Shown here: piece after piece, positions 1-64,000 of the stretch
How positions within the stretch are numbered: the stretch's first letter is position 1
Layout of the letters: each line of letters opens with the position of its first letter
NCBI GenBank assembly: GCA_009772895.1
Contig: WOUP01000002.1
Location: 310,001-374,000, forward strand
DNA length: 64,000 nucleotides
Origin: Puniceicoccaceae bacterium 5H
GTDB lineage: Bacteria; Verrucomicrobiota; Verrucomicrobiia; Opitutales; Oceanipulchritudinaceae
Direction: 5' to 3'
Translations under genes and position numbers: made by a program
Notes under the pieces: generated by a model
The model's database searches: none
Seen by the model: the letters and a program-made list of their open reading frames with translations, nothing else
Told to the model about the DNA's origin: nothing

Positions 1-1
1 G

Positions 2-1768
2 ACGGGGCGGGTTCGCTTTTGGGAGTTATTGGGCGATTGTTTCAGTGAGAGGTTCTTGAAACCGATGCGTGATTGGTGTCGCGCGCACGGCAAGCTCTTT
101 ACCGCCCATGTGAAGGGGGAAGAGCACCCGCTGTTTCAAGTCCCCATGGTGGGGTCTTGCAGCCGTGTCTATCAAGAGGTGGACCTTCCGGCCATTGACG
201 CGCTGGAGCGTTTCCCCACGGGAGATTTTTTCCCGCGTCAGTTGTCTTCCAGCGCGCGCCAGTTCGGCAACGGACGGTGTATGGCGGAGGCCTTCGGCGG
301 CGCGGGGTGGGGGGCCGGACCGGAAGATCTCGAGCGTTTTCTCCTGTGGCTAGGCCGCCACGGGGTGACCGACTTTGTGATGCACCTCGCCCATGCTCAG
401 CTGAACGGGCAATCGTTGCGGGACTGGCCGCCCTCGCACCCCTTTCATCTGTCGTGGTCGCGAGCCTATGGAGCGGTGCTGGACAAGGTGCGGCATCAGC
501 TGGGCCACGAAGGCCGGCCGGAGGCCGATACGCTGGTCGTCTCTCCGCATCGGGCAATCATGAGCAGCTACCAGCCACACGAGTTGTTGCAGACCAACGT
601 ACACAATGCGGCCTCATATCCAGACAGCACGGCAGCCCGGATCAATCGCACCTTCCTGCAGCTGGTCGACGCTTTGCAGCTGAATGCGGTTTCCTACGAT
701 GTAACGGATGAGGCGACTCTGGAACGCTATGGCGAGGTGCAGGAAGACCACGTGCAGCTCGGGCAGCAGCGCTACCGGCGGATCGTACTCGCGCCGCGTC
801 ACCAGGTGAAGCCGGCGTTGCTGGCCACCCTGCCGGATACCCTCCTCACGGCCCCGGATGCGTGGTTGCAGCACCCTTGGCAGGATACCGCTGTAGTGCA
901 TTCGCGACCGGTGCGGGAAAATGTTTTTTCCATCGAATGGAAACTCAAACCGGTGACGCGTAACGCGTGCCTGATCGACGGGAAAACCAGCGAGGACGGT
1001 CGTTTTCGTTGTGCGTTTTATGTCGAACCGGAGGCCGTGGGAGCGCCCTTGCTCCTGCTGCTTTCGGACTTGCCCAAGGAGATTCGCCTCAACGGCCACA
1101 CGCTCTCGGACCCGGCGGAGAGGGCGCTGTTCGAGTTCCCTCTCGCGGGCAAGCTATGCGCCGGGTGCAACGAGGTTCAGGCCCAGTTTGCCACCTGTAT
1201 CCAACCCCTCGCCTGGGTCCTGGGGCCCTTTCTGGTGCAGAGCGATGGTCCTTTCGAATCGTTGGAGCGGGGGATGCGCCGGACGAGCGGCCCCTTCCGG
1301 CTGGCGGAGTACCAGCATGCTTTGCTGGCGCCGGGTGAATTGGTGGTTACGGGCCTGCCCTTTATCTTCGAGCCGGTCGTCGCACAGGCGAAGATCAACT
1401 TCGTCTATCCGCTCTCGAGCCTGCGCTTCCAGGGGGCGGAGGGCGCGGCGCTGGCCATCTCCGTCGACGGTCATGAACCGCAGTGGCTTTGGGGGCCGGA
1501 CTGGACGCTGGAGCGACCGATAGCCCCAGGGCCCCACGAAATCCTGGCCCAGCTGGTGCCGAGCTCTTACAACTTTTACGGACCGCACCACTACGTGCAT
1601 GGTGACCACCACGTTATCAGTCCGGCCCAGTTCTCCGGGAGGCGCAACTTCGCCGACCCCCTGGGGACGCCGGAGAACACGCTAGACGGATATTGGCGCT
1701 TCTGCCCGTTGCGTTTTCCGCATTCGGTGGTGGCGATTTCGGCCGAAGCCCGGAATTTAATATCATGA
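2..1768 (+). CDS. GH106-like glycoside hydrolase, C-terminal part (5' end outside window)
   Basis: The reading frame is open from position 2, so the gene begins upstream of the window and only about 588 C-terminal residues are seen. The stretches TGRVRFWELLGD, FTAHVKGEEHPLFQVP, ALERFPTGDFFPRQ and EAFGGAGWGAGPEDLER resemble the catalytic-barrel part of large PF17132/GH106-type proteins (alpha-L-rhamnosidases). The C-terminal third is beta-rich and ends with a galactose-binding-like jelly roll (around YNFYGPHHYVHGDHH). The stop overlaps the start of the next gene in an ATGA, which indicates translational coupling. The substrate would be terminal rhamnose on rhamnogalacturonan, which fits the nearby PL11 lyase. 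No signal peptide can be assessed. The family assignment rests on remembered motif style; other large rhamnosidase-like families are possible. Confidence 0.6.
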   Translation, partial: TGRVRFWELLGDCFSERFLKPMRDWCRAHGKLFTAHVKGEEHPLFQVPMVGSCSRVYQEVDLPAIDALERFPTGDFFPRQLSSSARQFGNGRCMAEAFGGAGWGAGPEDLERFLLWLGRHGVTDFVMHLAHAQLNGQSLRDWPPSHPFHLSWSRAYGAVLDKVRHQLGHEGRPEADTLVVSPHRAIMSSYQPHELLQTNVHNAASYPDSTAARINRTFLQLVDALQLNAVSYDVTDEATLERYGEVQEDHVQLGQQRYRRIVLAPRHQVKPALLATLPDTLLTAPDAWLQHPWQDTAVVHSRPVRENVFSIEWKLKPVTRNACLIDGKTSEDGRFRCAFYVEPEAVGAPLLLLLSDLPKEIRLNGHTLSDPAERALFEFPLAGKLCAGCNEVQAQFATCIQPLAWVLGPFLVQSDGPFESLERGMRRTSGPFRLAEYQHALLAPGELVVTGLPFIFEPVVAQAKINFVYPLSSLRFQGAEGAALAISVDGHEPQWLWGPDWTLERPIAPGPHEILAQLVPSSYNFYGPHHYVHGDHHVISPAQFSGRRNFADPLGTPENTLDGYWRFCPLRFPHSVVAISAEARNLIS

Positions 1769-2421
1769 AGCTTCTGTTCCTCAGCGATCATCACTACGAG
1801 ACTTTTGGCGGCCGGATCCTGGCAGACAAACTCGGCCAGCGCTTCGATCTGACCTACTGGGAAGACGACTATGGCCCGCGCCTAAACGAGGTGGATCTGA
1901 ACGTGTTCGACCTGCTGGTCACGTGTGCGATCGGCGATACGCCCGGTGCGCCACATGCGCCCCCCGAGGCGGAAGCCCCGGTCCGTGGCTGGCTTGCCAA
2001 AGGCGTGCCGGTCATGCTCATCCACGGGGGCAGTGCGACGTTTTGGCAGTGGGATTGGTGGCGCGAACTGGTGGCCTTGCGCTGGGTACGGGGCAATGAT
2101 CCCGACGGCGTCGCGCCTTCGACGCACCCCATCGTGCCGTTCCAGCTGGAGCGCACCAAGGCCCGCCACCCGCTGGTGGACCAACTGGAGCCGCTGGCTT
2201 TGCCGCAGGATGAGCTCTATATCCAGCTGGAGGAGACGCGCCCGCTGCAACGCCTGCTAGAGACTTCCTATGAGGGGAAAAGCTATCCCATGGCTTATGT
2301 GAGCGTGAATCAGTGGGGTGGCCCTGTGCTGGGATATCTGCCGGGGCACGACCCCGCGGTCGTAGCGCTGGAACAGAATATGGCCAACGTCGAGCGCATG
2401 TTGGCGTTTCTGGGCGCCTGA
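1765..2421 (+). CDS. ThuA-like domain protein, 218 aa
   Basis: I chose the ATG at 1765, inside the stop of the upstream gene (ATGA overlap). It gives an N-terminus MKLLFLSDHHYETFGG that starts directly with a Rossmann-like first strand. The pattern of strand, 'DLLVTCAIGD', 'GVPVMLIHGGSATF' and a late 'GYLPGHDPAVV' fits the ThuA/class-I glutamine-amidotransferase-like fold (trehalose-utilisation protein family). In this family the GATase nucleophile is usually lost. There is no signal peptide, so it is probably cytoplasmic. Coupling to the GH106-like gene suggests a helper or ligand-binding role in use of the same sugar. The biochemical activity of such proteins is generally unknown and I do not assign one. 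Confidence 0.7.
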   Translation: MKLLFLSDHHYETFGGRILADKLGQRFDLTYWEDDYGPRLNEVDLNVFDLLVTCAIGDTPGAPHAPPEAEAPVRGWLAKGVPVMLIHGGSATFWQWDWWRELVALRWVRGNDPDGVAPSTHPIVPFQLERTKARHPLVDQLEPLALPQDELYIQLEETRPLQRLLETSYEGKSYPMAYVSVNQWGGPVLGYLPGHDPAVVALEQNMANVERMLAFLGA

Positions 2422-2511
2422 GGCCGGCTCGTCTGCGAGCCTGCGGCGTTGTTCCGTAGTCCGGCGTGGGCTCATCACAAATACGCCGTATAGCCCGCGT
2501 TTCGCATCTGC

Positions 2512-2540
2512 AAAAAAAGGCTCCCACCGTGGTGGGAGCC
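2512..2540 (-). terminator. Rho-independent terminator of the 2569-6786 gene
   Basis: A perfect 10-bp stem (GGCTCCCACC / GGTGGGAGCC, 2519-2540) with a 2-nt centre is followed, read on the minus strand, by a run of seven T. It lies 28 bp after the stop of the minus-strand lyase gene. It also sits 97 bp after the plus-strand ThuA-like gene and may stop that transcript too, although the T run on that side is poor. Confidence 0.85.
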
Positions 2541-2568
2541 TCGTTTGGTGGCACTGGGAGCCGAAGTC

Positions 2569-5500
2569 TTACTCTGAGCGCTGGATCCAGATCCAGGCCC
2601 CGCCGGTGTTGTCGGCCTCGCCATCGACCCAGAGCCACTTGTTCAGCAGAGGCGTCCAGACCCAGGGGGCTGGCTCGATGTAGAGCCAGCCGAGCCAGCT
2701 ACCGGTTTCCGCCCACATGTTGTCGTCCACCGGATAACCGCGCCAGGTGGAGGGCATCAGCAGGTCGCCGATCTCGAATTGAGCATGGACCTGCTCGGCG
2801 GAGAGGGCGTGGTCGTAGACGGAGACTTCATCCAGCTCTCCGTCGAGATACTGACTGTAGCTGCCCTCGTTGTTTTGGGCCGCAAACGTCAGCCCGTAGC
2901 TATTGCTGCCCAGTGAGCCGAAACGCGAGGCGACTGCACTGTCCTGCTGCCCGTTGAAGAACAGCTGCATTTCGCCCGCATCGGCGTCGTAGACCGCCGC
3001 GACGTGAGTCCACAGATTATCCGGCAGCACGTAGGTTGATTCGACTTCGACATCGCCGCCGTCTCCCCCAAGCACGGCAAACCGCAACGTGTTGGTCGCC
3101 ATGTTGCGCAACACGCGGTAGGCGTCCGAGCCCTTGTCCAGAACGCCCTGATAGCCGGTCGTCCCGGTGGCGACCGCTCGAGGCTTGATCCAAAAGGAGA
3201 GGGAGAAGCTGTCCGTGAAGTTCAGCAGGCTGGAGGCGTCGCTTTGGGCCCACGAACCGCCAGTGAAACCGATCCCGGTCTGCAAGACGCCGCCGGTCGA
3301 GAGGTTCGGCCCGCTGACGAAGTTGACGCGCACGCCGCCGATGGCCGCATTGGCGGAGCGTCCACCCGTTTCATTGAAGGGCCAGTAGACCACCGGGCGG
3401 TCTCCCGCGATGACGTTGTAGAAGTCATCGCTCGTGGGCGTCCAGGTCGTGGCGCTGATCTCGGTGCTTGCTTCGCTTTCGTTGGTGCCGTCGGAGGCCG
3501 TCACGACATAGTAATAGGTCGCGTCGTTGCCCAGGCCGGCGTCGACGAAAGACGCGTCGGTCAGGCCGCTGGCGATCGTTTCATATGGGCCACCCTGGGT
3601 GGTGGATCGCTTGACCGAATAGCTGATGGCATTGGGGATGGCAGACCAGGACAGGCTGACGGTCCCATTGTAACTCGCTTCCGCGGCCACGTTGACCGGA
3701 GCGCCGAAGAGCCCGCCCAACTGGATGCTGGAGAGGTTCACGAGGTCGGATTCGCCCGTCACCTCGATACGCATGACCTGGGCCCCGCCTTCGAGCGGAA
3801 CCGAGTCGATCACCGTGGCGAGGGTGAAGGTGTCGGCGGCACCGGTGCTCGGCAGCGCGATTTCTTCGGTCGGTTGCCCATCGAAGGAAAAGCGGATCTT
3901 GCCCCCCTCGGCCGCGGCCGCGTAGCGGACCATGACCAGGTAGTCTCCCGGCTGGGGCACGTCGATCGTGTAGGTCAGCCATTCGCCATGGGCGAGGTCC
4001 GTCAGATAGTAGCCTTCCAGAGAGTCTTCGGCGATGTCGACGGACCCTTCGCGATACGCGCCGCCGGAGTTGCCGTCGGTCGTGTCGAAGTAGGTGTGGC
4101 CGTTGCCGTCGCCCGCGAAGTAGTCGTAATTGGCTGCCGCGATCGGGACGATGGCGGAGTGCAGCTTGTAGACGGGCATGCCCGCATCGAAGCCGACGAT
4201 CGGATCGCCCGCCGCCGTGGCTGGACGGTGGAAGGTGAGGCCTCCCCAGCCGGGCTGGTCGAGGCGGTAGCCGCTGTCTTCATAGCCGAAGTTGGTCTGG
4301 TAGTATTCGTGCGCGCGCTCCGTCCACTTGTAGTCCTCATCTGGCAGGCCCAGGCGCACTTTGTAGTGTGCGAGGGGTAGTTCCCAGGTCGGGTCGAGAG
4401 AGCCGCGGGTGACGGTGTTGGTGTCGCTCGAGAGATAGGGGTTGATGGCAAGGCTCTTCCAGCGGCCGGAGCGACTCATCAATTCAATGAACTGACCATT
4501 TTCCACCGTCGGCTCCCAAGGCTCCGGTTGGTCGGAATAGCTCTGGAGGTAGGAGATGTTGTAGCGGGCGGCGTATTCGAGGCCCTTGAGGATGCGCTGG
4601 TCGAGGTAGCCGAAGACATCGTCCCCCTGGCCCCAGGCAATCTGGGCGATTTCAGCCGTCGTGCTCACGCCGAGCAGCACGTGCGCCTGGTCGCGGCTGG
4701 CCTCCTGGCTTTGCCCGTTTTCGCGGATATACCACTGGATCTGGTCGTCGTAACCGTAGTCTTCGATCTCCGATTGCATGCCCTGATAGTCGAACTGCAG
4801 TTGCTGCTCGAACGAGCTGTCGTTGGGCGTGCTGCTCGCAATGGCCGGGCCCGAGGCATAGGGCAGGTCGTCCGCACGGTGCGGTTGACCCGTGATGTAG
4901 TTCAGCGCGCGGTCGTAGATGATTTCGTTGTCGAGAAAGATCCCGATTGCCATGACCGTTTTCCAGGCTAGCAGACCCTGATTGCCGAAGCGGGCGGGGT
5001 CTCCCATGTAGGTGCGCCAGTAGAAGGTCACGTTCGGGCCGTCGGGTGACAGCGAATTGACGCCCGCGGGCACAGTCGAGGTGGAGTAGCCCGGGTAAAC
5101 GAGCATGTCCTCGAAGGCCTGGATGTCTGCATCGGCCCAGCCGTCGTAGGTGTAGCGGATGATCTCGGCCGCATAGATCAGCGGAGCGCCGAAAAGGCCG
5201 GCGGAGAGAGGCTCGGTGCCGCCGCCGTAGAAATTATTGAGCGAACTCCAGGCATTGAGGATTTCGACGGCTTTCTGCGCGTGGCGCTCGTCGCCGGTGA
5301 TGTACCACATCAGGGCATTCAAATAGGCGGCGCGGGCGTCCTCCCGATACTCGGAGCATTGGTGGCATGGATTTTCCCGCGCGAGGGTGTCGTCGTTCGG
5401 GTTCTTCTGCACCACATAGTCGTATTGGGCCAGCGGATCGGCCTGCATTTGCACGAACGAGCTGTACCAGGGGTCTTTGCCGGCGCTGACCATGGCCCGC

Positions 5501-6786
5501 ATGCGGTCCAGATCGGCCCGCGTGTGCAAGACGCCGGGGTGGGCGAACTTGCCGACCTTGACCGAGAGGTTCGCGGTGGCGGTCCATTCGCCGTCGCTGA
5601 TCGTGTATTCGACCGTAGCGGTGCCCACGAAGTCCGACGGTGCGGTATAGAGGAGGCGGTCGCCGTCGATAACGATCGAGCCCTGGCTGGGCGTTCCTAC
5701 GCTGACGAGCGAGATCGGATCGCCATCTGGATCGCTGTCGTTGCGCAAGACCTCAACCGGGATCGAGCGTCCGACGCCTACCGCCGTCGTATCGTCGGTC
5801 GGAGTCGGGGCCTTGTTCGCCGGCGCTTCCCCCTCGGTGGCGGTGACTGTCAGCTGATGGTTTGCTTCGTCGAGGTCGAAGCTCCACTTGTAGAGCGGTG
5901 TGCCCTCGGCGAAACGCAGTCCGTTATCCGTGACGGTGACACCCTCGTCCCAGGTCATGACTGTCCAGGTGCCCGTCAGCTCTTCATCGGCGAAGCCAAC
6001 GTCGAGTAAGGCCCCGTCGGCGAATACGATTTCGCCCAGGAAGGTGGCGTCCGACCCCGCGTTTTCGTTGTCGATATGGATGGGCGTGATGCCGCCCTCG
6101 TCGAAGCGCAGTTTCAGCACGCTGCCGGAGGCCTGGTTCCAACGGCCCGGCAGGCTCGCCTGGGCGCCGATGCCGATCTCCGAGATGCCAGAGCCGATGA
6201 CCGCAAAGGTGCCGTGTCCGCCGTTGAGGCCGACGTTGACGCCTGCCCGGGTGAGCAGGGTGCCGCCGGTCAGGTTGACTTCCCCGGTGCCTTTGTCGCC
6301 GATCAGGATACTGTAGCCGTTGTATTCGCGGCCGGAGATCAAGGTGCCTCCGCTGAGGTTGATCACGCCGATGGAGCCAGTATCGAGTCCAACTTGCAGG
6401 CGGTTACCGCTCATGGTGGCGGTGCCGCCGCTGATGTTCAGCAGACCATTGCCGCCGCTGGAGCCGACGCGGTCGGGATTGTTGCCGTCAGCCAGCAGAG
6501 TGCCGCCGGTCATTTCGAGTTCGCCGGTGCTGCCGTCGCCGATTTTCAAGGTCAGCGGGGCGGCGGTGGTGTCGGCATTGACAATGGCGCGGGAGGGGCC
6601 GGAGAGGTTGACGACTGCATTGGCGCCGGCGGGGCTGGCGTCCCAATTCCCGGCCGTTTGCCAGAGATTGTCGCCCGCTCCGTTGGTCCAGTTTTGGGCC
6701 TGGGCACTCACCGCAAGTAACACCAGCACAGCCGGAGTCGTAGCAGCAAACGCCCACGACCTTTTCTTAAGGAGTAGTGGGATCAT
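2569..6786 (-). CDS. Secreted multidomain alginate-lyase-fold (PF05426) polysaccharide lyase, 1405 aa
   Basis: The ATG at 6786 gives MIPLLLKKRSWAFAA followed by a hydrophobic stretch and AQA-QN, a signal peptide. An ATG 20 codons upstream is less likely. Order of domains (approximate residues): 30-320 Gly/Thr-rich beta-solenoid repeats like autotransporter-associated strands ('ISGGTATMSG', 'LTGGTLLTR'); 325-415 cadherin/VCBS-like 'NDSDPDGDPISLVSV'; 415-870 alpha/alpha-barrel lyase core, with HPGVLHTRADLDRM at its start and the conserved-looking EASRDQAHV and EYAARYN motifs of PL5/PL38-type proteins; 880-1020 CBM6-like; 1025-1117 fibronectin III; 1120-1340 LamG/concanavalin-like; 1345-1405 a Trp-rich module. 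The likely role is beta-elimination of a uronic-acid polymer at the cell surface; substrate is uncertain (alginate, glucuronan or similar). Confidence 0.85.
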   Translation of the reverse strand: MIPLLLKKRSWAFAATTPAVLVLLAVSAQAQNWTNGAGDNLWQTAGNWDASPAGANAVVNLSGPSRAIVNADTTAAPLTLKIGDGSTGELEMTGGTLLADGNNPDRVGSSGGNGLLNISGGTATMSGNRLQVGLDTGSIGVINLSGGTLISGREYNGYSILIGDKGTGEVNLTGGTLLTRAGVNVGLNGGHGTFAVIGSGISEIGIGAQASLPGRWNQASGSVLKLRFDEGGITPIHIDNENAGSDATFLGEIVFADGALLDVGFADEELTGTWTVMTWDEGVTVTDNGLRFAEGTPLYKWSFDLDEANHQLTVTATEGEAPANKAPTPTDDTTAVGVGRSIPVEVLRNDSDPDGDPISLVSVGTPSQGSIVIDGDRLLYTAPSDFVGTATVEYTISDGEWTATANLSVKVGKFAHPGVLHTRADLDRMRAMVSAGKDPWYSSFVQMQADPLAQYDYVVQKNPNDDTLARENPCHQCSEYREDARAAYLNALMWYITGDERHAQKAVEILNAWSSLNNFYGGGTEPLSAGLFGAPLIYAAEIIRYTYDGWADADIQAFEDMLVYPGYSTSTVPAGVNSLSPDGPNVTFYWRTYMGDPARFGNQGLLAWKTVMAIGIFLDNEIIYDRALNYITGQPHRADDLPYASGPAIASSTPNDSSFEQQLQFDYQGMQSEIEDYGYDDQIQWYIRENGQSQEASRDQAHVLLGVSTTAEIAQIAWGQGDDVFGYLDQRILKGLEYAARYNISYLQSYSDQPEPWEPTVENGQFIELMSRSGRWKSLAINPYLSSDTNTVTRGSLDPTWELPLAHYKVRLGLPDEDYKWTERAHEYYQTNFGYEDSGYRLDQPGWGGLTFHRPATAAGDPIVGFDAGMPVYKLHSAIVPIAAANYDYFAGDGNGHTYFDTTDGNSGGAYREGSVDIAEDSLEGYYLTDLAHGEWLTYTIDVPQPGDYLVMVRYAAAAEGGKIRFSFDGQPTEEIALPSTGAADTFTLATVIDSVPLEGGAQVMRIEVTGESDLVNLSSIQLGGLFGAPVNVAAEASYNGTVSLSWSAIPNAISYSVKRSTTQGGPYETIASGLTDASFVDAGLGNDATYYYVVTASDGTNESEASTEISATTWTPTSDDFYNVIAGDRPVVYWPFNETGGRSANAAIGGVRVNFVSGPNLSTGGVLQTGIGFTGGSWAQSDASSLLNFTDSFSLSFWIKPRAVATGTTGYQGVLDKGSDAYRVLRNMATNTLRFAVLGGDGGDVEVESTYVLPDNLWTHVAAVYDADAGEMQLFFNGQQDSAVASRFGSLGSNSYGLTFAAQNNEGSYSQYLDGELDEVSVYDHALSAEQVHAQFEIGDLLMPSTWRGYPVDDNMWAETGSWLGWLYIEPAPWVWTPLLNKWLWVDGEADNTGGAWIWIQRSE

Positions 6787-6972
6787 GAGAAGGTAGCTTG
6801 ATGGGGCTAGTTGATTGACCCCTTGTGCATACCAGTGCGCGTCCACTGCCGGCGAAAGGTCAGCCGGTTATGCGCATGAACTGCAGCGACGTGGCCGACG
6901 CCGAGGCGGGAACGCATGGATGCGCAGGGTCTCCTCCAGCCCCCGCATGGGAGGTGCCGAGACTCCAGCGCG

Positions 6973-8094
6973 ATGCATCACCGCCATACCCAGTTCCTGC
7001 CCGGCCAGACGTGGACGGACACCCACGGGCAGCCCATCCACGCTCATGGCGGGGGCGTGCTCTACCACGAGGGCACCTACTGGTGGTTTGGCGAACACAA
7101 GGTGGCTGGTCCCGATGGCAACCGGGCCATGGTAGGGGTGCACGTCTATGCGTCGGAGGATTTGCTGAACTGGCGCGACGCCGGGATCGCGCTCTCAGTC
7201 GATGAGCGCCCGGACAGCGAGATTGAAAAAGGCTGCATCATCGAACGCCCCAAAGTGCTCTACAACGCGCGCACGCACCGGTTTGTCATGTGGTTTCATC
7301 TGGAGCCCAAGTCGGCCGGGATGAGCTATGACGGCGCGCGCAGCGGTGTGGCGGTAGCCGAGCGCCCCGAAGGCCCCTACCGGTTTCTGCACAGCTTGCG
7401 CCCCAACGCCGGCATGTGGCCGGAAAATGTGCAGGAAGCGGATAAAGCCCCGCTTTCGGCTCCGGAGCAGGTAGAGCTTGCGCGCCTGGAGCTGGGGGGT
7501 GCTCCGGTGCCCTGGTATCCGCGCAACCGCGTTTATCGTCGCGACCTCGTCTCTGGCCAGATGGCGCGCGACATGACGCTCTTTCTGGATGTGGATGGGC
7601 GCGCCTACCATCTATACGCGTCGGAAAACAACGGCACGCTGCATGTCTCGTTGCTGGATGCGACGTTTACGCGACCGGCGGGTCGTTACGTCCGCGTGTT
7701 TCCGGGGCGCTTTCATGAAGCCCCGGCGCTGATGCGGTGGAATGATCGCTACTGGCTCTTCAGCTCGGACTGTACGGGGTGGGCACCCAACACCGCTCGC
7801 CTGAGCTCCGCCCCGCAGCTGTGGGGCCCTTGGACGGAACACGGCAACCCTTGTCTGGGCACGGGCGCGCAAATCGCCAACAGCTTCGCCTCTCAACCCA
7901 CGTTCGTGCTCCCGGTTCAGGGGAGGGGAGATGCCTTTGTCTACATGGCAGACCGCTGGTGCCCGCAAAATCCCATCGACGGCCGGTATGTCTGGTTGCC
8001 GGTCCGGTTTCGCCACGGTCTGCCGATTCTGGAGTGGTGCGACGCCTGGAGCCTCGACGTCTTCGCTTCCGCTGGTGCGGTTGTGGATGAATAG
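6973..8094 (+). CDS. GH43 enzyme, exo-beta-1,3-galactanase-like (subfamily 24/34 type), 373 aa
   Basis: The five-bladed propeller style of GH43 is visible (GGGVLYHEGTYWWFGEHK, MTLFLDVDGRAYHLY, YWLFSSDCTGW, RWCPQNPIDGRYVWLPV). The usual N-terminal catalytic Asp is absent (GGG in its place), while E91 (IIERPKV), E249 (FHEAPAL) and Q308 (ASQPTF) are present. That arrangement matches exo-beta-1,3-galactanases of GH43_24, where a Gln stands in for the Asp base. I chose the ATG at 6973; an in-frame ATG at 6916 would only add a low-complexity leader. Neither start gives a signal peptide, so the enzyme may act inside the cell on imported arabinogalactan fragments. It is divergent from the lyase gene, with 186 bp between the starts. 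Confidence 0.75.
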   Translation: MHHRHTQFLPGQTWTDTHGQPIHAHGGGVLYHEGTYWWFGEHKVAGPDGNRAMVGVHVYASEDLLNWRDAGIALSVDERPDSEIEKGCIIERPKVLYNARTHRFVMWFHLEPKSAGMSYDGARSGVAVAERPEGPYRFLHSLRPNAGMWPENVQEADKAPLSAPEQVELARLELGGAPVPWYPRNRVYRRDLVSGQMARDMTLFLDVDGRAYHLYASENNGTLHVSLLDATFTRPAGRYVRVFPGRFHEAPALMRWNDRYWLFSSDCTGWAPNTARLSSAPQLWGPWTEHGNPCLGTGAQIANSFASQPTFVLPVQGRGDAFVYMADRWCPQNPIDGRYVWLPVRFRHGLPILEWCDAWSLDVFASAGAVVDE

Positions 8095-8175
8095 GGGAGA
8101 CTGCCGTTGGCTGAGACTTGGGTGAGGACTAATGCACAACGCGGTTCGCCGCTCAATTGTTCACCCTAGGGGGGC

Positions 8176-8193
8176 ATCCCTTGAACAAGGGAT
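8176..8193. repeat. 18-bp inverted repeat in the leader region of the PL11 gene
   Basis: ATCCCTTG-AA-CAAGGGAT is an inverted repeat with perfect 8-bp arms, in the 231-bp gap between the GH43 and PL11 genes. It has no T run on either side, so an operator or weak attenuator is more likely than a terminator. Nothing else is recognisable in this gap. Confidence 0.4.
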
Positions 8194-8325
8194 TCTCAAG
8201 TGAGCTTCCAAAGCCTATGATGGGAACCGAAACGCAGCTGCTGAAGTCGTTGCTACCCCCTCAAGATCCGGCTTGTCGGGCTGCGTTGTTCGTCAGGCAC
8301 CCCACCTTCACACCCTCCTTGGACT

Positions 8326-11300
8326 ATGCAGTTTTTATCTCCTCGCAGGTATGCGCGTGCGTACCCCTGTCTCGCCGTAACGCTGTTGGCCACAGTTGCC
8401 ACCTTGCCTTGTCTCGAAGCGCAGCGTCAGATGGAAAACCTGGGCCGCGGCGTTGTGGCCGTTCGTAATCCGGACGACAGTGTCTTCGTCAGCTGGCGTT
8501 TGCTCGGCTATGAGCCCCAGGATCTGCCCTTCAATCTCTACCGTGCCTCGAACGGCGGCGCGGCTCAGAAGCTGAACGATGAGCCGCTCGCTGCCGGCAC
8601 CAATTTCACCGATACGACAGCAGACCCGACGGTCGAAAACGCCTACTTCGTCCGGCCGGTGATCGACGGGATGGAGCTGCCGGCGAGCGCGGACTATACC
8701 TTGCCGGCCAACGCCACGGCTCGGCCTTACCTGAGCATGCCGCTGGAGCCGACGCCGTGGGACACTTACGTGCACATGGTCTGGGTCGGTGACTTGAACG
8801 GCGATGGTGAATACGACTACGTGGTCAATCGCATCCCTTCCGTGACCGGGCAGCCGCGACTGCTGGATGCCTACCTGAGCGACGGCACTTTTCTCTGGCG
8901 GATGAATTTCGGCCCCAATTCGGTTGACCCCGACAACATCGAACCGCCGCCTGCCACCATCAACGCCGGCCACAACGATGGCGTGACGGTCTACGACCTC
9001 GACGGCGACGGCACTTCCGAGGTCGTCGTCATCACCGCCAACGGTGTGACCTATGGGGACGGCGAGACCTTTTCCTACGGGGACGACATTACCCAGTTCG
9101 TCTCGGTGCTGGATGGCATGACGGGCGCGGTGGAAGCCCGGGATCAGGTGCCGACCGACTACATCGAAGACGGTCCGGTGGCGGGTCACTTCGGCGTCGC
9201 CTATCTGGATGGCGAGCACCCGAGCTTCGTCTTCAAGGCCAAGAACCGGATCGGCAGCGGCGCGTTCAACGTGATGGTCACGACCTGGGACTTTGACGGC
9301 ACCGACCTGACCCAGCGCTGGAAGTTCGCGCCCGGCAGCGAGGTCGACTACCCCAACTTTCACCAGATTCGCATCGTCGATGTCGACCGCGACGGGCGGG
9401 ACGAGATCTGCGATGGCGGCTATGTCCTGGATGACGACGGCACCGTGCTCTACAACCTGAAGTCGGCCGGCGTGGTGCATGGCGACCGTTTCCACATCGG
9501 CGATCTGGACCCCACCCGGCCGGGGCTGGAGGGCTTTGGCATCCAGCAAAACAATGGCAGCGGCCTGCTTTATTATATCTACGATGCGGCTACGGGTGAG
9601 ATGATCCACCAGCACTTCGGCGGGATCGAAGACACCGGGCGCGGCACGGCCGCCGATATCGATGCGGCCTACCTGGGCTACGAATATTGGTCTTTCCACG
9701 GGATCCACGAGATCCAGACCGGCAGTGTCATCTCGCCCGACCCGCGCCGCCCGTGGCCCAATTTCCGTATCTGGTGGGATGGTGACGTGATGAGCGAAAA
9801 CCTCAATCGCGAGATCGTCGAAAAGTGGAACCCCGCGACGCAGGAGACGGACCGTCTGCTTACGGCGAGCGAAGATGGGGCGGTCGATGCGTGGCGCGAT
9901 GCCGCCCAGTTCTATGGGGATATTCTGGGGGATTGGCGCGAAGAGGTCATCTACGAAAACGCCGACCGCTCGGAGTTGATGATCTATACCACGCCGACGC
10001 CCAGCGACGTGCGCCTCTACACGCTGCCACACAACCCGGAATACCGCGCGTGCTTTACGGTTAAAGGCTACCTGCAGTCCAACATGATCGACTACTACCT
10101 GGGGGACGGCATGACCGCGCCGCCAGCGCCCGACATCGTGCCCGTGCTGGCCGCCGACGCCGATACGCCAGCGATCACCTCGTTTACGGATGACGCGGGC
10201 CATTCCGATCGCGACCATCTGACCAACGACGCCACGCCGATGGTGAGTGGCCTCGCACCGGCGGGTTCTACCGTGGTCGTATCGCGAGCCGGCTTGGGAG
10301 ACGATGGCACGGCGGTAGCCGACAGCTCCGGCCATTGGTCGTATGCCTACACGAATCCGCTCGCGGATGGTGAATACCACTTGCTGGCGCGGCTCGATGA
10401 CGGGCAGGACCGCTACTCGTCGCCCTTTGCGATCGAGATCGAAACGGTCGCACCCGACCAGCCCGCCGTGGAGGCGATTGCCGCTTCCGCCGTCGACAGC
10501 TTTACCGTCATCGGGCAGGCCGAGCCCAACGCACGGGTCGAGGTCCAGATCTCCGGCCTCGGCGTGATCGGTAGTGCCATGGCCGATGAAACCGGCAACT
10601 GGACGCTCGAATACACCGGCACGGCGCTGACCGGCAATTATACCGTGTCGGCCGTGGCCGAAGACGTCGCGGGCAACCTGAGCGACGCCGCCGAAAAGGC
10701 CGTCGACTTTACGATGGCCCTGCCGACCTTTGCGGGCATTGAAGAGGATACGGGCACTGACGCCAGCGACGGGATCACCACCGACGGCACGCTGACTTTC
10801 AGCGGCACGGCCGAGCCCAACGCGGAAGTCGCTATTGTGCAGATCGGCGCGGGCCGCGTCGGCACGGTGACGGCGGACGGTTCAGGCGCCTGGACGTTTG
10901 ACTACTCCGGCCAGGAACTCGAGGCGGGCTCTTACGCCTTTACGGCCGTGAACAGCGGCGGCGTCGGCTCGCAGCTTTTTCAAGTGACGGTCGACCAGAG
11001 CGTGCCCTCGGTCGCTTCGATTGAGTTGATCTCGCCCGAAGAGGACACTTCGAGCGCGACGGCGGCGATCTTCCGCGTCACCTTCTCCGAAGCCGTCTCT
11101 GGCGTCGATGCCGCCGATTTCGGCCTCATGCTGGGTGATACGCTCAACGGCAACATTGCGGCAGTGGATGCAGTCGATGGCCGCACCTACGATGTGACGG
11201 TCGACCCGTTGTCCGGGGCCGGCAGCCTGCAACTGGCGGTCAACGCCACGGGCACCGGTATCGCCGACCTCGCGGGCAACGCACTGAGCGAAGGCTTCTC

Positions 11301-13500
11301 CGATGGCGCCGTCTTTAACCGGGTGTTGCTCGGCGACGGCGTATGGACCCGCAATTCGACGGACGGCAACTGGAGCGACAACAGCAATTGGGAGGGTGAC
11401 ATCGTGGCCGACGGCGTCGATCACACGGCCGACTTCAGCACGCTGGACATCGCCGACGACATCACCGTGGTGCTGGATGCCTCCCGTTCGATCGGCCACC
11501 TGGTCTTTGGCGATCAGGATGCCGAGTCGGCGGCTGGCTGGCAGCTCGATGCCGACGGCGGCAGCGAGTTGACCCTGCTCGGCGATCTGGACCGCACCAG
11601 CATCACCGTCGATTCGCTGGCAGAAGGACGCACGGCCACCATCAATGCGCCGCTGGCCGGCAACCAGGGCTTTGCCAAGCGCGGCTCCGGCAAGCTGATC
11701 CTGACCGCCGAAAGCTCCATCTCCGGCACCATTGCGGTGGACGAGGGCGAGCTGGAAGTCGCTTCTACGGCGAGCCTGCACCCGGGTGAAATCCAGGCCA
11801 ACGGTGGCCACATCTTCCGCATCGCAGGCGGCGAGGTCGTGTCGAGTGGCACGGCCGAGATCAACGACGCCGGTCGGCTGATCATCGACGGAGGGCTCGC
11901 GAGCTTTGACCGGATTTACGGCAGCAACAACAGCGGCAACCGCGTGCACCTCAACGGCGGCATGCTGATCGCCGACACCGTGGAGTTTCGCCGCAGCACG
12001 GCCAGCGGGTTGGATTACGATACCGGCCTCGTTGTCAGGGGCGGTGAAGCGCAGATTGGCGACATCATCATGGGCACCGCCAACTCGAACGGCATGATGT
12101 CGGTCGAAGGCGGCGTGGTCAGCGTCTCCGGTCCGATCACCCTTGGTTGGCAGAGCACGGGTGGCCGTGGGGGGCACCTGCGCGTCACCGGTGGCGCCTT
12201 CTATTCCACGGACCTCGTCGACGGTCTCGTGCTGGTGCGTGCACTCAATAATGCTGCCAGCGCCAACTTCCTCGGCGGCGTGAGCATGATCAACAAGATC
12301 AGCCTCGGCTACGACGCGACGCTGTTGGAGGGCACGGCTACGGTAACCGTCGATGGCGGCACGCTCTACATCGGCCCGGGTGGTATCGTGAAGAATGCCG
12401 GTGGCGATTTCGAGGCGAGCGTCTCCTTCGACCGCGGCACGGTGGGCGCCTGGACGAGCTGGTACACCACCTTCCCGATCCAGCTCGGCGGGGACGACAA
12501 CATCACCCTTCAGGCGGCCAACTCCATGGGCGTCGCGCAAGACATCGTGCTCAGCGGCCAACTGTCCGGCACGGGCGGCTTGACCAAGACGGGGGCCGGG
12601 CGCCTCTTCCTGGGAGGCCAGAACACCTTCACCGGTGCGGTGGTCGTGCAAGGCGGCGAACTGGTGGCCAACGGCCAGATTGCGTCCGGCTCGGGTGTGA
12701 CGGTGGCCGACGGCGGTCGCCTGAGCGGTGCCGGTTCGATCCAACGGACCGTGGCGCTGCAATCGGGCGGCGTACTGGCCCCGGGCGCGGCGACTCCGGG
12801 AGCGACCCTGGGCGTCGACGGCCTGGAATGGCAAAGCGGCGGAGTGCTGGAGCTCGGTCAGGACCACCTCAGCATCAACGGGGCGCTGACCAAGACCGGC
12901 GAGGGCACCTATGTGGTGCGCATCGACGGTGACAGCGCGCTGCAGCCAGGGCACAGCTACACCCTCGTCAGCTTCGACTCGACTGATTTCACGGTGGGAG
13001 ACTTCACCCTGCAGTCGGCCAATTCGGGCTTCGACGGCGTGCTCGCGCTCGATGGCGACAGCCTCGTGCTGACCGTCAACGCGATGCCCACCTCGTATGC
13101 CCGCTACGCCGCAGCCACGTTCCCGGCGGGAGCGGCCCATACCGGCCCGAATGACGACTACAACGGCGACGGCATCAGCAACTTCATGGCCTTCGCCTTC
13201 GCGGTCGATCCGATTACGGGGGCCGGGCGCGAGCATCTGCCCCAAGTCACGAGTGTGTCGTCTGAGGATGGTGCGATGGCACTGGAAATCGTCTACACCC
13301 GGCCTCAAGACGTGGCGGTGGACTACCGCTACCAAGGCTCCACCAACATGACGTCCTGGAGCGATCTGGCCGTGGACGGGGAACCCGATGGGGTCTCGAT
13401 CACCGACGTGGCCGACAATGGTGACGGCACCGAACAGGTCACCGCCCAGATCACTCACGCCGACGAAACAACCTATTTCGCGCGCGTTCTCGCAGAGTAG
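8326..13500 (+). CDS. PL11 rhamnogalacturonan lyase with Ig-like and autotransporter-type strand repeats, 1724 aa
   Basis: After a signal peptide (residues 1-32, ending CLEAQ), residues 35-600 form a PL11 eight-bladed propeller: MENLGRGVVAV at the start, repeated calcium-binding 'DLNGDGEYD', 'DLDGDGTSE', 'DVDRDGRDE' blades, NAGHNDG, WWDGDVMSE and ILGDWREEV near the end. This family cleaves the rhamnosyl-galacturonic backbone of rhamnogalacturonan-I by beta-elimination. Residues about 600-1000 are bacterial Ig-like repeats ('GTAEPNAEV', 'GQAEPNARV'). Residues about 1005-1590 are strand-repeat modules ('LSGTGGLTKTGAGRLFLGG') typical of PF12951. The last 130 residues (YNGDGISNFMAFAF) form a C-terminal module common in verrucomicrobial secreted proteins. 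No autotransporter beta-barrel is present. The enzyme is about three times longer than a bare PL11. Confidence 0.93.
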   Translation: MQFLSPRRYARAYPCLAVTLLATVATLPCLEAQRQMENLGRGVVAVRNPDDSVFVSWRLLGYEPQDLPFNLYRASNGGAAQKLNDEPLAAGTNFTDTTADPTVENAYFVRPVIDGMELPASADYTLPANATARPYLSMPLEPTPWDTYVHMVWVGDLNGDGEYDYVVNRIPSVTGQPRLLDAYLSDGTFLWRMNFGPNSVDPDNIEPPPATINAGHNDGVTVYDLDGDGTSEVVVITANGVTYGDGETFSYGDDITQFVSVLDGMTGAVEARDQVPTDYIEDGPVAGHFGVAYLDGEHPSFVFKAKNRIGSGAFNVMVTTWDFDGTDLTQRWKFAPGSEVDYPNFHQIRIVDVDRDGRDEICDGGYVLDDDGTVLYNLKSAGVVHGDRFHIGDLDPTRPGLEGFGIQQNNGSGLLYYIYDAATGEMIHQHFGGIEDTGRGTAADIDAAYLGYEYWSFHGIHEIQTGSVISPDPRRPWPNFRIWWDGDVMSENLNREIVEKWNPATQETDRLLTASEDGAVDAWRDAAQFYGDILGDWREEVIYENADRSELMIYTTPTPSDVRLYTLPHNPEYRACFTVKGYLQSNMIDYYLGDGMTAPPAPDIVPVLAADADTPAITSFTDDAGHSDRDHLTNDATPMVSGLAPAGSTVVVSRAGLGDDGTAVADSSGHWSYAYTNPLADGEYHLLARLDDGQDRYSSPFAIEIETVAPDQPAVEAIAASAVDSFTVIGQAEPNARVEVQISGLGVIGSAMADETGNWTLEYTGTALTGNYTVSAVAEDVAGNLSDAAEKAVDFTMALPTFAGIEEDTGTDASDGITTDGTLTFSGTAEPNAEVAIVQIGAGRVGTVTADGSGAWTFDYSGQELEAGSYAFTAVNSGGVGSQLFQVTVDQSVPSVASIELISPEEDTSSATAAIFRVTFSEAVSGVDAADFGLMLGDTLNGNIAAVDAVDGRTYDVTVDPLSGAGSLQLAVNATGTGIADLAGNALSEGFSDGAVFNRVLLGDGVWTRNSTDGNWSDNSNWEGDIVADGVDHTADFSTLDIADDITVVLDASRSIGHLVFGDQDAESAAGWQLDADGGSELTLLGDLDRTSITVDSLAEGRTATINAPLAGNQGFAKRGSGKLILTAESSISGTIAVDEGELEVASTASLHPGEIQANGGHIFRIAGGEVVSSGTAEINDAGRLIIDGGLASFDRIYGSNNSGNRVHLNGGMLIADTVEFRRSTASGLDYDTGLVVRGGEAQIGDIIMGTANSNGMMSVEGGVVSVSGPITLGWQSTGGRGGHLRVTGGAFYSTDLVDGLVLVRALNNAASANFLGGVSMINKISLGYDATLLEGTATVTVDGGTLYIGPGGIVKNAGGDFEASVSFDRGTVGAWTSWYTTFPIQLGGDDNITLQAANSMGVAQDIVLSGQLSGTGGLTKTGAGRLFLGGQNTFTGAVVVQGGELVANGQIASGSGVTVADGGRLSGAGSIQRTVALQSGGVLAPGAATPGATLGVDGLEWQSGGVLELGQDHLSINGALTKTGEGTYVVRIDGDSALQPGHSYTLVSFDSTDFTVGDFTLQSANSGFDGVLALDGDSLVLTVNAMPTSYARYAAATFPAGAAHTGPNDDYNGDGISNFMAFAFAVDPITGAGREHLPQVTSVSSEDGAMALEIVYTRPQDVAVDYRYQGSTNMTSWSDLAVDGEPDGVSITDVADNGDGTEQVTAQITHADETTYFARVLAE

Positions 13501-13552
13501 GAATCCTCTGTGCGCACGGAACAAACCTAGAGACCAGTCATGCGTATGGGAG

Positions 13553-13577
13553 GGCTCCCCGAGAGGGGAGTCTTCCC
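13553..13577 (+). terminator. Probable terminator after the PL11 gene
   Basis: The stem GGCTCCCC / GGGGAGTC with GAGA loop lies 53 bp after the PL11 stop and is followed by TTCCCTT, a weak T-rich tail. It separates the PL11 gene from the HupE-like gene. Confidence 0.5.
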
Positions 13578-13621
13578 TTGCTGTACGGCCCGGTGAACCT
13601 CCCTTACTATTGATCACAAAC

Positions 13622-14797
13622 ATGTTGCACGAAACCTTGCTGCGGCGCTGTCTGCTCGCGCTGTGTTTAATCACGTTGAGCTGGGCCTCGCCGCTGGCCG
13701 CCCACCAACCGCTGGAGATGACCTTGGAAGGGCAGGCCAGCGACCGTATGGTCCAGTTTCAGGTGACGCTGGGCGTGGACGCGGCCCGGACGCTGCTCGA
13801 GGCGACGGGCTATTCCGAGCAGGAGGTTTCGGAAGCCACTCGCGAGATCAGCCCGGATTATACGGTGGAACACGGCCCGGGCTTGGCGACGCACCTGCTC
13901 CAGTTGCGCTGTAATGGTGAGACCGTCGCTCCCAGCCGCTTGATCAGCAAATCCGGCGGGCTCGAGATCTACTTCATGCTGGAGTATCCCTGTGAGAACC
14001 CGCAGAACCTGGCGGGCTATGTGAGCTTGTACGAAGCGATACCTGGCCTGCGACAGGGCGTGATGACCTTCTACGGCGGTCCGGATGACATCCTGCGCGC
14101 GAGTGTCGTTTCCGCGCAAAAACCGGATTTTACCGTCTCACTGCCGCCGCACGTGGCGGGCACCGCCGTGCCCGCAGCGGAAGACTCGGTTGCGTCCGAC
14201 ACGGGTCCTCCGGCGGCACCGGCGGAATCCGGGCCAAGCAATCGCTTTGCGTTTGGGGAATTTTTCGTGCTGGGCATCGAGCACATCCTGATCGGCATCG
14301 ACCACCTGTTGTTTCTGGCCGCGTTGCTGCTCGGGGTGCGCAACCTCAAGAGCATGCTCGTGATCATCTCCTGCTTCACGGTGGCGCACTCGATCACGCT
14401 GGCACTGGCGGCGCTGAACCTCGTCAACATCCCCTCCACGGTCGTCGAGCCCCTTATCGCGGCCTCGATCATCTTCGTGGGCGTCGACACGCTGGTGCGC
14501 AAGGAGCACCCGCAAGATCGCATGTGGCTCGCGGCGGCCTTCGGGCTCATCCACGGCTTCGGCTTTGCCTCGGTGCTGCGTGAAATCGGCTTGGGCAACA
14601 GCCCGGAAGTGCTCGTGTCCTGCCTGCTGGCGTTCAACCTCGGGGTGGAGGCAGGGCAGGTGATGGTGGCTGCGCTGGTGCTGCCCATCCTGATGTGGGC
14701 GCGGCGTCAGGAACTCTGGACCCGCCGCGGGATCCCGGCAGTCACCTGTATTATCATCGCGGTCAGCTCCTATTGGGTCGTGGAGCGGCTTGCCTAG
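13622..14797 (+). CDS. HupE/UreJ-family membrane protein, 391 aa
   Basis: The ATG at 13622 gives a signal peptide (LLALCLITLSWASPLAAHQ). An extracytoplasmic beta-rich region follows (to about residue 195), then a proline/alanine linker and a C-terminal membrane domain with about six segments. The HupE/UreJ_2 signature is visible in 'LGIEHILIGIDHLLFLAAL' and 'AAFGLIHGFGFASVL', whose His and Asp residues lie in the membrane. Relatives are proposed to be nickel or cobalt uptake or homeostasis proteins, but for this two-domain form the cargo is unknown. It is not obviously linked to the carbohydrate genes. Its stop codon overlaps the stop of the convergent response regulator in a shared CTAG. Confidence 0.85.
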   Translation: MLHETLLRRCLLALCLITLSWASPLAAHQPLEMTLEGQASDRMVQFQVTLGVDAARTLLEATGYSEQEVSEATREISPDYTVEHGPGLATHLLQLRCNGETVAPSRLISKSGGLEIYFMLEYPCENPQNLAGYVSLYEAIPGLRQGVMTFYGGPDDILRASVVSAQKPDFTVSLPPHVAGTAVPAAEDSVASDTGPPAAPAESGPSNRFAFGEFFVLGIEHILIGIDHLLFLAALLLGVRNLKSMLVIISCFTVAHSITLALAALNLVNIPSTVVEPLIAASIIFVGVDTLVRKEHPQDRMWLAAAFGLIHGFGFASVLREIGLGNSPEVLVSCLLAFNLGVEAGQVMVAALVLPILMWARRQELWTRRGIPAVTCIIIAVSSYWVVERLA

Positions 14798-15519
14798 CGC
14801 TCGCGGCGGGAAAACCAGCGGCGGCGCTGAGGTCGGGTCTGCGGGACGACGTCCTCGCTCGTCTCCATGATGGCGCTGGGCACGACCGGTTGGCCCATGT
14901 AGTAGCGTGCGACCGCTTCCGATCGTGAGTGGGCGTCGAGCTTGGCGTAGACGTTCTTGAGGTGGCTGTTCACGGTCAGGAGGCTGATGTGCAAAGCCTC
15001 CGCGATCTGCTTGTCGGCAAGGCCCAGCGCGACCTGCTCCAGCACCTGCTGTTCGCGTTTGGTGAGCCTGGCCTGGGGGCGAGGTGCCGATGCGTTCTGG
15101 CGTTGCAGGTCATCGATCATGCTGCGTGCGACGCGGCCACTGAGTGCGGACTCGCCCTTGGGCGCGCTGCGCAGGGCGTTCAGGATTTCCTCCGGCGGAG
15201 CGTCCTTGAGCAGATACCCGACCGCACCGGCACTGAGCGCATTGAAAACGTAGTCGATGTCCTGCGAGACGGTGAGCATGACGAAGTGCGTTTGCGGCAG
15301 CTGGGGCTTGACCTGGCTGACGATTTCGATGCCGGAGCCATCCGGCAGCTGGATGTCCATCAGCACTACGTCGGGCTCGAGCGAGGGCAGGGTGGCGGTG
15401 GCGCTGGCCGCATTACGGCAGCAGGCGACGATCGCGAGGTCTTCGGTTTCCTGGATGATCTGGCGAAGCTCTTCGCAGATCTCCGCGTTGTCTTCGACGA
15501 TGGCGATGGAAAGCGGCAT
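14794..15519 (-). CDS. NarL/FixJ-type response regulator, 241 aa
   Basis: The receiver domain (residues 1-120) has the acidic pair E9-D10, phospho-acceptor D55 (VVLMDIQLPDGSG), the Thr of MLTVS and Lys of LLKDAPP. The C-terminal LuxR-type helix-turn-helix is clear (LTKREQQVLEQVALGLADKQIAEAL..., approx. residues 145-210). It ends in a basic tail (RRRWFSRRER). The start at 15519 is chosen because it begins the receiver domain exactly; it is 14 bp after the stop of the kinase gene, so the two form an operon. It most likely controls the divergent GH2 gene and the neighbouring rhamnogalacturonan genes (inference from position). Confidence 0.95.
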   Translation of the reverse strand: MPLSIAIVEDNAEICEELRQIIQETEDLAIVACCRNAASATATLPSLEPDVVLMDIQLPDGSGIEIVSQVKPQLPQTHFVMLTVSQDIDYVFNALSAGAVGYLLKDAPPEEILNALRSAPKGESALSGRVARSMIDDLQRQNASAPRPQARLTKREQQVLEQVALGLADKQIAEALHISLLTVNSHLKNVYAKLDAHSRSEAVARYYMGQPVVPSAIMETSEDVVPQTRPQRRRWFSRRER

Positions 15520-15533
15520 GGGAAGGGGAGAGG

Positions 15534-18500
15534 TTAGGGGATCGGGAGTGAAATGGTGACGGTGGTGCCTTCGCCCGGAGTGGACGCCACGTGCAGCTCG
15601 CCTTTGATCTCGCGCAGGCGCGTCTGCATGTTGCGCAAGCCGTTGCCGTCGAGGGCCGTGCGCGCGGGATCGAAGCCGTGGCCGTTGTCGCGGATCGTGC
15701 AGCGAAAACACCGCTGGTCGCAGGCAAAGTCGACCTGCACTTGCGAGGCCTCCGCATGTTTCAGCACATTGGTCAGGGCCTCCTTGGCGACGAAAAAGAC
15801 GTGGTGCTGGGCATCCGGGGAAATGGGGTGCGCGGGAACGCCTTCCGGGTCGTCCGTCTCGCAGTGGATTTGGGTGTTCTTGAACAACTCGCTTGCGTAG
15901 CGGCGGAGAAATTCGGCCAGGTTTTGCAGCGAGCTTTCCCGCGGCGTCATCAGCCAGACGATGCCGTGCACATCGGAGTTAAGACGATGGGCGCGCTCCG
16001 CCAGCAATTGCAGGCCCTCTGGCAGGTCCTTGGGCGCAGCGCGAGGTAGACGCGCCGCCAGCAGCTGCAACGCGGTCAATCGGCCGCCCAGGTCGTCATG
16101 CAGGTCTCGGGCGATGCGGGCACGTTCCTGCTCCAGCGCCTGATCACGTTCGAGGCGTTGCAAGCGCTGCCGCAGGTGGTGCTGGGACCATTTGCGCACG
16201 ATCAGCACCAGCAGCAGCCCGGCGAGCAAGGCGGCACCGATCCGAAACCACGCCGTCTGCCACCAGGCGGGCGGTACCCGGAAGACGAGCGTGGCGGGGG
16301 TGGGCGTCCAGCTGTTGGGCCCGTTGGCCGCGGTGATCAGCAGTCGGTAGGTCCCCGGCGCCAGGCCCGAGTAGCTGATGGTGCGGGCATTGTCGGTATC
16401 GTTCCAGTCCGGGTCCGCGCCCTCCAGCCGGTGGCGGATCAGGAGGTTGCGCGGATCGGTGAAACAGGGCACCGCAAAGTCGATCTCGATGCGATGTGGG
16501 CCGGGCGGCAAGCGCAGTTCCGGCCCGCCGACCGTTTTCGGCTCCCCATCGATGCGGACCGCATCGAAATAGACGTGCGGCGGCGCTTGTTCGGCGGGCA
16601 CGGCGTTGGTGTCGATGGCGATCACGCCATCGGAGCTGACAAACCACAGGCGGCTGTCGGCACCCGTCTGGGTGGCGGGGAAATAGTTGTTGAGAAACGA
16701 GAGCCCCGTCAGCCCTTGATCCTTGCCGTAGCGATGGCTGACAAATGTCTCCTGCCGGCCTTCCGCGACGTCCAGTAGGGCAGCCTTGCGCGCGTAGTAG
16801 AGCCCGCTCCGGGAAGCAAACCAGAGGTTGCCGTGCGGGTCTTCGGACAACTGCGAAATCAGGTTGTCCGCCAGTCCCTGCGTTTCGGTCAACCGGACGA
16901 ATTGTTCCCCTTGCCGGACCAGCAAACCGTCGACGGTAGCGATCCACAGGCGACCCTCCGCATCGGTATGCAAGCTGTGGATCGGAAAGCCCACGTTTTG
17001 GGCCTTAAGCTGCCCGTCGCGATAGCGGAACAAGTCGCCGTGGTAGGTGCCGAGCCAGATCTCGCCTTCGGCCCCTTCGGCGATGGAGCGGATCGACTGG
17101 CTGGTGTCGCGGTCACCTGAAGGCAGCACGTGCATCTCGCCGCGCCGGAAATAGCCGAACGCTCCGGCGAAGGAGGCGAACCAGACGTCTCCGTTGCGCG
17201 CCGTGTAGAGCAGGTTGACGTCCTGCGCGGGGCGGGGTAGGCGTTCCCCCTGCTCATAGGGCGGCGCGAACCGGTAGAGGCCCGAGCGCCCACCCGCCCA
17301 CAAGTTGCCCTGGTGGTCGAGGCAAAGGGTGCTCAGCGCGGGCGTTTTGCCTGCCACTTTCAGATCGAGCGGCACCGCCGCATCGCCCTGGATCCGCGCG
17401 ATACCTCCGCCCTGGTTGGCCAGCCAGAGGGCCCCGTCGGACGCGCAAAAGACGGCATTGCAGACGTCTTCCTGCAACCCGCTGGAGGTGTCGAAACGTT
17501 GGAAGGTCTTTTCGCGCAGCTGCCCCAGGCCGTTGCCATCGGAGGCAATCCAGATGCTGCCCTCCCGGTCTTCCATCACGTAGTTGATCACCGGAAAGGG
17601 GATGCGCATCTGCTGCAGGCCCGTCTGTTCCGACCAGCGAAAAAGCCCAAGCCGCCCCGCCGCGATCCAGGCTTCCCCGCGGGCGTTGACGTCGATCCGG
17701 CGCAGCTCGGCGCTGGCCTGCCGCCATGGCACGTCTCGCGCCAAGGTAGAGATCTCGCCCTCGCGCAGCCGTAGCAGGGCCTCCTGGGTGCAGATCCATA
17801 TGCCGCCGCCAGGATCGTTGGTGATCGACTGCGGCTCCGCGAGGCCCAGCGAAGAGGGGTGCAGCGCCCCGTCATGATACGTGCCGAAAAAGCCGCTGGC
17901 GCAAACCCAGAGCGTGCCCGCGGCATCCACCGCGAAGGTCGCCCGCTGGTTGTTGCGGGCGTGCAGGCCTTCGTCCGGGCCAAACCACTGAGTCGTTTCG
18001 GGGGTCCAGCGCAAGAGTCGACCATCGGGGAAGCTGGCCCACCAGGCACCGTCCGGGGCATGGTAGAGCTCCTTCACCTGTCGCGATCCCAAGACGTCGG
18101 CCAGCGGGTGGCGCCCTACCTTGCCGTCCCGGAAAGACAGGATGCGCCCGCTGGTGGGCTCGAACAGCAAGCCCGCTTCCGGATCGGCAGCCAGAGCGCG
18201 GATGTTGTAGCCGCGGGGCCGTTCCTGGGCGGAGAGCTGCAGACTCTTGAACGTGACGCCGTCGAAGCGGACAAGCCCGCCCAGGCTCGCCATCCACAAA
18301 AACCCGCGCGTATCCTGCACGATGGTCGTCAGCGAGTTGTGCGGCAACCCGTCCTCGGTCGTCCAGGTGCGCATATAATAGTCTCGCGAGGGCGGCACGC
18401 TTTCGCCTCCTGCAAGGCTTTGGAACATACACAGCGAGCAGGCTAACAGGAAAAACCACGCACGGGGGAGTGCGGGGCGATGGCGATGGGCGGCGCGCAC

Positions 18501-18665
18501 GTCGAGACGAAGGGGGAGTCTACGCAATAAGGAGAATTTGCCGGTCCTTCGAGGCTGCCACTTCACCGCTGCTGGCACAAAACTGCCGCTTGCTGACTGT
18601 AAGACTCTTCTGCCTGATTTCAGGGATACCGGATGGCTTCGCCCCCGTGCTATCTTGAGGTTCAT
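15534..18665 (-). CDS. Propeller-sensor histidine kinase (Reg_prop-Y_Y_Y-HisKA_3), up to 1043 aa
   Basis: A hydrophobic signal segment (WFFLLACSLCMFQSLAGG, around residues 70-87) is followed by a periplasmic two-component-regulator propeller. Its repeats include WTTEDGLPHNSLTTIVQDTRG, 'GFLWMASLGGLVRFDG' and many similar 'GxLWxAS' blades to about residue 700. A Y_Y_Y domain lies at about 730-792, one membrane helix at about 808-825, then HisKA_3 with phospho-acceptor H856 in RDLHDDLGGRL and a C-terminal ATPase domain (ALTNVLKHAEA, RDNGHGFDP). Such sensors bind oligosaccharides and switch on utilisation loci. The start is uncertain: the ATG at 18665 leaves only 26 bp to the divergent GH2 gene and puts 65 basic residues before the signal, so a GTG or TTG start 45-60 codons in is possible. 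Confidence 0.92.
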   Translation of the reverse strand: MNLKIARGRSHPVSLKSGRRVLQSASGSFVPAAVKWQPRRTGKFSLLRRLPLRLDVRAAHRHRPALPRAWFFLLACSLCMFQSLAGGESVPPSRDYYMRTWTTEDGLPHNSLTTIVQDTRGFLWMASLGGLVRFDGVTFKSLQLSAQERPRGYNIRALAADPEAGLLFEPTSGRILSFRDGKVGRHPLADVLGSRQVKELYHAPDGAWWASFPDGRLLRWTPETTQWFGPDEGLHARNNQRATFAVDAAGTLWVCASGFFGTYHDGALHPSSLGLAEPQSITNDPGGGIWICTQEALLRLREGEISTLARDVPWRQASAELRRIDVNARGEAWIAAGRLGLFRWSEQTGLQQMRIPFPVINYVMEDREGSIWIASDGNGLGQLREKTFQRFDTSSGLQEDVCNAVFCASDGALWLANQGGGIARIQGDAAVPLDLKVAGKTPALSTLCLDHQGNLWAGGRSGLYRFAPPYEQGERLPRPAQDVNLLYTARNGDVWFASFAGAFGYFRRGEMHVLPSGDRDTSQSIRSIAEGAEGEIWLGTYHGDLFRYRDGQLKAQNVGFPIHSLHTDAEGRLWIATVDGLLVRQGEQFVRLTETQGLADNLISQLSEDPHGNLWFASRSGLYYARKAALLDVAEGRQETFVSHRYGKDQGLTGLSFLNNYFPATQTGADSRLWFVSSDGVIAIDTNAVPAEQAPPHVYFDAVRIDGEPKTVGGPELRLPPGPHRIEIDFAVPCFTDPRNLLIRHRLEGADPDWNDTDNARTISYSGLAPGTYRLLITAANGPNSWTPTPATLVFRVPPAWWQTAWFRIGAALLAGLLLVLIVRKWSQHHLRQRLQRLERDQALEQERARIARDLHDDLGGRLTALQLLAARLPRAAPKDLPEGLQLLAERAHRLNSDVHGIVWLMTPRESSLQNLAEFLRRYASELFKNTQIHCETDDPEGVPAHPISPDAQHHVFFVAKEALTNVLKHAEASQVQVDFACDQRCFRCTIRDNGHGFDPARTALDGNGLRNMQTRLREIKGELHVASTPGEGTTVTISLPIP

Positions 18666-18691
18666 CTATCAGCCCCATTCCCCCTCGAGAT

Positions 18692-21679
18692 ATGCCCATT
18701 CCTTTCCCCCTACGTGCGCTCTTTTATTCGCTGTGCAGCCTGTTGCTCTTCGTCGGCCTGACGACGCAGGGTTTCGCCGACCACCCGGAGCGGCTCAACC
18801 TGAACTTCAACGCGGGCTGGCGTCTGGGGGTGGGCGAACACCCCGGCGCCGAGCAGCCGGATTTCGACGACGCGGGCTTTGAACCGGTCACGCTGCCCCG
18901 GGCCTGGAACGAAGACGACGCTTTCCGCCTGTCCATCCACGATCACCGCACCGGGATCGCCTGGTACCGCAAGCACTTCAAGCTGCCGCAGCGCGAGGAG
19001 CCGGGCCGGGTCTACATCGAGTTCGAAGGTGCGCGGCAACTGGCGGAGGTGTGGGTCAACGGTCAGCGCGTCGGCTCCCACGAAAACGGCGTCATGGCCT
19101 TCGGTTTCGACCTGACGGACTACGTCAAACCGTGGCCGGAAGAGAACGTCATTGCCGTGCGCACGGACAACGCGTGGAACTATCGCGAACAGCTTTCGGG
19201 CCAGACCTTTCAGTGGGCGGACCGCAACTTCAATGCGAACTACGGCGGGCTGGTGAAGAACGTGCGCCTGCACCTTACCGGCATCCTGCACCAGACGCTG
19301 CCCCTCTACTCCAGCCTGGGGCATACCGGTGTCTACGTTTACCCGACGGATATCGATCTCGAGGGTAAGCGGGCCGTGATTCACGTGGAGTCCGAGGTCG
19401 TCTACGCACCGCGCGCGGATCAGGAATTTACGTTCGAGGTCGAGATCCGGGATCGCGAAGGCAAGCTGGTCTCGAGCTTCTCCGGCGGCACCTTCACCGC
19501 CCCGGGGCGCGGGCGCGTCGTGGCCAAGGCCGAGGCGGAGGTCGACGACCTCGAGTTTTGGAGCTGGGGCTACGGCTACCTGTATGAGGTCACGACGCTG
19601 CTGAAGGTCGACGGCCAGGTCGTCGACCGTGTCCGCACCACGACGGGTTTCCGCAAGACCGCATTCGAGCACGGGGTGGTGAAGCTCAACGATCGCGTGT
19701 TGCAGATCAAGGGTTATGCCCAGCGCACGTCCAACGAGTGGCCCGCTGTAGGCCTCTCGGTGCCACCGTGGCTCAGCGACTACTCCAACGCCCTGATGGT
19801 CGAGAGCGGAGCCAACATGGTGCGTTGGATGCACGTGACGCCGTGGAAGCAGGATGTCGAGTCCTGCGACCGGGTCGGCCTCATGCAGACGATGCCCGCC
19901 GGCGACTCCGAGCGTGACGCCACCGGGCGGAAGTGGGTCCAGCGCCTCGAGTTGATGCGCGACGCGATCATCTACAACCGCAACAATCCGAGCATCGTCG
20001 CCTACGAGGCGGGCAACAACGGCATCAGCGAGGCCCACATGGCCGAGATGAAGGCCATCCGCGACCGATTCGACCCTCACGGTGGGCGTGCGATCGGCAG
20101 CCGCGACATGTTGGGCTCCGAGGAGGCGGAATACGGCGGCGAAATGCTCTACATCAACAAGAGCGCGAGCCAGCCCTATTGGCAGACGGAGTATTCGCGC
20201 GACGAGGGGCTGCGCAAATACTGGGACGAATATTCACCGCCTTACCACGAGGAAGGGGAGGGGCCGCTTTATCGCGGTCACCCGGCTCCGGCTTACAATC
20301 ACAATCAGGACCAGCACGCGATCGAAGACGTGGTGCGTTGGTACGACTACTGGCGCGAGCGCCCCGGCACGGGTGAGCGCGTCAATGCCGGCGGCCTCAA
20401 CATCATCTTTTCCGACACCAACACGCATTATCGCGGGGCCGAGAACTACCGCCGCAGCGGTGAAGTCGATCCCATGCGCATCCCCAAAGACGGCTTTTTC
20501 GCCCACCAGGTGATGTGGAACGGTTGGGTCGATCCGGCCCAACCGCAGGCGCACATCCTCGGTCACTGGAACTATGCGCCAGATGTGATCAAAGACATTT
20601 ACGTCGTCTCGAACACCGATTCGGTCGAGCTCCGCGTCAATGGCCGCTCGCTGGGGCAGGGCAAACGCAGCCACCACTTCCTCTTCACCTTCAAGAACGT
20701 GGCCTGGGAGCCGGGTGTGATCGAAGCCATCGGCCGCAACGAACAGGGTGAGGCGGTCTGCACGGCCCGCCATGAAACGGCGGGTGCTCCAGTCGCGCTC
20801 AAGCTCCAGATCATGGATCATCCTGCCGGTTTGCACGCTAACGGGGCCGATCTGCTGCTGGCTCAGGTCGAAGTGGTCGACGCCCAGGGCCGCCGTTGCC
20901 CGACGGCGCTGAACAAGGTCGACTTTTCCCTCGAAGGCCCCGCCGAGTGGCGCGGCGGCATCGCGCAGGGGCCGGACAACTACATTCTGTCCCAGACCCT
21001 GCCGGTCGAGGGCGGGGTCAACCGTGTGCTCGTGCGCACCACGACCGAGAGCGGCCGCATCACCCTGCGCGCCCGTGCCGAAGGCCTGGAGTCGGCCGAG
21101 GCCTCGATCCGTTCGGAACCGGTCGAAGTCGTGGACGGCTGGAGCTACCGCCACCCCGACGCGGGCCTGACGGGCGACCTGCAAAAAGGCCCAACGCCCG
21201 CCACTTCGTCCGTCACGCCCACCCGTCGGGCCGTGGCCGTTGCACAGGCTTCGAGTGCCCAGGGCAACGATCCGCAGCGAGCATTGGACGACAACGAGGC
21301 CACTGCCTGGACCGGCCCGGGGCCGATCACCTTCCAGCTCGAGCGCCCGGCGGCGCTGCACGAGATCACGGTCAAGACCGGCGGCTTCCGCGCTCGCAGC
21401 TATCCCATCCGCGTCTCCGTCGACGGCCAGGAGGTCTACCTGGGCGCCACTCCGCGCAGCCTCGGCTATGTGACCCTGCCGCTGAAGCAAGTGCGCGGTC
21501 GCGAAGTCGAGATCGAGCTGCTGGCGGGCAGTGAAGCGCGCGACGCCTTCGGCGACATCACCGAGCTGGTCGATCAAGGCAACGCCACCACCGGGGAGGA
21601 AAACGTTGGTGAACGCGAGCTCTCCCTGATCGAAATCGAATTTTACGAGCCGATCGACGCCACTGCTTCCACGCAGTAG
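18692..21679 (+). CDS. Secreted GH2 enzyme with altered acid/base residue and F5/8-type domain, 995 aa
   Basis: The signal peptide (ALFYSLCSLLLFVGLTTQGFA) is followed by the GH2 sugar-binding jelly roll (AWYRKHFKLP, AEVWVNGQRVGSHENG), an Ig-like domain and a TIM barrel. The position of the usual acid/base motif 'NE' reads EAGNNG (residues 439-444), so the Glu is Asn443. The nucleophile site is intact at E500 (WQTEYSRDEG). After the barrel come a DUF4982/Ig-type region ('VSNTDSVELRVNGRSLG') and a C-terminal discoidin-like domain (about 870-960). GH2 members are beta-galactosidases, glucuronidases, mannosidases and others; here the substrate cannot be read from the sequence. The gene is divergent from a propeller histidine kinase, its likely regulator. 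Confidence 0.88.
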   Translation: MPIPFPLRALFYSLCSLLLFVGLTTQGFADHPERLNLNFNAGWRLGVGEHPGAEQPDFDDAGFEPVTLPRAWNEDDAFRLSIHDHRTGIAWYRKHFKLPQREEPGRVYIEFEGARQLAEVWVNGQRVGSHENGVMAFGFDLTDYVKPWPEENVIAVRTDNAWNYREQLSGQTFQWADRNFNANYGGLVKNVRLHLTGILHQTLPLYSSLGHTGVYVYPTDIDLEGKRAVIHVESEVVYAPRADQEFTFEVEIRDREGKLVSSFSGGTFTAPGRGRVVAKAEAEVDDLEFWSWGYGYLYEVTTLLKVDGQVVDRVRTTTGFRKTAFEHGVVKLNDRVLQIKGYAQRTSNEWPAVGLSVPPWLSDYSNALMVESGANMVRWMHVTPWKQDVESCDRVGLMQTMPAGDSERDATGRKWVQRLELMRDAIIYNRNNPSIVAYEAGNNGISEAHMAEMKAIRDRFDPHGGRAIGSRDMLGSEEAEYGGEMLYINKSASQPYWQTEYSRDEGLRKYWDEYSPPYHEEGEGPLYRGHPAPAYNHNQDQHAIEDVVRWYDYWRERPGTGERVNAGGLNIIFSDTNTHYRGAENYRRSGEVDPMRIPKDGFFAHQVMWNGWVDPAQPQAHILGHWNYAPDVIKDIYVVSNTDSVELRVNGRSLGQGKRSHHFLFTFKNVAWEPGVIEAIGRNEQGEAVCTARHETAGAPVALKLQIMDHPAGLHANGADLLLAQVEVVDAQGRRCPTALNKVDFSLEGPAEWRGGIAQGPDNYILSQTLPVEGGVNRVLVRTTTESGRITLRARAEGLESAEASIRSEPVEVVDGWSYRHPDAGLTGDLQKGPTPATSSVTPTRRAVAVAQASSAQGNDPQRALDDNEATAWTGPGPITFQLERPAALHEITVKTGGFRARSYPIRVSVDGQEVYLGATPRSLGYVTLPLKQVRGREVEIELLAGSEARDAFGDITELVDQGNATTGEENVGERELSLIEIEFYEPIDATASTQ

Positions 21680-21716
21680 CAAGCGCTGCCCGCTTCCAGA
21701 CCGCCTTATCGTTTCA

Positions 21717-21750
21717 GCCTCCTCCCTCCGCCGGGAAGGAGGCTTTTTTT
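21717..21750 (+). terminator. Rho-independent terminator after the GH2 gene
   Basis: GCCTCCT pairs with AGGAGGC (with additional C/G pairs inside) and is followed directly by TTTTTTTG. It lies 38 bp beyond the GH2 stop codon on the same strand. Confidence 0.9.
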
Positions 21751-21817
21751 GTCTCGGGGCGGCACGTCGCCCTCCCCGCGAGGGCGCGGATTGACGTTTT
21801 CAGGTGGAACGGATTGA

Positions 21818-22327
21818 ATGGTGGGAGTGATGTGGAAGCTCATGCGTATGCGGTCGAGGCTGACCGGGTTGGTGTGCTTGCTCGGGGTGTGCAGCCAGTT
21901 GGGTTGTGCGCCCAACAGTGAAGCTGCCAGCAACCGTCCACCAGTGGAAATGTCTCGGACGGTGGGGCCTGAAGGCGGCACGCTCACGCTGGGAGAGGCG
22001 CGGGTGACGATCCCGCCGGATGCGCTGGCTGCGGCGACCACGGTCCGGTTGGCCCGGGTGACGGAACCCCGGGTGCGGGTGACGCGCGGTGTCTGGGCCG
22101 GGTGGTGCTGTGAACTCGAGGCTGTCGGAGTCGAACAGTTTTCTGCGCCGGTGGCGCTATCCTTGGCGGTGCCGCCGGGGGTTGAGGTGCCGGTGGGCTA
22201 TCGGGTGGATGCGCACGGTGAACTGCACGACCTGACTCTGGTCTCGCGCGATCCGGAGACGGGCGAGGCGTTGTTTCATACTTTTGTGCCCGGTCGGTTC
22301 ACCTGGGTGGATGCGACGCCGCGTTGA
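21818..22327 (+). CDS. Small secreted ZU5-like domain protein, probable lipoprotein, 169 aa
   Basis: A basic and hydrophobic N-terminus (MRMRSRLTGLVCLLGVCSQLGC) ends at a Cys that could be lipidated, although the residue at -3 is Gln and the lipobox is imperfect. The mature part contains VGPEGGTLTLGEARVTIPPDAL, the hallmark of a ZU5-like domain, followed by about 90 further beta-rich residues. The start at 21818 has AGGTGG about nine bases upstream; the ATG at 21830 is an alternative. The gene converges with 22394-24664, which carries a related ZU5-like domain. No enzymatic residues are evident; a surface-binding or assembly role is possible but not shown. Confidence 0.75.
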   Translation: MVGVMWKLMRMRSRLTGLVCLLGVCSQLGCAPNSEAASNRPPVEMSRTVGPEGGTLTLGEARVTIPPDALAAATTVRLARVTEPRVRVTRGVWAGWCCELEAVGVEQFSAPVALSLAVPPGVEVPVGYRVDAHGELHDLTLVSRDPETGEALFHTFVPGRFTWVDATPR

Positions 22328-22334
22328 GCGGGCG

Positions 22335-22366
22335 CAAAAAAGCCCCGGTCGTGAGGGACCGAGGCT
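22335..22366 (-). terminator. Rho-independent terminator of the 22394-24664 gene
   Basis: Read on the minus strand, AGCCTCGGTC and GACCGGGGCT form a 10-bp stem (one G-T pair) followed by TTTTTTG. It lies 28 bp after the stop codon of the minus-strand gene and begins only 8 bp after the stop of the convergent plus-strand gene. Confidence 0.88.
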
Positions 22367-22393
22367 GGGAAAAGCCGGTGGGGGCGGGGCGCT

Positions 22394-24664
22394 CTATTCG
22401 GCGGACTGCCAGGCGTCCTTGCGGGCCTTGGCGGCCGGATCGACCACTTCGAGGAACTGCGGGTGGGCGATTGCGGTCGCGCTCTGCGGGGCCGTCGCAT
22501 CGCTGGTAGCGGCGTTCGGGCTGGTGGCCTGGACAGGTGTAAAGCTGCCGATTGTCACCCAGTCGCTGCCCGTGCTGCCCGGTGCATCATTGCTGGAGCT
22601 GTCGACCGTCAGGGTGCCGCTATAGTTGTAGGTCTCGACCCGGTCGGAGCCTTCGTAGAGGTTGACGGTCACACGGTAGGGGGCGGAGAGGCCCGTGTCG
22701 TGCGCGGAATAGTAGTGCAGGCGCACGTTATAGGGCTCACCCCAGCGCACGGTGTCGGTCGTTGCGAGTGTCCAGTGTTCCGGGCCGTAGCCGTCGGTAT
22801 CGTCGAAATCGAGTTCGCCGCCGTCAGCGGTGGTTTTGTCGCTGTACCACGAGGTGTCGCCCGTGGGGTCGGTCACGTAGAGGTCCACATCTGTCTGGTC
22901 GGTCGTCCAGGTGAGGGTGACGAGGATGACGGATTCGAGCGTGTCCAGGTTCAGCTCAAAGGGCGCGATCTGGGTGTTCGGGCGCTCCAGCAGGTTGCCG
23001 TTGCTATCCTTGGCCTCGGTCTTGAAGGTCAGCTCATTGAGCCCTTCGACCAGGTTCACCGCCACGGTAAAGTCGCCGTTCTGGTCGACACCGGTGCTGT
23101 AGGCCACAGTGCCGTTGAGCATGACGGTGAGCTTCTCGATCAGGGCCTGCCCGCTCTGGATGTTGCCCGTGAGCGTTATGTTGCGGTCGGTCACGGTATC
23201 GCCGTCGGTGTAATTGATGATGGCGACCTGGGCGAGGCCGCTGCCGCTGAAGTTGTCTTCCGCGTCCTGATAGATGTTCTGGAACGACTCGTAGGTAAAG
23301 GAGCCTGAGCCGATGTGGCCGGTCGTGGTGTAACTCTGGTAATTCGTCAGCACGTGGGTGCTGTCGTTATACGTGATGAAGTTGGCCGCGCCCGGCACGT
23401 TGGGGTCGTTGATGTAGACCTTGCCGTCGGCGTCGAAGTCGTAGGCCAGGACGGCGTGGGCGGCGCCGGGACGGGCAAGATAGAGGATGGTCGGCGCGTC
23501 GGTGTTGGCGATGACGTTGGTGATGGTCGCGTAGAGCTGTTGGTCGGACAACGCGGCGGTCTGCTGCACGCGCGGCACATAGCTGCTCCACTTTTGGGTG
23601 AGGGCGGTGTGGGCGCGAGTGGCGATGATGTTTTGCCCGCGCACGCTCTGGTTGCCGTCACCGCTGTAGGTGCCCATGTAGCTATGGTAGAGGTCGCCAT
23701 GGTCGTGGCGGTAATACCACTGCGCAAAGGCGGCCATGCCAAAGCATTCGCCGCCCGGATTGTACGACGAGCCCGTGTTCACGACCTGAAAGCCGTTGAC
23801 GCCCGGCTGGTAGTCCTGGCCGAAAATGAGGTCGTAGAGGGAGACGAGGAAGTCGGTGAAGACGGAGGCGTGGAAGGTCTCGTAGGTCAGCGTGCCATTG
23901 GCCTCGTCCACATCCACTACCTGGCAGGCCTGCAGCAGGCCGCCTTCGTCCACGTAGTAGGGCACGGCGATGATGTCCTGCTCGGCATTGAAGGGGATCG
24001 TGACCGCGAGCGGCTCCTCGAAGTGGGTCAGGCCGTCGGCGTCGATCGAGATGATGCGGCCCGAGGCCGTGCCCACGTTGGGGCGGATGTCGGCGTCGAT
24101 GTAGCCCAGCGTGATGGTGCGCTCATCCGGCAGCGCGCCGGCCGGCACATCGAGGGTCACCCCGGCCAGTTCGCCTGTGTCGATGGTCAGGCTGCCGCCT
24201 TGGGGCCCCATGGTGCTGGAGTCAACTTCGACCGGGTCGGGCAGATCACTCACCTGCACGGCATCGCGGAAGAGCGTGGTCAACTCCTGCAGCCACGTCT
24301 CCTGGCGATAGCTCCAGAACCAGGCCTTTTGAAAATCGCCGGAGGTGTCGTGCAGCACCCAGTCGTTTTCGTTCCAGGACCAGATGACGGGGTAGGCACC
24401 GGATTCGGTCCAGAGCCAGCCGTATTCGGGGCGCCAGAACCACATGCCGTCAGCATCACCCTGGTAGTAGATCCAGCCCAGGTTATCCTGATAAATCCAG
24501 TTGTCATTGGCGGTATCGTCCCAGACCCAGCCGATCCAGCCGGTGGTAGACCAGCCGTTTTCGTCTTTGGGCAGATCCGAAAAGACATCGGCCTGCAGCT
24601 GAGTTACCGCGGAGGACAGCAGTGTTGCGCCGAGGAGCGCCAGAGATATACGAGTCGTTAACAT
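22394..24664 (-). CDS. Secreted protein with Trp-rich module, ZU5-like domain, papain-like peptidase triad and DUF2135-like domain, 756 aa
   Basis: A signal peptide (LALLGATLLSSAVTQLQA) leads to a Trp-rich module of about 95 residues (GWIGWVWDD, LGWIYYQGDADGMWFW, YGWLWTESGAYPVIWSW). Residues about 148-245 form a ZU5-like domain (TMGPQGGSLTIDTGELAGV...). A papain-like or C39-like unit follows, with C307 in GGECFGMAAFAQWYY, H403 in GAAHAVLAYDF and N419-D420 in YINDPN, the order and spacing of a Cys/His/Asn triad. Residues about 500-580 look like an Ig-type bacterial domain (GNIQSGQALIEKLTVMLNG). The C-terminal part (TLTWTTDQTDVDLYVTDPTG) resembles DUF2135. The combination suggests a surface-exposed cysteine peptidase or transglutaminase-fold enzyme acting on protein or peptide. 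I know no characterised protein with this architecture. Confidence 0.8.
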   Translation of the reverse strand: MLTTRISLALLGATLLSSAVTQLQADVFSDLPKDENGWSTTGWIGWVWDDTANDNWIYQDNLGWIYYQGDADGMWFWRPEYGWLWTESGAYPVIWSWNENDWVLHDTSGDFQKAWFWSYRQETWLQELTTLFRDAVQVSDLPDPVEVDSSTMGPQGGSLTIDTGELAGVTLDVPAGALPDERTITLGYIDADIRPNVGTASGRIISIDADGLTHFEEPLAVTIPFNAEQDIIAVPYYVDEGGLLQACQVVDVDEANGTLTYETFHASVFTDFLVSLYDLIFGQDYQPGVNGFQVVNTGSSYNPGGECFGMAAFAQWYYRHDHGDLYHSYMGTYSGDGNQSVRGQNIIATRAHTALTQKWSSYVPRVQQTAALSDQQLYATITNVIANTDAPTILYLARPGAAHAVLAYDFDADGKVYINDPNVPGAANFITYNDSTHVLTNYQSYTTTGHIGSGSFTYESFQNIYQDAEDNFSGSGLAQVAIINYTDGDTVTDRNITLTGNIQSGQALIEKLTVMLNGTVAYSTGVDQNGDFTVAVNLVEGLNELTFKTEAKDSNGNLLERPNTQIAPFELNLDTLESVILVTLTWTTDQTDVDLYVTDPTGDTSWYSDKTTADGGELDFDDTDGYGPEHWTLATTDTVRWGEPYNVRLHYYSAHDTGLSAPYRVTVNLYEGSDRVETYNYSGTLTVDSSSNDAPGSTGSDWVTIGSFTPVQATSPNAATSDATAPQSATAIAHPQFLEVVDPAAKARKDAWQSAE

Positions 24665-24667
24665 AGC

Positions 24668-24681
24668 AGGATCATGATCCT
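24668..24681. promoter_or_regulatory. Perfect 14-bp palindrome next to the start of the Trp-rich/peptidase gene
   Basis: AGGATCATGATCCT is a perfect palindrome that ends 3 bases before the ATG on the minus strand, covering the place of the ribosome-binding site. It could be an operator or a leader hairpin that hides the initiation region. A second perfect 12-bp palindrome (GCGCTGCAGCGC, 24837-24848) lies further upstream in the same 260-bp gap. Neither has a T run. Confidence 0.45.
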
Positions 24682-24924
24682 ACGGGTGGCCTCGAAGCTA
24701 GCAATGCTGGCGGCGTAAGGTTGATCCCCTTGAGGTGGTTAAAAATCCATAAAGGATTCGAGTTCAGTTAACAGGGGCGGTCTTGACTGATTGAGCAAGC
24801 TGCGAATCTTGAGGGGTTGTGCGAACGATTGAGGGTGCGCTGCAGCGCGGAATAGGATTTTGATGAACTAATATCTTCAGGCTTTGGCCGGGAGTAAATC
24901 AGGCTCAGTTGCAGGCCTAGTCCC

Positions 24925-27570
24925 TCAGGCTGTGACCGGGCCGAAGGAGCGGAGTTGCAGGCGGGGTTCGCCGGCGGCGCGGGATTGCTCGAGGTCGAGG
25001 TGGAAGACGAGAGACCAGTCGTTTTGCTCGTCGGCATCGACCAGGATGTGTTCGACGCGCAGGCCGGGCTCGAGCGGGTCTTCCTCGAAGTGCGTGTTGG
25101 CGTTGGCGCGCGCGGCCGGGTCGAGACGGATGGACGCGTGGTCGTCCCAATACGGGTCGACTGCCGCTTCCAGCTTCAGCCAATCCCACTCAAAGGGGCC
25201 GCGTCCGTCGTTCAACACGGAGTGGTCGGGCGTGGCCGGCGGGGGTGGGGCGGCGTCCTCTTCCGGGCGGCCGGCCAGCTTCGCGAGCTCGGCGGCAGCC
25301 TCTTGATAGAGCTCCGTGCTGAGGGGGCGCAGCAGGCGGTAGATGGCGCCGCGCGTCAGACGTTCGAGCGCCTTGCGGTCGCGCGTAATGTCGGCCGGAC
25401 GCAGGCGCGCCAAGGGATCGGGAGCGGTTTCGGGGGCCTCGTAGCTCGGGTCCTTGAGGTGCTCCCATTCGTCGAGGATGCTCGAGTCGATGCCGCGCAC
25501 GAGCTGCTCGAAATACAGGATCATTTCCTCCACTTCGTCGGTCCAGTGTTCTTCCGGCACCGTCTGGGTGAGCGTCTTGTAGAGGTTGGACAGGTGGCGC
25601 AGCAGCAGGCCTTCGCCGCGCTGAAGCTCGTATTCCTGAATGTAGTCGGTGAAGCTCATGTAGCGGTCGAACATCTCCAGCCCGATGCTCTTGGGACTGA
25701 TGTTCGCTTCGCCGACCCACGGGTGTTGCGCGGCAAACTCGTTGAACAGATTGTAGATCCAGTCCCGGTAAGGCTTGGGGTGCTCGACGTCCTGCAGGCG
25801 GTCCATGCGCTCCTCGTAAGGCACGCCCTCGGCCTTCATCTCGGCCACCATGCGGTCCTTCACTTTCGAGATCTGGGCCTTGAGGATGATGCCCGGGTCT
25901 TCCAGCACACCCTCGACCAGCGCCAGCACGAGGCGCGGGTATTCCGGCTCGTTGCGGTCGAGGCGGCTGACCGTGTCTACGAGGAAGAGCGAGAGTTGCT
26001 GGTTGAGCGAAAAGTCGTCCTGCAGCGCCATGTTGACCCGCACGGGGCTGCCTTGGCGTTCCTCCTTGGGCAGCAACTCGATGATGCCGCGCTCGACCAG
26101 GGAACGAAAGAGCTGCAGGGCCCGTCGCCGGTGCTCGCGCTTGGCGGTGGGCGTTTCGTGGCTGTCGGCGATGATGCGCTTCATCGCGGCGCAGCCGTTG
26201 GTGGGGCGGCTGAGCACGTTGAGCAACATGCCGTGGTTGACCGTGAACGAGCTGGTGAGCGGTTCGGGTGCCGACTCGATCAGCTTGCGAAACGTGTTTT
26301 CGTCCCAGCCCACAGCGCCCTTGGGTGGCTGGGACTTGCGCAGTTTGTTGGCCTTCTTGGGGTTTTCCGCGATCTTCTTGTCGATCTTGCGGTTTTCGAT
26401 CACGTGCTCCGGTGCCTGGGCGATCACGTAACCCTCGTCGTCAAAGCCTTTGCGTCCCGCGCGGCCGGAGATCTGGTGAAAGTCGCGCACCGGCAGCACG
26501 CGCACCTTGGATCCGTCGAACTTGGCCAGGCTGGTGAAGAGCACGGTGCGGATCGGCACGTTGACGCCTACGCCGAGCGTGTCCGTGCCGCAGATCACCT
26601 TCAGCTTGTTTTCCTGCGCCAGCTTTTCGACCAGGATGCGGTATTTGGGCAGCATGCCCGCGTGGTGCACGCCGATGCCAGAGCGCAGGAACTTCTTGAT
26701 CTGCTTGCCGAAGGGGCTGTTGAAGCGCACGGCGGCCAGGGCCTCGCTCAGCGCCTCCTTTTCCTTGGGCGTGCAAAAGTTGATGCTCAGCAGCTTCTGC
26801 GCGGTCTCCGTCGCCGCGCGCTGGGTGAAGTGTACGAGGTAGGCCGGCAGCTTCTTGTCTTCCTGCAGCTGGGCGATGATCTCCTCGAGCCCTTCTTCGC
26901 TGAAGCTGAACTCCAGCGGCACGGGGCGCTCGGTGGAGGCGATCGGCACCGTTTCGACATCCGTCAGCCGGGTCAGGTCACGCTCGAACAGCTCGCTGTC
27001 GCCCATGGTGGCCGAGATGAGGAGAAAGCGAGACTGCGGCAGGGTGAGCAGGGGGATTTGCCACGCCACGCCACGCTCGCGGTCGCTGTAGTAGTGAAAC
27101 TCGTCCATGATGACGTCGTCCACCCGTGCTTCCTCCCCGCCGTGCAGGGCGATATTGGCCAGAATCTCCGCCGTGCAGCAGATGATGGGCGCTCCGAGGT
27201 TGACCGATGCGTCTCCGGTAGACATGCCGACGTTTTCCGGCCCGAAGTCCTTGCACAGCGAGAGGAACTTCTCGTTGACGAGGGCCTTGATCGGGCAGGT
27301 GTAGTAAGAGCGCCGGCCCTGGCACACGGCCTTGAAGTGCATGGCGGCCGCCACCAGCGATTTCCCTGAGCCGGTCGGCGTCTTCAGGATGACGTTCTTC
27401 CCGTCGAAGATCTCCAGAATGGCCTCTTCCTGTGCCGGGTAGAGCTCGATGCCCTTGCTGGCCACGTATTCGAGAAAGCGCTCCAGCAGCGTATCCGGAT
27501 CCACGCTACCCTCCACGGGCGCGAGCAACGGACGGGACGGCAAGGGGGCGGCTTCATTCTCGGCAGGCAT
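24925..27570 (-). CDS. Ski2-like DEAD/DEAH-box helicase with DUF3516 C-terminal region, 881 aa
   Basis: ATP-dependent nucleic-acid helicase. Visible motifs in order: PAQEEAI (Q-motif region), Walker [20 protein letters not shown], Walker B DEFHYY (DEVH-like), SATMGDSE, then in the second RecA domain [27 protein letters not shown] and [13 protein letters not shown]. These are typical of Ski2/Mtr4-type RNA helicases. The C-terminal 450 residues match the style of DUF3516 proteins of actinobacteria and verrucomicrobia. The ATG at 27570 is preferred; an in-frame TTG at 27606 would add 12 residues. A role in RNA turnover or DNA repair is inferred from the family. It stands alone, flanked by unrelated genes. 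Confidence 0.92.
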
Positions 27571-27763
27571 CTTCAAACCTTGGCGCAACGGACAGCCTAT
27601 GGTCAAACCTGTCTTGCGCGGGAAAGCCGGGGCTAGGCCAAGGAGTTTTTCTCAAGAGAGCATTCCTACGGGCGGTGGATGAACGAACGGCAGCGTAGCA
27701 GGTCGATTTATTACGTTTGTAAATCCAAAGAAAAAATCCGACTTGAAGCGTCAGGTCGCGGCC

Positions 27764-27850
27764 TTACTGCACTGGCAGGCCGGCGGCGTACTGGATACCG
27801 CCGAGCAGGTGCTGGAGAAAAAGCGGGTCGTGGTAGCTCGCACGATCTGA
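27764..27850 (-). pseudogene. Relic of the C-terminal end of a ThuA-like gene
   Basis: Read on the minus strand, 29 codons ending in TAA give SYHDPLFLQHLLGGIQYAAG plus a short tail. This closely fits the C-terminal signature of ThuA-type domains (dP-FLxHLLGGIxYAxG), which normally follows a Gly-His motif and a 200-residue domain. Upstream of these codons there is no continuing match, and a terminator hairpin interrupts the frame. The remnant is therefore the tail of a deleted gene. The ThuA-like protein at 1765-2421 has a different C-terminus, so this is not a copy of it. The call rests on one short motif. Confidence 0.5.
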
Positions 27851-27852
27851 CC

Positions 27853-27884
27853 ATAAAAGAGCCCCGGAGCAAATGCTCCGAGGC
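27853..27884 (-). terminator. Probable terminator downstream of the xylan-locus TonB receptor
   Basis: On the minus strand GCCTCGGAGCA and TGCTCCGGGGC form an 11-bp stem with one mismatch, followed by TCTTTTATGG. It lies about 125 bp beyond the receptor stop codon at 28009. Confidence 0.7.
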
Positions 27885-28008
27885 CTCCAGTTTATATCCC
27901 CTAATCCGTGTTGGCGGATTTTCCTATACGGGTCTGTCTGTGAACCCGGCTCCAAAGGATTGAGGGGGAGCCGTGCGGGATTTACACGCCTCCCCCCGAA
28001 GCATTACA

Positions 28009-31000
28009 CTAGAATTCGAAGGTGCTGGTGAGCGTCCAGGTCTCGTAGGGTGCGATCGCCCACTGCGCCACCGTGCCGTCCCACTGGGTGGAAATCGGGA
28101 TGAGTTCCTCGTGCTGGCCGACGTTGCGCACGTTCAGCTGGATGTGCCAGTCGATGTTGTCCGTCAGCTTGCGGCGGTAGCCGATCCAGAGGTCGATGGC
28201 GTCCTCGGTCGGGCCGTAGTAGGGGTTGTCGAGGTCGAAGGAGAGGGTGACGCCGTCTTCACCGAGGATGGGTGGGTAGCCGATCACAACCTTGTCTTGC
28301 CAGCGGTAGCCGGCGCCGATGTTGACGCCGTCGAGCACGCCCTCGCGGAAGTCGTAGTTGGTCACCACGTTGAAGCGCCATTGGCGGAGGTCGGTCGCGT
28401 GTTGACCTTCCATCTGCTTCATCAGCACGTACTTCGAATAGAAGTTCGAGTTCCAGCTCACAAGACTGGTGGAGCTGATGCCCTCACCGCCCCATTGGCG
28501 CAGGTTACCCATGCCACCGGGTTCGTTTTCGTATTGGTTGGTCAGTTCGACGAAGTCCGAGAGCAGCTCACCGCCGATGTTGTAGCGGATGGCCTTGGTC
28601 TCGGAGGCGTTGAACGTGATGCGCCAGTTGTGGGTCGGATTGGCGGTGAACTCATACTCCCAGCCCTTGGACACCTGGTCCTCGGTCGCGGTGAAGTTGT
28701 TCACGGGCGTGCTCATGGTCGTGAGCTGCGTCTGGCTGAAGTCGTTGAAGCCCCACGCGTCGAGGATCTGCTGCACGATGGGCTCCTGGGTGTATTGGCG
28801 CCAGGAAGCGACTGCGGCGGCGGCTTCGGCATCGGCCTGCTCCTGGGTCTGGCCTTCGCGCGGGGCATATTGCCATTCCCACGAGCCGTCTTCCATGCCG
28901 GCGGAAGTCGGATCGCCGAGCACGCCCAAGTGGTATTCATAGGCGTCCGCGCGATCTTCGTTGCGCATGATGAAGTTACCCGTGCCGGTGAAGAACCAGG
29001 TGGGGAAGCCGACGCTGTTGGTGGCGTTCTCGACCGTGGTCTCGTAGTGGTTGATGCGGAAGTAGAACCGTCCGCCCTTGTCTGCCAGCACGATGCCGTA
29101 ATCTTCGGTTTCGCCGGACGGCGCCGGCAGCGCATTACCGAGAATGTCATTGCGCGTGCCGGAGACCTGGAAGTTTTCCGAGCGGTTGTAGGTCAGGTTC
29201 ACATCGAGGGGGAGGCGGTCGCCGGACAGGTTGTTCAGCTTGGCCACGATGCTCCAACTGGGTGAGTAGGCCTTGTAGACCGTCGCCTCCTTGTTCTGGA
29301 CGGAGTAGATACGGTTGCCGTTTGCGTCCACGGCATCGAAGTCCGCCCGGTTGTCCACACGAGTGGCGTCCGTGCCGATGGTTTTCACCTCGTCGTGGCG
29401 GATGCCATACATGCCGACGATGGAGTCATTCCAGAAGTTGGCCTGCCAGACGGCCGCATAGGAGTCGACTTCGCGACGCTGCAGGTTGGCTGTGGTGGTC
29501 AGCGCATCCTGGTCGCCATCTTCCGCGCTGAGAATTTGGACCTGGCGGGTGCGCCAACCGACGTAGTTGTCCGGATTTTCGGACTGGGTGGAGAGGGCGC
29601 CGGTGAAGTGGTTGTAGTAGTCCGCATCATAGGCGACGGACGGATCGGCATTCCAGGTGGCGTCGAAGTAATACCAGTCTACCGTGCTGGGCACATTGAT
29701 GTCGGTCGACGGGCGGGGGATGTTGATGCCCCGGTAGGTGCTGGCGCCGAGGAGGGAATCTCCGAGGTAAATCGTCGGGATGACGACGCGGTCGTTGCTG
29801 TCGATGTAGGTGGCACCCGTGCCGGTCGCGGTGAGGCGGCCGAACTCCTCCGTCGTGCCATAGCTCATGTAGTTGCGCGAATCGACGGTGCGCGTGTCCT
29901 GGCTCAGCAGGCCGCTGATCGTGTGCTTGCCGAGGATTTTCCACAGCAGGCCCTCGTGCTCTTCCTCGAAGTCATAGGAGCCGAAGGCGTTCAGGCGCCA
30001 CGACTCGTTGGTCGTCTCGCTTTCACCGCCACCGGCGTTGCCGTAGATGTAGGGGCGTCCCAGGTTTTCGTTGGGGGTGCCGTCGAGGTTCGTCGTGTTG
30101 ATGTCGACGGTGATGGCACCGGTGGCCGTCAGGCGGGTGGCACCGCTTGCGTAGTTCTGGTGGTCGAAGGCCGCTTCAAAGCCGACGCGCCCATCCAGGA
30201 AGGTCTGCGTCAGGCTGGCGTTGACGTTGTTGAAGTTTTGCCACTCCTGTTTGGTCTCACCGTCGATCAGATTGTTGTAGAAGTCGAAGATGCTCGGATC
30301 GGAGAGCGTCTGGGCCTTCCACAGCCCTTTGTCGGCGTAGGGGGCTTCCGCGCGCGTCGCCCAGTCAGTCGTGTTGGCGATCAGAACGCGGCGGGAGAAG
30401 GGCTGGGAAAGGGTGTTGTCGATCTCACCCGTGCTGCTGCGTCCGCCGATGGTCTTGAACTCGGGCATCGAAGCCTGGAAGGGATCGGCCTGCCCGTTGT
30501 TGTATTGCAGCCACACGCCGCCGTACATGCCCACGTCATTGAGCCAGGGCTCGTAGTTGGGGTTGGCGACGCCGCCTTCGCGCGTCTTGTTGAACTGCCC
30601 CATGTCCTCGGGATAGTAGGTCGACTCGTTGCCCTCGTCGTCGTAAGTATAGAAGTAGCCGCTGTAGCGGACGTCGGCTGGGTCGTAAACCTGTTGGTCC
30701 AGCTGATCCCACCAGCCCGTGATCTGGTCGAGCGGGGTAATGCTGCGCGGGTTGTTACTGCGGATCGTGCCCGTCTCGAAGTAGGATTTGAGCGTCGTCT
30801 TGCTGCCCTCTCCGCGGAAGAGCTTGGGCTCGTAGCGCACGGCGCCATACAGGCGCTTGTCGAGGTTGTAGGCCGGCTCCTGGCGATACTTCTCGTCGTC
30901 GCGCAACACGATGAATCGCACGGACAATTCGTCGTCGATGAGGTTGCGGTTGACGTCGAGCGACTGGCGATTCGTGCCGTAAGAGCCGTAGCGCAGCTCC

Positions 31001-31590
31001 ACTTTGCCGAAGTCGTCGTGGACGGCGTTTTTCATCGTCGCGTTGATGATCCCGGCGGGGCTGCCGAGGCCGAACAGGATCGAGTTCGGCCCACGTTGAA
31101 CGTCGATGCGGTCGACGTTGTAGCTGTCCCACGGAATGCTGGTCGAGAAGAAGTTGCGCGTATTGTCGGCCGAGGTCAGGCCGCGCACGCGGGTGTTGGA
31201 ATTGGGGTTGGTGAGGCGATAGGCTTCACCCTCAACTTGACCGCCGGAGTAGGCGGTGAAGTTACCGTTAGGCCCCGCAACTTCCGTATTGGTGGTGTAG
31301 GTGAGCAGGCTCTTGTTATCGGTCGCGCCCGTATCTTGCATGAACTCCGGCGTGATGACCGAGATGGCGGAACCGACGTCTTGCAGCTTGGTGTTGATGC
31401 GCGAGCCAGCCAAGGTTTGGGTCGCGGAATAACCGGTGGAGGAGGCCGCTTCTACTTCAAAGGGCGAGAGCGTGAAGACCTCGTCTGGATCGACCTCGTC
31501 GCTGGTCGTCGCGGACTGGCCGAATAGCGTCGCGGACAGTAATATCGTACTCGCAAGTACGTAATGCTTGGGGAACTTTTTGGTTAGCAT
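28009..31590 (-). CDS. TonB-dependent outer-membrane receptor of the xylan locus, 1193 aa
   Basis: The ATG at 31590 gives MLTKKFPKHYVLASTILLSATLFGQ, a signal peptide; the frame stays open 51 codons further up, but those codons look non-coding. The mature N-terminus DEVFTLSPFEVEAASSTGYSA is typical of Opitutia receptors. The plug domain follows (TLAGSRINTKLQDVGSAISV, RGLTSADNTRNFF, DRIDVQRGPNSILFGLGSPAGIIN) and then a 22-strand barrel ending in aromatic F (WTLTSTFEF). It takes up oligosaccharides across the outer membrane with TonB energy. It is divergent from the GH43-GH10-GH43 gene cluster, so the cargo is probably xylo-oligosaccharide. No SusD-like protein accompanies it. Confidence 0.93.
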   Translation of the reverse strand: MLTKKFPKHYVLASTILLSATLFGQSATTSDEVDPDEVFTLSPFEVEAASSTGYSATQTLAGSRINTKLQDVGSAISVITPEFMQDTGATDNKSLLTYTTNTEVAGPNGNFTAYSGGQVEGEAYRLTNPNSNTRVRGLTSADNTRNFFSTSIPWDSYNVDRIDVQRGPNSILFGLGSPAGIINATMKNAVHDDFGKVELRYGSYGTNRQSLDVNRNLIDDELSVRFIVLRDDEKYRQEPAYNLDKRLYGAVRYEPKLFRGEGSKTTLKSYFETGTIRSNNPRSITPLDQITGWWDQLDQQVYDPADVRYSGYFYTYDDEGNESTYYPEDMGQFNKTREGGVANPNYEPWLNDVGMYGGVWLQYNNGQADPFQASMPEFKTIGGRSSTGEIDNTLSQPFSRRVLIANTTDWATRAEAPYADKGLWKAQTLSDPSIFDFYNNLIDGETKQEWQNFNNVNASLTQTFLDGRVGFEAAFDHQNYASGATRLTATGAITVDINTTNLDGTPNENLGRPYIYGNAGGGESETTNESWRLNAFGSYDFEEEHEGLLWKILGKHTISGLLSQDTRTVDSRNYMSYGTTEEFGRLTATGTGATYIDSNDRVVIPTIYLGDSLLGASTYRGINIPRPSTDINVPSTVDWYYFDATWNADPSVAYDADYYNHFTGALSTQSENPDNYVGWRTRQVQILSAEDGDQDALTTTANLQRREVDSYAAVWQANFWNDSIVGMYGIRHDEVKTIGTDATRVDNRADFDAVDANGNRIYSVQNKEATVYKAYSPSWSIVAKLNNLSGDRLPLDVNLTYNRSENFQVSGTRNDILGNALPAPSGETEDYGIVLADKGGRFYFRINHYETTVENATNSVGFPTWFFTGTGNFIMRNEDRADAYEYHLGVLGDPTSAGMEDGSWEWQYAPREGQTQEQADAEAAAAVASWRQYTQEPIVQQILDAWGFNDFSQTQLTTMSTPVNNFTATEDQVSKGWEYEFTANPTHNWRITFNASETKAIRYNIGGELLSDFVELTNQYENEPGGMGNLRQWGGEGISSTSLVSWNSNFYSKYVLMKQMEGQHATDLRQWRFNVVTNYDFREGVLDGVNIGAGYRWQDKVVIGYPPILGEDGVTLSFDLDNPYYGPTEDAIDLWIGYRRKLTDNIDWHIQLNVRNVGQHEELIPISTQWDGTVAQWAIAPYETWTLTSTFEF

Positions 31591-32032
31591 CACAGTCTTT
31601 TGTGAGGTTGGTTTTTTGGAGTAGGTGTAGCTATCTAAGCACCTTATTGTTGGCACTAGTGCGCTTGGCCTGCCGAGGGGGAGGGCGGCAGGTAGGTAGA
31701 GACAAGCAGCGAGTGCGCAACAACGATTTAGCAATGAAACCAAGTGCCGGATGTGGCAAGGGTCCGGTGGTCAGTACTTTAGTATGACTTAAGTCTAGGT
31801 TGACGGTCGGAGAGCGCTTAATCGTAACGCGTGGATGTTCGTGGGGAGCAGGCGTTCGTTGTGCGCTTCTTTTGGAGTCGATAAATCCGACGCTATAACT
31901 TAGGTTATAGAGAACACTCGACCAATGACGGCTTGCGCTCCCGAGGGTGGAGGAGCGTAAATCCATCATCACGTCGCGGTGAATTCACTCCCAACCCGCA
32001 GTCTTTCCCCGGGCTGCCCAGCCGGTTACCCC
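31591..32032. promoter_or_regulatory. 442-bp divergent regulatory region of the xylan locus
   Basis: This stretch lies between the starts of the TonB receptor and the first GH43 gene and should carry both promoters. It holds a perfect 10-bp palindrome GACTTAAGTC (31786-31795), a possible -35 TTGACG at 31800, and an 18-bp imperfect palindrome at 31893-31910. No convincing open frame is present. Exact promoter positions cannot be fixed by eye. Confidence 0.55.
31893..31910. promoter_or_regulatory. Candidate operator palindrome in the xylan divergent region
   Basis: CTATAAC-TTAG-GTTATAG has perfect 7-bp arms with a 4-base centre. It sits about 120 bp before the GH43 start and 300 bp from the receptor start. 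The dimeric NarL-type regulator of this locus, or another factor, could bind here; the role is inferred only from symmetry and position. Confidence 0.45.
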
Positions 32033-33589
32033 ATGACGATCCCCAACCCCCTGCGCTTCGCTTCCTGCCTGCTGTTTGCCGGCCTGCCCTTGATGGCCCG
32101 TCCGGCCAACAATCCCGTCATTTGGGCGGACGTGCCCGACCCGGCGGTGATCCGGGTGGGAGACACCTACTACATGAGCAGCACGACCATGCACATGAGC
32201 CCGGGTCTGCCGCTGATGAAGTCGCACAATCTGGTGGATTGGGAGCTGATCGGCTATGCCTATGACGAGTTGGACGAGGACAACGCTGCTCTCAATCTCG
32301 AAGACGGGCAGAACGCCTATGGTAAAGGTTCATGGGCCAGCAGCCTGCGTTATCACGACGGCCTTTACTACGTGTCCACTTTTTCGAGCACCACCGGCAA
32401 GACCTACGTTTTCACGACGCCGGATATCGAAAAGGGAGACTGGCAGGAACACACGTTTTCACCCTCCTTGCACGATCATTCGCTGTTTTTCGATGACGAT
32501 GGTCGGGTCTACATGGTCTATGCCGGCGGCGACATCCGGCTGCGGGAGCTTACGAGCGACGCTAGCGGGCTCAAGCCGGGCGGAATCGACCGCGTCATCG
32601 TGCCCAACGCCAGTGAGGTGGCCGGCAAAAACGTGGGCCTGCCGGCCGAAGGCTCTCAGCTGTTGAAGGTGGGCGACTACTATTACCTGCTCAACATTAC
32701 CTGGCCCAAAAACGGCATGCGCACGGTGCTCGTCCATCGCGCGAAGCAGATTACCGGCCCCTATGAAGGACGCGTGGCACTACAGGACCGCGGCATCGCC
32801 CAAGGCTGCCTGATCGATACGCCGGAGGGGAAATGGTATGGATTCCTGTTTCGTGACTACGGGGCGGTCGGCCGCATCCCCTACCTCGTCCCGGTTAAGT
32901 GGGAAGACGGTTGGCCGGTTTTTGGCATCGACGGCAAGGTGCCGGACGCATTGCCGATCGAAACCTCGGGCCAGATGGACGCAATCGTGGGCTCGGACGA
33001 CTTCGAGCACCGGGAGCTGCCGCTGTTCTGGCAATGGAATCACCAGCCGGCGGAGGAGGCCTGGTCGTTGACGGCCCGGCCCGGTTACCTGCGCCTCGAG
33101 ACGAGCCATGTCGTTGATGCCCTGCCGCAAGCCCGCAATACCCTCACCCAGCGAACATATGGGCCGCAGAGCGCGGCAGAAACCGTGCTGGATGTGGCGC
33201 ACATGCAGCCGGGCGACGTGGCGGGCTTGACGCTCCTGCAGCAAAAACACGGCTACATCGCGGTTGTGGCGGAGCCGGAGGGCAAGGCGATCGTGATGGT
33301 CAACGCCGAGTCGGGCAAGCCGCGTGAGGTAGCTCGTGTGCCGCTGGAGCAAGACACGATCTACCTCAAGGCGGTCGGTGACTTCCGGGATCGGGCCGAC
33401 CTGGGCACCTTCCAGTTCAGCCTCGACGGCCAATCATGGCAGCCGTTGGGCAACGAACTGCATATGGAGTATACGCTGCCGCACTTCATGGGCTACCGCT
33501 TCGGCCTTTTCAATTACGCGACCCAACGGACGGGTGGCTATGTGGACTTCAGCGCTTTCCGCACCTATCAGCCGGGCGCGCGCGAATAA
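32033..33589 (+). CDS. Secreted GH43 beta-xylosidase/arabinofuranosidase with C-terminal beta-sandwich, 518 aa
   Basis: The ATG at 32033 gives a signal peptide (LRFASCLLFAGLPLMARPA). The GH43 propeller has all three catalytic carboxylates: base D36 (VPDPAVIRVGDTYYMSST), pKa-modulating D148 (HDHSLFFDDDG) and acid E206 (LPAEGSQLLK). Residues about 330-515 form the concanavalin-like domain found at the C-terminus of many beta-xylosidases (FEHRELPLFWQWNH, GYRFGLFNY). The likely activity is release of xylose or arabinose from xylan fragments. It is the first gene of a plus-strand cluster: the GH10 gene begins 19 bp downstream. Confidence 0.92.
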   Translation: MTIPNPLRFASCLLFAGLPLMARPANNPVIWADVPDPAVIRVGDTYYMSSTTMHMSPGLPLMKSHNLVDWELIGYAYDELDEDNAALNLEDGQNAYGKGSWASSLRYHDGLYYVSTFSSTTGKTYVFTTPDIEKGDWQEHTFSPSLHDHSLFFDDDGRVYMVYAGGDIRLRELTSDASGLKPGGIDRVIVPNASEVAGKNVGLPAEGSQLLKVGDYYYLLNITWPKNGMRTVLVHRAKQITGPYEGRVALQDRGIAQGCLIDTPEGKWYGFLFRDYGAVGRIPYLVPVKWEDGWPVFGIDGKVPDALPIETSGQMDAIVGSDDFEHRELPLFWQWNHQPAEEAWSLTARPGYLRLETSHVVDALPQARNTLTQRTYGPQSAAETVLDVAHMQPGDVAGLTLLQQKHGYIAVVAEPEGKAIVMVNAESGKPREVARVPLEQDTIYLKAVGDFRDRADLGTFQFSLDGQSWQPLGNELHMEYTLPHFMGYRFGLFNYATQRTGGYVDFSAFRTYQPGARE

Positions 33590-33608
33590 TCTGTTTCGCA
33601 TTATAACG

Positions 33609-34757
33609 GTGACTTTTGTACCCTCCTTTTTCACGGTTGGCAGAGCGTTTGTGCTCGGTGCTATTTTTCTGTCTCCTGTTGTCGGGGGCCAGCTCCAAGC
33701 GGAAACGTTAAGGGAAGCGTTCGCCGACGATTTCCTGATCGGAGTCGCGCTCAACGGCCTCATGGTCGAGCACCCGAGATCGCCTGCCGCACAGATCGCT
33801 GCCCGCCAGTTTTCAGCCCTGACGCCCGAAAACGACATGAAATGGCAGGCGATTCATCCGGCGCCGGACCGCTATTCCTTCTCTGCGGCGGACCACTACG
33901 TCCTGTTCGCGGAGGCAAACGACATGGATGTGATCGGGCACACGCTGGTCTGGCACAGTCAGACGCCGGAATGGGTATTTCAGGACGCGCAGGGCAACGA
34001 CCTGACAAGGGAGGCCCTTCTGGCCCGGATGCGGGATCACATTCACACCGTCGTCGGGCGTTACCAGGGGCGGGTGAAAGGCTGGGATGTGGTCAACGAA
34101 GCCATCGACGACACCTCGGGTGGCCTGCGCGAATCACCATGGCGCCGGATCATTGGCGACGACTACATCGCCCAGGCGTTTCGCTTTGCCCACGAAGCCG
34201 ATCCGGAGGCCGAGCTTTACTACAACGACTACAGTCTCGTGAAGCCGGAGAAGCGTGCGCCGACGCTCGAGATGTTGCGGGGACTGATCGCGGAAGATGT
34301 GCCGATCAGCGGGGTGGGGATGCAGGGCCATTATCATCTGGACTGGCCGACGGCGGCGGAACTGGATGCCGCGATCACGGACTTCGCTGCACTCGGTCTG
34401 AAGGTCATGATCACCGAACTGGATGTTGATGTGCTGCCTTCCCGGGGCGAGGCTGGCGTGGCTGATATCGCGCGGCACGAAAAAGCCGATGCCGCTTCCA
34501 ATCCTTACACCGAAGGCCTGCCGGTCGAAGTCCAGGCGCAGCTGGCCGATCGCTATGCCGAGTTGTTCGGCGTGTTCATGCAACACCGGACCGAGATCAC
34601 CCGGGTCACGCTTTGGGGCCTCGATGACGGCTCCAGCTGGCTCAACCATTTCCCCATCTTTGGCCGGACCAATTATCCCTTGCTGTTCGACCGCGCGCTG
34701 GAGCCCAAGCCGGCATTCGACGCCGTGCGGCAAGTGGGCCTGACAACCGCCCCATAA
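33609..34757 (+). CDS. Secreted GH10 endo-beta-1,4-xylanase, 382 aa
   Basis: A classic GH10 barrel: FNALTPENDMKW-type motif (FSALTPENDMKW), HTLVWHSQTPEW, acid/base E164 in WDVVNEAIDD, nucleophile E270 in ITELDVDVLP, and WGLDDGSSWLNHFPIFG near the end. It cuts internal xylosidic bonds of xylan. No ATG lies upstream of the mature domain in this frame. I chose the GTG at 33609, which gives MTFVPSFFTVGRAFVLGAIF...LQAET, a plausible signal peptide. The mature protein has no accessory modules. It lies between two GH43 genes, 19 bp after one and 47 bp before the other. Confidence 0.95.
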   Translation: MTFVPSFFTVGRAFVLGAIFLSPVVGGQLQAETLREAFADDFLIGVALNGLMVEHPRSPAAQIAARQFSALTPENDMKWQAIHPAPDRYSFSAADHYVLFAEANDMDVIGHTLVWHSQTPEWVFQDAQGNDLTREALLARMRDHIHTVVGRYQGRVKGWDVVNEAIDDTSGGLRESPWRRIIGDDYIAQAFRFAHEADPEAELYYNDYSLVKPEKRAPTLEMLRGLIAEDVPISGVGMQGHYHLDWPTAAELDAAITDFAALGLKVMITELDVDVLPSRGEAGVADIARHEKADAASNPYTEGLPVEVQAQLADRYAELFGVFMQHRTEITRVTLWGLDDGSSWLNHFPIFGRTNYPLLFDRALEPKPAFDAVRQVGLTTAP

Positions 34758-34804
34758 CCGGGCGCGCCCCGTTTATCTATTTTCGCATCTACCTGACCCC
34801 TATT

Positions 34805-36475
34805 ATGCTAAGTACACGACTTTCTTTCGCGTTCATGTCCTTTGCCGGCGCTGCGCTGGGTGCCTGTGCGGCCCAGCCCGTCACCTTCGACTGGTTCGAA
34901 TACGGTGGCATCGACCGCACCCGCAACCAACCCCTCGAAGCGGGCGAATACGCCAATCCCATCCTCACGGGGTTCTATCCCGACCCGAGCATCTGCCGGG
35001 TGGGTGACGACTATTACCTGACCAACTCAACCTTCGCCTACTATCCGGGGCTGCCTATTTTTCACAGTCAGGACCTCGTAAACTGGGAACTGGTGGGGCA
35101 CGCGATCGACCGTCCCGACCAGCTCCATTATGACGGTTTGCAGGTGTCCAACGGCATTTTTGCTCCGGCCATTACGCACCACAACGACACCTTTTACCTG
35201 ATCTGCACCATGGTGGGCAGCGACGGCAACTTTGTGCTGACGGCTCAGGATCCGGCCGGTCCGTGGTCGGAACCCCATATCCTGCGCTTTACGGGGATCG
35301 ACCCTTCGCTGTTTTTCGACGACGACGGGCGCGTCTGGATCGTGAACAACGACGATCCGGAGGGAACGCCCCTTTACGACGGTCACCGCGCCATCCGCCT
35401 GCGCGAACTCGATCCGGAAACGATGCAGATCAAGGGCGAGAGCCGGGTGCTGGTCAACGGCGGGGTCGATCTCTCGAAGCAGCCCATCTGGATCGAAGGA
35501 CCGCACCTCTACAAACGCAACGACTGGTATTACCTCTCCTGTGCCGAAGGCGGCACCGGGCCGAATCACTCGCAAGTCGTCTTTCGCAGCCGCCAGGTTA
35601 CGGGCCCTTACGAGCCTTGGGAAAACAACCCGATCCTGACCCAGCGCGATTTGCCCAATCAGGTGGCTGGGGCGGTGACCTGCGTCGGCCACGCCGATCT
35701 CGAGGTGGGTCCCGACGGCAACTGGTGGGCCACCTTCCTCGGGGTGCGGCCCTACGACGGGAATGCTTCCCCCATGGGGCGCGAAACCTTCCTGCTGCCC
35801 GTGGAATGGACGGATGACGGCTGGCCCACGATCTTGCCGGCCGGTGAACGAGTGCCGCTGGTGCATGCGTCGCCCGGTGGTGCCACGGTGCGGCCTTCGG
35901 CGGAACTCCCGTTGGCGGGCAATTTTACCTGGCGGGACGAGTTCGACCATCCGGAGTTGTCTCCGGCCTGGATCATGTTGCGCACCCCCAGCGAAACCTG
36001 GTGGCAGCTGGAGCCTGGCTTTGGGGGAGAGCTCGAGCTGACGCCGCGCAAGGAACGCCTGACCGGTCTCGGCAACCCAAGCTTTCTCGCGCGTCGCGTG
36101 CAACACGACGTCTTCGAGGCGGAGACGCTGTTGGAGATCCCGGCGGAGAAGGGGGTGTCGGCCGGGTTGGCCCTCTTCCAGAACGATAAATACCACTACT
36201 ACCTTGGCGTGAAGCGTAGTGGTGACGCTGCGAGCCTTTTCCTCGAGCAAGTCCGCCATGGTGAGAAGACCGTGGTGCGCACGGTTCAAGTGCCGGCATC
36301 CGCCAGCATTGCTCTGCGCGTGCGTGGCGAACTGGAGGCCTGTGCTTTCGATTACTCGCTGGACGGCACCAACTGGACGCCCATCGCGGCCGACCTCGAT
36401 GCGCGCATGGTGACGACCGCCGTTGCCGGTGGCTTTGTCGGTGCCACCGTCGGGCCCCACGCCCGCACAGAATAA
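34805..36475 (+). CDS. GH43 beta-xylosidase/alpha-L-arabinofuranosidase lipoprotein, 556 aa
   Basis: The N-terminus MLSTRLSFAFMSFAGAALGAC has a good lipobox (L-G-A-C), so the protein is probably lipid-anchored. The GH43 triad is complete: D60 (GFYPDPSICRVGDDYY), D166 (GIDPSLFFDDDG) and E231 (WIEGPHLYKRND). The motif set and the C-terminal beta-sandwich (residues about 365-550, SFLARRVQHDVFEAET) resemble GH43_12-type beta-xylosidases and arabinofuranosidases. It would trim oligosaccharides made by the GH10 enzyme. The two GH43 enzymes of this locus differ clearly in the motif around the acid (WIEGPH versus LPAEGS), so they are not recent duplicates. Confidence 0.93.
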   Translation: MLSTRLSFAFMSFAGAALGACAAQPVTFDWFEYGGIDRTRNQPLEAGEYANPILTGFYPDPSICRVGDDYYLTNSTFAYYPGLPIFHSQDLVNWELVGHAIDRPDQLHYDGLQVSNGIFAPAITHHNDTFYLICTMVGSDGNFVLTAQDPAGPWSEPHILRFTGIDPSLFFDDDGRVWIVNNDDPEGTPLYDGHRAIRLRELDPETMQIKGESRVLVNGGVDLSKQPIWIEGPHLYKRNDWYYLSCAEGGTGPNHSQVVFRSRQVTGPYEPWENNPILTQRDLPNQVAGAVTCVGHADLEVGPDGNWWATFLGVRPYDGNASPMGRETFLLPVEWTDDGWPTILPAGERVPLVHASPGGATVRPSAELPLAGNFTWRDEFDHPELSPAWIMLRTPSETWWQLEPGFGGELELTPRKERLTGLGNPSFLARRVQHDVFEAETLLEIPAEKGVSAGLALFQNDKYHYYLGVKRSGDAASLFLEQVRHGEKTVVRTVQVPASASIALRVRGELEACAFDYSLDGTNWTPIAADLDARMVTTAVAGGFVGATVGPHARTE

Positions 36476-36598
36476 AGAAGCCGCGATATTCTGGTTGGCC
36501 CCTCATGATCAGCCTTTTAGCTTGGATGACACCCCCACCGCCGACTGGTCCCCAGTCTGCGACTTTATCCATTGTTACCCACCCCTCGTAGCGTCGGA

Positions 36599-39500
36599 AT
36601 GGTTTTGCCTTACCTCGACGCAGGACCGCCGCCTGCCTCCATTGGTGCCCGCTTTTTCCGGCGGGTTTCCGGCCACCGCTTGTTGTCTTCACGGGTAACC
36701 TTACGGTGGCTTTGCCTGCTGCTGGGGTGGGGAGTCCTCGCCATGGGGACGCTGCGCGCCGCCAGGGCGTCCGGGGACGAGATGATGGTGGGCTTGCCGT
36801 ATGTGCGTACGTATTCGCTAAACGAGATCGGAGCCTCTCGCGGCGCTCACTTGACCTTCGACTACCTCGGCCGTATTGCGGTGGTCAGCGGCTCGAACTA
36901 CACCGTGCTCAACGACAATACGTGGCTGCCGTTGATGGACCAGAGCACCAGCGTACCGCATTTACTCGATTTCGTCTGGGCCGAAGGCAACCGCTCGTAT
37001 TATGGTTCGCTGGCGGATTGGGGGCGCGCGAAACTGCAGCCCGACGGCAGCATCCAATGCCGTTCGCTGCGGCCCGCTACGTTTCCCAACTGGGTCCGGG
37101 CGAACAATTTCAAGCAGATCGTCGTGCTACAAGGCGGCGTGCTGTTTGCCGGCTACAACGGCGTCGTCTACGAAGACGAAGCGAGCGGTGAGCGCCAGTT
37201 TATCGAGATCCCCGAGCTGACGCGCGTCTTTGAGCTCGGATCTACGGTGTATGCGTCTTCTCTGGGGCGCGGCTTGCTACGCCTCGACCTGGATCAAGGG
37301 ACCACCGAGATCGTGGATTCCGCCATGACCGTCGACAAGGTAGCGCAACTCGGCGACCACGATATTCTCTTCACCACGATGGGCAATCGCCTTGTGCGGT
37401 TCGACGGGCAAGCGTTTACCAATTGGGAGGAACCCTTCGGCGTGCGGGTCAAGAGCAGCGTCTCGTGCCTCACGGCCCTGCCAGGCGGTGGCATTGCGAT
37501 CGCAGTGGACGGTGAGGGCGTGTTTGTGCTCTCGCGCGACGGCTCATTGCTTTGCACCCTCACGACCGCCGATTACCAGCGCGTCTTCGATCTCGCTTCC
37601 AACGAAGAGGGCGTGCTTTGGCTGACGACCGAGATGGCGGTGCACAAGGTGTTGTATCATACGGGCATCTCCGTCGTGGACCAGCGCTCGGGCGTCATCG
37701 TCGAATGGCCGCAAGTCGTCGAATGGCAGGGCATGACGGTGACGGCTTCTCACGGCAGGCTCTACGATCTCATCTACGAGCCCGACCTGTTATCCTATCA
37801 GTTCGAACAGGTCTCGGACGTGCCGATCAGCGGCGCCTGGGGTCTGGACGAGGCAAACGGGCGCCTGCTTGTCTGCAACAGCAACGGTGTTTATGCCCGC
37901 ACTTCCTCGGGGTTCGAGACGGTGCTGCCCAACATCGACGCCGCGCGTCTGGTGATGACGGACAACGATCTGTGCTACGTCATCGGCTTGCGGGAGATCG
38001 CCCTGCTCAAGTGGGATGGTACGCAATGGGTGGAGTGTGCGCCGCGGATTGCCGGGGTGGGCTTCCCCTGGATCGTGCATCTGATGGGGCGCTCGGCCTG
38101 GATCGAATTGGGGACCAATGTCGCAGCGCGGCTCAGCTATCAAGAGGGCAAGTTGAAGTGCAGGGTGTTCGACCAGTTCGACTGGGACGGAGGCGCCTGG
38201 GTCAACATCGGCAACATCGGAGATATCGTTGTTTTGTGTGGTCCAGACGGTGAGCGTCGCTATTTCGACAACGTCCGGGAGCAGTTTATCGAGGCACCCG
38301 AGCTGGAGGCGGTTCTGGCGAAGGCACCGCATTCGATCAAGCGGGTCGCTGAAGACGCATCCGGTCGTTGGTGGGCGGCACATGAAAACGGGATCCTCGT
38401 CTACGACGGTGACGGCGAGGGCCAATGGCAGAGCCCCTTTGCCGGGCGTTTCCGCGACCGCTATCCGGTGCTGCACCTCGTCGGACAAGGTGACATGTGG
38501 GCCTCGACCGAATCCGCGTTTTACCACCTGGACCAAGAGCTGCCCGTAATTTCGCCGGTGGAATACGCGCCGCAACTGGTCTCGGTAACCGACGGGCGCA
38601 CGGGCGAGGCCCTGTATACGGCGGGGTTGCAGAAAGACCGTTGGCAGCACGTGTCACACGAGCGCAACCACCTGATCTTCCGCTTCTTTGCCGGCGGCTA
38701 CCCATCGCTGCAGTCGTTGTCCTACCGCTTCACCATCCGGCGCGGCGGCACCGAATGGACGATGCTCAGCACCGATTCGCTGCTGGCCCTGCCGAACCTG
38801 TGGGAGGGCGACTACGAGATCACCAGCCAGATCCTCAGCGGTGGCAACCCGGTCGGTCAACCGGCGGTGGTCGCCTTTCACGTCTCGCCCCCCTGGTTTC
38901 GCCAACCGTTGATGTATCCTCTCTATGCCGTGCTGGTGCTGCTCGCGGTGGTGCTGTTTCGGGCCTACATCGTACGTCAGGCCAACCGCAAGCACGCCAT
39001 GCTGGAGAGGCTCGTGCGCGAGCGGACGGAAGAGCTACGCGCGACCATGGACCGATTGACCGAGGAAGCGCGGACTTCGGCTACGTTGGCCGAGCGCAAT
39101 CGCTTGGCCGAGGAGATGCACGACAGTGTGCAGCAGGGCTTGAGCGGCTTGATGCTGCAACTCGACGCCACGCTCAAGCTGGGCCATCTCGACTCGGAGG
39201 TGCGCTCGCGTTTGCTGATGGCACGCAAGATGGTCGCCTTTACCCGGGAGGAAGTGCAACAGGCGCTCTGGGGGCTCGAATCCCCTTTCCTTGAAAACGC
39301 AGACCTGGCAGGTGCCCTGCAGACGATGGCGCAGCTCGTCACCTGCGGAAAACCGGCCGTCGAAGTCTGCACCGTGGGTGAAGCTCGCAGCCTCGACTCT
39401 TCCACGCAGCACCATCTGCTGCGCATCGCTCAGGAGGCCATTACCAATGCGATGCGTCACAGCGAAACGGAGTCCGTGCGGGTGACGCTCGAATACGGCG

Positions 39501-39757
39501 CCGGCTCGGTGATCCTGGAGGTGCGCGACTTCGGCTCTGGCTTTGCGCCCGACGACGGCCTGTGCGATGAGCCCGGCCACTTCGGCTTGCGCGGGATGCG
39601 CACCCGCGCCGCCCGGATCGACGGGCATCTGGAGATTTCCAGCGAACGAGGGCAAGGCACCGTCATCCGTGTCGAGCTGCCACTGCCTCGCCCCGAAACC
39701 CGCCACACCCACCCCACCGATGACCACGCCCAAGATCAGAATCCTGCTTGTCGATGA
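36599..39757 (+). CDS. Propeller-sensor histidine kinase of the xylan locus, 1052 aa
   Basis: The ATG at 36599 is chosen over a TTG nine codons upstream. A signal segment (WLCLLLGWGVLAMGTLRAARA, about residues 37-58) precedes a large beta-propeller-like sensor with weak repeats ('GVLWLTTEMAVHKV', 'GRWWAAHENGILVYDGDG'). A Y_Y_Y-like domain (SYRFTIRRGGTEWTML) lies at about 690-765, one membrane helix at 771-792 (YPLYAVLVLLAVVLF), a short coiled coil, HisKA_3 with H841 in AEEMHDSVQQGLSG, and the ATPase domain (QEAITNAMRHSE, RDFGSGFAPDDG, GLRGMRTRAARIDG). Its 3' end overlaps the response-regulator gene by 38 bp. It should sense xylan-derived sugars (inference from neighbours). Confidence 0.92.
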   Translation: MVLPYLDAGPPPASIGARFFRRVSGHRLLSSRVTLRWLCLLLGWGVLAMGTLRAARASGDEMMVGLPYVRTYSLNEIGASRGAHLTFDYLGRIAVVSGSNYTVLNDNTWLPLMDQSTSVPHLLDFVWAEGNRSYYGSLADWGRAKLQPDGSIQCRSLRPATFPNWVRANNFKQIVVLQGGVLFAGYNGVVYEDEASGERQFIEIPELTRVFELGSTVYASSLGRGLLRLDLDQGTTEIVDSAMTVDKVAQLGDHDILFTTMGNRLVRFDGQAFTNWEEPFGVRVKSSVSCLTALPGGGIAIAVDGEGVFVLSRDGSLLCTLTTADYQRVFDLASNEEGVLWLTTEMAVHKVLYHTGISVVDQRSGVIVEWPQVVEWQGMTVTASHGRLYDLIYEPDLLSYQFEQVSDVPISGAWGLDEANGRLLVCNSNGVYARTSSGFETVLPNIDAARLVMTDNDLCYVIGLREIALLKWDGTQWVECAPRIAGVGFPWIVHLMGRSAWIELGTNVAARLSYQEGKLKCRVFDQFDWDGGAWVNIGNIGDIVVLCGPDGERRYFDNVREQFIEAPELEAVLAKAPHSIKRVAEDASGRWWAAHENGILVYDGDGEGQWQSPFAGRFRDRYPVLHLVGQGDMWASTESAFYHLDQELPVISPVEYAPQLVSVTDGRTGEALYTAGLQKDRWQHVSHERNHLIFRFFAGGYPSLQSLSYRFTIRRGGTEWTMLSTDSLLALPNLWEGDYEITSQILSGGNPVGQPAVVAFHVSPPWFRQPLMYPLYAVLVLLAVVLFRAYIVRQANRKHAMLERLVRERTEELRATMDRLTEEARTSATLAERNRLAEEMHDSVQQGLSGLMLQLDATLKLGHLDSEVRSRLLMARKMVAFTREEVQQALWGLESPFLENADLAGALQTMAQLVTCGKPAVEVCTVGEARSLDSSTQHHLLRIAQEAITNAMRHSETESVRVTLEYGAGSVILEVRDFGSGFAPDDGLCDEPGHFGLRGMRTRAARIDGHLEISSERGQGTVIRVELPLPRPETRHTHPTDDHAQDQNPACR

Positions 39758-40346
39758 CCACATCGTGCTCCGCATGGGGCTCACCACGGCGACCCATGGA
39801 GAGCCCGATCTCGAGGTGGTGGCCGAGGCCGAAAACGGAGATGAGGCGCTGGAGATGTATCGCCGTCACAACCCCGACGTGGTGGTGCTCGACCTGCGCA
39901 TGCCCAAAAGCGGCGGCATGGAAACGATCACCCGCCTGCGCGAGGAGTTTCCCGCCGTGCGCGTGTTGGTGTTCAGTAATTATGCGAGCGGCGACGAGGT
40001 GCTGCAGGCCTTTGACCTGGGGGCTGCGGGCTTTGTGGTCAAGGACATGCCGCTCGAGAGCCTGCTCGAGGGTATCCGACGCGTCGCGAACGGCGAGCAA
40101 TACATGCCGGCCGAGATCGCGAGCCGCGTGAGCCGCCGGGCCATCTCCCAGCTTTCCAAACGCGAGCTCGAGGTCCTGATGCTGGTGGCCAAGGGCATGA
40201 GCAACAAGGATATCGCCGCCCAGCTGCATTTGGTCGAAGGCACGGTGAAGGTGCACCTCACCAACATCCTGTCCAAGCTGCGGGTGTCGGATCGCACCCA
40301 GGCCATCCTGGCGGCCGTTCGGCGCGGCATCATCACGCTCGAATAG
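39720..40346 (+). CDS. NarL/FixJ-type response regulator of the xylan locus, 208 aa
   Basis: The receiver domain has D12-D13 (LLVDDHIVLRMG), phospho-acceptor D58 (VVVLDLRMPKSGG), and K of VVKDMPLE. The LuxR-type helix-turn-helix occupies residues about 142-205 (LSKRELEVLMLVAKGMSNKDIAAQL, GTVKVHLTNILSKLRV). The start at 39720 lies inside the kinase gene (38-bp overlap), indicating coupled translation and a cognate pair. Candidate target sites are the palindromes of the 31591-32032 region. The SGNH esterase gene follows after 26 bp and probably belongs to the same transcript. Confidence 0.95.
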   Translation: MTTPKIRILLVDDHIVLRMGLTTATHGEPDLEVVAEAENGDEALEMYRRHNPDVVVLDLRMPKSGGMETITRLREEFPAVRVLVFSNYASGDEVLQAFDLGAAGFVVKDMPLESLLEGIRRVANGEQYMPAEIASRVSRRAISQLSKRELEVLMLVAKGMSNKDIAAQLHLVEGTVKVHLTNILSKLRVSDRTQAILAAVRRGIITLE

Positions 40347-40372
40347 ACGGGCTTCTCCCTTTTACCAACCCC

Positions 40373-41194
40373 ATGAAACACTCCCATCACCCCTTCATCC
40401 GTCCGCTGGCATGGGTCGCGGCATGTCTTGCGCTGCCCCTCGGCCTTCTGGCGGCCCAACCGGAAGAAACCCACCCACCCGCAGCACACGCGGCCTACGC
40501 TCCCTGGAACGAGAATGGCCGCATCGCTCACCAGCAGCTGCTCGAAAAGGCCCGATCCGGCCAAATCGACCTTTATTTTCTGGGCGATTCCATCACGCGC
40601 CGGTGGGGCGCGACGGACTATCCGCAGTTCCTCGCGCATTGGCAGGAGACGTTTTTCGGCTGGAACGCAGCCAACTTCGGCTGGGGTAGCGACAGCACGC
40701 ACCACATGCTCTGGCGCATCCAACACGGGGAGCTGGATGGGGTGAACCCCAAGGTCATCGTGATCCTGGCCGGAACCAACAACATCGGAAAAGGGGACCA
40801 TCCGGGGCGTGGGATCGATGCCGCGGAAGGCGTGGAGGCGTTGGTGACCGCCTGCCAGGAAAAGGCGCCCCAGGCCACGATCATCCTCACGGCCATTTTC
40901 CCCCGCAACGACAGTCCGAAGAGCAACGCACAGATCGATCGGGCCAACGCCCGGATTGAGCAACTCGCCGACGGCGAGAAGGTGCGCTGGATCAACATCA
41001 ACGACCAGATCGCAGACGAAAATGGACAGCTCTTCGAGGGCATGACGCTGGACCAGCTTCACCTGTCACTGAAAGGCTATCAGGTATGGGCGCGCAATCT
41101 CGTGCCGCTGCTGACGGAGTTGCTCGGCCCGCCGGCGGACGAAGATCATGCGCCCGCGCCGACGGGAGATCCTTCGGTTGCGTCCCCCCACTAG
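40373..41194 (+). CDS. Secreted SGNH/GDSL-type esterase, probable carbohydrate deacetylase, 273 aa
   Basis: A signal peptide (LAWVAACLALPLGLLAAQ) is followed by an SGNH hydrolase domain: block I LYFLGDSITRRWG with nucleophile S73, block II around NFGWGSDST, block III ILAGTNNIGKGD, and block V LDQLHLSLKGY with D227 and H230. The spacing resembles platelet-activating-factor acetylhydrolase-type esterases, several of which remove acetyl groups from xylan. Position downstream of the xylan kinase/regulator supports an acetylxylan esterase role (inference). The stop overlaps the stop of the convergent GH2 gene in a shared CTAG. Confidence 0.88.
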   Translation: MKHSHHPFIRPLAWVAACLALPLGLLAAQPEETHPPAAHAAYAPWNENGRIAHQQLLEKARSGQIDLYFLGDSITRRWGATDYPQFLAHWQETFFGWNAANFGWGSDSTHHMLWRIQHGELDGVNPKVIVILAGTNNIGKGDHPGRGIDAAEGVEALVTACQEKAPQATIILTAIFPRNDSPKSNAQIDRANARIEQLADGEKVRWININDQIADENGQLFEGMTLDQLHLSLKGYQVWARNLVPLLTELLGPPADEDHAPAPTGDPSVASPH

Positions 41195-43458
41195 AGGGGT
41201 GCGGCCGGTTCGGCAGGCTCGAGCTCCCGGGACACTTCACCCAGGTGCTCGTGTCGGGCGCGCAGTCTCCCGTGAGCGCCGCCGGCCCGCTTGCGGATCA
41301 GAAAAGAGGCCACGCCAGCCTGCGCCCGGACGCACGTATCGCCCGTGAGCGCATAGTCGCCGGCTGTGGTGAGTAGGATCGCGTCGCTGCACTGCACGCA
41401 GCGCTGGCCGTGCGCGTCCAGAATCTCCACGTGCACGAACAGCAAGTCGGGTGCGTCTGCCGGCGACTGCGTGTCCGCCCAGTCGATGGTGAGGCTCAAC
41501 CGGGCCGGTTCTCCCGGGGTGGCCACGGTGTGGCGGGCGACAGGCTTACCGTCGACGAGCGCCACCGCCTCCAGCGTGCCGGACTCAAACTGCGGCAGCT
41601 CAAAATAAACGGGCGGGTGGGGCAGATGCGGAAAAGTCGCGCGATCGGGTGTCTGGCGGCCCACCAGTTGACCGTTGAGGTAAAGCTCCACCACATCGCC
41701 ATTGGTGAAGACGGGCAGGCGCAGGGCCGAGCCCGGCAGCCAGTGTGAAGCGATGAAGACGGCGGCACCCGCTTCGGCCACGCCACGCTGGCTGCGGTAA
41801 AAATGCCAGGAGAACTTCGGTCGGCGGAAGACGTCCATCACGCCGCAGGCCGCCGGTAAGGGCTCGTAGCCGCGGGGATAGTCGAACATCGACCATTGCC
41901 CATCCGTCAACGCCTCGGAGCCCAGGAGGTCGTCGAGCGCCCGGGCGTGGTTTTCGGCCTGCCGTTGCAGTTTGGCTTCACCGTCGCCGAGAAAGGCCCG
42001 ACTGTTGGTCTGTGGATCGCGCAGGCCCGCCCCGCTCTTTTGGTCGAAACCCTCGTTGTGGGCGTAGAACTCCCAGTCGCCGTATTCGGAGACGACCATC
42101 GGCTGGTCGCCGTTGCGCCAGCTGTGCACGCGCTCGTGCTGGCGGGCGTGCAGAAACACGTCGTAGGCGTGGTCGATCCAGCCCGCCGTCAGCATCTGGT
42201 CGCCCGGGAACTCCTCGTGGCCGATCGCGTGCAGCCGTTCCATGAAAGGCGCGTCCATCGCGGTTTCGTTCAGCGACAGCTCCCAAAAGGCCACGCAGGG
42301 GTGATTGCGGTCGCGGCGGATCAGCTGCCGGGCCTGCGCGTAACAGGCCTCGCGGAAGGCTTCGCTGCCCATGAACTGCCAGCCCGGGATGCAGTTGGTC
42401 ACGAGGATGCCCAGCGCGTCGCAGGCGGCCAGAAAGTGCGGCGATTGGGGGTAGTGCGAAAGGCGTACGTAGTCGAAGCCCGCGTCCTTGATCCGGCGAG
42501 CGTCGCGCCATTGGGCGGCGGCGGGCAAGGCGTAGCCCACCCACGGGTGATCCTGGTGGCGATTGGTCCCACGTGGGCGGATGCGTTCGCCGTTGAGCTG
42601 CAGGCCGCCGGAGCGTGAGACGGCCAGATGCCGGATGCCAAAGGCTTCGCGTCGTTCGTCGAGCACCTGTCCCCGGGCGTCGCGCACGCACACCTCGAGC
42701 ACGTGCAGTTGGGGGTCGGCCAGGTTCCAGAGGGCCGGACGCGCCACCTGGAGGGCGAGGTCGAAGGAGTGGGACTGCGCGGGGAGCAGCTGGATGGCGG
42801 GCGCTTGCGCTTCCGCCACCACGGCGCCGGTGGTTTGATGCCGTGCTTCGACGGTGAGCGAAGCGGCTTGAGGGGACGCGCCCCAATGCCGCACCTGCAC
42901 CCGCACTGCGAGCTGTGCTTGTGCGCGATCGGCTGAGATCGTGCGCACAAAGATGCCGCCGCCGGCGACTTCGCCCGCCGTGGCGGCATCGGTGATGGCG
43001 ATGGCCGGGTAGGCGCGCAACTCCACCCCTCGATAAAGACCGCCATACCAGCAGAAATCCAGTTCGGCCAAAGGCTTGCCCGGCGGCACGTCGGGGTTGT
43101 CGCGATTGTCGAGTTCGACCGTCACGAGGTATTCCCGCCCATCGCGCAGCCAATGTGTCACGTCCACCTCGAAGGGCAGGTAGCCTCCGGTGTGGAGGGC
43201 GACGACCTCGCCATCGATGCGCACCGTGGCATCGCGCATCGCCCCGTGAAAGTAGAGCGTGTAGCGGGCGAAGCGGTCGGGTTCCACGGCGCGGACAGGG
43301 CGGCGGTAGAGGCAACGCCCTTGCCAGTGGTGGGGCCCGTCCGGCCGGGCCGCAAAGGGGCTGTGCGGTAGTTCGACCGGTGCCCAGTCCGCGGCGAGGT
43401 CGCAGCGTTTGAAAGCCCAGTCTTGCAGCCGGGTCACGCGAAGGGAAGAAACGTTCAT
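41191..43458 (-). CDS. Cytoplasmic GH2 beta-galactosidase of the galactan operon, 755 aa
   Basis: No signal peptide is present (MNVSSLRVTRLQDWAFKR). The sugar-binding domain (LYFHGAMRDATVRIDGEVV), the Ig-like domain and the barrel are complete, with acid/base E398 in LSLNETAMD after RDRNHPCVAFWE, and nucleophile E458 in VVSEYGDWEFY. A C-terminal Ig/DUF4982-like region (FTNGDVVELYLNGQLVG) follows. GH2 of this type hydrolyses terminal beta-galactosides. As last gene of an operon with GH53, a TBDR, a GPH symporter and LacI, it most likely splits imported beta-1,4-galacto-oligosaccharides in the cytoplasm. Confidence 0.9.
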   Translation of the reverse strand: MNVSSLRVTRLQDWAFKRCDLAADWAPVELPHSPFAARPDGPHHWQGRCLYRRPVRAVEPDRFARYTLYFHGAMRDATVRIDGEVVALHTGGYLPFEVDVTHWLRDGREYLVTVELDNRDNPDVPPGKPLAELDFCWYGGLYRGVELRAYPAIAITDAATAGEVAGGGIFVRTISADRAQAQLAVRVQVRHWGASPQAASLTVEARHQTTGAVVAEAQAPAIQLLPAQSHSFDLALQVARPALWNLADPQLHVLEVCVRDARGQVLDERREAFGIRHLAVSRSGGLQLNGERIRPRGTNRHQDHPWVGYALPAAAQWRDARRIKDAGFDYVRLSHYPQSPHFLAACDALGILVTNCIPGWQFMGSEAFREACYAQARQLIRRDRNHPCVAFWELSLNETAMDAPFMERLHAIGHEEFPGDQMLTAGWIDHAYDVFLHARQHERVHSWRNGDQPMVVSEYGDWEFYAHNEGFDQKSGAGLRDPQTNSRAFLGDGEAKLQRQAENHARALDDLLGSEALTDGQWSMFDYPRGYEPLPAACGVMDVFRRPKFSWHFYRSQRGVAEAGAAVFIASHWLPGSALRLPVFTNGDVVELYLNGQLVGRQTPDRATFPHLPHPPVYFELPQFESGTLEAVALVDGKPVARHTVATPGEPARLSLTIDWADTQSPADAPDLLFVHVEILDAHGQRCVQCSDAILLTTAGDYALTGDTCVRAQAGVASFLIRKRAGGAHGRLRARHEHLGEVSRELEPAEPAAPL

Positions 43459-43491
43459 CGCTAGGATCGCGGTCGGCCCCGCGCGGCGTGG

Positions 43492-44490
43492 TTACAAGAC
43501 GGAGTTGCGCTCGATCAGGCGCACGGGCAGGACGCGTTCGCGCTCGGTATGGGGTCGGCCGCTGGTCAGGTCGTCGAGCATGTCCACGGCGGCCTCGGCC
43601 ATGTTTTTGAGCGGCTCTTCGATCGTGGTGAGCGGCGGACACTGGATGTTGGAGATGCCGTCGTTTTCGCCGCCGATGATGGAGATGTCTTCCGGCACAC
43701 GCAGGCCCATCACGTAGGTAAGGAGGTGCAGGCACTCCATCGCCTGAAAGCTGGTGCCGGGCACGTAGATGCTGTCCGCCCCGGTGCGCACGAGGCGGGT
43801 GACGACGGCGTGGTGCTCGTCGCGGCTGGCCTGGACGAGCAGGCGCGGGTCGACGGGGTGCCCCGCCGCTTCCAGGGCGTCGCGGAAGCCGCGCAGGCGC
43901 TCGGCAAAGGCCTGGCCTTCGCCCCCGAAGTAGGCGGGTCGCTTCTTGCCGTGGGCGAGGAAGTAGTCGGCTGCGAGCCGCCCGGAGCGGTAGTGGTCGG
44001 AGCACACGCGGTAGCGGCCTTCGGTCGAGTCGAACTTGTCCATGAACACCACGGGCAGCCGCTTTTCAAACTCCGAGACGAGCTCGAGCAGCGGGGAGTC
44101 GAAGGTCACGACCACGATGCCGTCGAGGAACATGCCAGGCAGTTGCTCGAAGGGATCGGAGGGCAGCACGATGCCGAAATTGCGCCGTGTGAACGCAAAC
44201 GAGAGGTGGGCGGTGAGCGTAGCGGCATAGCCCTCGATCCGGTCGCTGTAGGTCGGCTCGGAGAGGATAGCGACCTGGCGCGAACGCACGGAAGCCTGCG
44301 GCTTGATGTCGAGCTCCTTGGCCGCTTTCAGGATGATCTCGCGCGTTTCCGGTTTCACGCGGTCGCGGTTGTTCAGCACCCGGCTCACGGTCCCGGGCGA
44401 ATAGCCGGTGTGGCGGGCGAGGTCGTAAATCGTCACCTTTTTGGCGACGCCCTCGGCCGGGTCGGAAGGTTGTCGTTTGGAACGGGCCAC
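43492..44490 (-). CDS. LacI-family transcriptional regulator of the galactan operon, 332 aa
   Basis: The N-terminal helix-turn-helix is typical of LacI proteins: VTIYDLARHTGYSPGTVSRVLNNRDRVKPETRE (residues about 19-51). It is followed by the hinge helix and a periplasmic-binding-protein-like effector domain (FGIVLPSD, VVFMDKFDS, SDHYRSGRLAADYFLAHGKKRPAYFGG, PPLTTIEEP). The gene starts 3 bp after the symporter stop and 33 bp before the GH2 gene. It should repress or activate the operon in response to a galactoside; the inverted repeat at 50049-50073 upstream of the GH53 gene is a candidate site but lacks the compact central CG usual for LacI operators. Confidence 0.93.
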   Translation of the reverse strand: MARSKRQPSDPAEGVAKKVTIYDLARHTGYSPGTVSRVLNNRDRVKPETREIILKAAKELDIKPQASVRSRQVAILSEPTYSDRIEGYAATLTAHLSFAFTRRNFGIVLPSDPFEQLPGMFLDGIVVVTFDSPLLELVSEFEKRLPVVFMDKFDSTEGRYRVCSDHYRSGRLAADYFLAHGKKRPAYFGGEGQAFAERLRGFRDALEAAGHPVDPRLLVQASRDEHHAVVTRLVRTGADSIYVPGTSFQAMECLHLLTYVMGLRVPEDISIIGGENDGISNIQCPPLTTIEEPLKNMAEAAVDMLDDLTSGRPHTERERVLPVRLIERNSVL

Positions 44491-44493
44491 GGT

Positions 44494-45948
44494 TTAGACG
44501 GAGCCGCGACGTGCTTCCAGCGCGTCGCGAATCTCATATACACGTTGTTGGGATAGCGGGTAAAAGCTCAACATGGCAATGACAACCGCTGCCCAGACTG
44601 CCGTCGAGACGGCGAGAAAGAGGCGCAGCGTGTGGATCGCGTCGGGCGACTGAGCGCCGCCGAGGGCCGCATCGAAGCCCGCGACATCCAGCGCGATGCC
44701 CATGCCGAGCACGGAAAGGGAGAATCCAGTTTTCTGGATCCACGAAAAAATGGAGCCAAACATGCCTTCGCGGCGCTGCCCGTGGCGCAACTCGTCATCG
44801 TCGCACACGTCGGCCAGCATGGAAGGCATCAGCACGTTGAGCGCCGTCCAGATCGGCCCGCACAGGATCGGGTCGAACAGGATCTTCCATGGATTTCCGG
44901 GCGTGTAGAGGAACCACTTGCCCAGAGCGCCGAAGAAGACCAGCCCGAAAATGATGCTCAGCGTCAGGCGCTTGCCCCAGTGGTTGGCCAGCAAGTTGAC
45001 GGGGTAGATCGAGAGCACGCCAACGATGGCGTAACCGACGGAGAGGAAACCCTTCCACTTGGAGCCCTCCACGATGTCACCGTCAAACATGTAGTAGACG
45101 ATCAGGTAATAGTCGGTGCTGCTGGCCAGCATCCCGGCCAGCACCTGGCAGACGGTGAGGCCGATCAGCACGACGAAGGCCCGGTTGCGCATCGAGTCCT
45201 TGAAGCTCGACCAGAATTTCACTTTCGCCTGCGTCTTGCTCAAGCGGGTGTAGTAGCGCTCCTTGACGAAGAGGGCGGGCAGGATCCCGACCAGGCCAAA
45301 GAAGATCAGCCCCGTGCCCCAGCCGACGATGCGCACGCCTTGCACCACACCGCCGAAGATGGCCAGCCCCGCCAGTGGGAAGAGAAAGGCGTAACCGATC
45401 TCGCCCACCTTGTTGAAGAGCCCGGCAAAGGCCGTCACCCGGGTGCGCTCCTTGTAGTCGGGCGTCATCTCGTAGGTGAGGCCCATCAGCGGCACCGAAA
45501 AGATGGTGTAGCAGGTGTAGAACAGGATGAGCATGGCCAGCAGGTAGACGGCCTTGGCCATGTCGCTCCAATCGGCGGGTGCCATCCAGATCGCCCCGAA
45601 TGCCAGAGCCTGCATGATCGCGCCAATGAAAATGAGCGGGCGGCGCCGACCCCAGCGCGTCTGCAGGTTGTCGGAGATGTAGCCGGTCACCGGATCGGTT
45701 ACCGCATCCCAGATGCGCGGCGCTGCCAGGACCGCCCCGAGCAGGGACGGGTTCATGTGCAGGGTCATCTGGTAAAAGGGCAGGGCGATGCTGTTGATCG
45801 CGGCGTTGCCCAGAAACACCGGCAGATAGCCGGAGCCCAGCGCCAGCTTTTCGCCCATGCTCACCCGGTCTTCCTGCCGCGTATCCCGCTGGCGCTGCCG
45901 TGGCGGAGGCGGTTGGGAAGACGGTAACTCGGTGGATTCGGCCGACAT
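44494..45948 (-). CDS. GPH-type (MFS) sugar:cation symporter, 484 aa
   Basis: Twelve predicted membrane segments follow a 35-residue polar N-terminus. The signatures are those of the glycoside-pentoside-hexuronide:cation symporter family: PRIWDAVTDPVTGYISDNLQTRWGRRRP in the first half, SVPLMGLTYEMTPDYKERTRV in the loop region, and MLADVCDDDELRHGQRREGMFGS in the second half. It would carry galactobiose or short galacto-oligosaccharides across the inner membrane. The start is 11 bp after the stop of the TonB receptor gene. The three transport and regulation genes are almost contiguous, which supports a single transcript. Confidence 0.94.
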   Translation of the reverse strand: MSAESTELPSSQPPPPRQRQRDTRQEDRVSMGEKLALGSGYLPVFLGNAAINSIALPFYQMTLHMNPSLLGAVLAAPRIWDAVTDPVTGYISDNLQTRWGRRRPLIFIGAIMQALAFGAIWMAPADWSDMAKAVYLLAMLILFYTCYTIFSVPLMGLTYEMTPDYKERTRVTAFAGLFNKVGEIGYAFLFPLAGLAIFGGVVQGVRIVGWGTGLIFFGLVGILPALFVKERYYTRLSKTQAKVKFWSSFKDSMRNRAFVVLIGLTVCQVLAGMLASSTDYYLIVYYMFDGDIVEGSKWKGFLSVGYAIVGVLSIYPVNLLANHWGKRLTLSIIFGLVFFGALGKWFLYTPGNPWKILFDPILCGPIWTALNVLMPSMLADVCDDDELRHGQRREGMFGSIFSWIQKTGFSLSVLGMGIALDVAGFDAALGGAQSPDAIHTLRLFLAVSTAVWAAVVIAMLSFYPLSQQRVYEIRDALEARRGSV

Positions 45949-45959
45949 GGATATGCGCC

Positions 45960-48788
45960 CTAGAATGAGATCCGGGTGGTCAGCTCAAAGCTGCGCGGCT
46001 CCTGCAGGCCGATGCGTTCCGCCCGGCTCGAGTCCCACCAGGCAACGGTGTAGAGCTGGTCGTCGTCGCTATCGAGCAGGTTGGAGATATTGAGCTGGAT
46101 GCTGACCCGCAGGGGATTGTTGCCGCGCTCGATCTCGAAGTCGTAGCCGAGCACCGCGTCCATCAGAAACAGCGTATCGCCCTCGATCTCTTCTCCATCC
46201 ACCCAGGTGATGGAGTTCGGGCTCTGGTAGCGGGCACCGCCGCCAAGGTAAAAGCCGTCGAGGAAGCCCTCGGTGAACTCGTAGCGGGTGTAAAGACTGC
46301 CGCCGTATTCGCGTTCGCCGCGGGCCTGCTTGCCGTTAAAGGCGGTCTGCTCCTCAATGTAGTCGTTCATCCAGCCGATGTTGGCGCCCAGGGTATCCCA
46401 GTCGCCGCCGCCGAGCAGGAAGTCCTCATCCGCCACGGAGAGCCAGTAGGCCTGCGCCTCGTCGGTCCAGGCGACGACCTCCGACATGATGTTGCTCTTC
46501 TTGACGTGGTTGATCGAGAAGTTGGCCGTGATGCGCCAGTTGTCCGTCGGGTTGGCGATGACTTCAAACTCCCAACCGTCGGACTTGCGGTCTTCGAGGT
46601 AGGCGTTCGCGTCGATCAGGCGGGCGTCACGCTCTGCGGCCGTGATCAGGCCGGCGTCGACAAAGGCGTCGAGAAAGCGGGTGTTGCGGGCGGTCACATC
46701 GGCATTGATGTTGCCCCACTCGGTCGTGTTTTCGTAGTCGGTCGTGTAGTAGTTGACCGTGGCGTAGATGCGTCCGCCGAACAGGTCGAATTTGAGGCCG
46801 AAGTCCGTGCCCGAGCCCTCCGGCATCGGCGGCACTTCGTAGCCGATCAGGCGCTGGTTGACGTTGGGCAGGCTGCGCGAATTGGAGGTGTTGGCAAAGA
46901 GCGAAACCTGTTCGGTAGCGTGGAAGACGACCCCGAGGGACATCGTGCTGGCTTCGAACTCGTGCTCGAACTCGTTGCTGGGGTCGAGCGCCAACGCGCC
47001 GTTTTCGTCGCGCGTCATGCCCAGGGTGGAGTAGTCGAGCACGTCGTAGCGGTAGCCGACGGTCGTGACGAGACGGTTGTCCAGAAAGTTGCTCTGGACG
47101 GCGCCCATCAGGGTATCCTGCGTCTGGTCGGAGTTGTTGATCTGTTGATTGGGCACCCAGCCGGAGGTCAGCGTCTCACCCGAGACCGGATCGACGACGT
47201 TGACGATCGGCGTCTCCCAGCTCGGAACGCGGATGTCGTGGGCGTTGCCTTCCTCGAAGTAGTAGCGGCGGAAGACACGGTTGGAGTCGAACTCCGCGTC
47301 TTCCGCGAAGGGCGCGCCCAGGAACACCTCGGCGTCTTCCCGGCTGTAGTAGTCGCGCCACGCATGCTGCCCCATCAAGGCGATGCGGTGCAGGCCCCAG
47401 TCGCGCAAGTCCAGGTCGTAAGAACCGGTGGCGCGCAGGTTGTCGATCTCGACGGTGTTGGTGCGGCGGGTCCAGTTGTTCTCCACGTAGAGCTGGCCGG
47501 CGTAGGGATTGGGCTCCCAGGTGGGCAGGTAATTACTGGCGTCGCCCCAGATGTTGGTGGCGTCGCCCTGATAACCGTAGCGGGTCAGATTGCCGGCATT
47601 GGCATCGTATCCACGGAAGTCGTTCCACTGGTGGTTGTAGGCCAGCTCCATTGAGATGCCGACCGGGAATTCGTGCTCAAACCAGAGGCTGTAGGTCGTG
47701 TAATCGTTGTCGCGGGTGGCGCCCGGCCCGGCGCTGTTGGTGTCGCGGGGGATGATCGCGAGGTTTTCGGGCGTCATCTCGAGGTGCACCCAGTTTTCAT
47801 TGGCGCGGTAGGTGTAGGGCATGCCCTGCCAGTCCATCACGGAGCCATCGTTTTCGATGTAGACCATGTGCTCGCTCCAGGTCTGCGTCACTTCCTCGCT
47901 CTCGGGCCAGTCCCATTGCGCGCTGTCATAGGTCGGGCGACCGTCCGCGCGCCACTGCCAAGCCTGGTCGATCATCAACCACGGGCGCGCCACGTTGTCC
48001 TGCACCTGACCGGCTTCCCATTCGCCGCGCAGGAAGGTGCGCTCGCCGAACTTGTAGGTGGCGGCCAGGTGGAGGCGTTGGGCGTCGTAGTCCTCCCATT
48101 CGCGCCAGCTTTCGCCGCTCTCGCTCATGGCGTTGAGGCGCACCGCCAAGCGGTCCTCGAGGAGGATCTGGTTGGTGTCGAGCGTGCCGCGCAAGTGGTT
48201 CCAGCTGCCGACCTTGAAGCTGATCTCGCTGTCGATCGGGTTCAGGCTGGCCTGCTTGGTCGTGGTATTGATGATCCCGCCGGCGGCGCCGAATCCAAAG
48301 AGAATGGCGTTAGGGCCGCGTGACTGGTCGATGCGCTCGACGTTGTAGAAGTCGGACGAGGTCTCCCACTCGAAATAGTTGCGTGCGTAGGTGGCCTCGA
48401 GGCCGCGGATACGCAGCTGGGCCTCCTCGTTGCCGACCACGGGATTGCCGTTGAAGTTGGGCGCGGCGTCGCCGTAGTCGGGTACGGAGTTGCTGGAGAA
48501 GAGGATGATGTCCTCCATGCTCGTCGCGCCCAGGTCTTGCAGAAACTCGGGCGTCATGACGGAGATGGCGGCGGCGGTGTCCTTCAGACTGGTATTGAGG
48601 CGGCTGCCGGCGAGGGTGTTTTGCGCCATGTAACCGACGTCGCCGGAGGTTTCGACGGCAAAGGGCGAGAGTTCAAACACCTCTTCATCGTCTTCCTGCG
48701 CGAAAAGGTGAGAGGGGGCGAGGCCGGCGGTGAGCAGCCAGCAGGTAGAGAGCAGAGAGGCTCGGAGTAAGCGGGGGCGGGTTTTCAT
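45960..48788 (-). CDS. TonB-dependent outer-membrane receptor of the galactan operon, 942 aa
   Basis: Signal peptide MKTRPRLLRASLLSTCWLLTAG...FAQ, then the mature N-terminus EDDEEVFELSPFAVETSGDVG, close in style to the xylan-locus receptor. The plug domain includes TLAGSRLNTSLKDTAAAISV, RIRGLEATYARNYFEW and ERIDQSRGPNAILFGFGAAGG. The barrel ends in aromatic F (RSFELTTRISF). At 942 residues it is about 250 shorter than the xylan receptor, mainly in the barrel loops. Position between GH53 and the GPH symporter points to galacto-oligosaccharide import. No SusD-like lipoprotein is encoded nearby. Confidence 0.94.
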   Translation of the reverse strand: MKTRPRLLRASLLSTCWLLTAGLAPSHLFAQEDDEEVFELSPFAVETSGDVGYMAQNTLAGSRLNTSLKDTAAAISVMTPEFLQDLGATSMEDIILFSSNSVPDYGDAAPNFNGNPVVGNEEAQLRIRGLEATYARNYFEWETSSDFYNVERIDQSRGPNAILFGFGAAGGIINTTTKQASLNPIDSEISFKVGSWNHLRGTLDTNQILLEDRLAVRLNAMSESGESWREWEDYDAQRLHLAATYKFGERTFLRGEWEAGQVQDNVARPWLMIDQAWQWRADGRPTYDSAQWDWPESEEVTQTWSEHMVYIENDGSVMDWQGMPYTYRANENWVHLEMTPENLAIIPRDTNSAGPGATRDNDYTTYSLWFEHEFPVGISMELAYNHQWNDFRGYDANAGNLTRYGYQGDATNIWGDASNYLPTWEPNPYAGQLYVENNWTRRTNTVEIDNLRATGSYDLDLRDWGLHRIALMGQHAWRDYYSREDAEVFLGAPFAEDAEFDSNRVFRRYYFEEGNAHDIRVPSWETPIVNVVDPVSGETLTSGWVPNQQINNSDQTQDTLMGAVQSNFLDNRLVTTVGYRYDVLDYSTLGMTRDENGALALDPSNEFEHEFEASTMSLGVVFHATEQVSLFANTSNSRSLPNVNQRLIGYEVPPMPEGSGTDFGLKFDLFGGRIYATVNYYTTDYENTTEWGNINADVTARNTRFLDAFVDAGLITAAERDARLIDANAYLEDRKSDGWEFEVIANPTDNWRITANFSINHVKKSNIMSEVVAWTDEAQAYWLSVADEDFLLGGGDWDTLGANIGWMNDYIEEQTAFNGKQARGEREYGGSLYTRYEFTEGFLDGFYLGGGARYQSPNSITWVDGEEIEGDTLFLMDAVLGYDFEIERGNNPLRVSIQLNISNLLDSDDDQLYTVAWWDSSRAERIGLQEPRSFELTTRISF

Positions 48789-48835
48789 CTCGGGGGTTGA
48801 GTCAGGTTTGGGAGTAGTGGGGAAAAGGGTCAGGC

Positions 48836-49966
48836 TCAGGGCTGGAGGGCAGAGGCGGCCGGCAGCAGGCGGCCTTCATCGTCGAACAACGCGCAGGAGC
48901 CGCCGAGCCATGCATGCAGGCCCCAGGTCTGGACCGATTCGGGATGCCACCACATGACGCCCCGCCCCAGATCGTCGGGCACGGCGTGCACGGCAGCGTC
49001 GACCGCTTCCAGGAAGTCGTGTTGCCCCTGTGGCGTGAGCGGCCAGGCCAGATCTTTGACGTCTTGCCAGTGTGCGTCGGGCTTCCAGGGGTAGGCCGTT
49101 TCGACCACCATCACCGGCAAGCAGGTCTGTCGGGCCGCTGCATTCAGGGTCTGTTGCAAGTCGTCCAGTGTGCCGTGCCACTCCGGGTAGTAGCTGAAGC
49201 CGATCACATCGAACGGCACGTGCTGGGCCTGCGCGTTTTGTAGATACCAGCGCGTGCGTTCCACGTTGCCGGTGCTCTCGATGTGCAGGATCTTGCGCGG
49301 CAAGAGGCGTCCCTCGAATGCGGCGGCAAAGCCGCGGTGGGCGGCCCGCTGCAGGGCACCGAGACGGTCCCAGGCCGCCGTGTCGTCTGCCTCCGCAAAC
49401 TCGACGCGACCGATCGGCCAGAGCATGCCGTTGGTGATCTCGTTGCCCAGTTGCACCCATTCCGGCGCGACATCTGCGGCGATGAAGCGTTCCATCACTT
49501 CGCGGGTGTAGGCCTCGACGGTATCTTCCAGCGCTCCCAGTGGCAGGTCTTCCCAGGCTTCGGGGGTGTATTGCTTGGCCGGGTCGGCCCAGGTGTCCGA
49601 GTAGTGCAGGTCGAGCAACAAGGCGGCACCTGTCGCCTTGGCCCGTTTGGCCAGCGCGATCGTATAGTCCAGGTCGTTGGTCACGATACCCTCGTGATTG
49701 GGATCCACGAAGAGGCGTAAGCGAAAGACGTTCACGCCCGCTTCGTGTAATAACGCGAGCGCATCACCAGGCTCACCGTCGGCGGACTTGTAGACGGCTC
49801 CGTTTTGCTCGAAGACCGGCAGCGCAGAGACATCGGCCCCGTAGAGGTAGGGCAAGGGCGCAGCCACGCCGGCGCTGGAAAGCAAAAGCGCGAGCAGGCC
49901 GAACAGGCAGCCGGAGACCGTCCGGCGTCGGCCCGGGGCATGGGCAGGGAAGGACATGGGAGGCAT
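48836..49966 (-). CDS. ganB: Secreted GH53 endo-beta-1,4-galactanase, 376 aa
   Basis: A signal peptide (VSGCLFGLLALLLSSAGVAAP) leads to a GH53 barrel: YLYGADVSALP at the start, NVFRLRLFVDP, LLLDLHYSDTWADPAKQ, acid/base E176 in WVQLGNEITNGMLWP, SYYPEWHGTLDDL and nucleophile E289 in VVETAYPW. GH53 enzymes cut beta-1,4-galactan side chains of rhamnogalacturonan-I. An in-frame ATG three codons downstream is an alternative start. It is the first gene of the minus-strand galactan operon, and the receptor gene follows after 47 bp. The symbol is by analogy to other bacterial galactanases. Confidence 0.94.
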   Translation of the reverse strand: MPPMSFPAHAPGRRRTVSGCLFGLLALLLSSAGVAAPLPYLYGADVSALPVFEQNGAVYKSADGEPGDALALLHEAGVNVFRLRLFVDPNHEGIVTNDLDYTIALAKRAKATGAALLLDLHYSDTWADPAKQYTPEAWEDLPLGALEDTVEAYTREVMERFIAADVAPEWVQLGNEITNGMLWPIGRVEFAEADDTAAWDRLGALQRAAHRGFAAAFEGRLLPRKILHIESTGNVERTRWYLQNAQAQHVPFDVIGFSYYPEWHGTLDDLQQTLNAAARQTCLPVMVVETAYPWKPDAHWQDVKDLAWPLTPQGQHDFLEAVDAAVHAVPDDLGRGVMWWHPESVQTWGLHAWLGGSCALFDDEGRLLPAASALQP

Positions 49967-50048
49967 GACGGAGTAGCGGGGTTGAGCGGTAGCGTAGGGA
50001 ACTTCTACCGCAGCTGGCTCAATGTGTGACTTCCTGAAACATACGTCA

Positions 50049-50073
50049 ACAGTTTTTGTTTTTGTAAAACTGT
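50049..50073. promoter_or_regulatory. Inverted repeat upstream of the galactan operon
   Basis: ACAGTTTT and AAAACTGT form perfect 8-bp arms around a 9-base T-rich centre. Read on the minus strand it is followed directly by TTGACG, a possible -35 box, 60-80 bp before the GH53 start. A second inverted repeat, GCGGTAG/CTACCGC (49986-50011), lies in the leader. The first is a candidate operator; it could instead be the tail hairpin of the zinc-ribbon gene, but no U run follows. Confidence 0.45.
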
Positions 50074-50126
50074 TTTATTATTGGATCCGCATTGATGCTC
50101 ACGCGTCCGAGGGCTTGGCTCGGGGC

Positions 50127-50930
50127 CTACTGCGACACCGGTTGGGTGCCTGCCTGCTTGCAGGCCTTCTGGTAGCACTTGAAGAGCTTGCGGTCTTTCT
50201 TGAGGTGCGGAAGCCGTTCGAAGATCGCTTCGTAGTTTGCCACCAGATCCGGGTAGGCTCCCAGCTGTTCGTAGACCGTGAGCAGTGAGCTGCGGAGGTT
50301 CAGGTCGTCCGGGTAGCGTTGCAGGAGGGATTCGTAGATCGGGCGGGCCTCTGCAAACTGCCCCAGCCGCAACCGCAGTTTGCCCATCGTGAGCATGGGG
50401 CGGGGCGAATCGGGTTTGGCCTCGATGGCGCTGCTGTAGGCTTGGGCCGCGCCCGGGAAGTCTCCCTGGTATTCGAGCGAAGCCCCTTGCGTCAGAAAGT
50501 AGGCCTCGGGATCGACGCCCGGTTGCTGCAGGGCTTCTAAAATAACGCCCACCTCTTCGGCCCGGTTCAGGGCGTAAAGCGGCTTGACGACGCCGGCCAG
50601 GGTGAGGGCACAGGAGGTATCCTGCCCCTCCAGTTCACAAACATCGCGCCCCTCGTAAATCGCCCCGGTAGCCTGCTTCACCTGTTCACGTAACTGCTCC
50701 AGCGTGGGCTCGACCTGATCCGCCGGCAGGTGGGCGCCCTTTTTGCAGTGGGGGCACTCGTGCAGCACCCGCACGTGCCCGCCGACCGGGATGAGCGGAA
50801 TGAAGTAGAGGTGGCCCCACTTGCGGCCCGAGTAGCTCCGGGACTTGCCATGTCGGCCACAGTTAGAACATGAGGTCCATCCCGTGACGGGGTCCTTCTT
50901 CCCATACATTCTCGATCCGTAAATAATCAT
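50127..50930 (-). CDS. Zinc-ribbon and TPR protein, 267 aa
   Basis: The ATG at 50930 gives MIIYGSRMYGKKDPVTGW. Two Cys pairs, C21-x2-C24 and C59-x2-C62, flank a hydrophobic hairpin (WGHLYFIPLIPVGG). This is the layout of a zinc-ribbon domain found in membrane-associated proteins. From about residue 75 the sequence is helical with tetratricopeptide-like repeats (EAYFLTQGASLEYQGDFPGAAQAYSSAIEAKPDSP, LRLGQFAEARPIYESLLQRYPDD). TPRs usually mediate protein-protein contacts; no enzyme motif is present. The gene is divergent from the P450 gene with 120 bp between starts and is probably not part of the galactan operon. Confidence 0.85.
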   Translation of the reverse strand: MIIYGSRMYGKKDPVTGWTSCSNCGRHGKSRSYSGRKWGHLYFIPLIPVGGHVRVLHECPHCKKGAHLPADQVEPTLEQLREQVKQATGAIYEGRDVCELEGQDTSCALTLAGVVKPLYALNRAEEVGVILEALQQPGVDPEAYFLTQGASLEYQGDFPGAAQAYSSAIEAKPDSPRPMLTMGKLRLRLGQFAEARPIYESLLQRYPDDLNLRSSLLTVYEQLGAYPDLVANYEAIFERLPHLKKDRKLFKCYQKACKQAGTQPVSQ

Positions 50931-51050
50931 ACACAGCGCAGGTTTATCTTCATCAATGGCACGTAGTGATGATAAGGCAATGGCAATATCGTTTCTTGGG
51001 GCGCGGAGCCGAAGGTGAGCTTCGGAACAACCTATGCTGCTCCTCTGGTT

Positions 51051-52298
51051 ATGGCCGAGATACCGGGCACAAAGGGACTGGACAGCACCAAGGATCTCCT
51101 GCGGGAAGGCTACGGCTTTATCTCGCGGCGGTGCGAGGCGCTGGAGACGGATGTCTTCGAGACGCGGTTGATGTTGCGTCGCGCGATTTGCATGCGGGGG
51201 CCGGAGGCGGCACGCGCATTTTACGATGGCGATCGCTTTACGCGGGAGGGTGCGATGCCGCCCACGACCCTGCGCTTGCTGCAAGACAAGGGCAGCGTGC
51301 AGTCGCTCGAGGGCGAGGCGCACCGCCACCGCAAGCGCATGTTCATGGGGTTGATGTCACCGGAGGGCATTGCGCGCATCGGGGACCTCTTCGACGCGCG
51401 TTGTCAGGCTAAGCTCGCGGATTGGGAACAGCTCGATCACGTCGTGCTGCACCCGGTGATGCAGGAGATTTTGGCGCATACGGCCATGCGCTGGGTGGGC
51501 TTTGAGCCGGGCGAGGCCGAGTTGCGCGAATGGACCTCCGACCTCGCGGCGATGATCGAAAAGGCGGGCAGTTTTTCGCCCGCGGTCGTGGCGGCACTCG
51601 GCAAGCGCGAACGCGCCGAGGCTCGCGCCCGGGAGTTGATCGATGCCGTTCGTCGGGGTGAGCGCGCGGTGCCGGAGGACAGTGCGTTGCGGGCGCTGGC
51701 GGATCACCGCGACCTGGAGGGGCATTTGCTCGATCTCAAGACTGCCGGGGTGGAGTTGCTCAACCTGCTGCGTCCCATCGTGGCGGTGGCGCGCTACATC
51801 ACCTTTGTCGCGCTTTCCTGGCATGAGCAGGCGGCGATGCGCCCCAGCCTGGCGGTGAACGACGCGGCCTCGGTTGAGCGTTGGGTGCAGGAGGTGCGGC
51901 GTTTCTACCCGTTTTTTCCGCTGATCGGCGGGCGTGCCTTGCAACCGGTGAGGGTGGGAGAGCACCTGATCCCGCGGGAGAGCTGGGTGCTGCTCGACCT
52001 CTACGGCACCAACCGCGATCCGCGCACTTGGGATGCACCCGAGGCTTTCCGCCCCGACCGCTTCGACGGCTGGGAACCCAGCCTCTATAATTTCATTCCG
52101 CAAGGGGCCGGCGACCACTTTTCGACCCACCGCTGCCCGGGTGAAATGATCACGGTGGAGCTGATGAAACGGGCCGTGCGCTTCCTGACCGCCGATACGC
52201 ACTACAACGTGCCCGAGCAGGACTTGAGCATCCCGATGGACCGCATGCCTACCTTGCCCGAAAGCGGCTTTGTGCTGCGCGACATTCGGGCGACGTGA
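51051..52298 (+). CDS. CYP152-family cytochrome P450 (fatty-acid peroxygenase), 415 aa
   Basis: The protein aligns by eye along its whole length with the Bacillus P450 BS-beta type, e.g. LREGYGFISRRCEALETDVF, GPEAARAFYDGDRFTR, VQEVRRFYPFFPLIGG, LLDLYGTNRDPRTWD and LPESGFVLRDIR. The heme Cys is C362 in HRCPGEMI. The Arg that binds the substrate carboxylate is R241 (LLRPIVAVARY). Position 84 is Gln, as in the hydroxylating BS-beta enzyme (Q85), rather than the His found in the decarboxylating OleT. The expected reaction is H2O2-dependent alpha- or beta-hydroxylation of fatty acids. The ATG at 51051 matches the family N-terminus; a GTG at 51015 with GGAG upstream is an alternative. Confidence 0.93.
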   Translation: MAEIPGTKGLDSTKDLLREGYGFISRRCEALETDVFETRLMLRRAICMRGPEAARAFYDGDRFTREGAMPPTTLRLLQDKGSVQSLEGEAHRHRKRMFMGLMSPEGIARIGDLFDARCQAKLADWEQLDHVVLHPVMQEILAHTAMRWVGFEPGEAELREWTSDLAAMIEKAGSFSPAVVAALGKRERAEARARELIDAVRRGERAVPEDSALRALADHRDLEGHLLDLKTAGVELLNLLRPIVAVARYITFVALSWHEQAAMRPSLAVNDAASVERWVQEVRRFYPFFPLIGGRALQPVRVGEHLIPRESWVLLDLYGTNRDPRTWDAPEAFRPDRFDGWEPSLYNFIPQGAGDHFSTHRCPGEMITVELMKRAVRFLTADTHYNVPEQDLSIPMDRMPTLPESGFVLRDIRAT

Positions 52299-52343
52299 GG
52301 AGGCTATCCAACGTTTGTTTAGGCTCGCATTTCTGGTGGTGCC

Positions 52344-52753
52344 ATGATGCGTTACGAGAGATTTCTCTCTCTCGCCATGCGCTCCATTTTCGATCACAAG
52401 GCCGCCGCCATTTGGACGGCCGCCCTCATCCTGGTGCTTTGTGCGCCGGTCTACTTGACCACCTACGGATACTGGGATGATTATTTGCTCTGGTTCTTCA
52501 TCAAATACGACTGGTCGCCTACTACGAAACGTGGGACGAGGTGCCGGATGACGTCTGGCTGATCGCCTACACCTCCAAATTCAATTCCAAGTCGCCCCTC
52601 CAGTTCGACGATTTCGGGCGGCTCTCAAGCAGCCAATGGATGATCGAACAGTGGCCGACCCTCGTGGCGCTGACCGAGGTCCACGGCTTCGACGAAACAT
52701 TTTCGCGCACCGTCCACGCGGCCATCCCGCGGGCAAAGAAGGAACAATCGTAG
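52344..52753 (+). pseudogene. Broken membrane-protein gene (frameshift or internal deletion)
   Basis: Frame one starts at an ATG (52344 or 52347) and encodes a basic N-terminus, one strong membrane segment (IWTAALILVLCAPVYLTTYG) and YWDDYLLWFFIKYDW, reminiscent of polytopic membrane glycosyltransferases. From about 52515 the coding-like sequence continues in another frame (LVAYYETWDEVPDDVWLIAY to PRAKKEQS, stop at 52753), while the first frame ends at 52562. The two parts are probably the head and tail of one gene joined by an out-of-frame deletion, because a polytopic protein would need far more than 137 residues. I cannot name the parent family with confidence. Confidence 0.55.
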
Positions 52754-53060
52754 ATCTGGAAGTGGTGCTGGATCAGGAGCATGGTGCTACCAGCCCCGGC
52801 TATTGAGAAGTCGCACTCATTAGTTTGAAGCCGACGTACCAGGCCTCGACTAGCACGATGCTGTGGGGCTTGTAGTTAGATAAACAATTCATGGGCAACG
52901 ACCTGAGGGTGATGCCGCTGCTGGATTGAAGTTGACGTGCAGGTAGTCTTGGTGCCTGATATTTATCAGTATTGTAAGTTGTAATTATTGCCAGTGAAGC
53001 TCTACCCCGGCCGAGGCAATTACGACGTGCAATCTGTGCGCTCGCTCCTTGTACCCTAAT
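52754..53060. other. 307-bp gene-free stretch upstream of the PL7 gene
   Basis: The stretch is A+T-richer than its surroundings from about 52860 on and should carry the promoter of the alginate lyase gene. A TTGACG lies at 52932 and a perfect-arm palindrome at 52956-52969. On the minus strand a short open frame ending at 52800 contains a run that reads YKPHSIVLVEAWYVG, but I see no family match and do not call it a gene. Confidence 0.5.
52956..52969. promoter_or_regulatory. Palindrome CTGATA-TT-TATCAG upstream of PL7
   Basis: Perfect 6-bp arms around a TT centre, 92 bp before the PL7 start. Its form CTRATA-NN-TATYAG is shared with the palindrome at 60062-60075 next to the start of the beta-helix enzyme gene, which suggests a common operator for the alginate group. 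Confidence 0.5.
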
Positions 53061-54983
53061 ATGAAGATACCCAAATACCCCACTCCTACAACGGTGGCTG
53101 CCTTGGGGGCAGCTGCCTGCCTGCTTCTCGTCAACACGGCCTCCGCCGCCCAGACGATGCTCAACCCCGACCGAGACGCCTATGTGCGTGCCGGCTCTTA
53201 CGCGAACAACAACTACGGCAGCAGTTCGCAACTGGTCGTCAAAAACGAAGGCGACACTGACGACAATACCCGCGAATCCTGGCTGGGCTTCAACCTCAGC
53301 ACGGTTTCCGGCACCGTGACCGACGCGACGCTGCGCGTCTACATCACGCAAGTCAACGACCCCTCGACCCACAGCGTCTACTCCGGGGACGACAGCTGGA
53401 GCGAGGGCAGCATTACCTGGAATGGCCAACCGGCCTCCTATACGCCGGCCCTCGACAGTGCCAGCCTCAGCGCGGGCGTTGAAGACTACTGGATCGAATA
53501 CGACGTCACGAGTTACATCGCCAATCAAGTCGCAAACGGCAACGATGCCAGCCTGGTCCTGGTGGCGAGCAACAATGCCTACACGGTCTACGATTCCAGC
53601 GAAACCAGTCGCGATCCCGAGCTCATCATTACCACCACGACTGCGAGCGCCAGCACGTCTACGCTTTACCCCACGGAAGACGCGTTTGTGCGCTCAGGCA
53701 GCTATGCCAGCAACAACTACGGCTCGGACGATAACCTGGAGGTGAAGAACGAAGGCCCGAACGACGATTATACCCGCGAAAGCTGGCTTCAGTTCAACGT
53801 CGGCGGCCTCAGCGGCACCGTCACAGATGCCAAGTTGCGCATGCGCCTCGCCCAAAGCAACGGCACCACCACCCATACCGTCACGGAAGGCGGCGACAGC
53901 TGGTCGGAAAGCTCGCTGACCTGGAACAATCAGCCGGGCGTAACCGATGTGCTGGACAGCAAGTCCTTTACGGACAGCGACGACGGAATCTGGGTGGAAT
54001 ACGACGTGACCTCCTACATCGCGTCCGAGGTCGCCAACAGCAACACGAAGGCAACCTTCAACATCTCGGCCAGCAATGGTGTGTTCACCAAATACCGCGC
54101 CAGCGAGCACAGCAATGGCCCCGAGCTCATCGTGACGCTCAATGGCAGCAGCTCCGGCGGTGGCAATCCTTGGGATGGCCTGGACCCGAACGGACCCCCC
54201 GGCGATAACTTCGACCTCAGCGCCTGGAAGATCACCTTCCCGGATTCATCGGAGGAAAAAGAAGACTGGCTGACCGGTGGGGGCGAAAGCGCCAGCGAGT
54301 TTTACACGGACTCCAGCACCGGTGGCATGGTCTTCCGTTGCCCCAATATCGCGGGCAGCACTAGCGGCAGTCACTATTCCCGCTCGGAGCTGCGCGAGAT
54401 GCTGCGCGCCGGCGATACCAGCATCAGCACGACGGGGCTGAACGAAAACAACTGGGTCTTCTCCAGCTCCACCAACACCAACCAGAATGCCGCCGGCGGG
54501 GTCGACGGCACCCTCACCGCCACCCTGCGCGTCGACCATGTCTCGACGACGGGCGACTCGGGCAAGGTAGGGCGCGTGGTTATCGGGCAGATCCATGCCT
54601 CCAGCGACGAGCCCTGCCGCATCTATTACCGTAAGCTGCCCGGCAACAGCAAGGGCGCGATCTATTTCGCCCACGAGGCCTCCAGCGGCGAACAGTATTA
54701 CGAGATGATCGGCAGCCGCAGCAACAGTGCCTCCAACCCCTCCAACGGGATCGCACTGGGAGAAGTCTTCAGCTACACCATCGACGTGGTGGGCGATACG
54801 CTGACGGTGACGATCAGTCGGGATGGCCAATCCGATGTGGTTGAAACCGTCGATATGAGCAATAGCGGTTTCGCGAATGACTGGATGTACTTCAAGGCGG
54901 GCGTCTATAATCAAAACAATACCGGGTCGGGCAGCGACTATGTCCAGGCGACCTTCTTCTCGCTCAGCCATACCCACAACTGA
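53061..54983 (+). CDS. Secreted PL7 alginate lyase with two CBM96-like domains, 640 aa
   Basis: The ATG at 53061 gives MKIPKYPTPTTVAALGAAACLLL...ASA, a signal peptide; a TTG four codons upstream is unlikely. Residues about 30-195 and 200-360 are two related DNRLRE/CBM96-like beta-sandwich domains (DAYVRAGSYANNNYGSSSQL and DAFVRSGSYASNNYGSDDNL). Residues about 370-640 are the PL7 jelly roll with its three signatures: RSELRE (441-446), Q510-I-H512 and YFKAGVYNQN (610-619). QIH, rather than QVH, is commonly linked with polyguluronate or mixed-block preference. It would depolymerise alginate outside the cell. A strong terminator follows at 55022-55052. Confidence 0.95.
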   Translation: MKIPKYPTPTTVAALGAAACLLLVNTASAAQTMLNPDRDAYVRAGSYANNNYGSSSQLVVKNEGDTDDNTRESWLGFNLSTVSGTVTDATLRVYITQVNDPSTHSVYSGDDSWSEGSITWNGQPASYTPALDSASLSAGVEDYWIEYDVTSYIANQVANGNDASLVLVASNNAYTVYDSSETSRDPELIITTTTASASTSTLYPTEDAFVRSGSYASNNYGSDDNLEVKNEGPNDDYTRESWLQFNVGGLSGTVTDAKLRMRLAQSNGTTTHTVTEGGDSWSESSLTWNNQPGVTDVLDSKSFTDSDDGIWVEYDVTSYIASEVANSNTKATFNISASNGVFTKYRASEHSNGPELIVTLNGSSSGGGNPWDGLDPNGPPGDNFDLSAWKITFPDSSEEKEDWLTGGGESASEFYTDSSTGGMVFRCPNIAGSTSGSHYSRSELREMLRAGDTSISTTGLNENNWVFSSSTNTNQNAAGGVDGTLTATLRVDHVSTTGDSGKVGRVVIGQIHASSDEPCRIYYRKLPGNSKGAIYFAHEASSGEQYYEMIGSRSNSASNPSNGIALGEVFSYTIDVVGDTLTVTISRDGQSDVVETVDMSNSGFANDWMYFKAGVYNQNNTGSGSDYVQATFFSLSHTHN

Positions 54984-55396
54984 GCTCAGACGTTTGTAAG
55001 AGAGAGAATACATAAGCTACGTCCCCGGCATCTTCGCCGGGGATTTTTTTTTGCCGGTTCAAACATGGTTTATGAGTGATTCAATGACGGTTCGTGAGTG
55101 AAGACGTTGGGGTTGAGTGCGAATTCTCATAGTGTGTTTATGAGGAGAAACAGGTGTTTCTTACAGTCAGGTCGTAGTTATTGAGAATGTGTTTTCATGA
55201 TTCGGGTTAATGGGCGCAATGAGGGTAGGTTACAGTCAGATTTCATTGCCTTTGCGAAAGTTTGCAGCCGGGTGGAATTTGCCGCCGTAACCCGCGAAGT
55301 ATGAGGTGCGTGTGCGCTTTTGCCGCCGCCCTTCATATTGCCGTACCCCCTCCGGTTGCGGGCTGTAAGTCTACTCCACATCAACGTCTCCCCCCC
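54984..55396. other. 413-bp stretch between the PL7 and TonB receptor genes with short repeats
   Basis: After the PL7 terminator, the stretch 55055-55260 is unusually A+T-rich and repetitive for this genome. It holds the direct repeat TTACAGTCAG (55161-55170 and 55230-55239), TTATGAG twice (about 55070 and 55138), and the inverted repeat CTCATA-N7-TATGAG (55126-55144). This is a likely control region of the downstream receptor gene. The frame of that gene is open back to 55262, but codons before 55397 look non-coding. Confidence 0.5.
55022..55052 (+). terminator. Rho-independent terminator after the PL7 gene
   Basis: TCCCCGGC and GCCGGGGA form a perfect 8-bp stem with a 6-base loop, followed by nine T. 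It lies 38 bp after the PL7 stop codon. Confidence 0.95.
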
Positions 55397-58300
55397 ATGA
55401 CACGTCTCCTGATTCACGCTATGCGTGAGAGGTTGTCCCGTACGCGTATCCTCTCACCCCATCTCTCACTCATTGTCGGTATCCTGCTTTTGCTCCCGAT
55501 TTCTCTTTGGGCACAGTCTACCGGAGAAATCCGCGGCCGTGTGCGTAGTGAGAGCAATAATACCTATATACGCAACGCCATCGTTACGGTTGTGGATACC
55601 AATAAGCAGGTGCTCACTACGGCTGGCGGCAACTATGTCATATCGGGTGTGCAACCCGGCACCGTGACGGTTCGCGCGGCCTACTCCGGCCTCGAAACAA
55701 CCGAGCAGACCGTCGAAGTCGTGGCCGGTGAAACGGCTCGGCTCAACTTCGATTTGACGAGTTCCTTTACCGCTCCGGCCGAGGAGGGCGAAGTGATCGA
55801 CCTGGCCGACTTCGAGGTCACGGGCGAAATCCGCTCCGGCAGCGCCCGCGCCGTGATGGAGCAGAAGGTGGCGCTCAACCCGATGAAGGTCGTCGCCGCC
55901 GACTCGCTCGGCAACATCTCCGAGGGCAACGCCGGCGAATTCCTCAAACTCATGCCCGGCGTCTCTCTCGACTACGTGGAGGCCGATGCCCGTGCGGTGC
56001 GCATCAGCGGCCTCGCACCTCAATACGGTAACGTGTTGCTCGAAGGGCTCTTTGTGCCCAGTGCCGGCTCTTCCAACATCGCGACGGGCCGCACCTTCGA
56101 GTTCGAGCAACTCTCGATGGACAGCGTCGAGATCGTGAAGCTGACCAAGACGCCGACCCCGGACCAGCCGTCTGCCTTGTCCGGCACGGTCAACCTCGTC
56201 ACCGAAAGCGCCTTCGACCGCGACGGCATGCACGTGGAATACTCCGCCGGCCTTGCGACCAACTCCTATTACGCCTCGCTGCAGCAGACCGAAGGCTGGG
56301 ACAGTGACCAGCACTACAAGCTGTTGCCCAACTACTCCTTCGAATACTCCAACGTGTTCCATGACGGCAAGTTGGGCGTGATTGTCGGCACCAGCAGCCA
56401 CTATACGATCGCGGCGCAAAAGCACATCTGGATGTGGGCGCAGGACTACAACGAAGACATGAGCGACAACGCGACCGAGATCCCGTCCTACAACTGGCTC
56501 TGGTTTCAGGACGGCATGAAGCCCACCCAGCGCAGCAATTACTACGGCCGCGTGGACTACCGCTTCTCGGATCGCCTGACCGGCTTCTTTCGCGCCGACC
56601 GCAGTAACTACGAGGCGCTCTTCTATAACCGCACGATGAGCCTGCGACCCGACGAGGACCCCGACACCGGGGAGCTGCTCTACGACAAGAGCGTCGAATA
56701 CTCCATGACCAGCCAGACCGTCGCCTCGGGCTCCATCAGCGTCGATTCCAACCAGTTTATGGAGAAGCTGGGCGATACCACAATCTTTACCGCGGGGCTG
56801 GAATACCAGCACGACGACCTGACGATCAGCGGTCGCATCAATTGGGGCAAGGCCCGCAACTGGTATGAGAACCTCGAGAACGGCCACTTTTCGGACTACG
56901 CCTCGCGCATCGACGGCGTGTCCTGGCGCTGGGATCGCGGCTACGAAGGCGACACCGCGCTGGACTTCACCCAGCTCTCGGGCCCGGATTGGAACGACCT
57001 CTCCAACTACAGCTTCGTGTCCGACAGCATCCAGTGGCACGAGCGCAATTCCGAGGATATCCAGTCGACCGCGCGCCTCGACTTCGTGCACGACTGGCAG
57101 GACTGGGATGTCTCACAGGAGCTGAAATACGGCGTCTTTTACAACACGCGCGATCTGGAAGTGCACCGCTACGGCGCGCTCACGGCCAGCCTGACCGGAC
57201 CCGATGGCGTGCAGGGCACCGCGGATGACCCCAACCCGTCGGACTTCGTGGACGAGAACTACACGATGGACTTCGATTTCGGCACCAGCCTGGATGGCTT
57301 TCACGCGCTGAGCCCTTGGGAAATCTTCGAGTATTACCGCGCCAACCCCAACGCCTTCGTCGTCAATACCGAGGCGAACGACACGCAGCGGCGCCAGAAC
57401 AACTGGTATTTCGAGGAGGACGTCTACGCGGGCTACGTCTCAGACGTGTTCCACTTCGGCAAGTGGGAGATCGCGCCCGGCCTGCGCTATGAATACTCGA
57501 CGCCGGAAGGGCGGGGCTATGACCGCGTGAACAACCGGCCCATCACCGCTGAAGGCGAATCGGTCGAAGCCTGGCTGAAATACCTGCAGATCAACTACGA
57601 AGTGCGCCCCGACCTGATGCTGCGCGCCTCCTACCACGACTCCGTCACGCGCGGCAACATCGCCAACCTCATCCCCGGCATCTCGGAGGTAGACGATACC
57701 GCCCGCCGCATCACCGCCAGCAATCCCAACCTGAACGAGGAGCGCGCGAAGACCTTCTACTTCACTCTCGAGAAATACTTCGAGCCCATCGGCCTCTTCT
57801 CGGCCTCGGCCTTCCACCGCGTCTGGGAAGACCGCCTCATCACCGGCAGCGAGGTGACGCTGGGCGACAACGGCTACCTCGGCGATCCCACCTATGCGGG
57901 CTGGACGCTGGTGACCAACACCAATGCCCGCGACAGCGTGAGCCTCAACGGAGTGGAGTTCGACTTCAACAAGCAGTTCTCCGATCTACCGCAGCCGATC
58001 AACGGCCTGGGCACCTTTGCCAACCTCACGCTGTTGAACTACGAGGACTGGCGCTTTTTCCTCGGCTCACCCGAGGTCACGGCCAATGCGGGCTTCAATG
58101 TAGAGATCGGCAAGTTCTCCGTCCGCCTCAACGCCAACTATATCGGCAAGATCCTCAACACGCCCGCGGCGGCCTACGACGAGGAAACCGGTGAGTGGAG
58201 CGATGCGGCACCTTACGTGAAGTATTACCAGAAGGAGCGCCTCTTCTTCGACCTCAACCTCGAGTATGTCTTCTCCAGCCGCCTCCGGCTCTTCGTGGAC

Positions 58301-58417
58301 GCCCGCAACCTGACCAACGAGCCGTCGGTCTACACCTATCGTCACGATGCGGACAACTTCGAGCGCATCCTGAAGACCGGCACGATCTGGAAGGTCGGCG
58401 TCAAAGGCGTCTTCTAG
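55397..58417 (+). CDS. TonB-dependent receptor with carboxypeptidase-like N-terminal domain, 1006 aa
   Basis: The ATG at 55397 gives a basic start and a long signal segment (HLSLIVGILLLLPISLWAQ); an ATG eight codons downstream is also possible. Residues about 45-120 are a carboxypeptidase-regulatory-like domain (GEIRGRVRSESNNTYIRNAIV, GNYVISGVQPGTVTV). A linker with DLADFEVTGEIRSGSARAVMEQK leads into the plug (NISEGNAGEFLKLMPGVSLDY, VRISGLAPQYGNVLLEGL) and the barrel, which ends in F (GTIWKVGVKGVF). This is a different receptor subtype from the two SPF-type receptors of the window. Position between a PL7 lyase and a beta-helix enzyme suggests uptake of alginate or other uronic-acid oligomers. 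Confidence 0.93.
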   Translation: MTRLLIHAMRERLSRTRILSPHLSLIVGILLLLPISLWAQSTGEIRGRVRSESNNTYIRNAIVTVVDTNKQVLTTAGGNYVISGVQPGTVTVRAAYSGLETTEQTVEVVAGETARLNFDLTSSFTAPAEEGEVIDLADFEVTGEIRSGSARAVMEQKVALNPMKVVAADSLGNISEGNAGEFLKLMPGVSLDYVEADARAVRISGLAPQYGNVLLEGLFVPSAGSSNIATGRTFEFEQLSMDSVEIVKLTKTPTPDQPSALSGTVNLVTESAFDRDGMHVEYSAGLATNSYYASLQQTEGWDSDQHYKLLPNYSFEYSNVFHDGKLGVIVGTSSHYTIAAQKHIWMWAQDYNEDMSDNATEIPSYNWLWFQDGMKPTQRSNYYGRVDYRFSDRLTGFFRADRSNYEALFYNRTMSLRPDEDPDTGELLYDKSVEYSMTSQTVASGSISVDSNQFMEKLGDTTIFTAGLEYQHDDLTISGRINWGKARNWYENLENGHFSDYASRIDGVSWRWDRGYEGDTALDFTQLSGPDWNDLSNYSFVSDSIQWHERNSEDIQSTARLDFVHDWQDWDVSQELKYGVFYNTRDLEVHRYGALTASLTGPDGVQGTADDPNPSDFVDENYTMDFDFGTSLDGFHALSPWEIFEYYRANPNAFVVNTEANDTQRRQNNWYFEEDVYAGYVSDVFHFGKWEIAPGLRYEYSTPEGRGYDRVNNRPITAEGESVEAWLKYLQINYEVRPDLMLRASYHDSVTRGNIANLIPGISEVDDTARRITASNPNLNEERAKTFYFTLEKYFEPIGLFSASAFHRVWEDRLITGSEVTLGDNGYLGDPTYAGWTLVTNTNARDSVSLNGVEFDFNKQFSDLPQPINGLGTFANLTLLNYEDWRFFLGSPEVTANAGFNVEIGKFSVRLNANYIGKILNTPAAAYDEETGEWSDAAPYVKYYQKERLFFDLNLEYVFSSRLRLFVDARNLTNEPSVYTYRHDADNFERILKTGTIWKVGVKGVF

Positions 58418-58431
58418 ACTTGTTTTCTTTT

Positions 58432-58512
58432 GCACGCCGGTTGTCCCAGAGGCCGGCGTGCATGCAGAGGGCTGGACCACCGCGGCGTGCATGCGCCGCG
58501 GTGGCTTTGCGT
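58432..58512 (+). terminator. Two hairpins between convergent TonB receptor and beta-helix genes
   Basis: Hairpin one pairs GCACGCCGG with CCGGCGTGC (58432-58461). Hairpin two pairs CCACCGCGGCG with CGCCGCGGTGG (58477-58504) around a TGCATG loop and is followed by CTTTGCGTTT, a T-rich tail for the plus strand. The second probably ends the receptor transcript. Both share GGCGTGCATGC, so they may have arisen by local duplication. Confidence 0.65.
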
Positions 58513-58521
58513 TTCAGGTGT

Positions 58522-60057
58522 TTACTGTCGCTCCAGGCGGCGTTCGAGCTGCGCCTGGTGCAAGTCTTGCGGCTGCAGCCTGGCTGGGTTGATGGTTTCG
58601 ATCCACCAGCCGTCGGGCTCGAGCACGGAGTTTTGGACCAGCTGCGAGCGCAGGCCCACGAAGTTCATCGTCTTGGGGCCCCAGCTGACCGGCGGGGGAT
58701 TGATGCGCGTATCGGCGTGCAGGTTCCAGAACGTGCCCCAGGCGGCGCAGGGCCGGCCCAGCGAGTGGCCGCCGCCGTGATACCAGACGCGGGTGCCCTT
58801 GCCGCAGTCGATGTCCGTAAACAGGTTTTCGTGCGAGGTGTCCTTGTGGTGGTCCAGCGCCAGATTGTCACCCCGACCGGCGGAAAACACGTTGCCGGAT
58901 GAATCTTCCAGTGACAGGTCGTGGATGTAGCTGGTACGGAAGTCGAAGCGCGTCACGAGGTTGTCCTGCGCGTGCTTCAGCTGGATGCCGTGGTGGCCCG
59001 TGCAAGACTGTACGTAGGCGGTCTCCATCCCGCGCTCCGGATCGGCGGAAATCACGATCTGGTCGAGTGTATTGCCGCAGCCCATCAGGTTGATGCCGAG
59101 ATCGCCGTTGTGGATGCGCACGTTGCGGATCCAGCAATCGCTCACGTCGTTCATCTCGATCGCGTTGCAGCCCATCTCCTTGAAGTGGCCTTCATAGGGG
59201 CGGTTGGGAAAGGTAAAGCGCAGGTCCTCGATCCCGACCTCCGTGATGGTGGGGCGAAAGCTGACGATCTCCGGCTGCCATTCGGTGCGGGTGGGGTAGC
59301 GCAACGGGCGGTTGAAGCGCACGCGGTTGCCGTCGATCGCAACGATGCGCATCACCATGCGCGCGCCATAGTCCTTGCCCTTGCGGATGTCGCCCGGGTC
59401 GCCGCTGTAGAGGTAGGTCTTCAGGCTCTGGTCTTCGGTCTCGTGCGCGATGACCCGCACGCGCTGGCCGACCTCCAGACCGTCGGTCGAGGCCACCTGT
59501 ACGGTGTCGTCGCCCCGTTGCGCCTCGGCCACGATGTGGGCCAGCGTCTGCTCGCGGTAGTCGCCCGTCACATTGATAAAGCCGCTGCCGAAGGAGTAGG
59601 GCGAGGTCTTTTTGCCCGTGCTGGTCCGCGCATTGACCGGGTCGATTTCGTTGAGGCCCATCGGGCACCACAGCTCGGTCTGGTCGGGGCCCGCCCCGCG
59701 CAGCACCACGTTGCTGCGCTTTACATGGAGCACCTCGGTCAGCTTGTAGCGACCGGGCGGGAAGTAGAGCGCACCGTTTTCGGTGGCGTCGATGGCTTTC
59801 TGGATCGCCGCCGTATCGTCGGTCTCGCCGTCGCCCACCGCCCCAAAGTCGCGCACGTTGGTCACCTGCTTGACCTCCGGCAGTTCGCGTTCGCCGTGGT
59901 GATAGCCGGCGTAGGAAAAGTCGGGCAGACGGCTCTGCGCGTTCCAGTTTTCGCCGTGCTCGCCCCACAGCTGGGAGTATTCCGCCTGCTGCGCCAACCC
60001 GGGAGAGGCCAGCGCCAGAGCCGCAATGAGGGAAAGGAGTCGTTGTCGGGGTAACAT
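58522..60057 (-). CDS. Secreted right-handed beta-helix protein (pectate-lyase superfamily), 511 aa
   Basis: A signal peptide (LLSLIAALALASPGLAQQ) is followed by NVRDFGAVGDGETDDTAAIQ and GALYFPPGRYKLTEVLHVK, the start signature of pectate-lyase-3/GH28-related beta-helix proteins. A helix of about 20 turns follows (NAIEMNDVSDCWIRNVRIHNG, HGIQLKHAQDNLVTRFDFR, NVFSAGRGDNLALDHHKDTSHENL). Residues rich in Asp, His and Arg occur in the middle turns (DLALDHHKD type), but the GH28 triad is not evident, so the activity is unassigned. It could be a lyase, hydrolase or epimerase on a uronic-acid polymer. It converges with the TBDR gene and ends 105 bp from it. Confidence 0.8.
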   Translation of the reverse strand: MLPRQRLLSLIAALALASPGLAQQAEYSQLWGEHGENWNAQSRLPDFSYAGYHHGERELPEVKQVTNVRDFGAVGDGETDDTAAIQKAIDATENGALYFPPGRYKLTEVLHVKRSNVVLRGAGPDQTELWCPMGLNEIDPVNARTSTGKKTSPYSFGSGFINVTGDYREQTLAHIVAEAQRGDDTVQVASTDGLEVGQRVRVIAHETEDQSLKTYLYSGDPGDIRKGKDYGARMVMRIVAIDGNRVRFNRPLRYPTRTEWQPEIVSFRPTITEVGIEDLRFTFPNRPYEGHFKEMGCNAIEMNDVSDCWIRNVRIHNGDLGINLMGCGNTLDQIVISADPERGMETAYVQSCTGHHGIQLKHAQDNLVTRFDFRTSYIHDLSLEDSSGNVFSAGRGDNLALDHHKDTSHENLFTDIDCGKGTRVWYHGGGHSLGRPCAAWGTFWNLHADTRINPPPVSWGPKTMNFVGLRSQLVQNSVLEPDGWWIETINPARLQPQDLHQAQLERRLERQ

Positions 60058-60061
60058 GCGA

Positions 60062-60075
60062 CTAATAGATATTAG
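60062..60075. promoter_or_regulatory. Palindrome CTAATA-GA-TATTAG next to the beta-helix gene start
   Basis: Perfect 6-bp arms around a GA centre, ending 4 bp before the ATG at 60057 (minus strand). It takes the place of a ribosome-binding site. The same CTRATA-NN-TATYAG form occurs at 52956-52969 before the PL7 gene. Confidence 0.5.
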
Positions 60076-60115
60076 ATCGCACGCCGCAGGGCAACGGAAA
60101 AGGGAGGCTTTACTT

Positions 60116-60988
60116 CTAGCTCTTCAGCTTCTGCAGCACCTTGTCGACGTCGTCGCTCAAGGCGGGCTCGAGCTCGACGGCTTGGGCGAGGCTGTCGCGG
60201 GCGGCCTGTGGCTGACCCATTTTAGCGAGGATCTGGCCGAGGCGCCAATGGGCGGCTCCTTCGCTCGGCATCATGAGGGCAATGGGCAATTGCAGTTGCA
60301 GGTAGCGCTGCAGGTGCTGCTTGCCGGTCTCAAGGTCCTGGCCGGACTTGGCGCTGAGGCGGCCTGACTGATAGAGCGCGAGTGGATTGTCCGGGTCTTC
60401 GGCGATGACGGCGTTGAGGTGCTCGCGGGCCTCCTCGAACCGTTTTTGTTCCAGGGCGGTCAGGCCGGCCATGAGCCGGGCCTCCAGCGGGTCGATCTCC
60501 TCCAGGCGGGCCATCGTCTCCGCGGCCTTCTCCTTGCTGCCGCCCGCAATCCCCGGGGCGAGCAGGTAAAACTGCTGCAGGCCGCGTAGGGCGTCCTGGT
60601 TGTGGGGGTCGAGCTCGAGGGCTTGCTGAAAGGCGTCGCGCAGGCCGTGGGCAACGCCGAGCTTGCTCATCATGCCTACCTCGTCGAGGCGCTCCACGTA
60701 GGCATAGCCGAGCGTGGCAAAGTAGTTGGCGTGGGTCGCATCCAGTTCCGTTGCGGCCTGGGCCTGTTCGACCGCGGTCTCACCCTCGCCCCGGGCAAGC
60801 GCCATCAGTGCCAGCCAGTAATGGGCCTCCGCACTCTCCTGCTGGGCCAGATCGCGCACCGCCGGCTCCGCTTGGCGCCACTGCGGGGACTGCAGCAGCG
60901 TGTGTAGTTCGTCCCAGCGATCGGCAGACGGCGCCCCGGCAAGGGCAGTGCCACTGGTCGCAAGGATCAGGAGGAGGCGTTTTAGCAT
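60116..60988 (-). CDS. Periplasmic TPR-repeat protein, 290 aa
   Basis: The ATG at 60988 gives MLKRLLLILATSGTALAGAP, a signal peptide; an open extension of 22 codons upstream looks non-coding. The rest is almost all helix, with at least five tetratricopeptide-like repeats: EAHYWLALMALARGEGETAVEQAQAATELDATHANYF, LRDAFQQALELDPHNQDALRGLQQFYL, FEEAREHLNAVIAEDPDNPLALYQSGRL and AHWRLGQILAKMGQPQAARDSLAQAVELEP. No enzyme motif is seen. Such proteins act as scaffolds in the periplasm; the partner is unknown. The gene starts 84 bp after the stop of the regulatory phosphotransacetylase gene on the same strand. Confidence 0.85.
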   Translation of the reverse strand: MLKRLLLILATSGTALAGAPSADRWDELHTLLQSPQWRQAEPAVRDLAQQESAEAHYWLALMALARGEGETAVEQAQAATELDATHANYFATLGYAYVERLDEVGMMSKLGVAHGLRDAFQQALELDPHNQDALRGLQQFYLLAPGIAGGSKEKAAETMARLEEIDPLEARLMAGLTALEQKRFEEAREHLNAVIAEDPDNPLALYQSGRLSAKSGQDLETGKQHLQRYLQLQLPIALMMPSEGAAHWRLGQILAKMGQPQAARDSLAQAVELEPALSDDVDKVLQKLKS

Positions 60989-61072
60989 GAGAATCGTTCT
61001 AGCAGGTAAAACGCCGAAAACCGCGCGCGCGTCAAGATTGGTGACGCTCCCCATCGTAAGCCCAGGGTAAAA

Positions 61073-62329
61073 CTACGGGCGCTGGAGGCGGGGAATCAGC
61101 TCGTCGATGCGCACGTGATCGTTGATCAAGTCCTTGATGATCGGGATCTTGTCTGCGTCTTCAGGCTGCGTCTTGACCGTCATGGAGTGGATTTTGGACG
61201 CGACCGCGTAACTTTCCTCACTGCTGATCACGAGCGGCACCTCGGTTTGGGAAAACATCTCCATCAGCTTGGGGTGGGGCAGCAAATTGCGCGTCAGGAT
61301 CACGCCCGAGACGGGGCGGCGGCCCGAAATGCCTGCGGCGGCAATCGTCGCAAGCAGGATGTCGTCGCGGTCGCCCGGGGTGATGATCAGGGTGCCGGGG
61401 CGCAGGTAATCGACCACGCCCTTGGCGGCCATCGCCCCGACCACGACCTGTCGGATGCGCTCGTGGCGACCGCTGTCGCGTGCGTTCAGCCAGCGGCCGT
61501 TCACCTCTTCCACGATCTGGCTGAGGTTGGGGGCGGCCAGTTGCGGCTGGGTGGGCACCACGCCCAACAGCGGCACGCCGATGCGGTCGAGCGCCTTGCG
61601 GGTGTAGTGCTCGATCACGTCCAACTTGTCCGGCAGCACCTTGTTGATGATCGCGCCGACGACTTCCACGCCATAGCGGTCGAAAAGGCTCTTGTTCAGT
61701 GCAATCTCGTCTACCGGCTTGCCGATACCGCCGCGGCTGACAATCACCGCCTTGGCCCCGAGCAGGCGCGCCACCTGGGCGTTGGAGAGGTCGCAGATCG
61801 CGCCCACGCCGGCGTGGCCGGATCCTTCGATAATCACCGCATCTTTCTCGAAAGTGGCTCGGTCGAAGGCGCGCACGATGCGGTCGACCAGCTGCGGGTG
61901 GATGTTTTCGGGATCGTCGAGGTAGCGGCGGGTAAAAGTTGTGTCGATCGCCACTGGGCTCATCGCTTCGATTGGCACCTCGACGCGGTAGATGTGGTTG
62001 AGCAGAAACGAGTCCTCGTCGATCTTCACGCCCTCGAGCTCAATGAAGCGCTGGCCGATGGGCTTGATGTAGGCCACGCGCTTGAAGTGCTGCTCCAGGG
62101 CGTTGAACAGGCCGAGGCAGGTGGTGGTCTTGCCGTCGTTCTGGCGCGTGGCGGCGACGAAGAGGCGCGGGATTTCGCGGTTGAGCGGCGTCAGCTGCAG
62201 GGCCTGGCTCGGCTGGCGGGGAAAGCCCCCGTCCGGCGAGAAGTAGTTGGCGATTTCACGTTCGGTCGGCGACGCGGCACGTGAGACGACCGGTTCCTTT
62301 TTTTCGCGGGGGGACTCGCCGGGAATCAT
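61073..62329 (-). CDS. BioD-like ATPase plus DRTGG protein, equivalent to the N-terminal half of long phosphotransacetylase, 418 aa
   Basis: Residues about 55-290 are a dethiobiotin-synthetase-like P-loop domain (LFVAATRQNDGKTTTCLGLF, IIEGSGHAGVGAICDLSNAQV, VVGAIINKVLPDK). Residues about 305-410 are a DRTGG domain (VVVGAMAAKGVVDYLRPGTLIITPGDRDDILLATI). In enterobacterial-type phosphotransacetylase these two domains precede the catalytic domain in one chain and are regulatory. Here they form a separate protein. The start ATG at 62329 overlaps the stop of the upstream pta gene in an ATGA. A role as regulatory subunit of the acetyltransferase is inferred; a free cobyrinate/BioD-type activity cannot be excluded. 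Confidence 0.85.
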   Translation of the reverse strand: MIPGESPREKKEPVVSRAASPTEREIANYFSPDGGFPRQPSQALQLTPLNREIPRLFVAATRQNDGKTTTCLGLFNALEQHFKRVAYIKPIGQRFIELEGVKIDEDSFLLNHIYRVEVPIEAMSPVAIDTTFTRRYLDDPENIHPQLVDRIVRAFDRATFEKDAVIIEGSGHAGVGAICDLSNAQVARLLGAKAVIVSRGGIGKPVDEIALNKSLFDRYGVEVVGAIINKVLPDKLDVIEHYTRKALDRIGVPLLGVVPTQPQLAAPNLSQIVEEVNGRWLNARDSGRHERIRQVVVGAMAAKGVVDYLRPGTLIITPGDRDDILLATIAAAGISGRRPVSGVILTRNLLPHPKLMEMFSQTEVPLVISSEESYAVASKIHSMTVKTQPEDADKIPIIKDLINDHVRIDELIPRLQRP

Positions 62330-63390
62330 AAGCTCTCTGTGGTGACGGTTTCGGAATCGTTGGAATATAGCAGTCGCCGGTCGATCGCCTGGCAGGCGGT
62401 GACGACGGCCGTGCCGAAAATATCGTAGCTGTGCGCGCCGCGGCTGATTTCTGCGCAAGGCTTGTCCAGCCCGATGATGATCTGGCCGTAGGTGCGGGCG
62501 CCCGCCACGAGCTGGATCATCTTGGAGGCAATGTTGCCCGAGTTGAGGTCGGGAAAGACCAGCACGTTGGAGTGGCCCGCTACCGGGTCCCCGGGCAGGC
62601 CCTTTTGCTCGGCTACGAGGGGGCTCAGGGCGGCGTCGAGTTGCAGCTCGCCCTCGATCTGACACTTCAGGTGCAGCGTTTCCGCCCGCTTGCGCGCGAT
62701 GTCGCGGGCCTCCCGGATCTTGGTGATCGACGGGTGCACGATCTTTTGCGCATTGGTGGCAAAGCTCAGCATGGCGACCCGCGGTTCCTCGTTGGTCAGG
62801 TGGTGGGCGATGCGCGCGGTCGAGACGGCGATGTCCGCCAGTTGCTCGACGTTGGGCTCCGGGATGACGCCGCAGTCGGCGAGGAAGAGCAGCCCGTTGA
62901 GGCCGAAATTGGGGTTCTCCTGGTCGAGGATGAGCATCGACGAAGCACTCTTGACTCCCTTTTGCGTGGGGATGAAGCGGAAGAGCGAGCGCAGGCCGCT
63001 GGAGGCCGACATGGTCGCTCCGGCCACGAGTGCATCGACGCGGTGGTTTTCCAGCATCAGGGCAGCGAAGTTGTGCCGGTCGAGCAGGATGCGCTGCTTC
63101 TCCTCGTCCGACGCCTCCGCATACTTGGGATGCTGGTCGATCATCGGCCGGAAGATCTCGAAATCTTCACTGCGATCGGGCTCCAGGATGCGGATACCGT
63201 CGAGGCGAATGTCGAGCCGCCGCGCCCGTTCCTTGATCTCTGCCCGGTCACCGAGCAGGACGGGCACACCGCAGCGCCGCGTCACGAACTGGCGTGCCGT
63301 CTGGATGATCCGGGGGTCGTGCCCCTCCGGAAAGACGACGCGCTTCGGGTGGCGTTGCAGCTTGCCCAGTAACTGGTCGATCAGGCCCAT
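62326..63390 (-). CDS. pta: Phosphate acetyltransferase, catalytic domain protein, 354 aa
   Basis: The whole protein matches the PTA_PTB family: RVVFPEGHDPRIIQTARQFV at the start, DALVAGATMSASSGLRSLFRFI, CGVIPEPNVEQLADIA, PRVAMLSFATNA, LQLDAALSPLVAEQKGLPGDPVAG and NVLVFPDLNSGNIASKMIQ. It exchanges acetyl-CoA and phosphate for acetyl phosphate and CoA, the first step of acetate overflow or the last of acetate use. No acetate kinase gene is seen in the window. The gene is the first of a coupled pair with the BioD/DRTGG gene (ATGA overlap). Confidence 0.95.
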   Translation of the reverse strand: MGLIDQLLGKLQRHPKRVVFPEGHDPRIIQTARQFVTRRCGVPVLLGDRAEIKERARRLDIRLDGIRILEPDRSEDFEIFRPMIDQHPKYAEASDEEKQRILLDRHNFAALMLENHRVDALVAGATMSASSGLRSLFRFIPTQKGVKSASSMLILDQENPNFGLNGLLFLADCGVIPEPNVEQLADIAVSTARIAHHLTNEEPRVAMLSFATNAQKIVHPSITKIREARDIARKRAETLHLKCQIEGELQLDAALSPLVAEQKGLPGDPVAGHSNVLVFPDLNSGNIASKMIQLVAGARTYGQIIIGLDKPCAEISRGAHSYDIFGTAVVTACQAIDRRLLYSNDSETVTTESL

Positions 63391-63483
63391 CGTAAAAGTG
63401 CCACATTGGCGATAGTCGGGCAGAGCCTGTCCGTTACGGCCGCAAGCCTCAAGTGGAAAGTCGCTGCAGCAGCGATGTTTGGC

Positions 63484-63522
63484 AAAAGATTGCCACTTAC
63501 CCGTCCCCAGGTAAGTGGCAAT
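63484..63522 (-). terminator. Terminator of the 65-residue protein gene
   Basis: ATTGCCACTTAC and GTAAGTGGCAAT form a perfect 12-bp stem with a 10-base loop (63489-63522). On the minus strand it is followed by CTTTTGCC, a short T run. It lies 13 bp beyond the stop codon at 63536 and separates this gene from pta. Confidence 0.85.
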
Positions 63523-63535
63523 AGCCCTTGGGTTG

Positions 63536-63733
63536 TTAGATGGTCCGGTACTGGACCAGGTTCCTGCGAAACATTTCGGCGCGCCAGATGTCGCGTGCCT
63601 CGCGCGAAAGCCCTTCCACCGCGACGCTCTGCAGCTGGTGATCGCTGAGGTGGCGGTAAAGGATGTAGAGATACTCCTTGTTGATGGGAGCTTCGCGCAG
63701 GTTCTCCCACAGCTGCTTGAATAGGTTTAGCAT
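63536..63733 (-). CDS. Small uncharacterised protein, 65 aa
   Basis: MLNLFKQLWENLREAPINKE...VQYRTI is a mainly helical, charged protein with no membrane segment and no Cys. The composition is that of a real protein, with codon use like its neighbours, an ATG start at 63733 and its own strong terminator 13 bp after the stop. I do not recognise the family. The segment YLYILYRHLSDHQLQSVAVEGLS is typical of small soluble helical proteins. It is transcribed separately from pta. Confidence 0.7.
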   Translation of the reverse strand: MLNLFKQLWENLREAPINKEYLYILYRHLSDHQLQSVAVEGLSREARDIWRAEMFRRNLVQYRTI

Positions 63734-63824
63734 AGTCCTGTGAATTCGGGTGAAGCAGCCCAGCCAGTGCTGATGCCGCGCTCAAGATTCGCCAACCGCT
63801 AGGATTGGCGCCGACTTCGACGGG

Positions 63825-63998
63825 CTATGCGAGGGGAGGCCCCGCAATGGGGCAGGCGCGTTTTTGCCAGGCGCAGCGCCACGAAGTGTGGACATCCGGC
63901 AGGCGTTGGCCGGTGCTGAACGACCGGCTGAAGGTGGGCAGCGCGGCCGGTTGGGCCTCGTTTCCCGGGCCCGTAAACAGGTCGAGATCCAGCGTTTC
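63825..63998 (-). CDS. 3' end of an unidentified gene (5' part outside window)
   Basis: Read on the minus strand from the window edge, one frame stays open for 57 residues to a TAG at 63825-63827 (ETLDLDLFTGPGNE... to CPIAGPPLA). Third positions are strongly G+C, as in coding sequence here, and the other two frames give less protein-like products. Two Cys residues lie near the end (RCAWQKRACP). Nothing can be said about function. Confidence 0.5.
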   Translation of the reverse strand, partial: ETLDLDLFTGPGNEAQPAALPTFSRSFSTGQRLPDVHTSWRCAWQKRACPIAGPPLA

Positions 63999-64000
63999 GC

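What the first reader, a model, noticed from the sequence alone, without database searches (positions are those of the whole stretch)
22394..24664. Secreted protein joining a Trp-rich module, a ZU5-like domain and a papain-like Cys/His/Asn triad
Seen: Trp-rich N-terminal module, ZU5-like segment, then C307 (GGECFGMAA), H403 (AAHAVLAYDF) and N419 (YINDPN) in papain-like order, then an Ig-type and a DUF2135-like domain. Known: ZU5 domains in animals are autoproteolytic or assembly modules; DUF2135 is of unknown function. Inference: a surface cysteine peptidase or cross-linking enzyme with a new architecture. It stands amid polysaccharide genes without an evident polysaccharide role. This is my first choice for an undescribed system.
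Basis: partly seen in the sequence, partly recalled or inferred. Interest (0 to 1): 0.72.

Follow-up and report, generated by a model that had tools for sequence, protein, structure and literature searches.

The report
Secreted ZU5–papain-like protein with ZU5 partner
This gene encodes a rare exported protein that joins a protein-binding ZU5 domain to a probable papain-type protein-cutting domain, beside a small ZU5-only gene; it looks like a new arrangement of known building blocks rather than a new kind of system.

Summary
The reading frame and most of the modules are real. Residues 149-275 are a ZU5-type domain: a five-sequence profile finds ankyrin ZU5 domains in the PDB (best E 0.001). 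Residues 280-480 are an unnamed domain without Pfam or NCBIfam match. Profile comparison places it nearer C39 and C1 papain-like peptidases (35, 33; best of 100 shuffles 18) than transglutaminases (18). No confident fold was obtained (pLDDT 37), and activity is untested.

The family is rare: 4 of 377 and 3 of 351 genomes in two overlapping samples. The closest relative (48% identity, another family) has a ZU5-only gene directly downstream; the window has a related one beside its copy, in opposite orientation. Published work already places ZU5 domains in bacterial surface proteins with enzymatic domains and in toxins with papain-like domains (PMC3482391, passages).

The parts
22394..24664 (-). 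756-aa probably exported protein: signal peptide, Trp-rich module, ZU5-type domain, papain-like domain, Ig-type domain, DUF2135-like domain, tail
24590..24664 (-). probable Sec signal peptide, residues 1-25 (by eye, no tool)
   Evidence: sequence
24278..24568 (-). Trp-rich module, residues 33-129; matches at eight other places of this genome
23840..24220 (-). ZU5-type domain, residues 149-275
23864..23872 (-). H265-A266-S267, in the place of the HF/S autocleavage motif; G229 and G362 members read HFS
   Evidence: PMC3210808 (abstract and passages)
23225..23827 (-). papain-like (C39/C1-like) domain, residues 280-480
23744..23746 (-). Cys307, same in five of five aligned members
23456..23458 (-). 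His403, same in five of five aligned members
23405..23407 (-). Asp420, preferred third residue, D in four of five
22994..23224 (-). Ig-type domain, residues 481-557
22595..22942 (-). DUF2135-like domain, residues 575-690
21818..22327 (+). 169-aa ZU5-only protein with a hydrophobic leader (by eye), convergent with the main gene
22341..22366 (-). terminator-like stem with T run downstream of the main gene (one of 4 in the scanned region, 2.4 expected)

Best explanation
An exported, secreted or surface-held papain-like cysteine peptidase. The signal peptide takes it out of the cytoplasm (inferred). The Trp-rich module and the two C-terminal beta-sandwich domains hold it at a surface or on a matrix (inferred). 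Residues 280-480 are a divergent C39/C1-type catalytic domain that uses Cys307, His403 and probably Asp420 to cut peptides outside the cell (conservation and profile relationship shown; activity inferred). The ZU5 domain directly before it is a docking or restraining module, and the neighbouring ZU5-only protein binds or regulates the enzyme (pairing shown in two genomes; binding inferred). In relatives with HFS the ZU5 domain may cut itself and free the catalytic part; in the window protein Ala stands in place of the buried Phe, so self-cleavage is less likely here.
For: C307 and H403 in five of five members and D420 in four of five, the other rows being 23-49% identical to the window domain. 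Profile score 35.1 against 18 C39_2 sequences and 32.7 against 15 C1 sequences; best of 100 column shuffles 18.4 and 17.9, reversed columns 13.3 and 14.3. Relaxed alignments of the four-member profile put C307, H403 and D420 on the C39_2 and C1 Cys, His and Asp/Asn. G645, found with a profile it was not part of (E 1.3e-9), reads GTCFG, THAVLVIGY and YNNWN and hits Pfam Peptidase_C1 around His/Asn at E 0.033, under the cut-off. The G229 member hits Peptidase_C70 over residues 224-360, which hold its C229, H329 and D346, at E 0.033, under the cut-off. The ZU5 profile hits ankyrin ZU5 domains. The only other ZU5-region match in the own genome and the only ZU5-only match in 377 genomes (G196) both lie beside the main gene; in G196 it starts directly after the stop codon.
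Against: No Pfam, NCBIfam or meaningful PDB sequence match for the window domain 280-480. The structure prediction failed (pLDDT 36.9). The position five before Cys reads N,N,Q,A and a gap, so the usual oxyanion Gln is not kept. In G645 the column of D420 is Tyr. The hhalign probabilities are modest (63 and 36 percent) and the scored alignment covers only the His-Asp half; the Cys half aligns only in relaxed mode, and the global alignment to C1 failed. As a yardstick, C1 against C39_2 scores 70.8, twice as much. No ZU5-only gene was seen by eye near the G229 copy or in the 1.4 kb beside the G362 copy.
Confidence: 0.5

Rival explanations
1. The papain-like domain has lost catalysis and binds peptides or a partner; the protein is an adhesin or scaffold.
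For: Oxyanion residue not kept; the C-terminal model resembles adhesin sandwiches, weakly (best E 2.5e-4 to SiiE, TM only 0.26; model pLDDT 59.2).
Against: Cys307 and His403 are the same in five of five diverse members, which a domain without catalysis would not need (general knowledge).
Confidence: 0.22
2. It is an interbacterial antagonism pair: the papain-like protein is the effector and the ZU5-only protein its immunity protein or inhibitor.
For: Pair present in two genomes of different families in different orientation; rare, patchy distribution. The partner is less conserved (33 percent over 160 columns; 37 percent) than the ZU5-papain core (47 percent) or the ZU5 domain of the main protein (43 percent). 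ZU5 and papain-like domains both occur in polymorphic toxins (PMC3482391, passages).
Against: The papain-like domain is internal, not C-terminal; no repeat or toxin-family match; PADLOC gave nothing. Secretion machinery was not looked for.
Confidence: 0.15
3. A transglutaminase-type or other cross-linking enzyme.
For: The fold class includes Cys/His/Asp acyl-transfer enzymes; score 18.2 against Transglut_core, above the best of 100 shuffles (17.9) and the reversed profile (16.0) by little; 17.2 against 15.4 and 15.1.
Against: Far below C39_2 and C1. The test has little power: C1 against Transglut_core scores only 18.1.
Confidence: 0.07
4. The Cys/His/Asp pattern is coincidental and the domain has another fold.
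For: No confident fold and no library match over a cut-off.
Against: Shuffled and reversed controls and the G645 member.
Confidence: 0.06

Closest known systems
Peptidase_C39_2 (PF13529) and Peptidase_C1 (PF00112) papain-like peptidases
   Same: Order Cys, His, Asp/Asn; HAV..AY and DPN or NNW motifs; best profile scores
   Different: The window domain has no Pfam match; W316 and N422 are kept in five of five; no conserved oxyanion Gln
ZU5 domains of ankyrin, PIDD, UNC5 and CARD8/NLRP1
   Same: Profile matches ankyrin ZU5 in the PDB; H-x-S at the end of the domain
   Different: No UPA or death domain reported by Pfam; the window reads HAS, without the Phe whose change to His crippled CARD8 cleavage (PMC3210808, passages); probably exported bacterial protein
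ZU5-bearing bacterial surface proteins and polymorphic toxins (PMC3482391, passages)
   Same: ZU5 combined with adhesion modules and enzymatic domains; papain-like domains in some toxins with ZU5
   Different: No RHS, SpvB or propeller match here; papain-like domain internal; a separate ZU5-only gene beside it
DUF2135 (PF09906) proteins
   Same: Segment WTTDQTDVDLYV...LDFDDTDGYGPEH shared with proteins of many genomes
   Different: The window copy itself is not called by Pfam at E up to 1

Membership tests
papain-like peptidase superfamily (C39/C1) | Cys, then His, then Asp or Asn, conserved among relatives | tested here: met
   C and H in five of five; D420 in four of five, the fifth with YNNWN out of register in the automatic alignment
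papain-like peptidase superfamily (C39/C1) | sequence-profile relationship | tested here: met
   35.1 and 32.7 against best shuffles 18.4 and 17.9; probabilities only 63 and 36 percent
papain-like peptidase superfamily (C39/C1) | papain-like fold with Cys at the start of the core helix | tested here: inconclusive
   single-sequence model pLDDT 36.9
papain-like peptidase superfamily (C39/C1) | oxyanion-hole Gln before Cys (feature recalled) | tested here: inconclusive
   N,N,Q,A and a gap five before Cys
papain-like peptidase superfamily (C39/C1) | thiol peptidase activity | not testable with these tools
   needs purified protein
Pfam Peptidase_C39_2 or Peptidase_C1 | score over the curated cut-off | tested here: not met
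   no match for the window domain at E up to 10
ZU5 | sequence relationship to ZU5 domains | tested here: met
   Pfam E 0.017, under its cut-off; profile A3 to ankyrin-3 E 0.001 for the sequence, 0.019 for the best stretch
autoproteolytic ZU5 (PIDD, CARD8 type) | HF/S or SF/S at the end of the domain (PMC3210808, passages) | tested here: not met
   window and G196 read FHAS; G229 and G362 read HFS
autoproteolytic ZU5 as described in PMC3482391 | C-terminal CxH motif (passage) | tested here: not met
   only cysteines are C247 and C307, neither followed by x-His
polymorphic toxin system | toxin domain at the C-terminus after trafficking or repeat modules | tested here: not met
   papain-like domain at 280-480 of 756; no repeat or toxin-family match
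polymorphic toxin system | adjacent immunity gene | tested here: inconclusive
   adjacent ZU5-only gene in two genomes, function unknown
transglutaminase core (PF01841) | profile relationship | tested here: inconclusive
   18.2 against best shuffle 17.9; the test also gives only 18.1 for C1 against transglutaminase
DUF2135 (PF09906) | score over the curated cut-off | tested here: inconclusive
   window not called; related proteins L014 and L041 pass

The most novel reading that the evidence does not exclude
The ZU5-papain protein and its ZU5-only neighbour are a two-component, horizontally moving extracellular protease system in which matching ZU5 domains hold the enzyme inactive or aim it, and the free ZU5 protein is the inhibitor, immunity protein or trigger; the Trp-rich module is a separate, undescribed surface-attachment signal of these bacteria.
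Probability: 0.2. Interest if true: 0.65.

Novelty: new variant of a known kind. Interest (0 to 1): 0.42.

Why it matters
If the enzyme is active it would define a new family of papain-like peptidases with a built-in ZU5 domain, and the ZU5-only neighbour would make ZU5-ZU5 regulation testable in bacteria. PMC8195603 states, and PMC3482391 suggests (passages of both), that animal ZU5 autopeptidases came from bacterial conflict systems; a simple exported pair, with HFS and non-HFS versions among relatives, is a tractable place to test whether bacterial ZU5 domains cut themselves or only bind.

Tried and rejected
Structure of the catalytic domain: the single-sequence model had pLDDT 36.9 and was not used for a fold search. 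A second job on residues 478-700 with four relatives reached pLDDT 59.2; its best PDB matches are generic Ig-like sandwiches of adhesins (TM 0.26) and carry little weight.

Relatives elsewhere: viral contigs, plasmids and phages gave none for the core. The one scan of genome contigs returned four relatives, which match only between residues 478 and 749. PDB sequence searches with core profiles gave nothing I take as meaningful (none; JAK1 at E 0.19-0.2; HERC1 at E 0.67).

Insertion site: in G572, G119 and G155 only the helicase neighbour matched by blastn, and in G572 other genes follow it, so no empty site could be shown. The tblastx part was noise and is not used.

The defence (PADLOC) and phage (PHROGs) libraries gave no explanation; PHROGs had one weak hit of unknown function over the DUF2135-like part of the window protein (E 0.021). 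Papers: searches listed no paper on a ZU5-papain secreted protein of this phylum, but the listings were capped (15 of 44, 1 of 1, 10 of 57, 8 of 37 and 1 of 1 seen) and I read passages only. PMC10318531, a classification of papain-like proteinases, has no mention of ZU5 in its main text (passages). DUF2135 gave no paper, seven irrelevant ones by listing, none for a Trp-rich module. Why PMC3482391 and PMC8195603 hold their views I know only from passages.

Rows dropped before counts: of 25 C39_2 loci fetched, 13 were used and 18; of 16 C1 loci, 15; of 20 transglutaminase loci, 19 were given to the script and 16 used (one dropped for stops, two for length). Members used to build a profile match it by construction: three of the four matches, two of the three, the only match in each, and both genomes.

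Full report
What is there. The window holds one open frame of 756 aa on the minus strand at 22394-24664. It starts with a probable signal peptide (by eye). Residues 33-129 hold 16 of its 24 Trp. Pfam gives three hits, all under their cut-offs: Glucodextran_B at 481-557 (E 0.0027), ZU5 at 149-229 (E 0.017) and Metallopep over the Ig region (E 0.035); NCBIfam gives none. The window domain 280-480 has no Pfam match at E up to 10.

ZU5. The ZU5 parts of three members and the two small ZU5-only proteins give a profile (A3) whose best PDB matches are ankyrin-3 (E 0.001; best stretch 0.019), ankyrin-2 (0.0084) and ankyrin-1 (0.042), followed by chance-like hits from 0.4. This supports a real ZU5-type domain. 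At its end, where PIDD and CARD8 cut themselves at HF/S or SF/S (PMC3210808, abstract and passages), the G229 and G362 members read HFS while the window and G196 read FHAS. The paper reports that changing the Phe to His left CARD8 severely defective in cleavage, so self-cleavage in the window protein is doubtful (inference). The CxH motif that PMC3482391 gives for such domains is absent too.

Catalytic domain. Searching 387 genomes of the phylum with the whole protein, 60 had a match at E up to 1e-5 (own genome included). Four of them cover the core: the own genome, G196 (48% identity, residues 147-715), G229 (145-441) and G362 (279-467); the other listed matches lie between residues 522 and 725 or between 17 and 122. 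A profile of three members found 4 of 377 genomes. The four-member profile found 1 of 240, 1 of 68 and 1 of 17 genomes in the class of G362, the family of G196 and the window's family, each time a member already in the profile, and 3 of 351 in the window's class, one of them new: G645, E 1.3e-9. The one same-genus genome searched, G572, has no match. The samples overlap.

The profile scores 35.1 against C39_2 (18 sequences) and 32.7 against C1 (15 sequences), with best values of 18.4 and 17.9 in 100 column shuffles; against transglutaminase (16 sequences) it scores 18.2 with a best shuffle of 17.9. The four-member version gave the same order: 31.0, 26.0 and 17.2, best of 60 shuffles 20.4, 20.7 and 15.4; a first run against 13 C39_2 sequences gave 28.1, best of 50 shuffles 19.0. 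Yardsticks: C1 against C39_2 70.8, C1 against transglutaminase 18.1, C39_2 against transglutaminase 12.2. So the relation to C39/C1 is real but distant, and the transglutaminase test has little power. The scored alignments cover the His-Asp half; relaxed ones put Cys on Cys, His on His and D420 on Asp/Asn of both families, while a global alignment to C1 failed. G645 hits Peptidase_C1 at E 0.033 over residues that hold its His and Asn; G229 hits Peptidase_C70 at E 0.033 over residues that hold its Cys, His and Asp; both are under the cut-offs. Each is weak; together they favour a divergent papain-like domain. The AlphaFold2 model from one sequence was unusable.

The neighbour. The frame at 21818-22327 on the plus strand (169 aa) is a ZU5-only protein. 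It came up as the only other ZU5-region match in the own genome, and the core profile's only ZU5-only match in 377 genomes lies beside the G196 copy; neither was found by looking at neighbours. In G196 the 188-aa protein starts directly after the stop codon of the main gene; in the window the two genes converge. A profile of the two small proteins finds 2 of 377 genomes, both these, which by construction shows only that close relatives are rare. No ZU5-only gene was seen by eye in the stretch around the G229 copy or in the 1.4 kb beside the G362 copy, whose other side is a contig end. The partner is less conserved (33% over 160 columns; 37%) than the ZU5-papain core (47%).

Surroundings. Near the pair lie a GH2-like gene, a helicase, a TonB-dependent receptor and GH43- and GH10-like genes (my reading of the frames). 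In G196 the neighbours are housekeeping genes (my reading). So the polysaccharide setting is not conserved between these two.

C-terminal part. The DUF2135-like segment is shared with proteins in many genomes and with four MAG contigs, one labelled Bacteroidales and one WOR-3; the two such proteins scanned pass the DUF2135 cut-off (L014 and L041). The model of this part is all beta, of moderate confidence (pLDDT 59.2), and resembles Ig-like adhesin domains only in general.

Trp-rich module. Eight other places of the own genome match it (the other two of the ten matches are the gene itself and the ZU5 neighbour). Of the seven read, it lies at the C-terminus in five and near the N-terminus in two (L002, L004). 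Of six of these proteins scanned, L004 has pullulanase-type domains and L009 a SASA esterase domain over the cut-offs; no hit covers the module.

Judgement. The best reading is a rare exported papain-like cysteine peptidase with a ZU5 docking domain and a ZU5-only partner. PMC3482391 (passages) already notes ZU5 domains in bacterial surface proteins with enzymatic domains and in toxins with papain-like domains, so this is a new variant of a known kind. What would surprise a specialist, if confirmed, is the ZU5-ZU5 pair.

Noticed in passing
window 24278-24568; L002, L003, L004, L005, L006, L007, L009, L010: A roughly 95-residue Trp-rich module matches at eight other places of this genome; in five of the seven read it is C-terminal, and in the six proteins scanned no Pfam hit covers it. 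It may be a surface-attachment or sorting module.
   Followed up: partly
L006: The Trp-rich module also follows a sulfotransferase-like sequence without an evident signal peptide (my reading), which does not fit a purely extracellular role; the search reported one stop inside the match.
   Followed up: no
L130 4615-5517: G645 carries the papain-like domain behind a PPC-like domain (E 3.2e-5, just under the cut-off) with no ZU5 hit, and with a HAVLVIGY...NNW motif that links the family to C1 peptidases.
   Followed up: partly
window 21725-21742 and 22341-22366: Terminator-like stems lie on either side of the ZU5-only gene (4 found in the scanned region, 2.4 expected in shuffles).
   Followed up: no
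L049 7602-7604: In G196 the stop codon of the main gene is followed at once by the ATG of the ZU5-only gene, suggesting coupled translation.
   Followed up: partly
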